A stretch of 64,000 nt of DNA from Stigmatella erecta (GTDB lineage Bacteria > Myxococcota > Myxococcia > Myxococcales > Myxococcaceae): assembly GCF_900111745.1 (NCBI RefSeq), contig NZ_FOIJ01000002.1:62001-126000 (forward strand), read 5' to 3'. The notes below the pieces were generated by a model. It had not been told where the DNA came from and ran no database searches. It saw only the letters and a list, made by a program, of their open reading frames with translations. Position numbers and translations under genes: made by a program. Positions 1 to 64,000 of the stretch are shown here, in pieces; the stretch's first letter is position 1, and each line of letters begins with the position of its first letter.

Positions 1-234
1 GAGCAGGAGCACCGGCAGCTCCGGCAGCTCCGCCTTCACCTGGCGGCAGAGCGCCTCGCCGTCGAGCGAGGCACTCTGGGAGGCCAGCAGCACCGAGGGC
101 GCGCGCGCGTGGGCTTCCCGCAGCGCCTCGTCCAGGGTGCCGACAATGCTCACTTCATAATCCGCGCTCTCCAGGAACTTGCGGAGTGCCGTGCAGACCG
201 GGAGGGACGGCTCGGCAATGAGTGCGGAGCGCAT
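1..234 (-). CDS. Response regulator receiver-domain protein (partial, runs off the window)
   Basis: Only the first 78 codons lie in the window. The protein opens MRSALIAEPSLPVCTALRKF, followed by alternating hydrophobic strands and helices like the first half of a CheY-type receiver. An acidic pair near the start, normally DD, reads AE here, and the usual phospho-acceptor Asp position (SVLLASQSAS) appears to be Ala/Ser, so it may be a non-phosphorylatable pseudo-receiver. The ATG lies 21 nt after the frr stop, and the frame is closed upstream by that same stop, so the start is firm within the frame. It probably belongs to the pyrH-frr transcript. Output domain unknown because the gene continues past base 1. 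Confidence 0.6.
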   Translation of the reverse strand, partial: MRSALIAEPSLPVCTALRKFLESADYEVSIVGTLDEALREAHARAPSVLLASQSASLDGEALCRQVKAELPELPVLLL

Positions 235-255
235 GGGGCCATTAAACCCCCAATC

Positions 256-816
256 TCAGACGGACATAACCTCCTTTTCCTTGGCCGCGATGATTTCGTC
301 GACCTTGGTCACGCCCGCGTCGGTCTCCTTCTGCACCTTCTCCGAGGTCCGCTTGTTGTCGTCCTCGGTGATGGTCTTCGCCTTCAGCTTCTCCTTGAGG
401 GCCTCGTTGGCGTCCCGGCGGATGTTGCGGATGGCGACCTTGTGCTCCTCGCCCTTGGACTTCACCTGCTTGGCGATGTCCTTGCGGCGCTCCTCGGTCA
501 GCGGCGGGAACGGCAGGCGGATCATCTCGCCGTCGTTCATCGGGTTGATGCCGAGGTTGGCCTCGCGCAGCGCCTTTTCGATTTCCTTGAGGACGCTCTT
601 GTCAAAGGGCTTGATGGTGATGAGGCGAGGCTCGGGGGCGTTCACGTTGGCCACGCCCGACAGCGGCGTCGGCGTGCCATAGTAGTCCACCCGGACGCCA
701 TCCAGGATGGCGGTGCTGGCCCGGCCGGTGCGGACCTTGGCCAGCTCACGCTTGAGATCATCGATCGTCTTGTCGATGCGGCCCTTCAACTCCTTCAGCA
801 CGTCTTCATTCGCCAT
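256..816 (-). CDS. frr: Ribosome recycling factor
   Basis: A 186-residue protein, the usual RRF length. With EF-G it splits post-termination ribosomes. Recognisable RRF features are the N-terminal helix segment (LKRELAKVRTGRAS), the YYGTPTPLSGVANV loop between the two domains, and the FPPLTEERRKDIAKQVK segment of the three-helix bundle. It lies 24 nt downstream of pyrH on the same strand, the standard pyrH-frr pairing. The ATG is preceded by a GGGAG Shine-Dalgarno sequence. Nothing unusual is seen. Confidence 0.97.
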   Translation of the reverse strand: MANEDVLKELKGRIDKTIDDLKRELAKVRTGRASTAILDGVRVDYYGTPTPLSGVANVNAPEPRLITIKPFDKSVLKEIEKALREANLGINPMNDGEMIRLPFPPLTEERRKDIAKQVKSKGEEHKVAIRNIRRDANEALKEKLKAKTITEDDNKRTSEKVQKETDAGVTKVDEIIAAKEKEVMSV

Positions 817-840
817 TGTGAGCTCCCAGGTTAGAAGAGG

Positions 841-1590
841 TCAGGCCCAGACCGTCTCGGCGGTCCCCACCACGGTCCCGATGTCGCCGCTGCCCAGCAC
901 CGCGCGGCCGATGTTGCCCCGCACCGTCAAGTCGAACACCACGATGGGCAGCTTGTTGTCGCGGCACAGCGAGATGGCCGTGGAATCCATCACGTTCAGG
1001 TCCTGCTTGATCACATCCAGGTAGGTGAGGCTGCGGTAGCGCCGCGCCTCGGGGTCCTTCTTCGGGTCCGCGTTGTACACCCCGTCCACCTTGGTCGCCT
1101 TGAGGATGACCTCGGCGTTGATTTCCATGGCGCGCAGGGACGCGGCCGTGTCGGTGGTGAAGTACGGGTTGCCCGTGCCCGCGGCGAAGATGACGACGCG
1201 CCCCTTCTCCAGGTGGCGCACGGCGCGGCGGCGGATGTAGGGCTCGGCGATCTGCTCCATCTTGATGGCCGACAGCACGCGCGTGTGGACGCCCTGCTTC
1301 TCCAGCGCGTCCTGCATCGCCATGGAGTTGATGCAGGTGGCGAGCATGCCCATGTAGTCGGCGCTCGCCCGGTCCATGCCCTCGGTGGCCCCGGCCACGC
1401 CCCGGAAGATGTTGCCGCCGCCGATGACGAGGGCCACCTCCACGCCCGCCTCGATCAGCTCCTTCACCTCGGAGGCGATGCGCGAGAGCGTGGGCGGGTG
1501 GATGCCATACTTCCCATCGCCCATCAGGGCCTCGCCCGAGAGCTTGAGAAGAATGCGCTTGTAACGGCCAGAACGGGTCGGGTCGGACAT
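841..1590 (-). CDS. pyrH: UMP kinase
   Basis: A 249-residue member of the amino-acid-kinase fold that phosphorylates UMP to UDP in pyrimidine nucleotide synthesis (hexameric and GTP/UTP-regulated in studied bacteria). The N-terminus has the KLSGEALMG motif, followed by [10 protein letters not shown] and the nucleotide-binding segment [12 protein letters not shown], then [15 protein letters not shown], all characteristic of bacterial PyrH. It sits between tsf and frr, as in most bacteria. A terminator-like hairpin lies between tsf and this gene, so pyrH-frr may also have its own promoter in 1591-1690. Confidence 0.97.
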
Positions 1591-1689
1591 GTGGCCCCGC
1601 TTCTATCCCCCACCCTGGCCACGATCAACGTTCGCGTCGCAAGGACCGTCGCCTGCGAACCCTTCGGCCGCCCAGGCCCCCAGGTCCCG

Positions 1690-1753
1690 AAAAACAGAAG
1701 GGGCCACCCTCCGGAAGCCCCCGGGGGGACTTGCCAGAGCCGCGGCCCCTTCC
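1690..1753 (-). terminator. Intrinsic terminator after tsf
   Basis: Read on the minus strand after the tsf stop, an AAGGGGCC arm (1744-1751) pairs with GGCCCCTT (1698-1705) across a GC-rich loop that can itself fold. CTGTTTTTCG follows. Stem plus T-run supports Rho-independent termination, or attenuation ahead of pyrH. Confidence 0.65.
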
Positions 1754-1770
1754 TGGCACGGCAGGAGGCC

Positions 1771-2430
1771 TTACGCCTGGGCGGTGCCCAGCGTCTTGGC
1801 GACCTCGGCGGCCAGGTCATCCTTCTTCTTCTCGATGCCCTCGCCCACCACGAACCGCGCGAAGCGGCGCACGGACACCTTCTCGCCAATCTTCGCGGCG
1901 CGCTCGGTGATCATCTCGTGCATGCGCTTCTTGTCGTCCTTCACCCAGAACTGGTCCACCAGGCAGACCGTCTCGTAGTACTTCTCGATCTTGCCCACGA
2001 GGATCTTCTCCCACATGGCCTCGGGCTTACCGGCCTCCTTCAGCTGGGCGCGCTGGATCTCCTTCTCCTTCTCCAGCACGTCGGCGGGGATCTCCTCGCG
2101 GCGCACGAACTGGGGCGAGGCCGCCGCGATGTGCATCGCGACGTCCTTGGCCAGCGCCTGGAAGTCCTCGTTGCGGGCCACGAAGTCCGTCTCGCAGTTG
2201 ACCTCCACCATCACGCCGATGCGGCCGCTGTGGACGTACGTGGAGATGATGCCTTCGGCCGCGACACGGCCTTCCTTGCTGCCGGCCTTGGCGATGCCCT
2301 TCTTGCGCAGCCACTCCTCGGCCTTGACGAAGTCGCCGCCGGTCTCGGACAGCGCCTTCTTGCAGTCCATCATGCCCGCGCCCGTCTTCTCGCGGAGTTC
2401 CTTCACCATCGTGGCGCTTACCTCGGCCAT
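1771..2430 (-). CDS. tsf: Elongation factor Ts
   Basis: A 219-residue EF-Ts, the nucleotide exchange factor for EF-Tu. The N-terminal UBA-like module ends in the signature LREKTGAGMMDCKKAL, and the core contains VEVNCETDFVARN. At 219 residues it is of the shorter class (E. coli 283), with one shortened core subdomain, as in several other phyla. The ATG at 2430 is preferred over an in-frame start 33 nt upstream because GGAG lies 6 nt before it and homology begins at MAEVSATMVKEL. It is downstream of rpsB, separated by a strong hairpin. Confidence 0.95.
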   Translation of the reverse strand: MAEVSATMVKELREKTGAGMMDCKKALSETGGDFVKAEEWLRKKGIAKAGSKEGRVAAEGIISTYVHSGRIGVMVEVNCETDFVARNEDFQALAKDVAMHIAAASPQFVRREEIPADVLEKEKEIQRAQLKEAGKPEAMWEKILVGKIEKYYETVCLVDQFWVKDDKKRMHEMITERAAKIGEKVSVRRFARFVVGEGIEKKKDDLAAEVAKTLGTAQA

Positions 2431-2512
2431 GTTCTTCTCCAGGCCCCGCGTGTCCGGCGCCATGCGCTGGTGGGGGAATTGAGGTTCAATACATCAGCTT
2501 GGGAAATGCAAC

Positions 2513-2542
2513 GGCCGGGCGGCGGGTCCCCACCGCCCGGCC
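2513..2542 (-). terminator. rpsB-tsf intergenic hairpin (attenuator-like)
   Basis: A perfect 10-bp inverted repeat, GGCCGGGCGG with CCGCCCGGCC, surrounds a 10-nt loop in the 142-nt gap between rpsB and tsf. No T-run follows on the minus strand (GTTGCATTTCCC), so a partial terminator, attenuator or processing/stability element fits better than full termination. Confidence 0.55.
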
Positions 2543-2572
2543 AGACTTCATGCTCGCCGCCGCGCGAACGGC

Positions 2573-3526
<954 letters not shown>

Positions 3527-3913
3527 GTTTCTCTCCGGTTGGTCCGCCACACCCGAGCGAGACACCGGCCATCTCTCCTGCTGCGGGGCGCCTCGGATGA
3601 GGACGTCCTTCGCGGGAGCACCTGGGCCGGAACGGGCGTGTGTGAAATGGGTACTGCTTGCCATCCACCCCCGGCAGGAGCCTGGGGCGGGCGGTTCCTA
3701 ACAAAACCCCTCTGGCGTGCGCAAGCTTCGCGTCAAACCACCCCCACATCCCCCCACGGGAGCCTGCCTGGCCGCCCGCCTCCGGCCTCCCAAGCCCTCG
3801 AAAGCCACCGGCGCGGCCCGCTTCCCCCTGAGGAGAAGCAGCACCGCGCCGGAAGGGTGTAGGGAGAGGAGGGACAAGGCCCCTGCCCTCCCTTCAGGGG
3901 AGGCGGCGAGCGC
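3527..3913 (-). promoter_or_regulatory. rpsB leader / secA-rpsB intergenic region
   Basis: This 387-bp gap has no convincing gene. On the minus strand a TTGACG hexamer occurs at about 3732-3737 without a clear -10 partner, so the rpsB promoter is probable but unplaced. The rpsB leader would be long (over 150 nt) and contains several GC-rich inverted segments, consistent with S2 autoregulation though this is not shown. Just after the secA stop, CCTCCC-CTGAA-GGGAGG (near 3885-3902) can form a small hairpin without a T-run. Confidence 0.35.
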
Positions 3914-6724
<2,811 letters not shown>

Positions 6725-6898
6725 GAATTCTGGCTCTCTCGCGCGGGAGAATCCCCGAATGACGGCAACGAGTGAAGGGAAATCCCTGGAGATGTAAGAG
6801 ACAACCCTGGGAGAACCCCACGCGATCCCGAGGCATTCCTCTTGGCCGTCTGCCCTGCGCGCGGTCAAGACACAGTAAAGCGGAACCGAGCCCACGCA

Positions 6899-8056
6899 AT
6901 GTCCCCACGCCGAAATCCCCCTCCCCGCTCCGGCCACCGCCCGGGCCCGCGCCCCTCCCGCCCTCCCGGCCGGGCCCCCGAACGCCCCACGCCCGCCTCG
7001 CCGGGCCCTCAGGCTCCCCCCCGGGTGCGCATCCCCCACACACCCGCGCAAACCCTACCGCCGCGGCCTGACAGATGGCTATGGACCTGCCGTGCAGGCT
7101 TCGAGCCCCACCTCTTCGAGGAGCTGGCCTGGGCGGGCGCCGCCCCCCGGCTGCTGGGCGAGGCGCTGATCGAAAGCGACGGCGCCCCGGGCCTCGCGCC
7201 GGCCTTCGCCCGGCAGGGCATGCGGGTGTTGGCCAGCTTTCCCTCCCCCTCCCCCGGGCTCTCGGCGGACGCCCTGGCCCGGAGCGTGGCGGCCCGGCCC
7301 CGGGGCTCGCCGCTGGTGCTGCAGGCCTACACGCCGGACACGCCCAGCGGCAATGCGCTCGCCCCTCAGGCGGACGCGCTCGTGGAGGCCGTGCGCGCCC
7401 TCCTGCCCCCGGAGCGGCTGCTCGAGGACCCGAACCGGGCCCGCGAGGCCGGGGCGCGGCTGGTGGCCCTGTGCCTCGCCCCCGGCGTGGCCGTGCTGGG
7501 CGAGGTGCTGGCACGGGAGGCCCTGTCGCTGGCCCCGGGGGGGCGGCGGCGGATGCGGCGCGAGGGCGATGCCCCCTCGCGCGCGGCGATGAAGCTGGAG
7601 GAGGCCCTCGATGGCTTGCCCTTCGAGCCCGGCCGGGGCGAGGTGTGCGTGGACCTGGGGGCGGCACCAGGCGGGTGGACCCAGCGGCTGGTGGCCCGGG
7701 GCGCCCGCGTCATCGCCGTGGACCCCGCCAAGCTGATGCCGGAGCTGGCCGCCCACCCCCGCGTCCGGCACGTCCAGGAGAGCGCCTTCGCCTTCGCCCC
7801 GGAGGAGCCGGCGGACTGGCTCTTCTGCGACATGGCCTGGCGGCCGCTGGAGGTGGCCCAGCTGCTGGCCAAGTGGGGCCGGCGCGGGTGGGCCTCGCAC
7901 CTGGTGGCCAACATCAAGCTGCCCATGAAGGACAAGAACCCCCTCTTGCTGCGCGTGCGCCACGTGCTCGCCGAGGACGGCGGCTGGAGCGGGCTCACCG
8001 TGCGCCAGCTCTACCACGACCGGGATGAAGTCACGGTGACGGCCCACCGCCGCTAG
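6899..8056 (+). CDS. rlmM: 23S rRNA C2498 2'-O-ribose methyltransferase (RlmM family)
   Basis: An SAM-dependent 2'-O-methyltransferase of the RlmM/YgdE type. The RRMJ-like Rossmann domain has [14 protein letters not shown] as motif I. The K-D-K-E tetrad can be read as Lys in AAMKLEEAL, Asp in FCDMAW, Lys in NIKLPMK and Glu in HDRDEVTV. The N-terminal part beginning [19 protein letters not shown] corresponds to the THUMP-like region. The start is uncertain. The ATG at 6899 gives 385 residues but the first 40 or so are Pro/Arg-rich and look non-homologous; the GTG at 7025 gives about 343 residues and may be the real start. It is divergent from secA. Confidence 0.85.
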
Positions 8057-8105
8057 GGCGGCGGCCGGCTGCGCCCGGGGAGGCCTTCGCGCTACAAGGG
8101 CGGCG

Positions 8106-8798
8106 ATGCCCTACCCCCTCGACGATGCCACCGCCACCGCCCTCATCGCCCTTCACCCGTGGACCGTCGCCCGGAGCGCCCAGCCGGTCCAGCTCGCCGT
8201 GGAGACGCTGCTCGAGGCCGAGCGCGCCCGGCAGGGCCAGCCCGACAAGACGGGCGCCTTCGCGGCGCTCGCGCTCACCCAGGGCCCCCTCCTCAAGGAG
8301 GAGTTTGATCTATCCACCCACGCCCACCATGACGGCTGGCGCGTGGGCGCCGTCATCGCGGATGTCCAGGCGATGATCTCCGTCAACGCGCGCTTCGGCT
8401 TTCCGCTGGGGGATGCGGTGCTCCAGGCCACCGTCAGCTCCCTGGCCGCCCAGTTTCCCGGCGCCCAGGTGGTCCGCATCCACGCGGATGCCTTCGCCGC
8501 CCTGCTCACGCCCTCCTCCCAGCTCACGGTGCACGCGGATCAGCGCGAGGCCACCCGCGCACGCCTCGCCGCGGACGTGGCCCAGCGGCTGCCCGCGGAC
8601 GCCCGCCCGGAAGAGCTCCCCCGCCACACGGTGACGCTGCTGGAGCTCACCGTGGATCAACCGTCGCACTGGCAGGTGCTGGGGCCGCTGCTGTGGGCCG
8701 AGCTGGAGCGCGCGCACGTGCTCGAACGGCTCGGCCGGACGCGCGACACCGTGCAGCGGCGGCGCATCCGGCTGGATGGCTTCGTCCCCGCGGGGTGA
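8106..8798 (+). CDS. Degenerate GGDEF-domain-like protein
   Basis: A 230-residue protein with no clear catalytic motif. The stretch VGAVIADVQAMISVNARFGFPLGDAVLQATVSSL lines up with the GGDEF-domain pattern of a D-x-D metal region, an N..FG..-GD loop and an amphipathic helix. It is followed by VVRIHADAFAALL where an active enzyme has R-GGDEF-A-LL. The signature is therefore replaced by HADAF, and a diguanylate cyclase activity is unlikely. It could be a c-di-GMP/GTP-binding or purely structural relic. It lies 49 nt after rlmM on the same strand and converges with the M23 peptidase gene. The fold assignment is by eye only. Confidence 0.5.
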   Translation: MPYPLDDATATALIALHPWTVARSAQPVQLAVETLLEAERARQGQPDKTGAFAALALTQGPLLKEEFDLSTHAHHDGWRVGAVIADVQAMISVNARFGFPLGDAVLQATVSSLAAQFPGAQVVRIHADAFAALLTPSSQLTVHADQREATRARLAADVAQRLPADARPEELPRHTVTLLELTVDQPSHWQVLGPLLWAELERAHVLERLGRTRDTVQRRRIRLDGFVPAG

Positions 8799-8819
8799 AG
8801 CCGCGCGGGCGCTGGGCGC

Positions 8820-9731
8820 CTAATCCTCGAGGATGAACTTGCGCGGGTTCTGCGGGATGCCGTTCACGCGGACCTCGTAATGCAGGTGCGGTCCGGTGGA
8901 GCGGCCCGTGTTGCCCACCGCGGCGATGAGCGCCCCGCGCTTCACCTTGTCACCGGCCTTCACCAGCATCTTCGCCAGGTGGCCGTAGCGCGTCTTGATG
9001 CCATAGCCGTGGTCGATGACGATGACGTTGCCGTAGCCGCCCTCGAGCCCCGCGAACACCACCGTGCCGTCCGACGGCGCGTGGATCTCCTTGCCGTGGG
9101 GGGCCGCGATGTCCAGGCCCGCGTGCGTCACCCGCTCGGCCGTGTACGGATCCAGCCGCTGGCCGAAATCGCTCGTCACCCACCCGCGCGCCGGCCACAC
9201 GGACGGCGTGGAGGCCAGGAGCGACTTCTGATCCTGGAAGTACGCCTGCAGTTCCTGGAGGCTCTGCTCCTGCCGGGTGGCCTCCGCCGAGAGCTTGTCG
9301 AGCTTGCCCAGCAGCACCCCGGGCACTTCCGCGTGGGACAGCTGCGTGAACTGCGTGTCCGTGGTGGGCGAGGTGGTCCCCGGCTCCGTGGGGCCCATGG
9401 CCAGGTTGCGCTGCGGATCCGACAGCAGCGTCATGGCGCGCAGCTTCTGGTCGAAGCGCTCCACCCGGTCCAGCGTGGAGCCGATGTGCTCGATGCGCTC
9501 GCGCACCGACTTGAGCTGGCCGCGCAGCGTGAGGTTCTCCTCGCGCAGGATGCGGTTCTCCGCGGCGTCCTTCGCCACCTGGAAGTAGTGGGCCGTCGCC
9601 CCCAACGCCATGCCGGTCACCAGCACCACCCCCACGCCCAGCTGGATCAGAAAGGCCCGCTGGATGTGGAAGCGCTTGACCGGGGAGTTGTGGTCCGAGA
9701 CCACCATGAGGGTGTAGGACTTTTTCGCCAC
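8820..9731 (-). CDS. M23-family (lysostaphin-type) metallopeptidase, membrane-anchored
   Basis: A 303-residue peptidoglycan endopeptidase-like protein. A single membrane segment (LIQLGVGVVLVTGMALGATA) lies near residue 30-50, followed by a coiled-coil region of about 60 residues. The C-terminal M23 domain begins at GWVTSDFGQRLDPYT. Zinc ligands are His and Asp in THAGLDI and the His of GPHLHYEV, so it looks catalytically complete. The GTG start at 9731 has GGGAGAG 6-7 nt upstream and gives the typical VAKKSYTLMVVSDHNSPVKRF N-terminus of envelope-anchored M23 proteins. It follows recN and the PP2C gene on the same strand but has its own likely promoter at 9819-9846. Confidence 0.88.
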   Translation of the reverse strand: MAKKSYTLMVVSDHNSPVKRFHIQRAFLIQLGVGVVLVTGMALGATAHYFQVAKDAAENRILREENLTLRGQLKSVRERIEHIGSTLDRVERFDQKLRAMTLLSDPQRNLAMGPTEPGTTSPTTDTQFTQLSHAEVPGVLLGKLDKLSAEATRQEQSLQELQAYFQDQKSLLASTPSVWPARGWVTSDFGQRLDPYTAERVTHAGLDIAAPHGKEIHAPSDGTVVFAGLEGGYGNVIVIDHGYGIKTRYGHLAKMLVKAGDKVKRGALIAAVGNTGRSTGPHLHYEVRVNGIPQNPRKFILED

Positions 9732-9818
9732 GAACAGCTCTCCCTGTGGATGCTCGACCTGGTCCCCACCGAACCCATGACGGCCGGGCATTTCGCTGCG
9801 GTTGGAACAGTTTGCGCA

Positions 9819-9846
9819 GCTATCATCCGGTTTTTCAACGTGTCAA
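9819..9846 (-). promoter_or_regulatory. Sigma-70-type promoter for the M23 peptidase gene
   Basis: On the minus strand a perfect -35 TTGACA (9841-9846) is followed after 16 nt by GATAGC (9819-9824) as a weak -10. The predicted transcript starts about 80 nt before the GTG start. Confidence 0.45.
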
Positions 9847-9900
9847 GTTGAACGGCCCCCCGAGGCCCTGCCTAATCCACACACGGCCCTGAAAACTCCA

Positions 9901-10698
9901 TCAGGCCTGAACTTGTACAACGATGACGGTGATGTTGTCGTCGCCGCCCCGCTCGTTGGCGAAATCAATCAGCTTCTGCGGCACGTCCTGGAAGTGAGAC
10001 GTCTGGAGCACCAGCTCGTGGATCTCCTTGTCCTCGAGCATGTTGGCCAGGCCGTCGGAGCACAGCAGGAAGACATCGCCGGGCTCGGAGATGACGCCCA
10101 TCACGTCCACCTGGACTTCCTCTTCGAAGCCCACCGAGCGGGTGATGATGTTCTTGTACCGGGAGTGCTTGGCCTCCTCGGCGGTAATCATGCCCGCTTT
10201 GATCTGCTCGTTGACCAGCGAGTGGTCCTCGCTGATCTGCTGGATGAGCTCGCCGCGGATGAGGTAGGCGCGGCTGTCACCCACGTGGGCGAAGAAGGCC
10301 TGGTCATCCTTCACCACCAGGGAGATGACCGTGGTGCCCATGCCCGACAGGCGCGAGTCCTCCTGCGCCGCGGTGTAGATGGCCAGGCACGCCTTCTCGA
10401 CGGCGGTGCGCAGGGCCTCGGGGATGAGCGCGTCCTGAAGGTTGCTGGTGGAGATGAACGGGTTGTCCCGGCTCTCTCGCGCCCGGCGCAGCTCTTTGTC
10501 GATGGTCTCGACGGCGATGCGGGAGGCGGTACCGCCCCCTGCATGGCCACCCATGCCATCCGCCACGACGTAGAGCTGCAGCTCCTCGTCGATGAGGAAG
10601 CTGTCCTCGTTGTGGTTCCGCTTCCGGCCGACGTCGGTGAGACCCGCCGAGACGACCTTCAGCCGCGGAGAAGCGGTCTGTCCTGCCGTTTTGGACAC
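9901..10698 (-). CDS. PP2C-family Ser/Thr protein phosphatase (Stp/PrpC type)
   Basis: A 265-residue single-domain PPM phosphatase, the partner activity of Hanks-type kinases. The metal-binding Asp residues lie in the usual motifs: RNHNEDSF near the N-terminus, VADGMGGHAGG, LLCSDGLANML, and GGDDNITVIVV near the C-terminus. No membrane segment or extra domain is seen, so it should be cytosolic. Translation probably starts at the GTG at 10698, 58 nt after the recN stop. The substrate is unknown; the Ser/Thr kinase elsewhere in this window is not adjacent and is only one of many expected in a myxobacterial genome. Confidence 0.92.
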   Translation of the reverse strand: MSKTAGQTASPRLKVVSAGLTDVGRKRNHNEDSFLIDEELQLYVVADGMGGHAGGGTASRIAVETIDKELRRARESRDNPFISTSNLQDALIPEALRTAVEKACLAIYTAAQEDSRLSGMGTTVISLVVKDDQAFFAHVGDSRAYLIRGELIQQISEDHSLVNEQIKAGMITAEEAKHSRYKNIITRSVGFEEEVQVDVMGVISEPGDVFLLCSDGLANMLEDKEIHELVLQTSHFQDVPQKLIDFANERGGDDNITVIVVQVQA

Positions 10699-10756
10699 AC
10701 CCGAATGCTATGTGACGGCTTGGACCGGAGCAAGGACGTGAATCTTTCGTCCACCA

Positions 10757-12499
10757 TCAGGCGCTCCGCCGGAGCCGCCCCCGGGAGCCCCCCCCCGGCG
10801 CCGGATCTCTCCGGGGACGGGGAGAGCCGCCCATGGCGCGGTGAGCCGAACGGACCAGGGCCTCGGCCGCCCCCATTGCCTCGCGCGTCACCTCCACGCC
10901 CGACAGCATGCGGGCCAGCTCCCGGGTGCGCTCGTCCCCGGCGGCCAGCGGCACCACCTCGGACACCGTGCGCCCGGCCTTGAGCCCCTTGCGGATGAGC
11001 AGGTGAGCGTCCGCATAGGCCGCCACCTGGGGCAGGTGGGTGATGCAGAGCACCTGACGGTGGCCGCTCACCTCCTTCATCATCCGCCCCACCACATCCG
11101 CGATGGCGCCGCTCACCCCGGAATCCGCTTCGTCCAGGACATACGAGCCACACCCGTCGCTGTCGGCCAGGGCCCGCTTGAGCGCCAGCAGCAGGCGGCT
11201 CGCCTCGCCGCCGGAGGCCACCTTCGCCAGGGCCCGCGCGGGCTCGCCCGGGTTGGCGCTGAAGAAGAACTCCACCTCGTCCGTGCCCTCGGGCCGCAGC
11301 GGCCCCCCCGGGGTGATGCGCACCTCGAAGGCGGCCTTGCCCAGGGCCAGCCCCGCGAGCCCCTCGCGCACCTGGGCCGAGAACTCCCCGGCACACGCGG
11401 CGCGCGCGCGCGACAGACCTGTAGCACTCTCTCTCGCCCGGGCCTCGGCCGCCTGCCGCTCCCGCGACAGCTCCTCCAGAATCTCCGTGCGGTTCTCCAG
11501 CGTGGACAGCTCCGTCTCCAGCTCGCCGCGCTTCTTCAGCACGCCCTCCAGCGAGGTGGCGTGCTTGCGGCACAGGCGCTTGATGGCATCCAGCCGGTCC
11601 TCCACCTCCGCCAGCCGGGAGGGATCCGACTCCAGCGCCTCCGTGTAGCGGTTGAGCCGGCGCTGCGCTTCCTCCAGCTCCGCCAGGGCCGAGCCCAGCG
11701 ACTGGGCGATGGGCCCGAGCGTCGCGTCATAGCGCACCGCATCGTTGATGAGCCCCAGCGCCCGCCCCACCGTCTCCAGGGCCGAGCTCTCATCGCCGGC
11801 GACGAGCACCTCGGCCTCGGCCGCCTGGCGCTTGAGCTTCTCCGCGCCCGCGAGCCGCCGGCGCTCCGCGTCCAGCGCCACGTCCTCGCCCGGCTCGGGG
11901 CTCAGGCGATCGATTTCATCGCGCTGGAAGCGCAGGAACTCCGCCCGCTCGCGCACCCGGGCCTCGTCGCCCCCCAGCGACTCCATGCGCGCCTCCACGT
12001 CCCGGAAGGCCGTGTAGTGCTGGGCATAGGTGGCCACCGCATCGGCCAGGTTGCCGTAGCGATCCAGCAGGGCCCGGTGGAGGCCCGCATCGAAGAGGCT
12101 CACGTGCTCGTGCTGGCCGGCGATGTCCACCAGCCCCCGCGTCAGGCGGGCCAGCACGCCCACGGTGACGAGCGAGCCGTTCACGTACGCCTTGCCCCGC
12201 CCGTTGCGTCCCACCACCCGGCGCACCAGCACCTCGTCCCCCAGGTTGGGCAGCCCCAGCTCCTCCAGGCGCGCGGCCACCCCGGGCGTGCAGGCATAGA
12301 CACCCTCCACGGAGGCCTCGTCACACCCCGCGCGCACGACGTCCGCATCCGCCCGGCCGCCCAGCAACAATCCCAACGCATCCACCAAGATGGATTTGCC
12401 CGCCCCCGTCTCCCCCGTGAGCACGGTCAAGCCGGCCCCGAACCCCACCTCCACCTCTTCAATCACCGCCACGTTCGAAATCCGCAGTCCGAGCAGCAC
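10757..12499 (-). CDS. recN: DNA repair protein RecN
   Basis: A 580-residue SMC-like ATPase that acts early in double-strand break repair. Walker A is GETGAGKSILVDAL near residue 30-43. The middle is long coiled coil, and the C-terminal half has the ABC signature ASGGEASRLLLALK, Walker B YVLDEADSGV and the D-loop/His region. The GTG at 12499 is preferred because GGAGG precedes it closely and RecN homology begins immediately (LLGLRISNVAVIEEVEVGFG). The last 25 residues are Pro/Arg/Gly-rich and beyond the usual RecN end. It leads the recN-PP2C minus-strand pair. No LexA box was identified with confidence upstream. Confidence 0.95.
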   Translation of the reverse strand: MLLGLRISNVAVIEEVEVGFGAGLTVLTGETGAGKSILVDALGLLLGGRADADVVRAGCDEASVEGVYACTPGVAARLEELGLPNLGDEVLVRRVVGRNGRGKAYVNGSLVTVGVLARLTRGLVDIAGQHEHVSLFDAGLHRALLDRYGNLADAVATYAQHYTAFRDVEARMESLGGDEARVRERAEFLRFQRDEIDRLSPEPGEDVALDAERRRLAGAEKLKRQAAEAEVLVAGDESSALETVGRALGLINDAVRYDATLGPIAQSLGSALAELEEAQRRLNRYTEALESDPSRLAEVEDRLDAIKRLCRKHATSLEGVLKKRGELETELSTLENRTEILEELSRERQAAEARARESATGLSRARAACAGEFSAQVREGLAGLALGKAAFEVRITPGGPLRPEGTDEVEFFFSANPGEPARALAKVASGGEASRLLLALKRALADSDGCGSYVLDEADSGVSGAIADVVGRMMKEVSGHRQVLCITHLPQVAAYADAHLLIRKGLKAGRTVSEVVPLAAGDERTRELARMLSGVEVTREAMGAAEALVRSAHRAMGGSPRPRRDPAPGGGSRGRLRRSA

Positions 12500-12625
12500 A
12501 CACCCTCCGAAATCCGCTAACGGCGCTGGCACTGAACACCCTAGCAGGTAACTCCGACACTGCACAGGCGTTCCGGTCGAGCGCACGCCCGGCGGACGGG
12601 GAGGAGGGAGAGCGTCTTTGGAGGC

Positions 12626-15600
12626 TCAACTTTCCGTGAACAGGTCGGCGATGTCCTGTTCGGTCAACAACTTACCGAAGTCGCCTTCCGTTCCCAGCAC
12701 CCCGGCGGCGAGCTCTTTCTTGCGCCGCTGGAGGGAGAGAATCTTCTCCTCCACGGTGCCGCGGGTAATGAGCTTGTAGCTGATGACCGCGCGCGTCTGG
12801 CCGATGCGGTGCGTCCGGTCCGTGGCCTGGTCCTCCACGGCGGGGTTCCACCACGGATCATAGTGGATGACGTAGTCGGCCGCGGTGAGGTTGAGGCCGG
12901 TGCCGCCCGCCTTGAGGCTGATGAGGAACAGCGGCGGGCCATCCGGGCGGTTGAAGTCATCCACCTTGGCCATGCGGTCCTTGGTGCGGCCATCCAGGTA
13001 GAGGTAGCTCATGCCGCGCCGATCGGCCTCGCCCTTGAGCAGCTCCAGCATCTCGGTGAACTGGCTGAAGACGAGCGCGCGGTGCCCCTCGGCCACCAGG
13101 TCGTCCACGAGCTGGCCGAAGCGCTCCAGCTTGGCGCTGGCGGGCAGGAGCGTGTTGGGCGGCAGCTTGAGCAGGCGCGGATCACAGCACACCTGCCGCA
13201 GGCGCATCAGCGCGGCGAGGATGGACACGCGGCTGCGCTTGAAGCCCACCTTCTCGATGCTCTCGCTCACCTTGCGGCGGCTCTCCTCCAGCACCTCGCG
13301 GTAGAGCGCGGCCTGGCCCGGCTCCATCTCGCACCAGGCGACGCTCTCGGTCTTGGGCGGCAAGTCGCTGGCCACCTCGGTCTTGAGCCGGCGCAAGATG
13401 AACGGCTGGATGCGGCGGCGCAGCCGGTCCCGGGCGGTGATGTCGTTGGCCACCTGGATGGGCTGCTCGTAGCGGTCGCTGAAGCCCTCGGCGCTGCCGA
13501 GGAAGCCCGGCATGAGGAAGTCGAAGAGGCTCCACAGCTCGCTCAGGCGGTTCTCCAGCGGCGTGCCGGTGAGCGCCAGGCGCGAGTCGCTGGGCAGCGT
13601 CTTGCACGACTGCGCGGTGGCGCTGTCGGCGTTCTTGATGTTCTGCGCCTCGTCGAGGATGACGTAGCGGAAGCCCACCTGGGAGAGCTGGTCCAGATCG
13701 CGCCGCACCAGGGCGTAGGAGGTCAGCACCAGGTCCATGTCCTTCAGGTCCTCGGCGCGCTCCTTGCGGTCCTGGCCGTGCCACACCATGACCTTGAGGT
13801 TGGGGGTGAAGCGCTCGGCCTCGCGCTCCCAGTTGGCGAGCACGCTCGTGGGGGCCACGACGAGCGAGGGCTTGCGGCCCTCCTCGTTGGCCACCTTCTG
13901 CAGCAGGCTCAGGGACTGGACCGTCTTTCCCAGGCCCATGTCGTCCGCGAGGATGCCGGACAGGCCGTGGCGGTGCAGGAACCAGAGCCACGAGAGGCCC
14001 GACTCCTGGTAGTGGCGCAGCGTGGCGGTGAGCCCGTCGGGCAGGGCCACCTTGGGCACCCCGGCCGTGTCGCGCAGCTCCATCATCGCCTGGCGCGCCT
14101 TGGCCTCCACCTCGGTGAACTCGCCCAGGTCCGCCAGCAGATCCAGCGCCACGGACTGGTGCAGCGGCAGCCGGGTGCGCGTGCGGCCCGGCATGGCGCC
14201 GGCCTCTTCCAGGATGTCCGCCACGCGCTTGAGCTCGGCGGCGTCCGCCTCCGCGAAGCTGCCGTCCTTGAGGGGCACGAAGCGCCGCCCCGAGTCCAGC
14301 CACATGCGCACCGCGCCCAGGTCCACCGCCTGGTCGTCGGTGACGAACTCCGCGTCGAGATCGAACCAGTTCACCCCGCTCATCCCCACGCGGATGCGCG
14401 GCTTGATTTTCGGCCGCAGCCGCACCTTGGGGGCCTGCACGCCGAAGCGCTCCCAGGAGGCCGGCAGCGAGGCGAGCCCGCGCGCCCAGAACTCCAGCGC
14501 CGCGTCCCCGCTGGTCTCGTAGACCTGGGCGGCGGCATCGAAGCGCAGGCCCAGCTCCAGGAGCTGCTTGCCCGCGCCGCGCTCCAGCTCCTCGCGCCTC
14601 CGGTAGAGCTTGCGGCTCTCGTTACCCACGCCGCTCGCGTAGCCCAGGTGGCTGGCCGTGGGGGACACCGGCACCGTGGTCTGCCCGTAGCGCGCGGCGA
14701 GCTGCGCCTTCACGCGCTCCGGCGTGCCCTCCAGGGTGAGCAGGAAGTGCGGCTCCACCGACTCGTCCACGTCGATGTTGTCCGCCTTGAGCACCATGCG
14801 GAAGCGCGGCAGGTGCGCGGCGAAGAACGTCAGCACGCGGTCGAGCTGGGAGGCCGGGAAGGCCATGACCGGCTCCAGCAGCCACTTGCGCAGCAGCCGG
14901 GGCGGGAAGTCCGGCTCCACCGCGAACAGCAGCTGCGCCTGGATGACCCAGGTGCGCTGGCCCGCCAGGAGAATGACGTCCTTGATCTGCGCGCCCACGC
15001 CATCCGGAAACAGCAGCTCGATGCGGGCGGTGGCCCCGTCCGGCCGGGACTCCAGGTGGATCTGCGGACGCACCGGCTCTTCCGAGAAGATGAGCGGCGT
15101 GCCCCGGTAGATGACCCGGCGGTGGCGCAGCAGCTCGAGCACCTCGGCCAGGTCCTCGTCGGACAGGACGATGCGCGAGTCGTAGCGGTGCTCGTGCCGG
15201 GCCAGCACGACGAACACCCGCTCATCGGCCGGCGAGATGCGCGTGCCGGCCTGGAGCAGGCGCTTGACGTGCACGGGCCCCTTCATCTGGGCGTCCTGGC
15301 GCCGCACGTCCATCACCCAGTGGCGTCCGCCGGGGCCCGTGGTGGACAGCGTCAAGCGGTAGAAGAACTCGTAGTCGGCCAGCGCCGAGAGCCCCAGCCA
15401 GCTCTCCACCTTGGCCAGCGCCGGCAGGCTCACCGCATCCCCGGCGGGAAGCTCCGGGGCGGGCACCTCCTCTTCGTCCTCGGGCTCGGGGGCCGGGCGG
15501 GACGGCTCACGCGCGGCCACGGGGGAGGCCGCGGGGGTGGCCTGCGTGGCCTGCGTGGGCGGAGGGAGCGGACGGAAGCGCGCCGCGTAGATGAGCGCCA

Positions 15601-15892
15601 CGGCCACCACGTGCTTGCAGTGAGGACCTTCGGTGTTCCACTCCTCGCAGGTGCAGGTCGAGTTGACCTTGCCGTCCTTGGGCTCCAGCGCCACCTCGTA
15701 GCGCACGCCCGTGGTCCCCGCCACCTGGGCACGGATGCGGCCCCCCTCGCGCTGGAGGCCGAAGACGCGGCGGTTCTCCGCGACCTCACGGCCTTGCTTG
15801 AAGGTGGCGGACGGGACCTCGGCCTTCAGGGCGCGCAGCCACTGGCCGTCCTGCGGAGAAAGAGGGTCTCGGGTGTCGACGGATGATTGCAC
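12626..15892 (-). CDS. SWIM zinc-finger SNF2-family helicase
   Basis: A large (about 1088-residue) Swi2/Snf2 DNA translocase of the bacterial HepA/RapA-like group. Near residue 80 there is a SWIM zinc finger (CTCEEWNTEGPHCKH). The C-terminal half has the SNF2 ATPase motifs: Walker A in LADDMGLGKTVQSL, LDEAQNIKN as motif II, LTGTPLENRLSELWSLFDFL as motif III/IV, and DRTHRIGQTRAV as motif VI. Such proteins are linked to transcription or DNA repair, but the specific role here is unknown. The start is uncertain. The GTG at 15892 is used because the 45 codons upstream to an ATG at 16027 have atypical codon use and are likely the divergent promoter region shared with apt. Confidence 0.9.
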   Translation of the reverse strand: MQSSVDTRDPLSPQDGQWLRALKAEVPSATFKQGREVAENRRVFGLQREGGRIRAQVAGTTGVRYEVALEPKDGKVNSTCTCEEWNTEGPHCKHVVAVALIYAARFRPLPPPTQATQATPAASPVAAREPSRPAPEPEDEEEVPAPELPAGDAVSLPALAKVESWLGLSALADYEFFYRLTLSTTGPGGRHWVMDVRRQDAQMKGPVHVKRLLQAGTRISPADERVFVVLARHEHRYDSRIVLSDEDLAEVLELLRHRRVIYRGTPLIFSEEPVRPQIHLESRPDGATARIELLFPDGVGAQIKDVILLAGQRTWVIQAQLLFAVEPDFPPRLLRKWLLEPVMAFPASQLDRVLTFFAAHLPRFRMVLKADNIDVDESVEPHFLLTLEGTPERVKAQLAARYGQTTVPVSPTASHLGYASGVGNESRKLYRRREELERGAGKQLLELGLRFDAAAQVYETSGDAALEFWARGLASLPASWERFGVQAPKVRLRPKIKPRIRVGMSGVNWFDLDAEFVTDDQAVDLGAVRMWLDSGRRFVPLKDGSFAEADAAELKRVADILEEAGAMPGRTRTRLPLHQSVALDLLADLGEFTEVEAKARQAMMELRDTAGVPKVALPDGLTATLRHYQESGLSWLWFLHRHGLSGILADDMGLGKTVQSLSLLQKVANEEGRKPSLVVAPTSVLANWEREAERFTPNLKVMVWHGQDRKERAEDLKDMDLVLTSYALVRRDLDQLSQVGFRYVILDEAQNIKNADSATAQSCKTLPSDSRLALTGTPLENRLSELWSLFDFLMPGFLGSAEGFSDRYEQPIQVANDITARDRLRRRIQPFILRRLKTEVASDLPPKTESVAWCEMEPGQAALYREVLEESRRKVSESIEKVGFKRSRVSILAALMRLRQVCCDPRLLKLPPNTLLPASAKLERFGQLVDDLVAEGHRALVFSQFTEMLELLKGEADRRGMSYLYLDGRTKDRMAKVDDFNRPDGPPLFLISLKAGGTGLNLTAADYVIHYDPWWNPAVEDQATDRTHRIGQTRAVISYKLITRGTVEEKILSLQRRKKELAAGVLGTEGDFGKLLTEQDIADLFTES

Positions 15893-16111
15893 GGGTCGCG
15901 AATGAGCCCAGAAAAGGGGAATCTGGGCGCATACCACAGACGGGGCGCTTCGCGTCGAAGGGAAAACGAGAACCCGTTCGGAACGGTGCAGGAGGCTCCC
16001 CCGCCTGGCCCACGGGTGTGAGAGCATCAACGCTTGCCAGGGCCCTCCCGATGGAGGCCTCCCTTCACGGTGTGGGAGGAAGATCTACCTCCGCTCCCCG
16101 GAGAGCCGCTC

Positions 16112-16648
16112 ATGAATCCCGATACTTCTCTTTCCGCCGAGCTTCAGGCCCGCATGCGCGACGTGCCGGACTTTCCCCGTCCGGGCATCGTCTTCAAGGA
16201 CATCACCCCGGTGCTGGCCGACCCTGCCCTCTTCCACCGGCTCATCCTGGCCCTGGCGGAGCCCTTCCGGGATCAGCGCATCACCAAGGTGGTGGGCGTG
16301 GAGGCCCGGGGCTTCATCCTGGGGGCCCCCGTGGCGCTCGCGCTGAACGCCGGCTTCGTCCCGGCGCGGAAACCCGGGAAATTGCCCTCCCGCACCGTCA
16401 CCGAGCGCTATGCCCTGGAGTACGGCACCGACGCGCTGGAGATGCACCAGGATGCGGTGCTGCGCGGCGAGCGGACCCTCATCGTGGACGACGTGCTGGC
16501 CACCGGCGGCACCGCCGAGGCCACCGCGAAGCTCATCGCGCAGGTGGGCGGCGAGTTGGTGGGCTTCAGCTTCCTCATCGCGCTTGGCTTCCTGGACGGC
16601 GTGAAGCGGCTGGGCCCCCACCGCGTGCACCGCCTCATCACCCTGTAG
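16112..16648 (+). CDS. apt: Adenine phosphoribosyltransferase
   Basis: A 178-residue type I PRTase for adenine salvage (adenine + PRPP to AMP). Family landmarks are MRDVPDFPRPGIVFKDITPVL at the N-terminus, GVEARGFILGAPVA, the flexible-loop segment KPGKLPSRTVTERYALEYG, and the PRPP-binding motif LIVDDVLATGGTA. The ATG at 16112 has GGAG about 8 nt upstream. A TetR gene begins 23 nt after the stop on the same strand, so the two are probably co-transcribed. It is divergent from the SNF2 helicase gene. Confidence 0.96.
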   Translation: MNPDTSLSAELQARMRDVPDFPRPGIVFKDITPVLADPALFHRLILALAEPFRDQRITKVVGVEARGFILGAPVALALNAGFVPARKPGKLPSRTVTERYALEYGTDALEMHQDAVLRGERTLIVDDVLATGGTAEATAKLIAQVGGELVGFSFLIALGFLDGVKRLGPHRVHRLITL

Positions 16649-16671
16649 CCCTCGCCTGCCCGGACCCTGCC

Positions 16672-17256
16672 GTGGGACGTCCCTCCAATACCGATGAGCG
16701 CCGCCAGCAGATCGTCGCCGGGCTGCTCCGGGTCATGTCCGAGCGGGGCTACGAGCGGGCCTCCGTGGCCGAGATCGCCCGGGCAGCGGGCCTGAGCCCC
16801 GGACTGGTGCACTACCACTTCCATGACAAGCAGGAGATCCTCCTCTGCCTGGTGGACCAGCTCGCCCAGGGCGTGCGCCAGCGCGTGGCGGCTGGGCTGG
16901 CGCGGGTGAAGGGCAATTCTCCCAAGGCTCGGGTGGAGGCGTTCCTGGATGCCTACCTGGCCACGGGCGAGGACGCGAACCCCGCCGCAGTGGCCAGCTG
17001 GGTCACCATCAGCGCGGAGGCCATCCGGCAGCCCGAGGTCCGCGCCATCTATGAAACGGTGGTCCGCACGGACCTCCAGCACCTGGAGACCCTGGTCGAG
17101 GCCCTCACGGGCCCCGGCCGGGCCCAGAGCGTGGCGGCGGGACTGTTCGCCGCCATTCAGGGTTACTTCGTGCTCGCCGCCTCCGTGCCGGGCGTAGTTC
17201 CCCCGGGCTCGGCGGCCAGCACCGTGAAGCGCATGGCCTCCGGGTTGCTCGATTAG
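16672..17256 (+). CDS. TetR-family transcriptional regulator
   Basis: A 194-residue TetR/AcrR protein. The N-terminal HTH reads RQQIVAGLLRVMSERGYERA followed by VAEIARAAGLSPGLVHYHF, the typical helix-turn-helix ending in YHF and then DKQEIL. The ligand-binding C-terminal region resembles BetI-like/TetR_C_6 proteins, but no effector can be inferred. The GTG start at 16672 gives MGRPSNTDERRQQI. It follows apt closely. Its stop overlaps by 4 bp the stop of the convergent secreted-protein gene. Target genes are unknown. Confidence 0.88.
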   Translation: MGRPSNTDERRQQIVAGLLRVMSERGYERASVAEIARAAGLSPGLVHYHFHDKQEILLCLVDQLAQGVRQRVAAGLARVKGNSPKARVEAFLDAYLATGEDANPAAVASWVTISAEAIRQPEVRAIYETVVRTDLQHLETLVEALTGPGRAQSVAAGLFAAIQGYFVLAASVPGVVPPGSAASTVKRMASGLLD

Positions 17257-18275
17257 GCCCCGGGCAGGAGGAAGATCTGCACGCGCCCGGAGTTGTCGCT
17301 GTAGGGCTTGTCGAGGAGGCGCACCTGCAGCGCGTTGCCGTCCCCCATCACCTCATAGGTGTACTGATGGCCGGGCGTGTTGAAGGCCGCCGGGGTGGCC
17401 GGGTGCTTCCAGGTCTTTCCCCCATCCACGCTGACCTCGATGGTGCTGTGCCTCCGGGGCGAGGGCTCCGAGCCCTTCTCCAGGCTGGAGCCCTGGGGCC
17501 ACGCGAAGACGAACTCGGGATCGATGCCCACCTGCCTGTTCGCCCCCTTCGGGCTGGCGAACATGGGCGCGGGCTCCGGAGCGCCTGACTTCGCGCCGGG
17601 GGCGCTGAAGTCCTTCCACGCGCTGTAGGTCCCCTTCATCGTGACGCGGTATGGCTTGCCCTTCTGAAGCACCATCTCGCTGCGAAGCGGGGTGCCGCTC
17701 TGGGAATCGAGCCACAGCTCCTCGGCGGGCTGCACGACGAGCTGCAAGCGTCCATAGTTGTCCGAGGCCGGGCTGTCGACGAGGCGCACCTGCAGCGCGG
17801 CATCGTCTCCCATCAGCTCATAGTTGTACTCGTGGCCCGCCGCATCGAAGGCCGCCGTACTGGCCGGATGCTTCCAGGTCTTCCCGCCGTCCAGGCTGAC
17901 TTGGACAGTGGGGTTTCGCAGGGGCGCGGGCTCCGGGCTCTTCTCCAGGCTGGAGCCCTGGGGCCACGCGAAGATGAACTCCGGATCGGCACCCACCTCC
18001 TTGTTCGCGCCCTTCGGGCTCGTGAACATGGGCGTGGCCTCCGGCTTGCCGGACTTCGTCCCGAGGGGAGCGAACGTCTTCCACGGGCTGTAGGTCCCCT
18101 TCATCGTGACGAAATAAGGCCGGCCTCGCGTGAGCACCCTCTGGCTCCCCACGGGGGTGCCGCTCTGGGAATCGAGCCAGAGCTCTTCTTTCTGCGCCCA
18201 GGCAGGCATGGCCGTCAGCACCATGGCCCCCGCGCAGAGCGCGCCCAGCTTCGAGAAAGCTCCCATGGCGTTCAT
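17253..18275 (-). CDS. Secreted protein made of two tandem copies of an unrecognised domain
   Basis: A 340-residue protein with a Sec signal peptide (GALCAGAMVLTAMPAWAQ, cleavage likely after AQ near residue 28). The mature part is two about 150-residue repeats. Each opens with (E)ELWLDSQSGTP, continues through VTMKGTYS.WK.F, PMF.SPKGAN..VG.DPEF and FAWPQGSSLEK, and ends with VS.DGGKTWKHPA..AAF...GH.Y.YE.MGD. The copies are roughly 60-70% identical by eye. The DGGKTW segment recalls Asp-box loops, but the domain was not identified. Two matched beta-sandwich-like units suggest a binding role in the periplasm or outside the cell. Confidence 0.8.
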   Translation of the reverse strand: MNAMGAFSKLGALCAGAMVLTAMPAWAQKEELWLDSQSGTPVGSQRVLTRGRPYFVTMKGTYSPWKTFAPLGTKSGKPEATPMFTSPKGANKEVGADPEFIFAWPQGSSLEKSPEPAPLRNPTVQVSLDGGKTWKHPASTAAFDAAGHEYNYELMGDDAALQVRLVDSPASDNYGRLQLVVQPAEELWLDSQSGTPLRSEMVLQKGKPYRVTMKGTYSAWKDFSAPGAKSGAPEPAPMFASPKGANRQVGIDPEFVFAWPQGSSLEKGSEPSPRRHSTIEVSVDGGKTWKHPATPAAFNTPGHQYTYEVMGDGNALQVRLLDKPYSDNSGRVQIFLLPGA

Positions 18276-18459
18276 CTCATCTCCTCAGGATGTGCAGTGC
18301 GGGTTGCGTTCGTGTTCCTTCCGCGCGCAGCCCTGAGGCAAGAGGTGTGCCGTGAACCGCCTCCGAGGTAGCAGCGCATCGAACCGGAGGCCTGACACGC
18401 CACGGGGGCGGGCCGACATGTCAACCCGCGTGTCAGCGCCTTTGGTAGCGTCGCCGCCC

Positions 18460-19617
18460 ATGCCTTTTTCCCACCTGACGCATCTGTCCTGCACGAAGTG
18501 CGGGAAGACGTATGACCCGGCGGCGCTCCTCAACGTCTGCAAGGAGCCGGGGTGTGGCGGCTCGCTCTTCGCGGAGTACGACTTGCCCCGGCTCTCGCGC
18601 GAGGACACCGCCTCGCGCGACCGGACCATCTGGCGCTGGCACGAGCTGATGCCCGCCCGGACTCCCGAGGACATCATCACCCTGGGCGAAGGCGGCACGC
18701 CCCTGCTGCACGCCCGGCGCCTCGGGGCACGGCTCTCCCTGCCCGATGTCTGGATCAAGGAAGAGGCTGGCAATCCCACCGGCTCCTTCAAGGCCCGCGG
18801 GCTGGGGGCCGCCGTCACGATGGCCAAGGCGCTCGGGGCGAAGGCCATCGCCCTGCCGACCGCAGGCAACGCGGGGGGCGCCGCGGCGGCCTATGCGGCG
18901 AAGGCGGGCCTGCCCTGCCACGTCTTCATGCCCCGGGATACCCCCAAGGTCTTCCGGCTCGAGTGCGAGGCTTACGGCGCGAAGGTGACGCTCGTGGATG
19001 GGCTCATCGATGACTGTGGCCGCATCGTCGCGCAGCGCAAGGAGGCCGAGGGCTGGTTCGATGTCTCCACCCTCAAGGAGCCCTACCGCGTCGAGGGCAA
19101 GAAGACGATGGGCTACGAGCTGGCCGAGCAGTTCGGGTGGACGCTGCCCGACGTCATCATCTACCCCACGGGCGGCGGCACCGGGCTCATCGGCATGTGG
19201 AAGGCCTTCGACGAGATGGAGCGGCTCGGGTGGATCGGCGCGAAGCGGCCCCGGATGATCTCCGTGCAGGCCGAGGGGTGCGCGCCCATTCCCAAGGCCT
19301 TCGCGGAGGGCAAGGACGTCTCGGTACGCTTCGAGAACGCCCACACCTATGCCAGCGGCCTGCGGGTGCCCAAGGCGTACGCGGACTACCTCGTCCTGAA
19401 AATCCTCCGCGAGTCGAAGGGCGAAGCCGTCACCATCACCGATGACGAGATGCGCCGGGGCGTGAACGAGCTGGCCTCCAGCGAGGGACTCTACGCGGCC
19501 CCCGAGGGCGGCGCGGCGTGGGAGGCCGTGAAGAAGCTGCTCGCCGCCCAGAAGCTCCAACCCACCGAGCGGGTGGTCGTCTTCGACACGGGGACTGGGT
19601 ACAAGTACATCGACTGA
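18460..19617 (+). CDS. thrC: Threonine synthase
   Basis: A 385-residue PLP enzyme of fold type II that converts O-phosphohomoserine to threonine. The N-terminus has a zinc-ribbon-like segment (CTKCGKTYDPAALLNVCKEPGC), common in the bacterial/archaeal ThrC class and also seen in cysteate synthase-like relatives. The PLP Lys is in NPTGSFKARG; the phosphate-binding loop is around TAGNAGGAAAAYAAKAG. YPTGGGTGLIGMWKAF is the second cofactor loop. The ATG at 18460 begins MPFSHLTHLSCTKCG; an upstream in-frame ATG at 18418 cannot be excluded. No Shine-Dalgarno is evident, so the mRNA may be leaderless. Confidence 0.88.
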   Translation: MPFSHLTHLSCTKCGKTYDPAALLNVCKEPGCGGSLFAEYDLPRLSREDTASRDRTIWRWHELMPARTPEDIITLGEGGTPLLHARRLGARLSLPDVWIKEEAGNPTGSFKARGLGAAVTMAKALGAKAIALPTAGNAGGAAAAYAAKAGLPCHVFMPRDTPKVFRLECEAYGAKVTLVDGLIDDCGRIVAQRKEAEGWFDVSTLKEPYRVEGKKTMGYELAEQFGWTLPDVIIYPTGGGTGLIGMWKAFDEMERLGWIGAKRPRMISVQAEGCAPIPKAFAEGKDVSVRFENAHTYASGLRVPKAYADYLVLKILRESKGEAVTITDDEMRRGVNELASSEGLYAAPEGGAAWEAVKKLLAAQKLQPTERVVVFDTGTGYKYID

Positions 19618-19634
19618 GTCCCCGGGAGTTCTCC

Positions 19635-20381
19635 ATGAGCCTGTCATTCCTCACCCTGGGCGTCGGCGATGCCTTCTCCGCGCTGCGCTACTCCTCCTGC
19701 CTCGCCGTGGAAGCCGAGGGCCAGGTGCTGCTCATCGACTGCCCCCACCCCATCCGGAAGATGATGCGGGAGGCCTCGGCGTCCTCCGGCGTCTCCCTCG
19801 ACGCGGACCAGGTGGCGGGGGTTGCCCTCACCCACCTGCACGCTGACCACAGCTCCGGGCTGGAGGGGCTGAGCTACTTCTCGTTCTTCCTGCTGAAGCG
19901 GAAGCTGTCCCTGCTCTGCCACCCAGAAGTGGCCAAGCGGCTCTGGGACGGGCACCTGGCGGCTGGCATGGAGTGCCTCATCGAAAAGCACGGCGAGGCC
20001 CCCCACCCCAAGCACTTCGACGACTACTTCGCCCACACCCCGCTCTCCACCGAGTCCGCCGTCCGCTTCGGCCCGTTCTCCATCGAGTGCCGCTTCACCT
20101 ACCACCACCTGCCCACCACGGCCCTGCGCATCCGGGCCGGGGGCAGGTGCCTGGGCTACAGCGCCGACACCGCCTTCGACGAGGGGCTCATTGCCTGGCT
20201 GGCGGAGGCGGACCTCGTCGTTCACGAGACGAACTACGGGGTTCACACGCCCTACGCGAAGCTCGCGGCGCTGCCCGCCGGGCTGCGCGCCCGGATGCGG
20301 CTCATCCACTACCCGGATGATTTCGACACCGCGGAGAGCGTCATCGAACCGCTCGCCCAGGGACGCCGCTACACGGTATGA
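19635..20381 (+). CDS. MBL-fold metallo-hydrolase
   Basis: A 248-residue metallo-beta-lactamase-fold protein of the RNase Z/ElaC-like shape. The signature HLHADH is intact in VALTHLHADHSSGLEGL. Further metal ligands are likely in YSADTAFD and in the late His of LIHYPDDF. Absence of a long insertion points to a small-molecule or cyclic-phosphodiester hydrolase rather than tRNase Z, but the substrate is unknown. The ATG has GGGAG about 8 nt upstream. It lies 17 nt after thrC and 6 nt before an ABC ATPase gene, so these four plus-strand genes look like one transcript. Confidence 0.85.
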   Translation: MSLSFLTLGVGDAFSALRYSSCLAVEAEGQVLLIDCPHPIRKMMREASASSGVSLDADQVAGVALTHLHADHSSGLEGLSYFSFFLLKRKLSLLCHPEVAKRLWDGHLAAGMECLIEKHGEAPHPKHFDDYFAHTPLSTESAVRFGPFSIECRFTYHHLPTTALRIRAGGRCLGYSADTAFDEGLIAWLAEADLVVHETNYGVHTPYAKLAALPAGLRARMRLIHYPDDFDTAESVIEPLAQGRRYTV

Positions 20382-20387
20382 GGGGGT

Positions 20388-21344
20388 GTGCAACCTCTTC
20401 CCCCTTCCGCCCACTCACCGCTCGCCATCGAGGTGAAGGGGCTCATCAAACGCTTCGAGGACACCGTGGCCGTGGCGGGCATCGATCTGGAGGTGCCCGT
20501 GGGCCAGTGTCTCGGCCTGCTCGGGCCCAACGGCGCGGGCAAGACCACCACCGTGGAGATCCTCGAAGGGCTCCAGCCTCCCACCGCCGGCAAGGTCGAG
20601 CTGCTCGGCCGGACCTGGGACCGTGACGCCGCGTCCCTCCGGGAGCGCATCGGCATCGCGCTCCAGGAGACGCGCTTCCCCGAGCGCCTCACCGTGGAGG
20701 AGACGGTGCAGCTCTTCCGCTCCTTCTATGCCCAGGGGCTCCCGGTGGAGGAGGCCATTGGCCTGGTGCGCCTGGAGGAGAAGCGCCACACGTACTCCAT
20801 GAAGCTCTCGGGCGGCCAGCGGCAGCGGCTCGCGCTGGCGGTCGCCCTGGTGGCGGACCCGGAGATCCTCTTCCTGGACGAGCCCACCACGGGGCTGGAC
20901 CCCCAGTCCCGGCGGGCGCTGTGGGACGTCATCGAGGGCCTCAAGGGCAAGGGCCGCACGGTGGTCCTCACCACGCACTACATGGAGGAGGCCCAGGTGC
21001 TGTGCGATCAGGTCGTCATCATGGACCACGGCCGCATCGTGGCCCAGGGCACCCCGTCCCAGCTCATCGCCTCCATCGGCGCCGAGCAGATCATCGAGTT
21101 CGCCTCGACGCCGGACCTGCCGGCCGAGGCGCTCGCGGAGGTGCCCACGTTCGTGTCCGCCCGCTCCCGGGGCGATGGACACACCCTGTCGGTGCGGGAG
21201 CTGCACACGGCCCTGCCCGGGCTGCTCTCGGTGGTGGCCGCGCGGGGCGCCCGCCTGAGGCACCTGTCCACCCGGCAGGCCACGCTCGATGACGTCTTCC
21301 TCACCCTCACGGGCCGGGCCCTCCGCGAGGAGGAGTCCTCATGA
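20388..21344 (+). CDS. ABC transporter ATP-binding protein (ABC-2 exporter type)
   Basis: A 318-residue ATPase. Walker A is GPNGAGKTTTVEIL, the signature motif is KLSGGQRQRLALAVALV, Walker B is EILFLDEPTTGLDPQ, and the switch His is in VLTTHYMEEAQ. The roughly 80-residue C-terminal extension (QIIEFASTPDLP...) is typical of the DrrA/CcmA-like drug and polysaccharide exporter ATPases. The GTG start at 20388 is preceded by GAGGGGGT. Its stop overlaps the permease ATG by 4 nt, so the pair is translationally coupled and makes a two-gene exporter. The substrate is unknown. Confidence 0.93.
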   Translation: MQPLPPSAHSPLAIEVKGLIKRFEDTVAVAGIDLEVPVGQCLGLLGPNGAGKTTTVEILEGLQPPTAGKVELLGRTWDRDAASLRERIGIALQETRFPERLTVEETVQLFRSFYAQGLPVEEAIGLVRLEEKRHTYSMKLSGGQRQRLALAVALVADPEILFLDEPTTGLDPQSRRALWDVIEGLKGKGRTVVLTTHYMEEAQVLCDQVVIMDHGRIVAQGTPSQLIASIGAEQIIEFASTPDLPAEALAEVPTFVSARSRGDGHTLSVRELHTALPGLLSVVAARGARLRHLSTRQATLDDVFLTLTGRALREEESS

Positions 21345-22375
21345 ACGCCGGCCATCCGCTGTGGCAGCTGGTGCTCTTCCGGCTGCGCGGGTTCATCCGG
21401 GAGCCCGAGGCGCTCTTCTGGGTCTTCGCCTTCCCCCTGCTCACCTCCCTGGCCCTGGGGGTTGCCTTCCGCAACCAGGCGCTGCCCGAGCTGGCGGTGG
21501 CGGTGGCCGACGGCCCCGAGGCGGACGCGCTCACCGCCGCGCTCGACGCGGTGGACGGGCTGACGGCCTCCCGGATGACCGAGGCCGCCGGGCGGGATGC
21601 GCTGCGCCGCGGCAAGGCCGCGCTGGTGCTGCTGCCCGGCACGCCCCCCCAGCTCGTCGTGGACCCCCAGCGCGAGGAGGGCCGCACCGCCCGGCTGATG
21701 ACCGCGGATGCCCTCAACCGGCTACAGGGCCGGGTGGACCCGGTGGCCCCCCAGCTCCAGGAGGTGACGGAGCCGGGCTCGCGCTACATCGACTTCCTCA
21801 TTCCGGGCCTGCTGGGCTTCGGGTTGCTGTCCTCCAGCCTGTGGGGGCTGGGCTGGGCCATCGTCCAGCTGCGCATGGGCAAGCTGCTCAAGCGGCTGGT
21901 GGCCACCCCCATGAAGCGCGCCCACTTCCTGCTGTCCTTTCTGCTCAGCCGCAGCCTCCTGTCGCTCGTGGAGATCCTCTTCTTCGTCGTCTTCGCCCGG
22001 CTGCTCTTCGACGTGCGCATGGCCGGCAGCTACCTGGCCTTCATCGGGCTGGCGCTCTTCGGCTCGGTGTCCTTTGGGGGCCTGGCGCTGCTGATCGTCG
22101 TCCGGGCGAAGACCTCGGAGACGGCCAACGGGCTGATGAACCTGGCCACCATGCCCATGATGCTGCTGTCGGGCGTGTTCTTCTCGGCCAGCCACTTCCC
22201 CGGGTGGATGCAGCCGTTGATCCAGGGGCTCCCCCTCACGGCCCTCAACGACGGCCTGCGCGCCATCATGATCGACGGCGCCCCGCTGGCCGCCCTCTGG
22301 CCGCAAAGTCTGGTACTGGGTGCGTGGGGCTTTCTCTCATTCTTGGTTGCACTGCGTTATTTCAAGTGGCTCTAG
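21341..22375 (+). CDS. ABC-2 type transporter permease
   Basis: A 344-residue integral membrane protein. One membrane segment near residue 20-40 is followed by an about 130-residue extracytoplasmic loop rich in Ala/Asp and then five more segments (GLLGFGLLSSSLWGLG, LLSLVEILFFVVFARLLF, YLAFIGLALFGSVSFGG, the MPMMLLSGVFFSASHFPGWM motif region, and a C-terminal one). The large loop and the LLSGVFF-P-W motif match the ABC-2 (YhgE/DrrB-like) permeases. It is coupled to the ATPase by an ATGA overlap. Confidence 0.92.
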   Translation: MNAGHPLWQLVLFRLRGFIREPEALFWVFAFPLLTSLALGVAFRNQALPELAVAVADGPEADALTAALDAVDGLTASRMTEAAGRDALRRGKAALVLLPGTPPQLVVDPQREEGRTARLMTADALNRLQGRVDPVAPQLQEVTEPGSRYIDFLIPGLLGFGLLSSSLWGLGWAIVQLRMGKLLKRLVATPMKRAHFLLSFLLSRSLLSLVEILFFVVFARLLFDVRMAGSYLAFIGLALFGSVSFGGLALLIVVRAKTSETANGLMNLATMPMMLLSGVFFSASHFPGWMQPLIQGLPLTALNDGLRAIMIDGAPLAALWPQSLVLGAWGFLSFLVALRYFKWL

Positions 22376-22424
22376 CCTTCACGCCCGGGAGGGTAAGCTC
22401 CGCGCCACCCTGGAGGTGATGTCC

Positions 22425-24032
22425 TTGAACGCCGCACGCCGTCTGCCCGCCCGCCACGTGGTGCCCCTGCTGTTCCTGCTCCTGGCGGCGGGCTGTCCCT
22501 CGACCGCGCGGCCCGTGCCCACCCCGGAGACGGTGCGCATCACCCTGCTGCACCTCAATGACGTGTACCAGTTCACCCCGCTGGAGCAGGGCCGGGTGGG
22601 AGGGCTCGCGCGCGTCGCCACCCTGCGCAAGCAGACGCTCGCCGAGTCCCCCCACACGCTGACGCTCTTCGCCGGCGACACGCTGGGCCCGTCGGTCGAA
22701 TCGCTCCTCGAGGTGAACGGCAAGCCGCTCCACGGCCGGCAGATGATCGACGCCTGGAACGCCGTGGGGGTGGACTATGCCGTCCCCGGCAACCACGAGT
22801 TCGACTTCGGGGATGGGGCGCTGAAGGACAGCATCCGCGCCTCGCGCTTCCCGTGGCTCGCCGCGAACATCTTCGACAACCACACGGGCCAGCCCTTCGA
22901 GGGCGTCGTCCCCTACGTCATCCGCGAGGTGGCCGGGGTGAAGGTGGGCCTGTTTGGCCTGCTCGTCCCCGACACCGAGGTGACCTCCAGCGTCTCCCAG
23001 GACACCAACATCCGGGACATCTGCACCACGGCCCGCCCGGTCGTCTCCCGGCTGCGCGCGCAGGGCGCCACGCTCATCGTCGCCCTCACCCACCTGGACC
23101 TGGCGCTGGACCAGGAGCTGGCGCGCTGCGTGTCCGTGGACCTCATCGTTGGAGGCCACGAGCACTACCGCATCGAGGACCGGACCACCGGCACCCCCAT
23201 CTTCAAGGTCGAGGCCGACGCGCGGGAGCTGGGACGGCTCGACCTGGATGTGGATGGACGGACCGGCCAGCTGAAGACGCTCGGCTGGCGCGTGTTCCCC
23301 GTGACGGATGCCATCCCGGACGATGCCGCCTTCGCCGAGGCCATGCGGCCCTACGACGCGCTCGTCGCGGACCTGTCCCAGCCCCTGGGCAACACCCCGG
23401 TGCCGCTCGATGCGCGCAAGACGGCCGTGCGCAGCCAGGAGACGAACCTGGCCTCGCTCGTGACGGACACCTTCCGCCAGGTCACCGGCACCGACGTGGT
23501 CCTCGTCAACGGGGGCGCCATCCGCGGCGACATCATCTTCCCCGCGGGCCCCCTCACCCGGCGGGACCTGCTCGCCATCTTCCCCTTCCGGGACGACCTG
23601 GTCCGGCTGGACGTCACCGGGGCCGTGCTGCTCGCGGCCCTGGAGAACGGGGTGAGCAAGAGCGCCGAGGACCCGGAACCCGGACGGTTTCCCCAGGTGT
23701 CCGGGCTGCGCTTCTCGTTCGATCCGGGCCAGCCCAAGGGCCAGCGCGTCCTCTGCGCGACGGTGGGCGGCAAGCCGGTGTCCCCCACCGCCACGTACAG
23801 CCTCGCCGTCACGCGCTTCATCGCCGGCGGCAAGGATGGCTACGAGGTGCTCCGCGGCCTGCCCTCCACCCCCCTCCTGCCGGAGGGCAAGACGCCCCGG
23901 GACATCGTGGGCGAGGCCCTGCGCACCGGAAAGCCCCGGCCCATGAGCCAGGGCGATGGGCGCATCCAGCGCATCGCCCGCGCCAGCCTGCGGCCCGGCG
24001 AGTGTGCCCCGCCCCCCGCCGCCGCCCGCTGA
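22425..24032 (+). CDS. 5'-nucleotidase / 2',3'-cyclic phosphodiesterase lipoprotein
   Basis: A 535-residue UshA/YfkN-type metallophosphatase. The N-terminus is a lipoprotein signal (PLLFLLLAAGC), so the enzyme is anchored at the periplasmic or outer face. The metallophosphatase domain has HLNDVYQF in the DxH region (the usual His of NDxH reads Tyr), then FAGDTLGPS, GNHEFDFGDG, LTHLDLALD and GGHEHYRI. The C-terminal 5'-nucleotidase domain has VNGGAIRGD. The start is set by the ribosome-binding site. GGAGGT lies 7 nt before the TTG at 22425 but only 1-2 nt before the ATG at 22419, so TTG is more likely; both give the same signal peptide. It probably feeds nucleoside salvage from extracellular nucleotides. 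Confidence 0.88.
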   Translation: MNAARRLPARHVVPLLFLLLAAGCPSTARPVPTPETVRITLLHLNDVYQFTPLEQGRVGGLARVATLRKQTLAESPHTLTLFAGDTLGPSVESLLEVNGKPLHGRQMIDAWNAVGVDYAVPGNHEFDFGDGALKDSIRASRFPWLAANIFDNHTGQPFEGVVPYVIREVAGVKVGLFGLLVPDTEVTSSVSQDTNIRDICTTARPVVSRLRAQGATLIVALTHLDLALDQELARCVSVDLIVGGHEHYRIEDRTTGTPIFKVEADARELGRLDLDVDGRTGQLKTLGWRVFPVTDAIPDDAAFAEAMRPYDALVADLSQPLGNTPVPLDARKTAVRSQETNLASLVTDTFRQVTGTDVVLVNGGAIRGDIIFPAGPLTRRDLLAIFPFRDDLVRLDVTGAVLLAALENGVSKSAEDPEPGRFPQVSGLRFSFDPGQPKGQRVLCATVGGKPVSPTATYSLAVTRFIAGGKDGYEVLRGLPSTPLLPEGKTPRDIVGEALRTGKPRPMSQGDGRIQRIARASLRPGECAPPPAAAR

Positions 24033-24039
24033 GCGCGCC

Positions 24040-24810
24040 CTACTCCACCGTCCAGCCGCGAAGCCGGTACACGGCCCGGCCCGCCAGCTCCCGGAGCGCA
24101 TCCGTGCTCGCGTTGAGGTGGTTGGCGCGGGGCAGCCAGCTTGGCGGGCGCTTCCCTGTCGAGGCCCGCACGTCCGCGGCCAGGGTGTCGGGGCGCAGCC
24201 CCACCGCGGCGAAGCACCCGGAGGCCCGGGGCAGGTGGGCGGCGCTGGTGATGAGCAGCAGCGTGTTCCAGCCCCGCTCCTGGACGAGCTTCTTCGACTC
24301 CAGCGCATTCTCGCGGGTGTTGCGGCTGAGTCCCTCGATGACGATGCGCTCGGGGGCGATGCCCCACTGCTGGAGCTGACTTTGGAGCACCTTGGACTCG
24401 ACGACGGCCTCCGGGCGGGTGTCCAGCGTGCCCCCGGACAGGAGCACCTGGCGCGCCTTGCCCTCCCGGAGCAGTTCGTAGCCGCGGAGAATCCGCTCGA
24501 CGGCGGCGTTGTACTCGGGGCGGCCCGAGCGCTCGGTGGCATCCGGATCCAACCCGCCCCCCAGCACGATGACCGCGTCGTAGACGACGCCGGGCCGGTA
24601 GGTCTCCTTCGCGCCGGCCTCCACCCAGCGCATGAGCGCGCCGGCCACCGGCTCGATGGAGAAGGCGTAGAGCACCCCCAGCCCCAGCACCTGGAGCCCG
24701 AGGGCCCGCCGTCCGCCGCGGCGCCACAAGAGCCCCAGCACGAGGAACAGCACGCCCCAGGTGAGCGGGCCCAGGAAGAGATCCAGAATCTTGGAGAGGA
24801 TGAGGAACAT
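24040..24810 (-). CDS. YdcF/ElyC-family protein (DUF218)
   Basis: A 256-residue membrane protein. Two membrane segments at the N-terminus (LTWGVLFLVLGLLW and ALGLQVLGLGVLYAF) are followed by a soluble DUF218 domain: DAVIVLGGGLDPD, VLLSGGT, EGLSRNTRENALESKK and LLLITSAAHLPRA. The nearest characterised relatives, ElyC and SanA, affect envelope synthesis and permeability; a precise reaction is not established. The ATG at 24810 is 29 nt after the stop of the Ser/Thr kinase gene, so nadK, the kinase and this gene are probably one transcript. Confidence 0.87.
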   Translation of the reverse strand: MFLILSKILDLFLGPLTWGVLFLVLGLLWRRGGRRALGLQVLGLGVLYAFSIEPVAGALMRWVEAGAKETYRPGVVYDAVIVLGGGLDPDATERSGRPEYNAAVERILRGYELLREGKARQVLLSGGTLDTRPEAVVESKVLQSQLQQWGIAPERIVIEGLSRNTRENALESKKLVQERGWNTLLLITSAAHLPRASGCFAAVGLRPDTLAADVRASTGKRPPSWLPRANHLNASTDALRELAGRAVYRLRGWTVE

Positions 24811-24839
24811 GGGGGGAGCGCGTCCGGCGGGGCCGGACG

Positions 24840-27329
24840 TTACCCGTCCTGCCTGCCGCGATGGAGCTGGATGTAATCCCGCGCTTCTTGCGCCTTCAGG
24901 GACTGCGGCGCCAGCTCCAGGAAGCGGCCGTAGTACTCCAGGGCCTCCTCGGTATTGCCGAGCCGCGCCGACACCTCGCCCAGCCCCTGGAAGCACTGGG
25001 CCGCAGCGGGCTCGTTCGCCAGGCACTCCCAGAACAGCTCCTTGGCCTTCTGGAATTGCTTCCGGGCGAGCTTGTCCCGGGCCTGCTTGTACTTCTCCGC
25101 CGCGGTGGCCGGCGATGGGTTGGGCGCGGACGTGACGCGGAGGTTCGGCCGGGAGGCGGAGACGGCGGGCGCCCCGGCGATGCTGACGTCCACCTCCGCG
25201 TCCCCATCCTCCTTCCACCGGGGCAGCGCGAGCCACAGCTCCCGGGCCCCCGTCACCGTGTAGGTGCCGGGCGCCAGCACATGCAGCACCTCGCCCACGG
25301 GCTGCGCGGACACCTGCACGGTGTCGTTCTCGCCGGGAAGGGCCACCAGGGCCACGGGGCTCACAGGAGCCCCCGGCCGGGCCCGGAGGGAGAGCTGGTA
25401 GCGGCGCTTGGGGTCAAGCTGGCGGACCGTGTACCGGCCTTCCAGGGCGAGCTGGTGCGCGAACCTGCGGGGGTTCAGCTCCTTGCGAACGGTCTTCTGG
25501 TCCGACTCGTCTCGCACGTTCAGGGTGAAGTCCTGGTGCTCGTTCTGCTCCACCGAGTCGCCGAACAGCACGAAGGCATTCAGCGCGCTGACGCCCGTCA
25601 CCTGGCGGGGGGCGGCGGCAACGGGCACCAGCCGCGCGGCGGGGGCCAGGTCCGGGCCCTCCAGGAAGAGGGAGGCCTGCCGGAAGAAGGAGGGCCGAGC
25701 CCCGGGCCCGCGCCCTTCCTGGACGAAGTGCCTGCCCGTGGTCCAGACCGTGTAGACCCGGTGCGGATCGAGCTCGACGCGCAGGGAGCGCGCCACCGGG
25801 CTGAAGGAATGCAACGCCTCGCTCAAGGTGAAGGAGACCGGCACTTGCCGCGTTCCGAAGCGGTCCCCGGCGCCGGGAAGCTCGGCGGCGGTGGGCTCCT
25901 GAGGGCGCGGCTCCAGCTCCATCAGGGAGACGTCCAGGCGTGACTGCAGCGTCCCCGCCGCGAACTCCTGCTCCCACGGAGCACGCCCCAGGAGGAAGAG
26001 CTCGACCCGCTGGGGTTGCTCCCGCTCGAGGGTGTCCAGCACCAGCGGGGTGACGCCCAGAATCTGGCCGTTGATGCGCACCTGGGCGCCGGCGGGCTCG
26101 GAGCGGATCTCCAGGGGCTCGGGCTTGCTGCGCTCCAGCCACACCACCCAGGCGAGCCCCAGCACCACCAGCGCGGCCGCCACCCAGCCGGTGTACGAGC
26201 GCCCCTCGGCCACGGCCTCGGTCCGGGGAGACGTGAGGAGCGCGGGGGCCTCCTCGGGAACCGTCTTGGCCTCCAGGGGCTCCGAGAGCTCGGGCCCAGG
26301 GGCCGCTGGCGCGGAGGAAGGCGCGGCGGCGGTCCACTGGGCCAGTTGCAGCTGGAACGTCCCCGTCACGGGCGGGGGCGTGCCTCGCTCCACCAGCTCC
26401 GGCGTGTAGAGCCACTCCATCAGGTGCTGGAGGGTGTTGGCCGCGAACAGCGGCGCCCGCTGGGCCAGCCACCGCGTCAGCTCCAGCCGCAGCGCCTCCG
26501 CGCTCTCGGGGCGGGCCTCGCGCCGGGTGGACAGCACCCGGTCCACGAGGTGGGCCAGCGAGGGCTCCACGGTGGGGTTGTTCTGGAGCAGCGGGACGAG
26601 CCGCCCCTTCACGATGCGCTCCATCACCTGCATCTGCGCGCCCTCCGCCGGCAGGCGCCCACACAGCAGTCGGTAGAGCACCACGCCCACGGAGTACACG
26701 TCCGAGCGGGCATCGAGCTCCCGGCCCTGGGCCTGCTCCGGGGACAGGTACAGGTACTTGCCCTTCACCACCCCGGCCTCCGTCTCCTGGCGCCCGGCGA
26801 GCCGCGCCTTGGCGATGCCGAAGTCGGAGATCTTCACCTCGCCCTCGTAGCTGACGAGCACGTTGTCCGGAGAGATGTCCCGGTGCACGAGCCCCAGGGG
26901 GCGCCGGTGCTCATCCGTGCGCGTGTGGGCATGGTGCAGGCCCTTGCACATCTCGATGGCGATGCTCACCGCCAGCGGCGCCGGCAGCGCGGCGAGTCCC
27001 TTGGCCTGGGCGCGCTTGAGGACGCGCGACAGGGGCTGGCCCTCCACCAGCTCCATGGCCAGGAAGTACTCGCCGTCCACCTGCCCGAAGTCGAAGACCT
27101 GGACGATGTTGCCGTGGCTGAGCCCCACCGAGACGCGGGCCTCCTGGATGAACATCTCCACGAAGGCAGGGTGCTCCGCGTACTGCGTCAGGACGCGCTT
27201 GATGACCAGGGGCTTGGTGACGCCCGGCGCGGCCAGGTACCGCGCCCGGTAGACGGCCGCCATGCCCCCTGTCCCCAGACATTCCAGTAGCTCGTACTTC
27301 CCGAAAGGGACCGCCTGGGTCTCACGCAC
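24840..27329 (-). CDS. Ser/Thr protein kinase with PEGA and TPR regions
   Basis: An 829-residue Hanks-type kinase. The catalytic domain covers about residues 10-290 with the glycine loop LGTGGMAAVYRA, Lys44 (VIKRVL), catalytic HRD at 149-151 and DFG at 169-171, so it looks active. A single membrane segment (381-398, GWVAAALVVLGLAWVVWL) leads to an extracytoplasmic part starting with a PEGA-like unit (PLEIRSEPAGAQVRINGQ). A long beta-rich region follows, then two or so TPR-like helical repeats at about 750-825. The layout suggests a transmembrane sensor of envelope state or partner proteins. The GTG start has no clear Shine-Dalgarno sequence. It lies 56 nt after nadK. Confidence 0.93.
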   Translation of the reverse strand: MRETQAVPFGKYELLECLGTGGMAAVYRARYLAAPGVTKPLVIKRVLTQYAEHPAFVEMFIQEARVSVGLSHGNIVQVFDFGQVDGEYFLAMELVEGQPLSRVLKRAQAKGLAALPAPLAVSIAIEMCKGLHHAHTRTDEHRRPLGLVHRDISPDNVLVSYEGEVKISDFGIAKARLAGRQETEAGVVKGKYLYLSPEQAQGRELDARSDVYSVGVVLYRLLCGRLPAEGAQMQVMERIVKGRLVPLLQNNPTVEPSLAHLVDRVLSTRREARPESAEALRLELTRWLAQRAPLFAANTLQHLMEWLYTPELVERGTPPPVTGTFQLQLAQWTAAAPSSAPAAPGPELSEPLEAKTVPEEAPALLTSPRTEAVAEGRSYTGWVAAALVVLGLAWVVWLERSKPEPLEIRSEPAGAQVRINGQILGVTPLVLDTLEREQPQRVELFLLGRAPWEQEFAAGTLQSRLDVSLMELEPRPQEPTAAELPGAGDRFGTRQVPVSFTLSEALHSFSPVARSLRVELDPHRVYTVWTTGRHFVQEGRGPGARPSFFRQASLFLEGPDLAPAARLVPVAAAPRQVTGVSALNAFVLFGDSVEQNEHQDFTLNVRDESDQKTVRKELNPRRFAHQLALEGRYTVRQLDPKRRYQLSLRARPGAPVSPVALVALPGENDTVQVSAQPVGEVLHVLAPGTYTVTGARELWLALPRWKEDGDAEVDVSIAGAPAVSASRPNLRVTSAPNPSPATAAEKYKQARDKLARKQFQKAKELFWECLANEPAAAQCFQGLGEVSARLGNTEEALEYYGRFLELAPQSLKAQEARDYIQLHRGRQDG

Positions 27330-27385
27330 AATGCGTGTAGCCTAGCACCGCCTCCCGCCCCCGCCCCATTCCCTCTCCTGGTTGC

Positions 27386-28231
27386 TCAGCGCTCGCCCCA
27401 GTGGAGCCGCTGCCGGAGGATGGTGAAATACGCCACACGCGGGTTGCGGATCAGGTTGACCCGGTTGGGCGAGCGCACCACCTCGATGCAGTCATTGCCC
27501 TGCAGCCCGTGGCCCGTCTGCCCATCCAGGGTGAGGTACGTGTCCGCCGTCTCCCGGCGCAGGGTGATGCGGATGACGCGGTCGGCGGGCACCACGATGG
27601 CGCGCTGGGTGAGCGCGTGCGAGCAGATGGGGGACAGGATGGTGCAGTCCACCGAGGGGTGGACGATGGGGCCGCCGGCCGACAGCGAGTAGGCCGTGGA
27701 GCCCGTGGGCGTGGCCAGGATGATGCCATCGGACTTGTAGGTGGTGATGGGCACCCCGTCGATGGACGTCTCGTGGTCGGCGATGCGCGCCAGCGCCCCC
27801 TTGTTGATGACGATGTCGTTGAGGACCTCTTCCTCGATGATGGACCGCCCCTCGCGCACCAGCCGGCACGTGAGCTTCATGCGCGAGTCCACGTTGAAGC
27901 GGCCCGCCAGCACCTCGTCCAGGTGGAAGAAGAGCTCCTCCACGGGCACCTCGGTCATGAAGCCCAGGCTGCCCAGGTTCACCCCGAGGATGGGCACGGC
28001 CCGGCCCGCCAGCAGCCGCGCGGTGTAGATGAGCGTGCCATCCCCGCCGAGCACCACCACCAGGTCGGCCCGCTGGGCCAGCTCCCGGTCCTCCACCCGC
28101 GGCCAGCCCAGCTCCTGGGACAGGTAGCGCTCTCCCAGCACGGTGAGGTGCGGGTAGCGCTCGCAGATTCGGGCCGCCAGCGCGGCCGCCTCCTTCTTGT
28201 CCCTCTTCGCGACGATGGCCAGGGTCTGCAC
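27386..28231 (-). CDS. nadK: NAD kinase
   Basis: A 281-residue ATP-NAD kinase making NADP+. The signature GGDGT is in VVVLGGDGTLIYTARL, followed by NLGSLGFMTEV and the NE-like segment EVLNDIVINKGALARI. The GST loop LATPTGSTAYSLSAGGPIV contacts the nucleotide. The length and motif order match bacterial NadK. Translation starts at GTG (28231). It is divergent from rarA (74 nt between starts) and leads the nadK-kinase-ydcF transcript. Confidence 0.96.
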   Translation of the reverse strand: MQTLAIVAKRDKKEAAALAARICERYPHLTVLGERYLSQELGWPRVEDRELAQRADLVVVLGGDGTLIYTARLLAGRAVPILGVNLGSLGFMTEVPVEELFFHLDEVLAGRFNVDSRMKLTCRLVREGRSIIEEEVLNDIVINKGALARIADHETSIDGVPITTYKSDGIILATPTGSTAYSLSAGGPIVHPSVDCTILSPICSHALTQRAIVVPADRVIRITLRRETADTYLTLDGQTGHGLQGNDCIEVVRSPNRVNLIRNPRVAYFTILRQRLHWGER

Positions 28232-28305
28232 GGTGGCGGAAGCTTTTAGTCCAGGAAGGCAAGGCGCGCTGGAGGAAATGTGCCCAAGCGATAGGTTCCA
28301 CGCAT

Positions 28306-29637
28306 ATGGACCTCTTTGAACATGCGGGCCAAAAGGACCAGGAAGCCCAGGCGCCGCTCGCCGAGCGCATGCGCCCCACCACGCTGGCCGACTTCGCCGG
28401 GCAGGAGCACCTGACGGGCGAGGGCCGGTTCCTCCGCCGGGTCATCGAGCAGGATCAGGTGCCCTCGCTCATCCTCTGGGGCCCCCCGGGCACGGGGAAA
28501 ACCACCCTGGCGCGCGTCATCGCCCAGGCCACCGGCGCCTCGTTCGAGTCGCTCTCGGCGGTGCTCTCCGGCGTGAAGGACATCCGCGAGACGGTGGCCC
28601 GGGCCCAGGAGCGCTGGCGGCTGCACCGGCAGCGCTCCCTGCTCTTCATCGACGAGATCCACCGCTTCAACAAGTCCCAGCAGGATGCGCTGCTGCCCCA
28701 CGTGGAGAAGGGCACGGTGACGCTGATTGGGGCCACCACGGAGAACCCCTCCTTCGAGGTGAACGCGGCGCTCCTGTCCCGCGCCCGCGTCGTCACCCTG
28801 CGCGGGCTGGAGGAGGAAGAACTCCTGGCGGTGCTGCGCCGGGCGCTGACGGATGCCAAGGGGCTCGGCGGCAAGGTGCAGGTGGAGGAGGAGGCCCTGC
28901 AGTTCATCGCCCAGGCGGCCGGCGGCGATGCGCGCAAGGCGCTCACCGCCCTGGAGGCCGCCGCCTCCTATGGCGGCACCCGGGTGGACCGGAAGGCCGC
29001 GGAGGAGGCGATGCAGCAGAAGGCGCTGCTCTACGACAAGGGCGGCGAGGAGCACTACAACGTCGTCAGCGCCTTCATCAAATCCATGCGCGGCTCGGAC
29101 GTGGACGCGGCGCTCTACTGGATGGCGCGCATGCTGGAGGCCGGCGAGGACCCGGTGTTCCTCTTCCGGCGCATGGTCATCTTCGCCTCGGAGGACATCG
29201 GCAACGCGGACCCGCGGGCCCTGAGCGTGGCGGTGGACGCGCTGCACGCCTTCCAGCTCATGGGGCTGCCCGAGGGGGCGCTGCCGCTCACCCAGGCGGT
29301 GACGTACCTGGCGCTGGCGCCCAAGTCGAACGCCGTCATCGCCTCCTATGGCGCGGCGCGCGCGGCGGTGGCCCAGGAGGGCGCGCTGCCGGTGCCCCTG
29401 CACCTGCGCAACGCGCCCACCAAGCTGATGAAGAGCCTGGGCTACGGCGGCGGCTACAAGTACCCCCACAACTTCGAGGGCCACTACGTCCCCGAGGACT
29501 ACCTGCCCGAGGCGCTCAAGGCCCGGCGCTTCTACAAGCCGAGCGCCAACGGGCTGGAGCGGGAGCTGTCCGAGCGCTACGCGGACATCCAGCGGCAGCT
29601 CGCCTCACGGGGACGCGAGCCGGGCGAGGAGGGCTGA
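28306..29637 (+). CDS. rarA: Replication-associated recombination protein A (MgsA/RarA AAA+ ATPase)
   Basis: A 443-residue clamp-loader-like AAA+ ATPase that acts at stalled forks. Walker A is WGPPGTGKTTLARV, Walker B LLFIDEIHRFNKSQQDALLPHVE, sensor 1 LIGATTENPSFEVN, and Arg finger region LLSRARV. The C-terminal MgsA part contains EHYNVVSAFIKSMRGSD and the signature AYMMARMLEAGEDP-like stretch (here YWMARMLEAGEDPVFLFRR). The ATG at 28306 begins MDLFEHA. It converges with the NtrC-type regulator gene, 17 nt between stops. Confidence 0.95.
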   Translation: MDLFEHAGQKDQEAQAPLAERMRPTTLADFAGQEHLTGEGRFLRRVIEQDQVPSLILWGPPGTGKTTLARVIAQATGASFESLSAVLSGVKDIRETVARAQERWRLHRQRSLLFIDEIHRFNKSQQDALLPHVEKGTVTLIGATTENPSFEVNAALLSRARVVTLRGLEEEELLAVLRRALTDAKGLGGKVQVEEEALQFIAQAAGGDARKALTALEAAASYGGTRVDRKAAEEAMQQKALLYDKGGEEHYNVVSAFIKSMRGSDVDAALYWMARMLEAGEDPVFLFRRMVIFASEDIGNADPRALSVAVDALHAFQLMGLPEGALPLTQAVTYLALAPKSNAVIASYGAARAAVAQEGALPVPLHLRNAPTKLMKSLGYGGGYKYPHNFEGHYVPEDYLPEALKARRFYKPSANGLERELSERYADIQRQLASRGREPGEEG

Positions 29638-29654
29638 ACCGGGGGCCGAGGCCC

Positions 29655-31109
29655 TCAGGCCACCTCTAACGGGGAGCTGTCGTTGCCGTCCGCCTTGCGC
29701 TGCTTCATGGTGCGGCCGGCCACCTCGTACTGCTTGAGCAGGCGGCGGAAGTTGGAGCGGTCCACCCCGGCGGCGCGCGCGGCGCTGGAGACGTTGTTGT
29801 TGTTCTTCTCCAGCAGCGCCGTGAGGTAGCGCCGCTCGAAGGCGCGCATCGCCAGGCGCTTGGCCTGGGCGTACGGCAGGTGCGCCAGGCTGAACACCTC
29901 CACGGGCGAGCCGGCCTGCGGGGCCTCCTGGAAGCCCGGCGGCAGGTCCTCCACGTCCAGCACCTCGTTGGAGGTGAGCACCACGGCGCGCTCGATGACG
30001 TTCTCCAGCTCGCGCACGTTGCCCGTCCACCGGTTCACGGTGAGCGCCTCCATGGCGCGCGGGGTGAAGCCCGTCACCTTCTTGTCCAGCTTGGCCGCGT
30101 ACAGCTTCAGGAAGTGGTGCGCGAGCAGCGGCACGTCCTCCGGCCGGTCGCGCAGCGGCGGCAGGTCGATGGTGATGACGTTGAGGCGGTAGAAGAGGTC
30201 CTCGCGGAAGCGGCCCTGCTCCTTGGCGCGCGTCAGATCCACGTGCGTGGCGGCGATCACGCGCACGTCCACCTTCACGGGCTCGTTGGCGCCCACGCGC
30301 TTCACCTCGCCCTCCTGCAGCACGCGCAAGAGGCGCACCTGGGTGGCGGGCGGCACGTCGCCGATTTCATCCAGGAAGATGGTGCCGCCGTCGGCCGCCT
30401 CGAAGAGGCCCTTCTTGTTGCCGGTGGCGCCCGTGAAGGCCCCCTTCATGTGGCCGAACAGCTCGCTCTCCAGCAGCGTCTCGGTGAGGGCCGAACAGTT
30501 CACCGCGACGAAGGGCTTGTCCTTGCGCGCGCTGCGGTAGTGGATGGCGCGGGCCACCAGCTCCTTGCCCGTGCCGCTCTCGCCCTGGATGAGCACCGTG
30601 GCGGTGGAGTGGCTCACCGTCTCCACCAGCTTGAAGACGGCGCGCATCTGCGAGGACTGGCCGATGAGGTCCTCGAACTGGCTGCGCGCGGTGAGCGCCT
30701 CCTCCAGCGCCCGCGTCCGGTCCTTCAGCGCCTTGCGCTCGGCGGCCTTGCCCACCGTGAGGCTCAGGTCGTCGATGTCCTCGAAGGGCTTGGTGAGGTA
30801 GTCGTACGCGCCGGCCTTCACCGCCTCCACCGCCGTCTCCACCGTGGCGTAGGCGGTCATCATGATGACCTCCACGTCGGGCCGCTCGGCCTTGATGGCC
30901 TTGAGCAAGTCCATGCCGGACAGGTGGGGCATGTTGATGTCCAGCACCGCCACGTCGATGGACGGATCCTTCGCCGCCGTCAGCCCTTCCACCGCATCGT
31001 CGATGGCGACGATGGGATACCCCTCGCGCTGGAGAATCGAGGTGACGGCCTTGAGGACTACGGGGTCATCGTCCACCACGAGGATCTTGGCGCGTTTGGG
31101 CTGGTTCAC
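29655..31109 (-). CDS. NtrC-family sigma-54-dependent response regulator
   Basis: A 484-residue activator. The receiver domain has VVDDDP and phospho-acceptor Asp57 (VAVLDINMP). The AAA+ domain has Walker A GESGTGKELVARAIH, the sigma-54 contact loop GAFTGA, and Walker B GGTIFLDEIG. The C-terminus is a Fis-type HTH (NNNNVSSAARAAGVDRSNFRRLLK). All functional motifs for sigma-54 activation are present. The start codon overlaps the upstream kinase stop (GTGA), so the two are translationally coupled cognate partners. A sigma-54 promoter precedes the kinase gene, suggesting autoregulation. Confidence 0.95.
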   Translation of the reverse strand: MNQPKRAKILVVDDDPVVLKAVTSILQREGYPIVAIDDAVEGLTAAKDPSIDVAVLDINMPHLSGMDLLKAIKAERPDVEVIMMTAYATVETAVEAVKAGAYDYLTKPFEDIDDLSLTVGKAAERKALKDRTRALEEALTARSQFEDLIGQSSQMRAVFKLVETVSHSTATVLIQGESGTGKELVARAIHYRSARKDKPFVAVNCSALTETLLESELFGHMKGAFTGATGNKKGLFEAADGGTIFLDEIGDVPPATQVRLLRVLQEGEVKRVGANEPVKVDVRVIAATHVDLTRAKEQGRFREDLFYRLNVITIDLPPLRDRPEDVPLLAHHFLKLYAAKLDKKVTGFTPRAMEALTVNRWTGNVRELENVIERAVVLTSNEVLDVEDLPPGFQEAPQAGSPVEVFSLAHLPYAQAKRLAMRAFERRYLTALLEKNNNNVSSAARAAGVDRSNFRRLLKQYEVAGRTMKQRKADGNDSSPLEVA

Positions 31110-32674
31110 GGCAACCTCTCAAGCTGCAGCGGGATAGGGAGAAAAACGGTGAAGCGGGAGCCATGGCCGACCTGGGTATCGACCTGGAAGACGCCGCCAT
31201 GGTCCTGCACGATGCGGTAAGCAATGGACAGGCCAAGGCCTGTGCCCTCGCCAGGCGGCTTGGTGGTGAAGGACGGCTCGAAGATGCGCGGCAGGTGGCG
31301 CTCTTCGATTCCGGTGCCCGAGTCGGAGACGGCGAAGAAGCACCGGTCCCCCTCGCGCCCCGTGTCGATCTTCAAGGTGCCCTCGGCGCCCGGGAGCGCC
31401 TGGAGGCCGTTCTGCAAGAGGTTGAGCACCACCTGGGACAGCTGCGCCGGGTCCCCGAAGAGCTTGGGCAGGCCACTGGCCAGGTTCAGCTCCAGCGTCA
31501 CCCGGGGGTTGGACTTGAGCTGGGCCTTGAAGAGCACCGCCGCGTCCTCCACGCACTTGGACAGCTCGAAGTGGCGGCGGTCCTCCACCTTGGAGTGGCG
31601 GCTGAACTTCAGCAGGCTCTCGACGATGCGCTTGCAGCGCAGCGCGCTCTCCTCGATGAGATCCAACGACTCGCGGTCCGCCTCGGAGCGGCCCAGGTCG
31701 CGCTTCATGAGCTGCGCGAACGCGAGGATGCCGCCCAGCGGGTTGTTGATTTCATGCGCCACGCCGCCCGCCAGCTGCCCCACCGCCGCCATCTTCTCCG
31801 TCTCGATGAGCCGCTTGGTGAGCGAGTACTCCTCGGTGACGTCCCGGTAGGTGCACACCACCCGGCCCTCGCCGGGCATGGGGTAGGCGGCCACCACGAA
31901 GGTGCGCCCCTTCTGCTGGATCTCCGAGCGCGCCCCCTTGCCCGTCTCGAGCGCGGAGGGCAGCGGGCAGCCGACGCACGGCGAGTCCCGGCCGAAGAGG
32001 TACTGGAAGCAGTTGACCGCCGAGGCGGTGGCTCCGTCCCCGGAGGCCGCCACCTTCAGGTAGGCGAGGTTGGCGCGGCGCACCGTGTAGTCGGTGCCCT
32101 GCATCACCGCCAGGGGCGTCTCGATGCAGTCGAAGGTCTGCTCCCAGTCGCGCTTGGCCTGGCTGAGCATCAGCGTGCGCGTCTCCACGCGCGCCTCCAG
32201 GTCCGCGTTGAGCCGCTTGAGCTCCGCGTTCTGGTCCTGCGTCATGCGGTGCAGGCGCTCGTTCTCCGCCAGGAGCGCGTACTGCTCGAAGGCGCTCTTG
32301 ACGGTGAGCACCAGGTGGCTGTCGTTCCACGGCTTGGAGATGAAGCGGAAGATCTCCGAGCGGTTGATGGCCTCCTCGATGGCCGTCTGGTCCGCCTGCC
32401 CGGTGAGCATGATGCGCTGGGCGCGCGGCACCTGCTCCTTCACCCGCGCCAGGAACTCCACCCCGTTCATCCCCGGCATCCGGAAGTCCGAGATGACCAC
32501 CTGGGGTAGGAACTGCTCCAGCCGCTTCAGGCCCTCCTCGGCGTCCGTGGCGGTCTCGATGTCCCAATCGCCCCGCCTCAGCACCCGCCGGATGGACTTG
32601 AGGATGTTCTCCTCGTCGTCCACCAACAGCAGCCGGCCGCGAGCCCCCGCCTCCTGTGTGTGCGCCAATCCCAC
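31106..32674 (-). CDS. Receiver-PAS-histidine kinase with a Cys-rich PAS segment
   Basis: A 522-residue cytosolic protein with no membrane segments. An N-terminal receiver has LLVDDEENI and phospho-Asp in VVISDFRMPGMNG. A coiled coil leads to a PAS-like domain carrying NCFQYLFGRDSPCVGCPL, a C-x11-C-x2-C pattern. The kinase core has EMAAVGQ-like H-box KMAAVGQLAGGVAHEINNPLGGIL, an N-box NLLQNGLQA, G1 DSGTGI and G2 GTGLGLSI. The GTG at 32674 is preferred because AGGTGG lies 8 nt before it; another GTG at 32686 sits inside that site. It is the first gene of a two-gene operon with the NtrC-type regulator. Confidence 0.92.
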   Translation of the reverse strand: MGLAHTQEAGARGRLLLVDDEENILKSIRRVLRRGDWDIETATDAEEGLKRLEQFLPQVVISDFRMPGMNGVEFLARVKEQVPRAQRIMLTGQADQTAIEEAINRSEIFRFISKPWNDSHLVLTVKSAFEQYALLAENERLHRMTQDQNAELKRLNADLEARVETRTLMLSQAKRDWEQTFDCIETPLAVMQGTDYTVRRANLAYLKVAASGDGATASAVNCFQYLFGRDSPCVGCPLPSALETGKGARSEIQQKGRTFVVAAYPMPGEGRVVCTYRDVTEEYSLTKRLIETEKMAAVGQLAGGVAHEINNPLGGILAFAQLMKRDLGRSEADRESLDLIEESALRCKRIVESLLKFSRHSKVEDRRHFELSKCVEDAAVLFKAQLKSNPRVTLELNLASGLPKLFGDPAQLSQVVLNLLQNGLQALPGAEGTLKIDTGREGDRCFFAVSDSGTGIEERHLPRIFEPSFTTKPPGEGTGLGLSIAYRIVQDHGGVFQVDTQVGHGSRFTVFLPIPLQLERLP

Positions 32675-32708
32675 TCGCAGTCCCACCTATCTTTCGATGT
32701 CGAACATT

Positions 32709-32724
32709 TGCAATGACGTGGCCA
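32709..32724 (-). promoter_or_regulatory. Sigma-54 (-24/-12) promoter of the kinase/NtrC operon
   Basis: The minus strand reads TGGCCACGTCATTGCA. It has the invariant GG and GC dinucleotides with exactly 10 nt between them, plus TGGC and TTGCA blocks that match the consensus. The predicted start is near 32698, leaving about 24 nt of leader with AGGTGG correctly placed for the GTG at 32674. Confidence 0.75.
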
Positions 32725-32835
32725 GCCGCGTCTTTTTAGACCCTTGGGCCAAGCCATTGATTCTCATGTACTTTCAATTTCGTACGCTGACCAGAACATG
32801 GGTCAACTCATACCCAGCACTGACAAACGGGTAGC

Positions 32836-32878
32836 AAATGACCCCCCTTCCCTGGGGGGTAAATGACCCGGGTCATTT
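32836..32878. promoter_or_regulatory. Palindromic cluster upstream of the sigma-54 promoter (possible enhancer sites)
   Basis: A perfect 18-bp palindrome AAATGACCCGGGTCATTT occupies 32861-32878. Next to it is a stem ACCCCCC/GGGGGGT (32841-32860), itself preceded by another AAATGACCC (32836-32844). A weaker related site, GGGTCAACTCATACCC, lies at about 32800-32815. The perfect palindrome is about 165-180 nt upstream of the predicted sigma-54 start, the usual distance for an NtrC-type enhancer. It also overlaps the stop codon of the diguanylate cyclase gene, and the GC stem could serve as its terminator. Confidence 0.55.
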
Positions 32879-33841
32879 CTCGTCAACACCCTTAGACTCC
32901 CATCCCCGAGACGCGGAGTGAAGCGGAATGGGTGAGTGCAGACAGACCCTGTTACGGCCCTCACGCTTGGCCCGGTACAGGGCCTCGTCGGCGGTCAGCA
33001 GCAACTGTTCGGGGCTGAGCACGGTGCGGTGGGGAAAGCCGGAGACGCCCAGGGAGGCCGTCATCCGCAGCGTGCCCCCCTCCCCCATGGGCTGGCTGGC
33101 CACACCTTTCCACACCCGCTCGGCCACGGTGATGGCGCCTGCCAGGTGGGTGCGCGGCAAGAGCACGGCGAACTCCTCGCCCCCGTAGCGGGCGACGATG
33201 TCCGTCTCGCGCACGTTCTGCTGGAGGATGCGCGCCACCTCCACCAGCACGGTGTCCCCCACCGGGTGCCCGTGGCGGTCATTCACCTCCTTGAAGAAGT
33301 CCAGGTCCAGGAGGATGAGGCACAGCGCATCGTCGTAGCGCTGGGCGCGGCGGAACTCCTCGCGCAGCCGCTCCTGGAAGTAGCGGTGGTTGTGCAGCTG
33401 GGTGAGCCCATCGAGCACCGAGAGGTGCTGCAGCTCCATCACCTGCGCGGCCAGGGTGGAGAGCGTGTGGTGATTGGAGAAGCAACGGTGAATGCGGGCC
33501 CGCAACTCCTCGGTGTCCCAAGGTTCCGCCACCACCTCCACGCCCAACCGGAGCACCTCCAGGCGCGTGGCGCGGGCCTCCTGGGGGGCCACCACGAGCA
33601 CGGGCGCTCCTCGGCCGGGCGCCTCCACGTCCATGAAGCGGCGCACCAGGGAGAGGTCCGCGGGCGTCTCGGGGCCCAGGCAGAGGATGACGAGATCCAC
33701 CTCGGAGGCCAGCCCCGGCACGCTGGGAGCCGGGGGCACCACGCGCAGCACGAAGCCCTCGGGCGTCAGGCTCTGGACCAGCTTCGCCGCCGTCGACCGG
33801 GAATCATCCACCACCAGCAAGGCGAAGGGCTTCTCTCCCAC
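32873..33841 (-). CDS. Diguanylate cyclase with degenerate receiver domain
   Basis: A 322-residue protein making c-di-GMP. The C-terminal GGDEF domain has an intact RYGGEEFAVLL active site, an inhibitory RETD I-site five residues upstream, and the LDLDFFKEVND metal region. The N-terminal receiver keeps VVDDSRS, but the phospho-acceptor position reads VDLVILCLGPE, with Cys where Asp is expected, so control by phosphorylation is doubtful. The GTG at 33841 (MGEKPFALLVVDDSR) is preferred; an alternative start 81 nt upstream adds Arg-rich sequence without homology. It reads in the same direction as the downstream kinase operon. Confidence 0.9.
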   Translation of the reverse strand: MGEKPFALLVVDDSRSTAAKLVQSLTPEGFVLRVVPPAPSVPGLASEVDLVILCLGPETPADLSLVRRFMDVEAPGRGAPVLVVAPQEARATRLEVLRLGVEVVAEPWDTEELRARIHRCFSNHHTLSTLAAQVMELQHLSVLDGLTQLHNHRYFQERLREEFRRAQRYDDALCLILLDLDFFKEVNDRHGHPVGDTVLVEVARILQQNVRETDIVARYGGEEFAVLLPRTHLAGAITVAERVWKGVASQPMGEGGTLRMTASLGVSGFPHRTVLSPEQLLLTADEALYRAKREGRNRVCLHSPIPLHSASRGWESKGVDEK

Positions 33842-33970
33842 GGTGCCCCCATCGAATGAACGGCGCGGCAAGCTAGCACGGGGCTCGCGCGGGGAGCGAC
33901 CCTGACGATTGCGTCCCCCCACTGGCCTCTGTTACCCAGCCTCCAGAATCAACCGTCACGAGGTCCATCC

Positions 33971-34765
33971 GTGGGCACCTATCCCAGCATCAGCCTCTTC
34001 TTTCCCGCGTGGAACGAGGAGGACTACGTCGAGCGCGCCGTCACCCGCGCGTTGGATGTCCTTCCCCGGCTCACCAGCGACTTCGAGATCATCGTCGTCA
34101 ACGACGCCTCCACCGACCGGACCCAGGCGATCGCCGAGTCTCTGGCCGAGCGGATTCCCCAGCTGCGCGTCATCACCCACGAGACGAACCTGAAGCTGGG
34201 CGGGGCGATGCGCACGGGGCTGTCGGCCTCCACCAAGGACATCGTCGTCTACACGGACATCGACCTGCCGTGGGACTTGCGCGAGCTGGAGCGGGCGCTG
34301 CACCTGATGGACTACCTGGAGGCGGACATGATCTGCGCCTTCCGGTTCGACCGCACGAGCGAGGGCCCCAAGCGCATCATCTACTCGTTCGTCTACAACC
34401 TGCTCATCCGCTCGCTGTTCGACATCAACATCAAGGACGTGAACTTCAGCTTCAAGGTGATGCACCGGCGGGTGCTGGAGTCCATGGAGCTGCGCAGCAT
34501 GGGCTCGTTCATCGACGCGGAGCTGGTGGTGAAGGCCATCCGCAAGGGCTTCCGCGTGTTCCAGATGGGCGTGGACTACTTCCCGCGCACCCGGGGCGTG
34601 TCCACGCTGGCCTCGCCCTCGGTCATCCTGAAGATGGTGCGCGAGCTGGTGGACCTGTACCCCGAGACGCTCAAGCCCCAGCAGCCCCACAAGCCGGTGC
34701 GCCTGCCCCCGTCCGTGGCCGCGCTGCACGCGGCCCCCCAGGCCAAGCGCCGCACCCACGGCTAG
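33971..34765 (+). CDS. Family 2 glycosyltransferase (polyprenyl-phosphate sugar transferase type)
   Basis: A 264-residue GT-A fold enzyme. It starts SISLFFPAWNEEDYVERAV and has FEIIVVNDASTDRT for nucleotide-sugar binding and VYTDIDLPWD containing the DxD motif. FRFDRTSEGPKRIIYS and the acceptor-loop segment VNFSFKVMHRR follow. The pattern resembles DPM1/ArnC-like transferases that load a sugar onto a lipid carrier; no C-terminal membrane segments are seen. The GTG at 33971 has GAGG upstream. A ChbG-type deacetylase gene follows 7 nt later, so the pair may transfer and then deacetylate a sugar, possibly for a glycolipid or hopanoid. Confidence 0.87.
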   Translation: MGTYPSISLFFPAWNEEDYVERAVTRALDVLPRLTSDFEIIVVNDASTDRTQAIAESLAERIPQLRVITHETNLKLGGAMRTGLSASTKDIVVYTDIDLPWDLRELERALHLMDYLEADMICAFRFDRTSEGPKRIIYSFVYNLLIRSLFDINIKDVNFSFKVMHRRVLESMELRSMGSFIDAELVVKAIRKGFRVFQMGVDYFPRTRGVSTLASPSVILKMVRELVDLYPETLKPQQPHKPVRLPPSVAALHAAPQAKRRTHG

Positions 34766-34772
34766 CGCCCCC

Positions 34773-35618
34773 GTGCGACGCGCCACGCGCCTCATCGTCA
34801 ACGCCGACGACCTGGGAATGCACCCCTCCCTGGACGCCGGCATCCTCCGCGCGCACCGCGAGGGCATCGTCACCAGCGCCACGGTGCTGGCCATGGGCCC
34901 CAGCGCGCCGGAGGCCATCCGCCAGGCCCAGGCCCAGGGGCTCGCCCTGGGCGTGCACCTGGCCCTCTCCACGCGCCTGCCCTGCGCGGCGCCCGCGGCC
35001 GAGGTGGCCTCCGTGGCCCCTGGCGGCCGGCTGCGCGCCAGCTGGGCGGACTTCGCGCGCGCGTGGCTCACCGGGCGGGTGCGGCGCGCGGAGGTGGCCC
35101 AGGAGCTGGCCGCGCAGCTGGAGCGGGCGCGCGAGCTGGGCGCGCAGGTGGACCACCTGGATGCGCACCAGCACCTGCACCTGCTGCCGGGCCTCCGGGG
35201 CTGTGTCGAGGCGCTCGCCCACCGCGAGGGGCTCCCGGTACGCTGGCCCGACCAGCTCCCGCGCGCCACGTGGCTCCAGGCTCCCGGGCCCGCGCTGAAG
35301 ACGCTGCTGCTCACCGTGCTGGCCCGGACCGCGCCGCGCCCGCCGCCCGGGGTCCGCCGGGTGAGCGCGGGCGGCGTCTTCGAGGCGGGCCGGCTCGATG
35401 AGGCCACGCTCCTGCACCTGCTGGACACATTGCCCGCGGGGGACTTCGAGGTGGGGTGCCACCCCGGCGAGGGCACCCCGCATGTGCCCGAGGATCCGGC
35501 GTGGACCTACGGCTGGCAGGCGGAGCTGGCTGCCCTGACGAGCCCCCGCGTGAAAGCCCGGCTCCAGGAGCGCGGCATCGAGCTCACCACCTATGCCGGG
35601 GCCCGCCTCGCGCGCTGA
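34773..35618 (+). CDS. ChbG/HpnK-family carbohydrate deacetylase
   Basis: A 281-residue YdjC-fold metal-dependent deacetylase. The N-terminal metal motif is LIVNADDLGMHPSLDAGI with the DD pair. Further ligands are likely His in GVHLALS and in DHLDAHQHLHLLPG. The C-terminal segment FEVGCHPGE matches the family. Characterised members deacetylate chitooligosaccharides (ChbG) or act in hopanoid tailoring (HpnK). Pairing with a GT2 suggests a lipid-linked or hopanoid-type amino sugar rather than chitin use, as inference only. GTG start. Confidence 0.85.
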   Translation: MRRATRLIVNADDLGMHPSLDAGILRAHREGIVTSATVLAMGPSAPEAIRQAQAQGLALGVHLALSTRLPCAAPAAEVASVAPGGRLRASWADFARAWLTGRVRRAEVAQELAAQLERARELGAQVDHLDAHQHLHLLPGLRGCVEALAHREGLPVRWPDQLPRATWLQAPGPALKTLLLTVLARTAPRPPPGVRRVSAGGVFEAGRLDEATLLHLLDTLPAGDFEVGCHPGEGTPHVPEDPAWTYGWQAELAALTSPRVKARLQERGIELTTYAGARLAR

Positions 35619-35623
35619 GCGGC

Positions 35624-38779
<3,156 letters not shown>

Positions 38780-38798
38780 GCGGGGTCCCGGAGCCGGA

Positions 38799-39794
38799 CT
38801 ACTTCAGGCTCTCCAAGGTGACCAGGCGCGCCTCGACGAGGACCACCTCGGGGACCTTCCCGCCCTGGAGCGCGCGGTGCGCCAGGAGGATGCCCTGGTA
38901 GCCCTGCTCGGCCGCCTGCTGATTGACGGTCACCTGCAGGCGGCCGGCCCGGATGGCCCGCTGGGCCTCGTCCAGCGCGTCGTACGCTGCCACCAGGACC
39001 CCGTCACGGCCTGCCTCCTGGAGGTACTGGAGGGCACCCAGGGCCATCATGTCGTTGGCGCAGAACAGCAGGCGGATGTCCGGGTGGGCGGAGAAGATGC
39101 GCTTGGCCACATCGCGGCCCTCGTCGATCTTCCAGTTGGCCGTCTCCCGGGCGACGATCTGGATGAGGGGGTTCTCCTTGAAGGCGCGCTCGGCCCCCAG
39201 CTTCCGCTGGCGCGCGTTGTCCGCGCTGCGGATGCCCTCCAGGAGGGCGGCCTTGGCCGGCTTGTGAACCTGCCGGGCGATGAACGCGGCAGACGCGTAG
39301 GCGGCCTTCTCATTGTCCACGCTGATGAAGGGGACGGGCGCCATGCCGAGCCCCTTCATGGCCTCGGCATCCAGCCGGTTGTCGATGTTGATGATTTGAA
39401 TCCCCGCCTCCTGGGCGGTCTTCAGGACCGGAACCAACCGCAGCGAGTCCCCCGGGGCGATGACGATGGCATCGAACTTCATCCGGATCAGATCCTCGAT
39501 GATCTGGATCTGCTGCTCGATGGAGGTCTCCTGGGAGGCCGTCTTCACCAGCAGCTCGATGCCCAGCTCCTTCTGGGCGCGCCGGGCCCCCTTCTCCATC
39601 TCGATGAAGAAAGGGTTGGTGAGGGTCTTCATCACCAGGGCGATCTTCCGGGCATCGGGAGCGGGGTCTGGCTCCCCCCGGGCCTGCGGGGACACGGAGG
39701 CGACCACCTCGGGCACCGTCGGCCGCTGGGAATCGCTGCATGCCACGAGGGCGGGGATCCAGGCCAGGATGCACAGCCATCTCAAGAAAGGCAC
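38799..39794 (-). CDS. Periplasmic sugar-binding lipoprotein (RbsB/LuxP-like)
   Basis: A 331-residue type I periplasmic binding protein. The N-terminus is a lipoprotein signal ending ALVACSDSQ, with Cys at about residue 19. The binding domain shows the Peripla_BP_4 pattern: KIALVMKTLTNPFFIEMEKGA, FDAIVIAPGDS, INIDNRLD, ARQRKLGAERAF and LLFCANDMMALGALQYL. No ABC ATPase or permease gene is nearby; the next gene is a Cache hybrid kinase, so it probably acts as a sensor subunit instead of a transporter component. GTG start. Confidence 0.88.
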   Translation of the reverse strand: MPFLRWLCILAWIPALVACSDSQRPTVPEVVASVSPQARGEPDPAPDARKIALVMKTLTNPFFIEMEKGARRAQKELGIELLVKTASQETSIEQQIQIIEDLIRMKFDAIVIAPGDSLRLVPVLKTAQEAGIQIINIDNRLDAEAMKGLGMAPVPFISVDNEKAAYASAAFIARQVHKPAKAALLEGIRSADNARQRKLGAERAFKENPLIQIVARETANWKIDEGRDVAKRIFSAHPDIRLLFCANDMMALGALQYLQEAGRDGVLVAAYDALDEAQRAIRAGRLQVTVNQQAAEQGYQGILLAHRALQGGKVPEVVLVEARLVTLESLK

Positions 39795-39835
39795 GCGGGG
39801 CTCCCATCGCGGATTCTATCCCTGCCCCTCCATAC

Positions 39836-39851
39836 AGCAACCGTGATACCG
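39836..39851 (-). promoter_or_regulatory. Possible sigma-54 promoter upstream of the binding-protein/kinase operon
   Basis: The minus strand reads CGGTATCACGGTTGCT. GG and GC are 10 nt apart and the -12 block TTGCT is good, but the -24 block is weak (CGGTA against TGGCA). In GC-rich DNA such matches occur by chance. Confidence 0.25.
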
Positions 39852-39860
39852 TGTTTCAAG

Positions 39861-41048
39861 ATGGAACCAACGGCGTCCACGTCGGGCCCTCCCTCTGACG
39901 GTCAGCTCCCATCCCCTCGACAGGTCCTGATCGCCGACGACGACGCAGCGAGTCGAAAGATCGCCGCCGCCCTGCTGGCCGCCTCGGACTACCGCATCCG
40001 CTTCGCCACGAGCGGCGAGGAGGCGCTGGCGGCCGTGGGCGAGGCGCGGCCCGACCTGGTGCTGCTGGATGTCATGATGCCGGGCCTGGACGGCTTCGAG
40101 GTGTGCCGCCGGCTGCGTGAGCGGCTGAGCGGCGAGTACGTGCCCATCATCCTCGTCACCTCGCTGGATGGCCGGAGCGATGTCGTCCAGGGGCTGAAGG
40201 CGGGGGCGGATGACTTCCTCCACAAGCCGGTGCATGGCGCCGAGCTGAGGGCGCGTGTCTCCAACCTCCTCAAGGTGCGCGCCTACCATCAGCTCCTGGC
40301 CTCCCAGCGCGACAGCGCGCTGGCCACGGTGGAGCTGCTGCGCCAGCAGGTGCTGCACGCGGACCGCCTGGCCACGCTGGGCACCCTGGCCGCCAGCGTC
40401 AGCCACGAGCTGAACAACATCTCCCAGGTGCTCCGCAGCGCCCTGGATCCGGGCGCCTCGGACGAGGACGGCTGGGCCCTGGCGCAGAACACGACATCCA
40501 AGACGGTGCTCACCCACGTGGCCAACCACGTCACCGAGCTGTCGAGGACCCTGCTCCACATCGCCCGTCCCTCGGGGGGCCCCACCCCGGAGATCGAGCT
40601 CGGGCAGATTCTGGAGGAGGTCCACCACATGCTCCGGCTCACCGGACGCATCCGCCATGCGGCGGTCTCCCTGGTGTTGCCCCAGGAGCGCTGTGTCCTC
40701 CGGGCCAACGCGGTGCAGGCCCAGCAGGTGTTCCTCAACCTCATCGGCAACGCCGCGGACGCGGTGGTGTCCACCCCCGGCGCCCGCATCGAGGCGGGGA
40801 TCCGCCCCCAGCCCGGCGGGCGGCTCGAGGCCTGGGTCCGGGACAACGGGCCGGGCATGTCCGAGGAGGTTCGGGCCCGCATCTTCGAGCCCTTCTTCAC
40901 CACCAAGCCGCCGGGCGTCGGCACGGGCCTGGGCCTGGCCGTCGTGAAGCAGCTCGTTGAATCCTGGGGTGGGCAGATCCGCGTCCAGAGCCAGCCGGGC
41001 CAGGGCACCTGCATGGTGCTCGACCTCCCGGCGGCGCCCGCCCCGTAA
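39861..41048 (+). CDS. Receiver-histidine kinase
   Basis: A 395-residue cytosolic protein. The N-terminal receiver has VLIADDDAASRK and phospho-Asp in LVLLDVMMPGLDGF, plus the conserved Lys in FLHKPVHG. A short coiled coil leads to a kinase core: H-box RLATLGTLAASVSHELNNISQV, N-box NLIGNAADAV, G1 DNGPGM and G2 GTGLGLAV. It starts at the ATG at 39861 without an obvious Shine-Dalgarno. The gene is divergent from the binding-protein/hybrid-kinase operon (66 bp between starts), so it may receive phosphate from that relay; this is inference from position. Confidence 0.9.
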   Translation: MEPTASTSGPPSDGQLPSPRQVLIADDDAASRKIAAALLAASDYRIRFATSGEEALAAVGEARPDLVLLDVMMPGLDGFEVCRRLRERLSGEYVPIILVTSLDGRSDVVQGLKAGADDFLHKPVHGAELRARVSNLLKVRAYHQLLASQRDSALATVELLRQQVLHADRLATLGTLAASVSHELNNISQVLRSALDPGASDEDGWALAQNTTSKTVLTHVANHVTELSRTLLHIARPSGGPTPEIELGQILEEVHHMLRLTGRIRHAAVSLVLPQERCVLRANAVQAQQVFLNLIGNAADAVVSTPGARIEAGIRPQPGGRLEAWVRDNGPGMSEEVRARIFEPFFTTKPPGVGTGLGLAVVKQLVESWGGQIRVQSQPGQGTCMVLDLPAAPAP

Positions 41049-41051
41049 AGC

Positions 41052-41735
41052 CTATCCGGAAGCCGGGGCCGCCCCCGGCGCCTGCGCCACATAGAGGATG
41101 TGCGGGGTGGTGTACCCCCGGTCCAGCGCCACCGTCTCGCGCACCTCGAACCCCGCCTGCCGCAACAAGGCCTGCAAGGTTTCTCGCGGCTGGAGCACCA
41201 GGGCGCCGCCGGCCTGGGTCCTGCGCAGCAGCTTCACCATCACCCACTCCTGCGCCAGGCACTTGTAGTGCTTCCAGGAGCCCGCCCCTTCGGCCTCCTT
41301 CAAGAGGAAGCGCCCGCCTGGCCGCAGCAGGCGCCGCACCGTGGCGAAGAACGCCGGCCACCGCGCCTCGGGCAGCAGATAGAGGACGTCGCACACCACG
41401 GCGGCATCGAACTGCCCCTCGCGCGTCTCGGCCAGGCGCTCCACGGTGCCCACCTCGATGTGGACGTTGGGCAACCGGCCCAGGGCCCTCGACGCCCACA
41501 TCACCTTGCGGGGATCCGGGTCCACGCCCACCACCTGGCGGGCGGGGTCTTCCAGGGCCAGGAGCGCCGAGAGCAGCCCATGGCCACACCCCACGTCCGC
41601 GATGGAGGCCCCTGCGGGAGCCCGGCGCGCCACCGCCTCCAGGGGGGCGGAGAAGGCCCGGGCGTGGACGTGGAAGCGCTCCGGGGCGGGGAGCCCCGAG
41701 AACAGCGCGAGCGCCTGGGTCTGAAGCGTGCTCAC
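41052..41735 (-). CDS. Class I SAM-dependent methyltransferase
   Basis: A 227-residue methyltransferase. Motif I is ADVGCGHGLLSALLA, an acidic end of strand 2 is in VVGVDPDPRKV, and motif IV-like AVVCDVLYLLPEARW is followed by LLRPGGRFLLKEAEG. The substrate is unknown. The GTG start overlaps the stop of the upstream mannosyltransferase gene (GTGA), so the two are translationally coupled, which hints at methylation of a lipid or glycan produced by the partner. The stop lies 3 nt from the convergent receiver-kinase stop. Confidence 0.85.
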   Translation of the reverse strand: MSTLQTQALALFSGLPAPERFHVHARAFSAPLEAVARRAPAGASIADVGCGHGLLSALLALEDPARQVVGVDPDPRKVMWASRALGRLPNVHIEVGTVERLAETREGQFDAAVVCDVLYLLPEARWPAFFATVRRLLRPGGRFLLKEAEGAGSWKHYKCLAQEWVMVKLLRRTQAGGALVLQPRETLQALLRQAGFEVRETVALDRGYTTPHILYVAQAPGAAPASG

Positions 41736-42880
41736 GAGATGTACCGCTCCATGCCGAACGCGGCGCTGAGGATGACGAGCCCCCCGGCACTGACGGCGAG
41801 CAGCCCCTGGCGCAGCCGGGGACGTTCCTTCAGCAGCAGGGCGAGCGTCAGGAACAGGGGAAAGGCAGAGAGCAGGTAGCGCCCCATGCCCATGAAGTCC
41901 TTGGTGGACAGGGCGGGCATGCCCACGATGGCCAGGGTGAAGACGGCATAGCCCCACCCGAGCCTGCGGGCGGTGGGCCAGACCAGGCCCAGCGCGAGGA
42001 AGGTGAGCAGCGCGTGGGTGATGAACCGCCCCACCACCTCCGCGTTGTTGCCCGAAAAGAACACGGCCTTGAACCAAGCCAGCTTGAGCCAGGTGCGCCA
42101 CCCCGGCGCCTGGTCCCACCCCGGCGCGCCCTGGACCTCCACGAAGGCGAAGGGCGCGCCGAAGGTCTCCCCCAGGTAGAGCACATAGGCGATGAACCCG
42201 GCCGCGGACAGCACGGGGAGCACATCCCAGAGGTCCCAGCGCAGCCCCCGCTCGCGCTTCCACTCCAGCCGGCGCACCAGCAGCCCCAGCACCACCGCGG
42301 GGGCCACGGGCCGGGCGGCGGTGGCGAACGCGCCCAGCACCACGGCGGGCACCAGGTAGCCCTTCTCCAGAAGCAGGAAGGCGCCCACCACCAGCACCAG
42401 GAACAGGGCGTCCGAATACATGACGCCGTAGAGGTAGAAGGCGAACGGATACAGGCTGATGAGCATCCCGGCCTGAAGCGCGGTGGTGGGGTCCACCCGG
42501 GTGCCCGCCCAGCGGGTGAAGAGCACCATGGCCAGCGGTCCACACAGCAGCGTCACGGTGATGCCCGCCGTGTAGACGGACAGGCCCAGCCCCATGAAGA
42601 GCTGAATGGCCAGCGGGTAGAGCGGGAAGAACGCCACCGAGCTCTGCTGGCCCGGCGTGTACGTGTAGCCCTCCTCGGCGATGCGCTTGTACCAGCTCGC
42701 ATCCCAGGCCACCCAGCCCATGGACAGGTAGTCGTCCAGGCGCAACACGGGCGCCGCGGGGTCTTTGTGGTGGAAGTACCAGGCGCCCGCCGCCGCCGCT
42801 GCGGCACAGGCGGCGACGGAGACCAGAACCAGGAGCGCGATGGTGAGCGGCGGAGAGCGGTTCATGCGGGGGCGAGGCAT
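41732..42880 (-). CDS. Integral membrane mannosyltransferase (PIG-V-like)
   Basis: A 382-residue protein with about nine hydrophobic segments. The luminal/periplasmic motif AWDASWYKRIAEEGY near residue 57-72 is the hallmark W-D-x-x-W-Y-x-x-I-A-x-x-G-Y of GPI mannosyltransferase 2 (PIG-V) relatives, and SSVAFFPLYPLAIQL follows as in that family. Bacterial members use polyprenyl-phosphate sugars to modify lipids or proteins. It is coupled to a methyltransferase. The ATG at 42880 is used; an ATG 15 nt downstream is an equally good candidate. Confidence 0.8.
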   Translation of the reverse strand: MPRPRMNRSPPLTIALLVLVSVAACAAAAAAGAWYFHHKDPAAPVLRLDDYLSMGWVAWDASWYKRIAEEGYTYTPGQQSSVAFFPLYPLAIQLFMGLGLSVYTAGITVTLLCGPLAMVLFTRWAGTRVDPTTALQAGMLISLYPFAFYLYGVMYSDALFLVLVVGAFLLLEKGYLVPAVVLGAFATAARPVAPAVVLGLLVRRLEWKRERGLRWDLWDVLPVLSAAGFIAYVLYLGETFGAPFAFVEVQGAPGWDQAPGWRTWLKLAWFKAVFFSGNNAEVVGRFITHALLTFLALGLVWPTARRLGWGYAVFTLAIVGMPALSTKDFMGMGRYLLSAFPLFLTLALLLKERPRLRQGLLAVSAGGLVILSAAFGMERYIS

Positions 42881-42965
42881 GGTCCAGACCTCGGCCCCCG
42901 GTCAAGGGGCTTGGTGATGCCGGGAGCCGTTCCCGGGCACCTCCAGGCCCCCGGCCCGCCTCCTG

Positions 42966-45199
<2,234 letters not shown>

Positions 45200-45200
<1 letters not shown>

Positions 45201-46498
45201 CACGCACGCTCCAGAATCACCGCGGCCCCCAGGCCGCCAGCGGCACAGACGGTGCACAGCACCGTGTTCTTGTTCCGGCGCTTCAGCTCCTGGAGCGCCT
45301 GGGTGACGATGCGCGCCCCGGTCGCCCCGAACGGGTGGCCCAGGGCAATGGAGCCGCCGTTCACGTTGACCCGCTCCCGGTCCACCTCGCCCACCGGGGC
45401 GCTCCACCCGGCCTTCTTGGCGAAGGCGGGCGAGGCGAGCGCCTGGATGTTGCTGGCCACCTGGGCCGCGAACGCCTCGTGCATCTCCACGAGATCAATG
45501 TCCGAGAGCTTCATGCCCGCGCGCTGCAGCGCCACGGGCACCGCGTAGGCGGGCCCTTGCAGCAGCTGGTCCGCCGGGTCCGTGGCGGCATACGCGTGGG
45601 CCCGCAGGTAGCCCAGGGGCTCGTACCCGAGCGCCCGGGCCTTCTCCTCGCTCATGAGCAGCAGCGCGGCGGCGCCGTCCGTGAGCGGCGAGGCATTGCC
45701 TGCGGTGATGCTGCCGTACTTGCGGTCGAACGCCGGCTTGAGCTGGGCGAGCGCCTCCAGGCTCGTATCCCCCCGGACGATGTTGTCCTTGGCGGCCACA
45801 TCCTCGTAGCGGGGCGGGATGACGAGGCGCATCACCTCCTGGTCGAAGCGGCCCTCTTGCCAGGCCCGGGCGGCGTTCTGGTGCGAGGCCAGGGCGATGC
45901 GGTCCTGCTCCTCGCGCGAGATGCCGTTCTCCTTGGCCATCTTCTCGGCGCTCTCGCCCATCGTCATGCCGGTGGAGTACTCGGCGATGGCGGGGGGCAC
46001 GGGCAGCAAGTCCCGCCCCTGGAGCTTCTGGAAGGGCTTGAGCTTCTCGGCGAGGCTCTTGGCCTTGGAGGAGGCCACCAGCGCGTGCGCCAGGGGCCTG
46101 CTGGTGAAGATGGGCGCGTCCGACATGGACTCGGTGCCCCCGGCGATGATGACGTCCGCCTCCCCCACCGCGATGGCGTTGGCCGCCGTCGTCATGGCCT
46201 GGATGGAGGTGGCGCACGCGCGCGCCACGGTGAACGCTTCAATCTTGCGCGGCAGCCCCGCGGCGATGACCACCTCGCGCGCGATGGAGGGGGCCGTCAG
46301 CGAGGGGATGACCTGGCCGAAGACCACCTGGTTGATTTCATTCGGATCGATGTCCGCCCGCTGCACCAGCTCCTGAACCACCGCCTTGCCCAGCTCCAAC
46401 GCGGTCAGTCCGGAGAAGACGCTGCCCGCCTTCACGAACGGGGTCCGCAAGCCGCGGACGATGGCCACCCGTGGGTGACCGTTTCTCTCACGTGCCAT
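45200..46498 (-). CDS. fadI: Acetyl-CoA acyltransferase (3-ketoacyl-CoA thiolase)
   Basis: A 432-residue thiolase, beta subunit of the fatty oxidation complex. The nucleophilic Cys is in ARACATSIQAM, the catalytic His in GHPFGATGARI, and the second Cys in CTVCAAGGLGAAV, so it appears active. EMHEAFAAQVASNIQAL is the usual helix before the active site. The ATG at 46498 (MARERNGHPRVAIVRG) is preferred over a GTG 9 nt upstream. It is the promoter-proximal gene of the fadI-fadJ operon. Confidence 0.93.
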
Positions 46499-46528
46499 GT
46501 GCCTCACCCTCCGACTGCGAGTGAGGTG

Positions 46529-46581
46529 CTTCTAATGGCCTCTTTCGCGGTGCGTCAACGAAAGATTGACTCGAAAATCAA
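46529..46581 (-). promoter_or_regulatory. Candidate promoter and operator of fadI-fadJ
   Basis: On the minus strand a -35 TTGACG (46553-46558) is followed after 18 nt by TAGAAG (46529-46534). Immediately upstream, TTGATTTTCGAGTCAA (46566-46581) is an imperfect 16-bp palindrome with TTGA/TCAA arms, plausible as a regulator site. Confidence 0.4.
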
Positions 46582-46634
46582 CCCTGTCCGCCTCCGAGCG
46601 TTCGCGCGGATGGGGGACGGGCGGACAGGCGGGC

Positions 46635-47681
46635 CTACGGGGCCCGCGAGCCCTGGCGAAGCGCGGCGCCATGGCGGTGCACCGCCTCGACGAGGAACTT
46701 CGCGGCCTCGGGGTCCGTGGGCGGAAGGATGCCGTGGCCCAGGTTGAAGATGTGCCCCACGGGGCCCGCCCGCTGGAGGATGTCCACCACCCGCTCCTCC
46801 AACTCCTCGCGGGGCAGGAACAGGTGCAGCGGGTCCAGGTTGCCCTGCACCGCCACGTCCGGGCCCAGCACGCGCCGGCCCTCGTCCGCGGGGAGGCGCC
46901 AGTCCAGGCCGATGACGTCCGCGCCCGTGCGCTTGAGCAGCGGCAGGTGGGGGGACATGCCCGTGCCGAAGACGATGACGGGCACCCCCGTGGCCTGCAG
47001 CTCCTTCACCATGCGCGTGAGGTAGGGCAGGCTGAAGCGCTCGAAGTCGTAGGGGGAGAGCTCGCCGCCCCACGAGTCGAAAATCTGGACGATCTTCGCC
47101 CCCGCCTCCACCTGCATCTTCAGGTAGGGGATGAGCGTGTCGGTGAGCTTCTGGAAGAACGTGTGGGCCAGCTTCGGCTGCTCGAAGAGCAGGCGCTTGA
47201 TGAGGATGTAGCTCTTGGAGCCGCCGCCCTCGACCATGTAGGCCGCCAGGGTGAACGGCGCCCCGGCGAAGCCGATGACGGGCACCGAGTCATTCAGCGC
47301 CTTGCGCGTGCGGCGGATGGCCTCGGCGACGAAGCCCGTGCCCTCCACGGGGTCCGGCACGGCGAGCCGCTCGATGTCCGCGGCGGTGCGCACGGGCTGG
47401 GGAAAGTGAGGCCCCTTGTCCCCCAGCTCCAGGGTGATGCCCATCGCCTCCACGGGGATGAGGATGTCCGAGAAGATGATGGCCGCGTCCACGCCCAGGC
47501 GGGTGACGGGCTGCACGGTGACCTCGGCGGCGAGGTCCGGGTGCTTGCACAGGTCGAGGAACGCGATGTTGCCGCGAATGGCGCGGTACTCCGGCAGGTA
47601 GCGCCCCGCCTGACGCATGAGCCACACCGGCGTGGTGTCGGTGGGCTGCCGGCGAGCGGCCTTCAACAATCTGTCATTCAT
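46635..47681 (-). CDS. hemE: Uroporphyrinogen decarboxylase
   Basis: A 348-residue enzyme that decarboxylates uroporphyrinogen III to coproporphyrinogen III in haem synthesis. The N-terminal signature PVWLMRQAGRYLPEYRAIR is intact, followed by FSDILIPVEAMG and GFAGAPFTLAAYMVEGG, then FDSWGGELSPYDF and GLDWR. Length and order match HemE. The ATG at 47681 has GAGGG 7 nt upstream. No other haem gene is adjacent. Confidence 0.96.
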   Translation of the reverse strand: MNDRLLKAARRQPTDTTPVWLMRQAGRYLPEYRAIRGNIAFLDLCKHPDLAAEVTVQPVTRLGVDAAIIFSDILIPVEAMGITLELGDKGPHFPQPVRTAADIERLAVPDPVEGTGFVAEAIRRTRKALNDSVPVIGFAGAPFTLAAYMVEGGGSKSYILIKRLLFEQPKLAHTFFQKLTDTLIPYLKMQVEAGAKIVQIFDSWGGELSPYDFERFSLPYLTRMVKELQATGVPVIVFGTGMSPHLPLLKRTGADVIGLDWRLPADEGRRVLGPDVAVQGNLDPLHLFLPREELEERVVDILQRAGPVGHIFNLGHGILPPTDPEAAKFLVEAVHRHGAALRQGSRAP

Positions 47682-47845
47682 GGAGGTGCCCTCTGGCGCC
47701 ACCGGGCGCCCTGCCCCCGGCCATACCGGACTTCGGCCCGGAAGTCCTGCCCCTCGCTCAGGGAACGCCCACAAACGGCCAGGGCCGGACCCGCTGCTTG
47801 GAGCGGAGCCGGCCCCGGGAGGCGCCCTGTGCCCCAGAGGGGGCC

Positions 47846-50221
<2,376 letters not shown>

Positions 50222-50431
50222 GTTGAGTGCAACTCCCGGCGCGGATGCGATGAGCGCTACAGGGGGCCCGCGCTCGCCCGTACTGCAACCTTCCACCACT
50301 GCTTGAGCGGCCGAGTCAACGCGCCCCTATACTGAGGAGGCGATTGACGCAGAGCGGTGGACCGCCAGCGGACATCGGAGGGCGTCCGGGGGGCACCACG
50401 CAGGAATGATCAGGGCGGCAAAAACGTATGC

Positions 50432-50460
50432 TTGACACGGGGGGAGGTGGCCGATACAAG
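50432..50460 (+). promoter_or_regulatory. Sigma-70 promoter of the tRNA-Val/tRNA-Asp operon
   Basis: Perfect -35 TTGACA (50432-50437), 17-nt spacer, -10 TACAAG (50455-50460). Predicted start is near 50467, about 20 nt before tRNA-Val. Confidence 0.75.
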
Positions 50461-50487
50461 GCCGCCCATCGACGCGGCGGTGGCCGA

Positions 50488-50559
50488 GGGCGGATAGCTC
50501 AGCGGTAGAGCGTCGCCCTTACAAGGCGAGGGTCACAGGTTCGATCCCTGTTCCGCCCA
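50488..50559 (+). tRNA. tRNA-Val (anticodon UAC)
   Basis: A cloverleaf folds fully: acceptor GGGCGGA with TCCGCCC, D-arm GCTC/GAGC, anticodon stem TCGCC/GGCGA with loop CTTACAA (anticodon TAC), and T-arm ACAGG/CCTGT with TTCGATC. Discriminator is A; CCA is not encoded. It lies 8 nt upstream of tRNA-Asp. Confidence 0.97.
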
Positions 50560-50567
50560 AGAGTTGT

Positions 50568-50644
<77 letters not shown>

Positions 50645-50647
50645 ATA

Positions 50648-50700
50648 GAAGGGCCTGGAATCGAGAGGGAAACCTCAAAGATTCCAGGCCCTTCGTATTT
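50648..50700 (+). terminator. Intrinsic terminator after tRNA-Asp
   Basis: A 15-bp perfect stem, GAAGGGCCTGGAATC (50648-50662) with its complement (50680-50694), 17-nt loop, then GTATTTTC. It ends the tRNA operon and may also stop minus-strand transcription. Confidence 0.85.
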
Positions 50701-50863
50701 TCAGCGCTCGGGCTTCGCCTTCGGTGCGATCTCCGTCTCCAGGCTGTCTCCAGAAATCTGGGACGCCGCTTCATCGAGCAGGCTGATCGCCGCGTCCTTA
50801 GCCGCCGGGGACAGGTGCATGTAGCGCTGGGCGGTGGAGAGGTTCTCGTGCCCGGCCTGGGCT
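50701..50863 (-). pseudogene. Tyrosine recombinase (phage integrase) C-terminal remnant
   Basis: About 54 codons remain. The minus strand reads AGHENLSTAQRYMHLSPAA and ends in KAKPER then a stop. This matches the end of a tyrosine recombinase: the LGH-like motif, then the nucleophile Tyr in QRYMHL. Everything upstream, including both catalytic Arg regions, is missing, and the break coincides with the edge of an inserted MITE. It is the relic of the integrase that used the tRNA-Asp att site, in the usual position next to attL. Confidence 0.75.
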
Positions 50864-50992
50864 TGCCCCGGTTTGGTGGCTCTCCCTCACTTCGTGTGGT
50901 TCAGCGGCAGCGAGCAGGCGAGCCCCGCTCGTGCGGCTGTCCGCATGCCCCAGGATCCACACAAACTGCGGGAGAGCCACTAAACCGGGGCA
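50864..50992. mobile_element. 129-bp MITE with about 36-bp terminal inverted repeats
   Basis: The left end starts TGCCCCGGTTTGGTGGCTCT and the right end, reversed, starts TGCCCCGGTTTAGTGGCTCT. The similarity extends about 36 bp with five mismatches. A 4-bp direct repeat GGCT lies at 50860-50863 and 50993-50996. TG...CA ends and the short duplication suggest mobilisation by an IS3-like transposase, as inference. There is no coding capacity. Confidence 0.75.
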
Positions 50993-51125
50993 GGCTCAGA
51001 ACACCTACTTCAGCCGCATGCTGACCCAGCAGCGGGAGGCGTTCTATGATGACGCCGTCCGCCTCCTGCGCCTGTTGCAACGCCCAGGCGCAGTGCGCCG
51101 CCTCATGCTGCGCGCCACCCCCTGA
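50993..51125 (+). pseudogene. C-terminal fragment of an unrecognised gene
   Basis: From the MITE edge the plus strand reads AQNTYFSRMLTQQREAFYDD, then AVRLLRLLQRPGAVRRLMLRATP and a stop. It has a plausible amphipathic helical pattern but no family was recognised. If the MITE and one GGCT copy are removed in silico the frame stays open a short way leftward, so this could be the tail of a gene truncated earlier. It converges with the nuclease-like gene. Confidence 0.35.
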
Positions 51126-51145
51126 AAAGACTTAGCCCCTCTGGC

Positions 51146-51778
51146 TTAGCGCCCCGTCAGGCAGAAGAATTCCAGCGTCGCGTACCGGAACCGAGCGTCG
51201 CCGAGCGGGAAGCTCATGGTTGCGCGCTTGCGATCCCAACGAGGACTGTCCTTCGCGAACGCGTCAAGCGCCTTCTCCCAGCCCGGAGGGAAGAACTCGC
51301 CTTTTGCACCTTCGTTGATCACGAGCTGGGCCGCGATGCCGATATCGTCGGAACCCCACTGGAGTTCGCTCCACTTCGTGAGGTCGTGCGCCAGGCCGCC
51401 GTTCACGCTCCCGAACGCCTTGGACGCAGGGCCCCACCACCAAGCGCGGGTCTTGATCTCGATCCACACACGTGGCCCCTTGTCCTTAACGATGGCCTCG
51501 TCACGCCACGGCGCGACGAGGAGATCCATTGCCTGCGCCGACAACATGCCTGTGATCCCGTAATCACGCGGTTTAGCCTCCTCGATGACGCAGACCTCAG
51601 CGGGGAGGTCCTCCGTCCAGGACCACGACTCAAGCGCGAGCGCAAACTCACCCTTCCACCAGTTTTCGTACTGCCGCTGGTGCCCTTCGAGCGCAGGCCA
51701 TCGGTGTCGCTGATGCACGAGCACGCCGCGCATGACATCAATGACAGAGCCCGCGAGTGCGTCCAGCGTCCAACTCAT
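51146..51778 (-). CDS. PD-(D/E)XK nuclease-like protein of a three-gene island operon
   Basis: A 210-residue protein of unknown family. Residues 73-115 suggest a restriction-endonuclease fold: Asp85 in SAQAMDLLVAPW, then Glu107 and Lys109 in VWIEIKTRAWW, the D...ExK arrangement of PD-(D/E)XK nucleases. The rest is Trp-rich (ENWWKGEF, SWSWTEDL). No signal peptide or membrane segment. The ATG at 51778 has AGGAGGGAAG directly upstream. The gene overlaps the STAS-like gene by 4 nt, so it is translated as part of the same operon. A DNA- or RNA-cleaving effector is a reasonable hypothesis; a non-catalytic REase-fold protein is the main alternative. Confidence 0.7.
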   Translation of the reverse strand: MSWTLDALAGSVIDVMRGVLVHQRHRWPALEGHQRQYENWWKGEFALALESWSWTEDLPAEVCVIEEAKPRDYGITGMLSAQAMDLLVAPWRDEAIVKDKGPRVWIEIKTRAWWWGPASKAFGSVNGGLAHDLTKWSELQWGSDDIGIAAQLVINEGAKGEFFPPGWEKALDAFAKDSPRWDRKRATMSFPLGDARFRYATLEFFCLTGR

Positions 51779-52101
51779 CTTCCCTCCTGCAGTTCGCGGA
51801 CTGCTCGCAGGCTTCGTGAGAGCACTAGTCGCCCGACTGAGTCGAGCCCTTCGAAACGAAGAAGGCGCTTCCATTCATCCAGCGGCCGAAAGCGACGAAG
51901 CTCCAAAACGAACGCGTTGGTGAAGCCGGAGCTGAGAGTTCCCGCTCCGCTAAAGTCAACGACCACCTCTCCCTTCAGCACCTCGTCCTGCACGCGCGCC
52001 GCGAGCACTGGGCCGTTCTCGGGGGAAAGTCCACCACCGGCGCCAATTACCTCACGAACCCGCACCTCTTGCAGTCCGTTGTCAGCCCCAGACGTCGCCA
52101 T
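51775..52101 (-). CDS. STAS-like (DUF4325-type) domain protein
   Basis: A 108-residue protein. Residues 44-70 (GEVVVDFSGAGTLSSGFTNAF) match the pattern of DUF4325/STAS-like domains, where a hydrophobic strand ending DF is followed by a Ser/Thr-containing loop and a helix. In STAS anti-sigma antagonists the equivalent Ser is phosphorylated by a GHKL kinase, and a GHKL ATPase is encoded immediately upstream. The ATG at 52101 has GAGG 6 nt upstream; it overlaps the end of the ATPase gene by 20 nt and the nuclease-like gene by 4 nt. An antagonist or switch role between the two is inferred. Confidence 0.75.
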   Translation of the reverse strand: MATSGADNGLQEVRVREVIGAGGGLSPENGPVLAARVQDEVLKGEVVVDFSGAGTLSSGFTNAFVLELRRFRPLDEWKRLLRFEGLDSVGRLVLSRSLRAVRELQEGR

Positions 52102-52966
52102 GCTCATCCTCGTCTTCATCTGCATCAGGGGCACGGACCGGTAGGGTGACGACGGCCAAAACTCCCGGATACTCATTCCCGTTCAAGAAGACGCCGACAT
52201 TGTCGCGACCGTTTCGCAGCTCGAACCATGCTCCCTTTGAACAGAGGAACATGGAACCGCCCTTCGCCTGAATGATGTCCCGAAGGAGTTTGAGCCCTTG
52301 GCCGAGGTTGTGAGTCGAACTCTTGCTGGTCACGTTCGCCGTCATGGCCAGCCGGATGGCATCGACGTCCCGAAGGACCGAATATGTCCGCCTGAGCGTT
52401 TCCCGAAAGCCGATACCCATGTCCGCGACAGCGAAGCGTACCTCGCGCTCGTTGGCAAATGAGCGGGCAGACAAGAAGCCTCCCACCTGTGATTCCGCGT
52501 GATCCAGCACATTCTGCGCCAGCTCCATGAGCGTGAGGTTCAACCGGTGCTCGTCGCTTTCCGAGAGCCCCATCTGCCGCCGCACGAGCGATACCATCTC
52601 CGCGAGCTCGGACAGGGGACGAGTACGGAACTGCCGGACGGGCGTCGTGACGCTGCCTGGATGCCCGTCGGGACCGGGGCCAAGGCCGAAAAACTGCTGA
52701 AGCCCGGAGTATCGGCAATAGTTCGTGAGCGGCGGCGGAATCTCAGGCAAGGCGATCCGGAAGGACCTGGCTGCTAGATCGGCCTTGGCCTTGAGGGCGC
52801 AAAGCGTCACGACCGCCGCCGGGCCGAGGAACTGGCAGCTACGAAGATCCAGTTCCACGTCTTCCGACAAGGCGGCACCCGGAGCCTTGCGGCGGAGCCG
52901 CTCCAAGAATGCCTCTACCGAAGACTTCGTGTCGTTGAAGTTGAAGTCGATGGCGACTGTTTGCAC
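52082..52966 (-). CDS. GHKL ATPase with STAS-like N-terminal domain
   Basis: A 294-residue cytosolic protein. Residues 35-60 (VELDLRSCQFLGPAAVVTL) resemble a STAS strand-loop-helix. The C-terminal half is a HATPase: N-box TLMELAQNVLDHAES (Glu148, Asn152), G1 VADMGIGFRETL, G2 THNLGQGLKLLRDII. There is no H-box, so it is not a classical histidine kinase; it is closer to anti-sigma-factor Ser/Thr kinases (SpoIIAB/RsbW) or Hsp90/MutL-like ATPases. The last residues are acidic (DADEDEDEHGD). The GTG start has AGGA 7 nt upstream. It heads the island operon. Confidence 0.78.
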   Translation of the reverse strand: MQTVAIDFNFNDTKSSVEAFLERLRRKAPGAALSEDVELDLRSCQFLGPAAVVTLCALKAKADLAARSFRIALPEIPPPLTNYCRYSGLQQFFGLGPGPDGHPGSVTTPVRQFRTRPLSELAEMVSLVRRQMGLSESDEHRLNLTLMELAQNVLDHAESQVGGFLSARSFANEREVRFAVADMGIGFRETLRRTYSVLRDVDAIRLAMTANVTSKSSTHNLGQGLKLLRDIIQAKGGSMFLCSKGAWFELRNGRDNVGVFLNGNEYPGVLAVVTLPVRAPDADEDEDEHGDVWG

Positions 52967-53071
52967 CTCGCCATCCTACGCTACGGGCGCTGAAGATGGC
53001 CCCTCAGCCCGGAGGCTGCGGGACACTCCCAAGCGCTCTAACAAGGCTCCTACACGCCGTCTCCAGTATGT

Positions 53072-53085
53072 CTCCAAGCTTGGAG
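53072..53085. promoter_or_regulatory. Perfect 14-bp palindrome upstream of the island operon
   Basis: CTCCAAGCTTGGAG lies about 106 nt upstream of the GHKL gene start, in the 235-bp gap before attR. It could be an operator; no clear -35/-10 pair was seen nearby. The rest of the gap contains nothing recognisable. Confidence 0.3.
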
Positions 53086-53201
53086 GGGACTCTGGGCGAC
53101 AGGCGGGACTGGCGGTGACAAGCCCGTGGACTCGAAGTGCCCGGATTCACTCGCGATCCCTCGAAAGGCGTGTGCCGTCGCGGGTTTAGGGCACCCCTCG
53201 T

Positions 53202-53232
53202 CCACGGGTTCAAGTCCCGTACTCCTCGCCAA
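53202..53232 (+). repeat. attR: duplicated 3' end of tRNA-Asp
   Basis: Exact 31-bp copy of 50615-50645. Only the T-arm and acceptor 3' half are present, with unrelated sequence upstream, so it is not a tRNA gene. Confidence 0.85.
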
Positions 53233-53235
53233 ATA

Positions 53236-53275
53236 AAGCCCAGCAACCCTCACGGGTTGCTGGGCTTTTCCTTTT
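53236..53275. terminator. Strong bidirectional terminator next to attR
   Basis: A 14-bp perfect stem, AAGCCCAGCAACCC with GGGTTGCTGGGCTT, 4-nt loop, then TTCCTTTT on plus; on minus the stem runs into TTTATTTGG. It may be the original tRNA-Asp terminator or that of the adjacent integrase. Confidence 0.8.
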
Positions 53276-53318
53276 GCTCTACCCCCTCATGTGCCCCCCG
53301 TGCGCCCCTCTGGCGTGG

Positions 53319-53990
53319 TTAGCCCAGAACGGCTCGGGAATGGGGGATGGACCCGTCCAGCGCCTGCACCGCGCTCTCCCGGGCCTCGGGGGAAAGGTGT
53401 GCATACCGCAGGGTCATCTCGATGGTGGCATGCCCCATCAGCCCCTGGATGACCTTGAGGGCCACGCCTCGCATCGCCAGGTGGCTGCCGTAGGTGTGGC
53501 ACAGGTCGTGCCAGGTGATGGCCCCCTGCTCCCAGGAGATGCCCGCACTTTTTACCGCCCGCGTGAGCCGGTGCTCGGTCATGCTGGCCGTGAGGGGCTG
53601 ACCGCCGGGCTGGCAGAACACGTAAGGGCCGCACAGGTGGCGATGTGCCTTGAGGGCCTCCACCACCGAGACGGGCAGGTCCACGGTTCTTCCCCGCCCT
53701 CCCTTGGGCAGTCCCGTCACCCCCTGCCAGATGGAGCGCCACACCTGGAGTTTGCCATGCGGCAAGTCCAGGTCTCCCCACTGGAGCCAACTCAGCTCCC
53801 CATGCCTCAGCCCCGTCTTGAGCGCCGAGAGGATCAACGTCCGCCACTCCGGCTCGGCGGCGTTGAGCAGGGGCTCGGCTTCCTCGAAGGAGAGAAAGTC
53901 GAAGGCAGGCTTCTCCGTCTTGAACAGCTTGACGCGCGGGACGTGTTCGAGCACGCCCTGTTCCTGGGCCAGTGTCGGGCAGGAGGCTGT
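53319..53990 (-). pseudogene. Second tyrosine recombinase, N-terminally truncated and with a catalytic Arg-to-Cys change
   Basis: About 220 codons of the catalytic domain remain. Arg I is present (ALKTGLRHGELSWLQW), the beta-hairpin Lys region reads LPKGGRGRTVDLP, and the nucleophile Tyr is in MTLRYAHLSP, preceded by LMGHATIE. The HxLRH motif reads HDLCHTYGSHLA, so Arg II is Cys. Upstream, the frame (TLAQEQGVLEHVPRVKLF) meets a stop about 70 nt before 53954, so the DNA-binding arm and core-binding domain are lost. It sits just outside attR in the same orientation as the first remnant, as expected of a second element in the same tRNA site. Confidence 0.85.
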
Positions 53991-54023
53991 CGTCGCTCCC
54001 TTGCTCGCGGGTCATGGGCATAA

Positions 54024-54895
54024 GCGTTCCAGGGCCTCACCTCGTGTGACGGTGCGAGGCCCCCCGGCTCCGATTTCCCAAAGGCGGGCTCACGGGACCT
54101 TGCTCGGAGGTCGTACACGCTCAGAAAATTTCCAAATGAAGAGTGCGTGGAGCCGGCCACCAAGACCGTATTTGGTGGGCCGAACGCCAAGCACTGCGAC
54201 AACCTCTTTCTCGTGGAGACGCTCGTCTCCCATGCATCCATGCCCGTCGATGGGTTCGTGCTGTACGCAGAAGCAAGCAATCACTAGGCGTGAGTCTATT
54301 CCCGATGCGAACGTTCGCGGAGTGCCCTGGGCAACTGGAACCGCATGGAGCGCCAGGGCGGAGGTGGATCAGGATGATGTTCCGTGACGAACTGCTGGCG
54401 TCCCCGCCACTGGCATACCCACCGCGCCCGAGCTTCGGCTGCTGAACCGTTGGCGCCTTGGTGCCGGTCCTCCATGCTGAGATGCCCGCCGTGCCTGCCA
54501 TTTCGGCTGCCGGTGCTACGACGGCCGTCCCCCACCGCAGTACTCTGAGATGCCCGCCGTGCCTGCCATTTCGGCTGCCGGTGCTACGACGGCCGTCCCC
54601 CACCGCAGTACTCGCTTCGATGGGTTCCCTGCTGGTATCCGGTGCCGCTGCTCCGCGAATCGCGCCGCGCCCGTGCTGGAGCACTTCCAGCTATCGCGCG
54701 GGTTCCTGTGAAGCCGCGCCGCTCCCTCCCCTGTCCCACAGCGCCCAAGTCTCATCGCACCGCTGGTGTGCTACAGCCCCCCTCCAGCCGCCCTCGGCAT
54801 GCTCCGCGCACCGTAGCCGACAACGGTTGCTGGCATAATCCATATGCGGCCAGCTTTGCCCCCCAGCCCGCTGGCTCGACTGAGAGAACGTGACC
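54024..54895. other. Non-coding accessory stretch between integrase remnant and lipoprotein gene
   Basis: About 870 bp of lower-G+C sequence. Several open frames exist on both strands but none has a convincing start, codon bias or motif. The only clear structure is the 68-bp tandem repeat at 54477-54612. No promoter for the downstream lipoprotein gene could be placed with confidence. Confidence 0.5.
54477..54612. repeat. Perfect 68-bp tandem duplication
   Basis: Two adjacent identical 68-bp units, 54477-54544 and 54545-54612, each starting CTGAGATGCCCGCCGTGCCT and ending CACCGCAGTACT. 68 is not a multiple of three, so a coding origin is unlikely. The identity implies a recent event. Confidence 0.9.
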
Positions 54896-55813
54896 ATGCG
54901 ACTCCGCGCCTGCGCCGCACTCCTGCTCTTGCTCTCCGCGTGCGCTACGTCGGCGCCGAGCCCAAGAGAGAGCGTGCCCCGAAATCCGAAGATCGCCAAC
55001 CTTCAGCGAGCAGTGAAGCTGCCTTGGGCTGACGGGGGGTGGTGCGTTGTCCACGAAGCGTCCAAGCCTTGGCCCGTGCTGGTGGAGAGGTGCTATCAGG
55101 CCCTCGACCATGACCAGATCGAGTTCCACGACACCACGGGAAGATGCGCGGTCGCCTCCGCTGGCGCCGCTGCCGTGGGCGTCGGGCTCTGCGTGCTGGC
55201 GGCTCCTGAGATCGTCGCGGGTGCCGTGATAGTCCTCGGAGTGGTGGTAGTGGCGGTTGCCATCCAGGAGGCGCTGGACGCGTATGAGCTACGCCACCCC
55301 TATCCCGAGGAAGCAGGCTCCTCACGAGGAACGAAGGTGTCATCCCGGGAAGGTGATGCGCAACGCAAGCCCAAGCTGAAGCCCGAGTCAGCGGGACAGG
55401 ACTGGCAGCCTCCAGTGCCGCCTGTGCCCGTGAACCGGACAGGCCGCGCCAGTTGCGAGCCAGTTCCAGTGCCTCACGCTGGAAAGGACGATCCGCACAA
55501 TGAGTGCGCCGACAAGTTCCCACCCAATCGTTATCCTGGAATGGACGTGCTCGTTGGCGGTGTGCGCTTCGATGCGTTGCAAGCCGGCGTGCGCGTACTG
55601 TGGGAGATCAAAACCCATCGATTTGATTCGTACAATGCCTTTGTCCGGAAGCAGGAGATCGAGAAGGAGTTTAATCAATTGAACAAGGAGCGGAAAGCTG
55701 CTGCGGCATGTGGGTATGCCTTTGTCGTTGGAGTGAGTTCCGAAAAGCACAAAGAGGCATTGTTCCAGTTGGACCGGACCCTCAATGTTGTCGTCACGGG
55801 ATGCGAAAGATGA
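54896..55813 (+). CDS. Outer-membrane-type lipoprotein with restriction-endonuclease-like C-terminal toxin domain (DUF6310-like)
   Basis: A 305-residue predicted lipoprotein. The signal ends in lipobox LLSAC (Cys16), followed by ATS, with no Asp at +2, consistent with outer-membrane sorting. Residues 86-124 are hydrophobic (AGAAAVGVGLCVLAAPEIVA onward). A Pro-rich linker (about 160-185) leads to a C-terminal domain. There GMDVLVGGVRFDAL (Asp226) and VLWEIKTHRFD (Glu237, Lys239) form a D...ExK nuclease-like site, as in DUF6310 proteins of myxobacteria. The layout is that of SitA-type polymorphic toxins moved by TraA/B outer membrane exchange. The ATG at 54896 has GAGAG 9 nt upstream; a GTG at 54890 is the alternative. 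Confidence 0.75.
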   Translation: MRLRACAALLLLLSACATSAPSPRESVPRNPKIANLQRAVKLPWADGGWCVVHEASKPWPVLVERCYQALDHDQIEFHDTTGRCAVASAGAAAVGVGLCVLAAPEIVAGAVIVLGVVVVAVAIQEALDAYELRHPYPEEAGSSRGTKVSSREGDAQRKPKLKPESAGQDWQPPVPPVPVNRTGRASCEPVPVPHAGKDDPHNECADKFPPNRYPGMDVLVGGVRFDALQAGVRVLWEIKTHRFDSYNAFVRKQEIEKEFNQLNKERKAAAACGYAFVVGVSSEKHKEALFQLDRTLNVVVTGCER

Positions 55814-56565
55814 ACACGCAAAACAGTCTTCGCATCATCATCTACGCACCAGCGCTTGTGGGAGAAGACCACCGCACAATCGATAGCGTCCGTGGAATGG
55901 AAAAGGCGCTTCCCGGCTTGCGCTTGGAGTGGCGACTCTCTAAAAGCGGGCGTCCCATCGCATTGCCGCACCGTGACGCGTGGCTCATAGAAGAGATTGA
56001 GGACGGCGGGTTCCCGATTATGTGCAATGGGGACGAGAGTTACCCCGTGACAGTGACAGGAAGGGAAAGAGCAGGATTCTTTAGCCCGGTTGGTCAGGCC
56101 CAATTTGAGGTCCATGCAGAATTGCCGCTAGACGCGGCCGTTATTGCGGCAGCGGCGGAGATGCTGGAGCGCGTTGCAGAAGGCGCGCGCGCTTTCTGGG
56201 GACAGGCAACGCCTGATGCCGCTGCGCTAGACATCGCGTATCAGACTGCCCCCACGCTGCGAGGGCCGCCATCCCCACGCCGGGGATTGCCCGCTCTCAA
56301 GCTCTTCGAGCACATCCGCGCGCCCGAGATTCCCTATTATCTCGGGTGGCTGAACTACTGGTCGGCCGCTGCCGCGCAGGCCATCGGGTTTCCGGACCCA
56401 GCCCGCGACGCCGAGCTGCTCTCACGGGCGTGGCGCACGGCGACGGGCGGGTGGGTCGTACAACTCACGGATACGCCGCTCGACCTCGACAACCCCGCCC
56501 ACCTAGACGCGCTCAAGCTGGCCTACGAGCGCTTCCCCCAGATCGGCGGGCGCGACTCTCCGTGA
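55810..56565 (+). CDS. Putative immunity protein (DUF5953-like)
   Basis: A 251-residue soluble protein with no signal peptide. It begins NSLRIIIYAPALVGEDHRTIDSVRGME, then a region with GRERAGFFSPVG and a C-terminal helical part ending GGWVVQLTDTPLDLDNPAHL. From memory this resembles DUF5953 proteins of myxobacteria, which often follow DUF6310-type genes. The ATG overlaps the lipoprotein stop (ATGA), so the two are translationally coupled, as expected for a toxin with its cytosolic antidote. An ATG 9 nt upstream is a possible alternative start. Function is inferred from position. Confidence 0.65.
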   Translation: MNTQNSLRIIIYAPALVGEDHRTIDSVRGMEKALPGLRLEWRLSKSGRPIALPHRDAWLIEEIEDGGFPIMCNGDESYPVTVTGRERAGFFSPVGQAQFEVHAELPLDAAVIAAAAEMLERVAEGARAFWGQATPDAAALDIAYQTAPTLRGPPSPRRGLPALKLFEHIRAPEIPYYLGWLNYWSAAAAQAIGFPDPARDAELLSRAWRTATGGWVVQLTDTPLDLDNPAHLDALKLAYERFPQIGGRDSP

Positions 56566-56613
56566 CCGCTCGGCTCGGGGCGCGCTGCGCGGATCCTGGC
56601 GATGGTAGGGGGC

Positions 56614-56760
56614 GAATCTAAGCGCCCAGACATCGATAATGTCCACCCCCGGGACGGTGCTTCTGCGGGTGGACAAGGCGGTGCGCGAGCATCGCGCACT
56701 GCGCCGCTAGCATCTACGGCTTCGCCCCTGGACAACATCTATGTCCGGGGGCTTAGATTC
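56614..56760. mobile_element. 147-bp MITE-like inverted-repeat element
   Basis: Ends are imperfect inverted repeats about 32 bp long: the left starts GAATCTAAGCGCCCAGACAT and the right, reversed, starts GAATCTAAGCCCCCGGACAT. About 26-27 of 32 positions match. No target duplication was clear. The central 80 bp has no gene. Confidence 0.6.
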
Positions 56761-56799
56761 ACCTGTCTCAGAGCGCTGACAATTCGAACGGGGCTGCGG

Positions 56800-57714
56800 T
56801 CAGGTCATCTCACGGCGCTGGCGCGCCCAGGTCTCGAAGCTCATGGGTGAAAGGCCGTAGGAACGTGCGATCTCGGGCCGTGCCAACACCGGGGCGACGT
56901 TCATGTACGTCAGGCCTTGCGCCACGCCGGGATGCAGGCCGGCCGCGACGGCCTCCTCGACCGTGCCGGACTGGACGACATACTCCTTGCTGTCGAGGCG
57001 AGAGAGGATCTCGGCGATCTGAGGAAGCGTGAGCAAGTCACCCGCGAGCTGCAGCGTCACGCCGTTGAACGTCACGGGATCGTTGATCGCCGCCGCAGCC
57101 GCCTGGCCGATGTCCTCCGGCGCGATCAGCGGGATGGGCCTATCGGTCCTGATCACCGTGAGCAACCGGCGCCCGTCGACGAAGCAGGCAGGATCCAGCA
57201 TCGGTTGATCCATGAAGGTGGAAGGCAGGATGAGGGTCCAGCTCTTGAAGCCCGCTTTGCGGACGAGTTCGCAGGTGGCAAGCTTGTTCTCCCAGTACTC
57301 CTCGTGCGCCTTCCAGCGCCCCTCCGCCCAACCGTCGACGTTGCGGTGGTCGCCGACGCCGGACGTCGCGGTGTGTACGAACGTCCCGACGCCCTCGGCA
57401 AGCGCGGCCTCGACGAGGTGCCTCCCTTGCTGACGCTCCTTGCTGAAGTCGACACCGGCCGCGGACATGATCGGTGACTGCATCGAGAAGACCGCCCGCG
57501 CCCCGGCGCAGGCGGCGCGCAACGACGCCGGATCATCGAGGTCCCCGACGATTACCTCAGCGCCAGCCGCCGCGAGGGCCTTGGCATTTGGCTGCTCCGG
57601 ATTGCGCACCATCACTCGCACCGATGTGCTGCCTTTGGCCAGCAGCGCCCGGGCGGTGGCGCCGCCCTGACGCCCTGTGGCGGCGGTGACGAGAACGGAA
57701 TCTTTGCTGCGCAT
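56800..57714 (-). CDS. NmrA-family NAD(P)-binding protein
   Basis: A 304-residue atypical short-chain dehydrogenase. It begins VLVTAATGRQGGATARALL, with a GxxGxxG-like dinucleotide loop, then VRVMVRNPEQ with Arg residues that favour NADP. VFSMQSPI and FVHTATSGVGDHRN follow. The catalytic Tyr-Lys of true SDRs is not obvious, as in NmrA-like redox sensors and some reductases. It is divergent from a TetR gene, which is probably its regulator. Confidence 0.85.
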   Translation of the reverse strand: MRSKDSVLVTAATGRQGGATARALLAKGSTSVRVMVRNPEQPNAKALAAAGAEVIVGDLDDPASLRAACAGARAVFSMQSPIMSAAGVDFSKERQQGRHLVEAALAEGVGTFVHTATSGVGDHRNVDGWAEGRWKAHEEYWENKLATCELVRKAGFKSWTLILPSTFMDQPMLDPACFVDGRRLLTVIRTDRPIPLIAPEDIGQAAAAAINDPVTFNGVTLQLAGDLLTLPQIAEILSRLDSKEYVVQSGTVEEAVAAGLHPGVAQGLTYMNVAPVLARPEIARSYGLSPMSFETWARQRREMT

Positions 57715-57732
57715 GGGCAGTTCCTCTCATAA

Positions 57733-57779
57733 GTGGGGGACCCCACCATTTATTTGAGTTAGATACGGAGGGGTACCCC
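57733..57779. promoter_or_regulatory. Two palindromic operators between nmrA-like and tetR genes
   Basis: GTGGGGGACCCCAC (57733-57746) and the perfect palindrome GGGGTACCCC (57770-57779) share GGGG(T)ACCCCA and are centred 35 bp apart in the 102-bp divergent region. TetR sites typically occur in such places. Confidence 0.55.
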
Positions 57780-57816
57780 ATTTGTCAAGGAAGGCTTTCG
57801 TGAGAAGAAGCTCGCC

Positions 57817-58368
57817 ATGGATCATGTGAAGCCGTTGCGAGCGGACGGGCGGCGCAACCGGGAACGGATTGTCGCGGCCGCCGCGGAGCTGGTCGGCAGG
57901 GATGGCGCGCAGGCGTCGCTTGAGGAGATCGCGCGGCGGGCGGGGGTGGGCTCGGCGACCCTGCACCGGCACTTCCCGTCGCGGCAGGCGCTGCTGGAGG
58001 CCGTGTTCCGCGATGGCGTCGCGCAGCTCTGTGCGCGGGCAGCCGCGCAAAGGGGCGAGGCCCCCGCCGATGAGTTGGCGGCCTGGCTCGAGGAATTGAC
58101 GGTCTACACCGCGGCCAACCGCGGGCTTGCCGCTGCGCTGCTGACCGGCCCGGATGGCCTCTCGGCCGAAGAAATCTGCTGTACCGACATGCTGCTCGGC
58201 GTGTTGAACGTGCTGGTGGCACGGGCGTCAGCGGTGGGCGCGATTCACGCCGGTGCCACAACGGAGGACCTGATGATGCTGGCGAACGCGATCGCCGTCG
58301 CCAACGAGGACGATCCGCTCACCGCGCGCCGGGTGCTGCGCCTCGCGCTCACCGGCATCCGGCCGTGA
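57817..58368 (+). CDS. TetR-family transcriptional regulator
   Basis: A 183-residue TetR protein. The HTH covers RERIVAAAAELVGRDGAQAS and LEEIARRAGVGSATLHRHFP, with the HRHF variant of the usual YxHF motif, then SRQALLEAVF. The C-terminal region resembles the SbtR-like ligand-binding domain. It is divergent from the NmrA-like gene with paired palindromes between them, so autoregulation and control of the neighbour are likely. Confidence 0.88.
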   Translation: MDHVKPLRADGRRNRERIVAAAAELVGRDGAQASLEEIARRAGVGSATLHRHFPSRQALLEAVFRDGVAQLCARAAAQRGEAPADELAAWLEELTVYTAANRGLAAALLTGPDGLSAEEICCTDMLLGVLNVLVARASAVGAIHAGATTEDLMMLANAIAVANEDDPLTARRVLRLALTGIRP

Positions 58369-58447
58369 AGGCAGCGACGTACACCTTACGCGGCCTGCCT
58401 GAACTCAACCCACTTCCCGGGGAACATCCGCCCGGGGGAGGATTGGA

Positions 58448-58795
58448 CTACCAGCCGCAGTTGGCCGAGGGAACCGTGGCCCGGTGATTCCCATTGAGGG
58501 AGGCGGACTGTCCCCACACGAAACCGGGGCTGTTCTTGCGCGTCTCGAAGAAGCAACCCAACTGGTAGTCTTGGGCGCTGATCGACCGGGCCCACTCAGC
58601 GCACGTCTCGGCGGTCCAGCTCGCCGGAACGTTGATGGAGTCCCGGAAGACGCTGGGAACGACCGCACTGCACACCTTCTGTCCACCGGCAGTCCCTGGG
58701 GGCGGCGGCCTGGGGCTCGCGGCCACCGCCGGGTTGGCCAGGACCATCACCGTCACCATCCACGCCGCCGTGAGGATTCTTGAGTGCGTTGCCAA
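58448..58795 (-). CDS. Small secreted protein with four cysteines
   Basis: A 115-residue protein with a signal peptide (RILTAAWMVTVMVLANPAVAA, cleavage likely after AVAA). The mature part of about 85 residues has four Cys (KVCSAV, AETCAEW, LGCFFE, SANCGW), enough for two disulfides, and ends in GW. No family was recognised. The start is probably TTG at 58795, because GGAG lies 7 nt upstream and the first ATG would leave the signal without its basic region. Confidence 0.55.
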   Translation of the reverse strand: MATHSRILTAAWMVTVMVLANPAVAASPRPPPPGTAGGQKVCSAVVPSVFRDSINVPASWTAETCAEWARSISAQDYQLGCFFETRKNSPGFVWGQSASLNGNHRATVPSANCGW

Positions 58796-59079
58796 GGTGT
58801 TTCTCCTGTGGGGTCACGCGCTGGCCGCTCTGAGCCGCGCCGTGTACGAGGCTGCTGACCGCGCGGCCGGACACTTTATTCAGCGCGCAGGTGCCCGAGG
58901 AGCGCTTCAGCGACGGCCCAACCCACGCCGCGCAGTGGCTCCCACAGGAGGCCACATGTCACTGCCCCCTGAAGGACACGCAGGTGTTGTCCAGCAAGCA
59001 CTGCCCGGAGGGGAGGGCCGGCAACCCGCAGGCCCGTACCTAACTTGAATCCCGGGTCTTCCACCGGAGCCACGCCCTC

Positions 59080-59679
59080 ATGACCAGTGCCGTTCAGATG
59101 CCATCGAGGAGCGGAACGACCTCCGTGGCGGCGGCACCTCCGTGGGTCGTGTTCGATCACACCGTCGAGGGGCTCTTCCGCGTGGCCCTGCACGGGCGGC
59201 TGTCCGCGTCCACCGAGTCGAACCTGCGCCGGGCCGGGTTGGATCTGTCGAAAAAGCTGCTGCCGGCCTACTCCTTCGAGACGTGGAGGCGTTGCCTGGA
59301 GATCGTTGCCATGGATCTCTATCCGCACCTGCCCCCCGCCGAGGCCTGGCGGGCGATTGGCCGGACCATCGTGGATGGCGTGGGACGCACCGTGATCGGC
59401 CGGGCCACGCTGGCGGTGGCGCGGCTGCTCGGGCCGCTGCGGGCCCTCCGGCGGCTGCGGCACATGCTGCAGAGCGCGGACAACTACGTCGAGGCCTCCG
59501 TTACCGAGCGCTCCCCCTCCTGCGTCGAAGTGTCGATCAACGAGGTCATGGGGCATCCCACCTACTACCAGGGCATCCTGGAGGCGTGCCTCGGCATCAC
59601 GGGCGCCCAGGGCGTTCAGGTGGACGTGCTCTCCTGCGAGGGCAACGGCGCCACCTTCCTCGTGGCGTGGAAGGGATAA
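59080..59679 (+). CDS. DUF2378 (TIGR02265) family protein
   Basis: A 199-residue protein of a family found mainly in myxobacteria. Typical elements are VFDHTVEGLFRVALHGRLS, LRRAGLDLSKKLLPAYSFETW, the DLYP segment, RTVIGRATLAVARLLGPLRAL and the C-terminal beta part ending VLSCEGNGATFLVAW. Many copies occur per genome. Function is unknown; a heme-NO-binding-like fold has been suggested for relatives, but no ligand residues are clear here. Confidence 0.85.
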   Translation: MTSAVQMPSRSGTTSVAAAPPWVVFDHTVEGLFRVALHGRLSASTESNLRRAGLDLSKKLLPAYSFETWRRCLEIVAMDLYPHLPPAEAWRAIGRTIVDGVGRTVIGRATLAVARLLGPLRALRRLRHMLQSADNYVEASVTERSPSCVEVSINEVMGHPTYYQGILEACLGITGAQGVQVDVLSCEGNGATFLVAWKG

Positions 59680-60598
59680 CTCCCTCGAGCGGACAACCTG
59701 CCTGAGCGCCCTGCCCCGCGCCTCTTGAGCCGCAGCGTGAGCGCACTCCGGACGTTGGACCGCATCGTTGGCAACAGCCTGACCCCATCACCAATGCCGT
59801 GCGCCGCACCCAAGCGCGCTGGACATGGGGGGAGCCGACTGGAAGCCCTGGGGAACGAGCCAGGGGCCTTCAAGCGGGCGATGGCCCACCAAGACGAAGG
59901 AGGCCATGCCAAAACGCAGGCCGCGTTCGTTTCTCGTGCCCCCTACCAAGACAGTCATTTCGCAATGACAGGCAATAATTCTTTACCGTGACACAATGAC
60001 ATTCATTGCATCTCTGGACATGCAGGGAATTCTCCCGGATGTCCAAGACTGCATCGCGCCTTGCCCCGCCGCCAGAGGCATGCTCCCGCCGCGCACCCCG
60101 CCGGTGCGGGGCCTGCGTTCCGGGGCCCGCTGCTGACACGCAGGACACCCTGCTGGAAGCTTCCAACCCAGAACGCCCGGCATGCCCCAAAGCGCTCCGG
60201 AGAGGGCAAGGGCGAGATGCCCCGCGGTCCGGTGTGAGTCCCGGTTTGCAACCTCCGGTGCCTTCCGGAATCTGAGCAGCGATTGGCCTCAAGTCCTTCT
60301 CCTGTCCCAAAGTGCAGCTCCTCGCGGGGCGCCTCACAAGGCAGACCAGCGCCTGATAGGACTTCCCGCCTGGCTTGACGTTCAGAGGACTGACTTTCCC
60401 TGGCACCGCGGTGGCGCCCAACCAGTCATTCCAGGGTCAGTAGTGCAACCACGAACCATGTCCAGATTGGTGGACGTGAGCGTCCATGGTTCACCGTCAC
60501 GGCCCCGCATTCTCCCCGCTGATCAAACCCCAGAAGAGCCCACCCGCGGCGCCGCCCTCACCCACCATGGGCTTCCAGAAGGAGCAGGTACGAAGACC
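59680..60598. other. 919-bp intergenic region before the ligase operon
   Basis: No convincing gene. A short frame at 59907-59966 encodes MPKRRPRSFLVPPTKTVISQ, possibly a remnant of a transposase or similar. The stretch 59950-60010 is unusually A+T-rich for this DNA (around CAATAATTCTTTACC), the likeliest site for a promoter, but no standard -35/-10 pair was found. The rest looks like a long leader. Confidence 0.4.
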
Positions 60599-61930
60599 AT
60601 GAGCATCCCGTTCGAAGCGCGTCTGCGGGCCCTGAAGACCCCTCCCGTCATCTCCCGCTACTTCTCGGAGGGAGAGCCCGCGGATCGCATGCCGCCCGAG
60701 AGGCTTGCCCGGTATCAACTCGAATCACTCAAGGCCCTCGTCCAGCGGGCGTATGAGCACTCCCCGTTCTATCAGGAGAAGATGAAGCAGGCGGGCATTG
60801 GCCCCCAGGACATCGAGCAGTTGGAGGACCTGAGCCGGCTCCCCTTCCTGACGAAGGACGAGCTGCGGGGAAAGCCCTGGATCCTGCTGACCTGCGACAA
60901 GAAAGACGTCGTGCTCGTGCAGGTCTCCACGGGAACCACGGGCGGCGAAGAGATCTACATGGCTTACACGTGGAACGACTACCTGCTCCACGATCTCTCC
61001 CCTCAGTACAAACACCTGTTTCCCGTCGGGCCGGGTGACATCTGCCTGAATGCCCTGCCTTACGAGATGAGCACTGCGGGGCTCGCCTTTCACAAGACGT
61101 TCATGGAGGGCTATCAGGCCACCGTCATCCCCGCGGGCAAGGGGGGCGCCTACTCCACGGCCACCAAGACGCTCAAGATGGTCCGGGACCTGAGCCCCAA
61201 CCTCATCGTCACCAGTCCCTCCTGGGCCATCACGCTGGCGGAAGAGGCCGCGCGCAGCGGCATCTCCCTGCCCAGCCTGGGGCTGAAGAAGATGTGGTTG
61301 ACCGGTGAGGGGTGCTCCGCCGCCTTCCGGCAGCGCGTGGAGACGCTCTTCGGCACCACGGCCAATTACTTCTACGGCTCGCTCGAGTGTGGGGCGCTGG
61401 GCATCGAGTGCGATGCCCACAACGGCTACCACCTGACCCAGGCCCACGTCCTCATGGAGATCGTGGACCCCAAGACGGGGGTGCCCCTGAAGCAGGGAGA
61501 GGTTGGCGAAATCGTCGTGACGGCGCTCCTGCGCTACGACAGCCCCGTCATCCGCTTCCGCACCGGAGACCTGGGCTACCTGGAGACCGCCGCCTGTGCC
61601 TGCGGCTCCACGATGAGCCGCTTCCACCTGCGCGGCCGGGCGTTCGACCAGCTCCAGTTCCGGGGCAAGGCGCTCTCGCCCCTGCTCCTGGAGGAGTCCC
61701 TGATGCGGATGCCCGAGGTGGGCAACTGGTTCCAGTTCGTCATGCCGTCCTCGGACAGCGCGCGCATCAAGATCCGCTGTGAGCTGGCGGCGGGCATCCC
61801 GCCTTCCAACACGCTGGCCGCCACGATCGCGGGCCGGATGGAAGAGGCCACCCGCCTGCCCTTCGACATCGAGTTCGTGGACCGCCTGCCGCGCACGGGT
61901 GGCAAGGCCGTCCGCGTCGTCCGCGAGTAG
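60599..61930 (+). CDS. PaaK-like adenylate-forming ligase (phenylacetate-CoA ligase family)
   Basis: A 443-residue ANL-superfamily enzyme. The N-terminus has the PaaK-type YEHSPFYQEKMKQAGI and LPFLTKDELR. The ATP phosphate loop is VSTGTTGGEE, the aromatic-site region YGSLECGALGIEC, and the ribose/adenine Asp is in RFRTGDLGYL. A possible zinc-binding CACGS precedes LRGRAFDQLQFRGKALSP. It should activate an aryl or related carboxylate as acyl-AMP, then a thioester, either to CoA or to a carrier protein. It is the first gene of a three-gene plus-strand operon. The ATG at 60599 lacks a close Shine-Dalgarno sequence. Confidence 0.88.
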   Translation: MSIPFEARLRALKTPPVISRYFSEGEPADRMPPERLARYQLESLKALVQRAYEHSPFYQEKMKQAGIGPQDIEQLEDLSRLPFLTKDELRGKPWILLTCDKKDVVLVQVSTGTTGGEEIYMAYTWNDYLLHDLSPQYKHLFPVGPGDICLNALPYEMSTAGLAFHKTFMEGYQATVIPAGKGGAYSTATKTLKMVRDLSPNLIVTSPSWAITLAEEAARSGISLPSLGLKKMWLTGEGCSAAFRQRVETLFGTTANYFYGSLECGALGIECDAHNGYHLTQAHVLMEIVDPKTGVPLKQGEVGEIVVTALLRYDSPVIRFRTGDLGYLETAACACGSTMSRFHLRGRAFDQLQFRGKALSPLLLEESLMRMPEVGNWFQFVMPSSDSARIKIRCELAAGIPPSNTLAATIAGRMEEATRLPFDIEFVDRLPRTGGKAVRVVRE

Positions 61931-61956
61931 CCCCTCGCCACAGGAGAAACACAATC

Positions 61957-62709
61957 ATGATCATCGATGCACATGCCCACCTGTCCCCAACGCCCTTTGG
62001 CTCCGCGGAGAATTACCTGGAGATGCTGAAGCAGAGCGGCATCCAGCAGGGCGTCGTCTGTCCCGGGGGCATGCTGGATGTCCGGAAGATGAACGACTTC
62101 ATCTCCGGTCAGAAGAAGCCCGACACGACGCCCAAGAACGACTACGTGAGCCAGTCCGTCCAGGCCCATCCCCAGCTGCACCCGGTGGCCTGTGTGGATC
62201 CGTGTGACGCTCAGTCCGTCGCGAAGCTGGAGACGTACCTGGGCCAGGGGTTCCGTGGCCTGATGGTGTCTCCACTTGTCCACAAGTTCTCGTTCTCGGA
62301 CGGGACGATGGCGGAGCTGGCCGCCCTGTGCGGCAAGCACGGGGTGCCCATCATCTCGCACAATGGCTGGCGGCCGGGGGCCAACACCCTGGACTACGTC
62401 CGGCTGGCCAAGGCCTTCCCCCGCACGAACTTCATCCTGGAGCACATGGGGGCGCACCCCGCGGACGCGGAAGCGACGGATGCCACGGCCTCGATGGACA
62501 ACCTCTTCCTGGAGACGTCGCTCGGCGCCCACCTCCACATCGTGGAGACGGTGAAAAAGGCAGGCCCCAACAAACTCATCTTCGGCTCCGAGTATCCCCT
62601 CTCCCATCCCGCAGTGGAGATGAAGAAAGTCTTCATGCTTCCCATCACGGATGGAGAGCGCGAGCGGATCCTCGGCGGGAACATCCGCGAACTGCTGCAC
62701 CTCGATTGA
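61957..62709 (+). CDS. Amidohydrolase-2 (ACMSD-like) family protein
   Basis: A 250-residue TIM-barrel metal enzyme. The HxH metal motif is in MIIDAHAHLSP. Further His ligands are in PIISHNGWRPG and FILEHMGAHP. The conserved Asp near the C-terminus, usually GSDYP, reads GSEYPLSHP. Family members include decarboxylases of aromatic acids and lactone hydrolases. Between two PaaK-like ligases it may decarboxylate or hydrolyse the substrate or product of those enzymes. It follows the first ligase by 26 nt and has GGAGA upstream. Confidence 0.85.
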   Translation: MIIDAHAHLSPTPFGSAENYLEMLKQSGIQQGVVCPGGMLDVRKMNDFISGQKKPDTTPKNDYVSQSVQAHPQLHPVACVDPCDAQSVAKLETYLGQGFRGLMVSPLVHKFSFSDGTMAELAALCGKHGVPIISHNGWRPGANTLDYVRLAKAFPRTNFILEHMGAHPADAEATDATASMDNLFLETSLGAHLHIVETVKKAGPNKLIFGSEYPLSHPAVEMKKVFMLPITDGERERILGGNIRELLHLD

Positions 62710-62734
62710 CCAGACCCCAGGGGGGGACCCAACC

Positions 62735-63973
62735 ATGGCAACGCCCAATCGCCTTGAAGCCATCAACCGCGTCCTGCAGCAGGCGCGCAACTCTGTCTTC
62801 TACAAGGAGCGCCTGCCGGCCACACCACTGCGGAACTGGGAAGAGTTCCAGCGGCTGCCGTTCACGTCCAAGGAGGACCTGCGCCGGCACTCGCCTCATG
62901 GCCTGGTCTGCGTCCCGGCCCAGGAGCTCCTCCAGTACCACGAGTCCTCCGCCACCACGGGCGCGCCGGTGTCGGTCTGGTACAGCCGTGACGACTTGAC
63001 GGAGATCCGCGAGCGGTTCTCCGAGTGGGGCGTCGGGTTCAAGCCGGGAGACCGGGTGCTCATCCGCTTTCCCTATGCGCTCTCCACCATCGGGCACTTC
63101 GTCCACGCCGCGGCCCAGCACCGGCACGCCTGCGTGATTCCCGCCGACAGCCGCACGAGCATCACGCCCCTGCCCCGCGTCATTGAACTCATGCGCAAGT
63201 TGCAGGTCAGCGTCCTCGCCACCATCTCTCTATCGGCGGTGATGATCGCCGAGGCCGCGGAGATGTCTGGGTTTGACCCTCGGCGGGATTTTCCTCATCT
63301 GCGAGCCATCTGCTGTGCCGGCGAGCCGCTGACGCTCTACCGGCGCAAGTTCCTCGAAGAACTCTGGGGCGTGCCTGTGTTTGACAACTACGGGATGACG
63401 GAGACCGGTCCCCAAGCCATGGATTGCCATGAGCAGCGTCTCCACCCCTGGCAAGAACAATTCTGGATGGAAATCCTGGATGAGCGGCTCGAGAAGGAAG
63501 TGGCGCCGGGAGAGATGGGCTCCCTCGTGGTCACCTCGCTCTCCCCGAGGGCCTCACCGATGATCCGCTACCTCACGGGGGACCGGGTCCAGCGCATGGA
63601 CCAATCCTGTGGCTGCGGCCACACCGCCACCCTGCGCGTCCGCGGCCGGGCCGACGAGGCGCTGTGGGTCCAGGGCAAGCCGTTCGATCTCTGGGAGCTG
63701 GAGGAGATCATCTACCAGCTGCCCAGCCGCCGCTTCTGGAAGGTGGCCGCCAGCACGGACCGGCTGCACTTCACCGTCGAGAAGGAGCAGGAGGGGCACA
63801 CCATCTCTCCGGAGCTGCTGGCGCAGCTGGAACACCGGCACGGCGTGCGCTTGACGGTGGACCTGGTTCCCAAGGGCACCCTCTACGACCGCACGGAGCT
63901 CATCTCTTTCGGGATGCAGGGCAAGCCCGTCTACGTCAGCCCGTCCCAGTCTTCGCAGGACCGCCGCCCGTAA
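62735..63973 (+). CDS. Second PaaK-like adenylate-forming ligase
   Basis: A 412-residue ANL enzyme, clearly related to but divergent from the first. It has the shared N-terminal pattern ARNSVFYKERLP and LPFTSKEDLRRHSP. The phosphate loop reads SSATTGAPVS (usual Gly replaced by Ala), the aromatic-site region VFDNYGMTETGPQAMDC, and the Asp is in YLTGDRVQRMD, followed by GCGHTATLRVRGRADEAL. It should activate a different acid from the first ligase. It lies 25 nt after the amidohydrolase gene with a GGGGGGA tract upstream. The operon may continue beyond the window. Confidence 0.87.
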   Translation: MATPNRLEAINRVLQQARNSVFYKERLPATPLRNWEEFQRLPFTSKEDLRRHSPHGLVCVPAQELLQYHESSATTGAPVSVWYSRDDLTEIRERFSEWGVGFKPGDRVLIRFPYALSTIGHFVHAAAQHRHACVIPADSRTSITPLPRVIELMRKLQVSVLATISLSAVMIAEAAEMSGFDPRRDFPHLRAICCAGEPLTLYRRKFLEELWGVPVFDNYGMTETGPQAMDCHEQRLHPWQEQFWMEILDERLEKEVAPGEMGSLVVTSLSPRASPMIRYLTGDRVQRMDQSCGCGHTATLRVRGRADEALWVQGKPFDLWELEEIIYQLPSRRFWKVAASTDRLHFTVEKEQEGHTISPELLAQLEHRHGVRLTVDLVPKGTLYDRTELISFGMQGKPVYVSPSQSSQDRRP

Positions 63974-64000
63974 CCGGACGGCGGAACGCACTCCAACCTC

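Follow-up and report, generated by a model that had tools for sequence, protein, structure and literature searches.

The region upstream of the hsfBA operon in the window (the whole stretch of 64,000 nt from Stigmatella erecta that was analysed) probably serves as the upstream activating sequence of the hsfBA sigma-54 promoter, with HsfA autoregulating hsfBA from an enhancer built of paired dyads. An earlier note on this DNA had proposed that an 18 bp perfect palindrome, together with related repeats, is an enhancer for the NtrC-type regulator. This idea was right in kind but wrong on which repeat matters most: the conserved element is a pair of 16 bp dyads closer to the promoter, with the consensus GGGTCA-N4-TGACCC.

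The hsfBA locus and its repeats

Three genes are carried on the minus strand: a GGDEF (diguanylate cyclase) gene (32873..33922; Pfam GGDEF, 4.7e-47), a kinase gene (31106..32686; receiver domain at the N-terminus, HisKA, and HATPase_c according to Pfam), and a gene for an NtrC-type regulator (29655..31109; receiver, sigma-54 interaction domain, and Fis-type HTH according to Pfam). The ORFs for the kinase and the regulator follow each other in this order, overlap, and form one operon. The encoded proteins are 79% (kinase) and 90% (regulator) identical to those from M. xanthus locus L081. HsfB has been described as a kinase with a response regulator domain at its N-terminus, and the mutations HsfB Q98stop, HsfB Q177stop, and HsfA T288A have been reported (PMC9109919). 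Because the M. xanthus orthologues have the three residues affected by these alleles (Q98 and Q177 in the kinase, T288 in the regulator), the pair in the window is, judged by its sequence, HsfB-HsfA.

The recognition region of HsfA, GVDRSNFRRLL(K/R)QY(E/D)V, shows almost no variation among the 50 family loci where the match reached this region (out of about 58-60, L005-L024 and L064-L101 with duplicates included; the other matches ended early, at contig ends or at the end of the available stretch). A whole Myxococcus-type GGDEF-hsfB-hsfA locus (L084; kinase 78%, regulator 91% identical) was encountered in BNCN01000001.1. The title of this record, "Comamonas sp. KCTC 72670", looks wrong given such a locus.

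Directly before the kinase start is a −24/−12 (sigma-54 type) element with GG-N10-GC spacing, assigned as the hsfBA promoter (TGGCCACGTCATTGCA, 32709..32724, minus strand; −12 GC at 32710-32711). All repeats listed in the earlier note are present upstream of it: a looser site (GGGTCAACTCATACCC, 32800-32815), a second AAATGACCC (32836-32844), and the 18 bp perfect palindrome (AAATGACCCGGGTCATTT, 32861-32878), which is the only match in the window at up to three mismatches and overlaps the TGA stop codon of the GGDEF ORF. The distance to the promoter had been given as 100-180 nt, close to the 97, 126, and 159 bp measured from the −12 GC to the three site centres. The point that had been missed is that the two "lesser" repeats are each one 16 bp interrupted dyad. 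Site 2, the former looser site, is proximal to the promoter (GGGTATGAGTTGACCC on the minus strand, 32800..32815; it is its centre that is 97 bp from the −12 GC). Site 1 is distal (GGGTCATTTGCTACCC on the minus strand, 32829..32844), includes the second AAATGACCC, and is 29 bp away from site 2. Each dyad differs from the consensus at 2 of 12 positions.

The palindrome on its own is not remarkable since, judged from resampled sequence (mean of 50), 0.72 perfect palindromes of at least 18 bp are expected per window, and 1 was found. Of 200 resampled windows, 1 also packed four exact copies of a half-site (GGGTCA/TGACCC) into 80 bp, even though half-sites are fewer over the full length of the window (25) than in resampled ones (mean of 43).

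Conservation of the dyads and of the palindrome

Two sets of loci were compared. From the first set, 24 of 30 loci were used (L005-L028), the remaining 6 being weaker matches; from the second set, 38 of 79 were used (L064-L101), the rest having mostly less than 50% identity. These 62 loci were reduced to 49 non-redundant ones by removal of L025-L028 (from other families, with a kinase identity of 40-48%), L101 (the kinase match begins at residue 223), and 8 duplicate regions.

Two 16 bp dyads GGGTCA-N4-TGACCC precede the −24/−12 element in 48 of the 49 loci (at most 6 mismatches in 24 positions), with L091 as the sole locus devoid of the dyad pair, and only 2 of 2009 shuffled or reversed regions do equally well. 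The dyads are spaced by 29 bp in 40 loci, by 30 bp in 6, and by 31 bp in 2. The outer columns of the dyads mostly carry 1.2-2 bits of information; columns 6-9 of site 1 carry less than 0.2 bits, and its column 10 favours T. All 49 loci have the −24 GG and the −12 GC at a fixed spacing, which the search itself required. In the loci L025-L028, the dyad pair is not clear and just weak or single dyads were seen; conservation of the operator is therefore shown for the family only.

The distance from the centre of site 2 to the −12 GC falls into three classes, 76-77 bp (2 loci), 85-89 bp (37 loci), and 96-97 bp (9 loci), with no values in between. This placement agrees with that expected of activator sites at a sigma-54 promoter, namely inverted repeats in register about 70-200 bp upstream. 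Such helix-turn distance classes are as predicted for looping from one face of the helix; no significance is claimed for them, and independent spacing events are few because related species share changes. The proposal of an enhancer for the NtrC-type regulator is well supported by the conservation of sequence, spacing, and helical register relative to the −24/−12 element.

The narrow promoter-distance classes also bear on a rival reading in which the repeats act in RNA, as a hairpin or terminator for the GGDEF gene upstream: the distance from the stop codon to site 1 ranges from −10 to 65 bp in those loci where the frame could be followed. In its favour, the repeats of the window begin at the stop codon, and a fold of −35.6 kcal/mol was computed for the minus strand, but the z-score is only −1.47 (17 of 200 shuffled sequences fold equally well) and no terminator-like site was found on the minus strand at the repeats. 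We have rejected this explanation as extremely unlikely on account of the weak fold z-score, the lack of a terminator-like site, and the variable stop codon distance.

The palindrome behaves differently from the dyads. Its 12 bp core (TGACCCGGGTCA) was detected upstream of site 1, allowing for up to one mismatch, in just 14 of 49 loci, which are the eight closest ones (L005-L012), L013, L067, L068, L071, L073, and L085. A similar string in L023 is simply the end of site 1. The same search did not detect the core in the loci from M. xanthus and Archangium, which have the same operon, an absence that by the earlier note's own yardstick counts against the palindrome; the two dyads are kept in relatives with this operon. 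The first half of the palindrome is degraded in M. xanthus, and the two halves are separated by two to four bases in the Corallococcus loci (by one in L075). In 9 of the 14 loci, the core supplies the TGA with which the GGDEF gene ends, and in L009-L012 it is 25-39 bp beyond the stop codon (the frame could not be followed in L067). The conservation of the core is therefore due partly to the stop codon and partly, in L009-L012, not.

The palindrome was the title element of the earlier note, and in a rival reading it would itself be the principal operator, with a secondary role for the remaining copies. Its perfect symmetry, the retention of its core within one mismatch in the eight closest loci, and its placement in L009-L012, which the stop codon does not dictate, would agree with such a role. 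We nevertheless consider this very unlikely, given how few loci have the core, its coincidence with a stop codon in most of these, the bases inserted between the halves in Corallococcus, and a varying distance to site 1 (start to start, 31 bp in L005-L008, 26-27 bp in L009-L012, and 20 bp in the other six).

We thus read the palindrome as an added, lineage-specific pair of half-sites next to the conserved dyads. A more specific option, to which we assign limited credence, is that HsfA reads two geometries, the convergent 16 bp dyads as the conserved core enhancer and a back-to-back arrangement TGACCC-GGGTCA that would tune hsfBA output. The back-to-back form might then have arisen where the diguanylate cyclase gene has its 3′ end, with the stop codon as part of the material, and the lineages having it might be the group of the window and some Myxococcus.

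Related dyads at published HsfA targets and across genomes

The 48 loci were used to train a weight matrix (median training score 17.6, 5% point 8.0), which was scanned over 55.5 kb of regions around lon and PilY1-family genes, which were picked as published targets. A later addition, L221, overlaps L161 and extends the scan to where the second pilus operon begins. Only two sites in these 55.5 kb score at least 10. HsfA has been reported to bind the promoters of pilY1.1 and pilY1.3 but not that of pilY1.2 (PMC9109919). The first site (AGGTCTCTTGAGACCC, score 14.3) is intergenic in M. xanthus and precedes genes for a minor pilin, a cytochrome c, and a PilY1 protein with DUF4114, a gene set which fits the description of the pilY1.1 cluster (PMC13190605). 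The second site (GGGTCCATTCGGACTC, score 12.2) precedes the genes ahead of a PilY1 protein which has a DTSGSM motif and lacks a DUF4114 match; we take this to be pilY1.3, based on the vWFA description in PMC13190605. Related dyads thus precede two published HsfA targets, which also speaks for an enhancer of this regulator.

Because shuffled sequence of the same size yields 1.05 sites scoring at least 12.2, the strength of the pilY1 dyads is in their position and conservation. The position of the dyad is unchanged across the 9 aligned pilY1.1 promoters; its score is 10.5-14.3 in 7 of them and poor in the other 2 (L207, L208). The form AGGTCATC(C/A)ATGACCC is present in two loci that are more distant and carry pilX and tfcP; two others (L211, L212) score low. 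GGGTC-N6-GACTC is kept in 9 of 9 aligned pilY1.3 promoters and is missing from three more distant matches. The dyads start 149 bp (pilY1.1) and 236 bp (pilY1.3) before the first likely ATG. The published gel-shift fragments cover 120-150 bp upstream of the start codons (PMC9109919), so that the pilY1 dyads may fall outside these fragments.

Weaker dyads (scores 7.4-13.3) are found in other genomes, equally far ahead of pilX homologues that have no tfcP (L213, L214, L218-L220) and probably belong to another pilus cluster. As HsfA was reported not to bind pilY1.2 in M. xanthus, these dyads are counted against the HsfA link.

Another published HsfA target is lonD; which of the lon genes represents lonD is our assumption. 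No HsfA-type site scoring at least 10 was found in any of the six lon regions. Weak sites (6.7-8.9) are present in 4 of the 6, and L154 and L157 have none scoring 6 or more. The best sites score 8.9 (genome of the window) and 8.5 (G005), both about 650 bp upstream, followed by 7.1 (L159) and 6.9 (L155).

The lon genes without a good dyad upstream, and pilY1 dyads that are possibly outside the gel-shift fragments, would be accounted for if the dyads were bound by a different transcription factor which controls hsfBA, with HsfA binding elsewhere. However, the dyads recur at hsfB, pilY1.1, and pilY1.3, the very set reportedly bound or controlled by HsfA, and their position fits a sigma-54 activator. 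We therefore regard a different factor as unlikely and retain HsfA as the candidate protein.

Genome-wide, a strict paired pattern was found in 13 of 39 genomes, in 12 of these at hsfB, with 0 matches for the control. It occurs away from hsfB at two places (G014 contig 24 and G020 contig 14); several genomes having hsfB (G001, G006, and G022 among them) escape this pattern because a base departs. A pattern combining a dyad with a sigma-54 element matched at hsfB in 11 of 13 genomes and at 28 places in total, compared to 58 control matches, and is therefore informative only through its recurring location. The single dyad (up to 2 mismatches) was discarded as an enriched genomic motif, having 215 matches compared to 422 for the reversed-pattern control. 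The palindrome core (up to one mismatch) was likewise dropped, with 36 matches compared to 28 for the control; two further exact copies of the 12 bp core are both within long open frames.

A few individual places may be mentioned. In G020, a second paired dyad away from hsfB is located at 1501-1547 of L063 (GGGTGTTGTGTGACCC and GGGTCATTCATGACCC, scores 12.8 and 20.6). In G000, G004, and G005 (L197, L188, L190), the dyad GGGTTGC(A/G)(A/G)GCGACCC (score 9.3-10.0) and a −24/−12 element precede an apparent lipoprotein gene, a possible further HsfA target. In G017 (L177), a GGGTAGGGAGCGACCC dyad (score 11.2) and a −24/−12 element precede a single-domain receiver-like ORF of 134 aa.

Proposed mechanism and comparison with known systems

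Taken together, we consider it likely that the region is an ordinary but clean autoregulatory sigma-54 enhancer. HsfA dimers would occupy the two 16 bp dyads, in which the half-sites are one helical turn apart and the centres 29 bp apart, and would assemble into an ATPase oligomer. This oligomer would contact RNA polymerase-sigma-54 at the −24/−12 element via DNA looping, and the promoter would open. HsfA phosphorylated by HsfB (a predicted phosphotransfer) would thereby lead to more HsfA synthesis. The palindrome further upstream, as a lineage-specific extra pair of half-sites, may hold more HsfA.

This offers GGGTCA-N4-TGACCC as a precise candidate operator for HsfA and predicts autoregulation of hsfBA across Myxococcaceae. 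The same candidate operator would link hsfBA to the two pilus-tip operons which HsfA reportedly balances. The helix-turn spacing classes may serve as a natural experiment on how a sigma-54 activator loops DNA.

Among the listed matches on HsfA, HsfB, lonD, pilY1, TGACCC-Myxococcus, and HsfA-Stigmatella, the titles and abstract openings do not describe the paired-dyad arrangement. Ueki and Inouye 2002 and Volz et al. 2012 are said to be the sources on HsfBA and the HsfA consensus; the paired architecture may be unreported or may already be contained in these. In general, an NtrC-type upstream activating sequence has a pair of inverted repeats some 100-140 bp ahead of the sigma-54 promoter. The region in the window has the same layout of two inverted repeats but differs in its predicted recognition sequence.

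In print, a consensus for HsfA and a putative binding site in PhsfB are already mentioned (PMC9109919, legend of figure 3). The M. xanthus system described there has the orthologous kinase with an N-terminal receiver and the orthologous NtrC-type regulator, in the same order as in the window. The paired spacing, the helical register, and the palindrome are features of the window without mention in the portion of the PMC9109919 text available to us. The sites for Nla28 from M. xanthus (PMC7910581) are likewise repeated half-sites for a myxobacterial enhancer-binding protein upstream of −24/−12 elements; their half-site, CT(C/G)CG(C/G)AG, is arranged in tandem and is unlike the sequence in the window.
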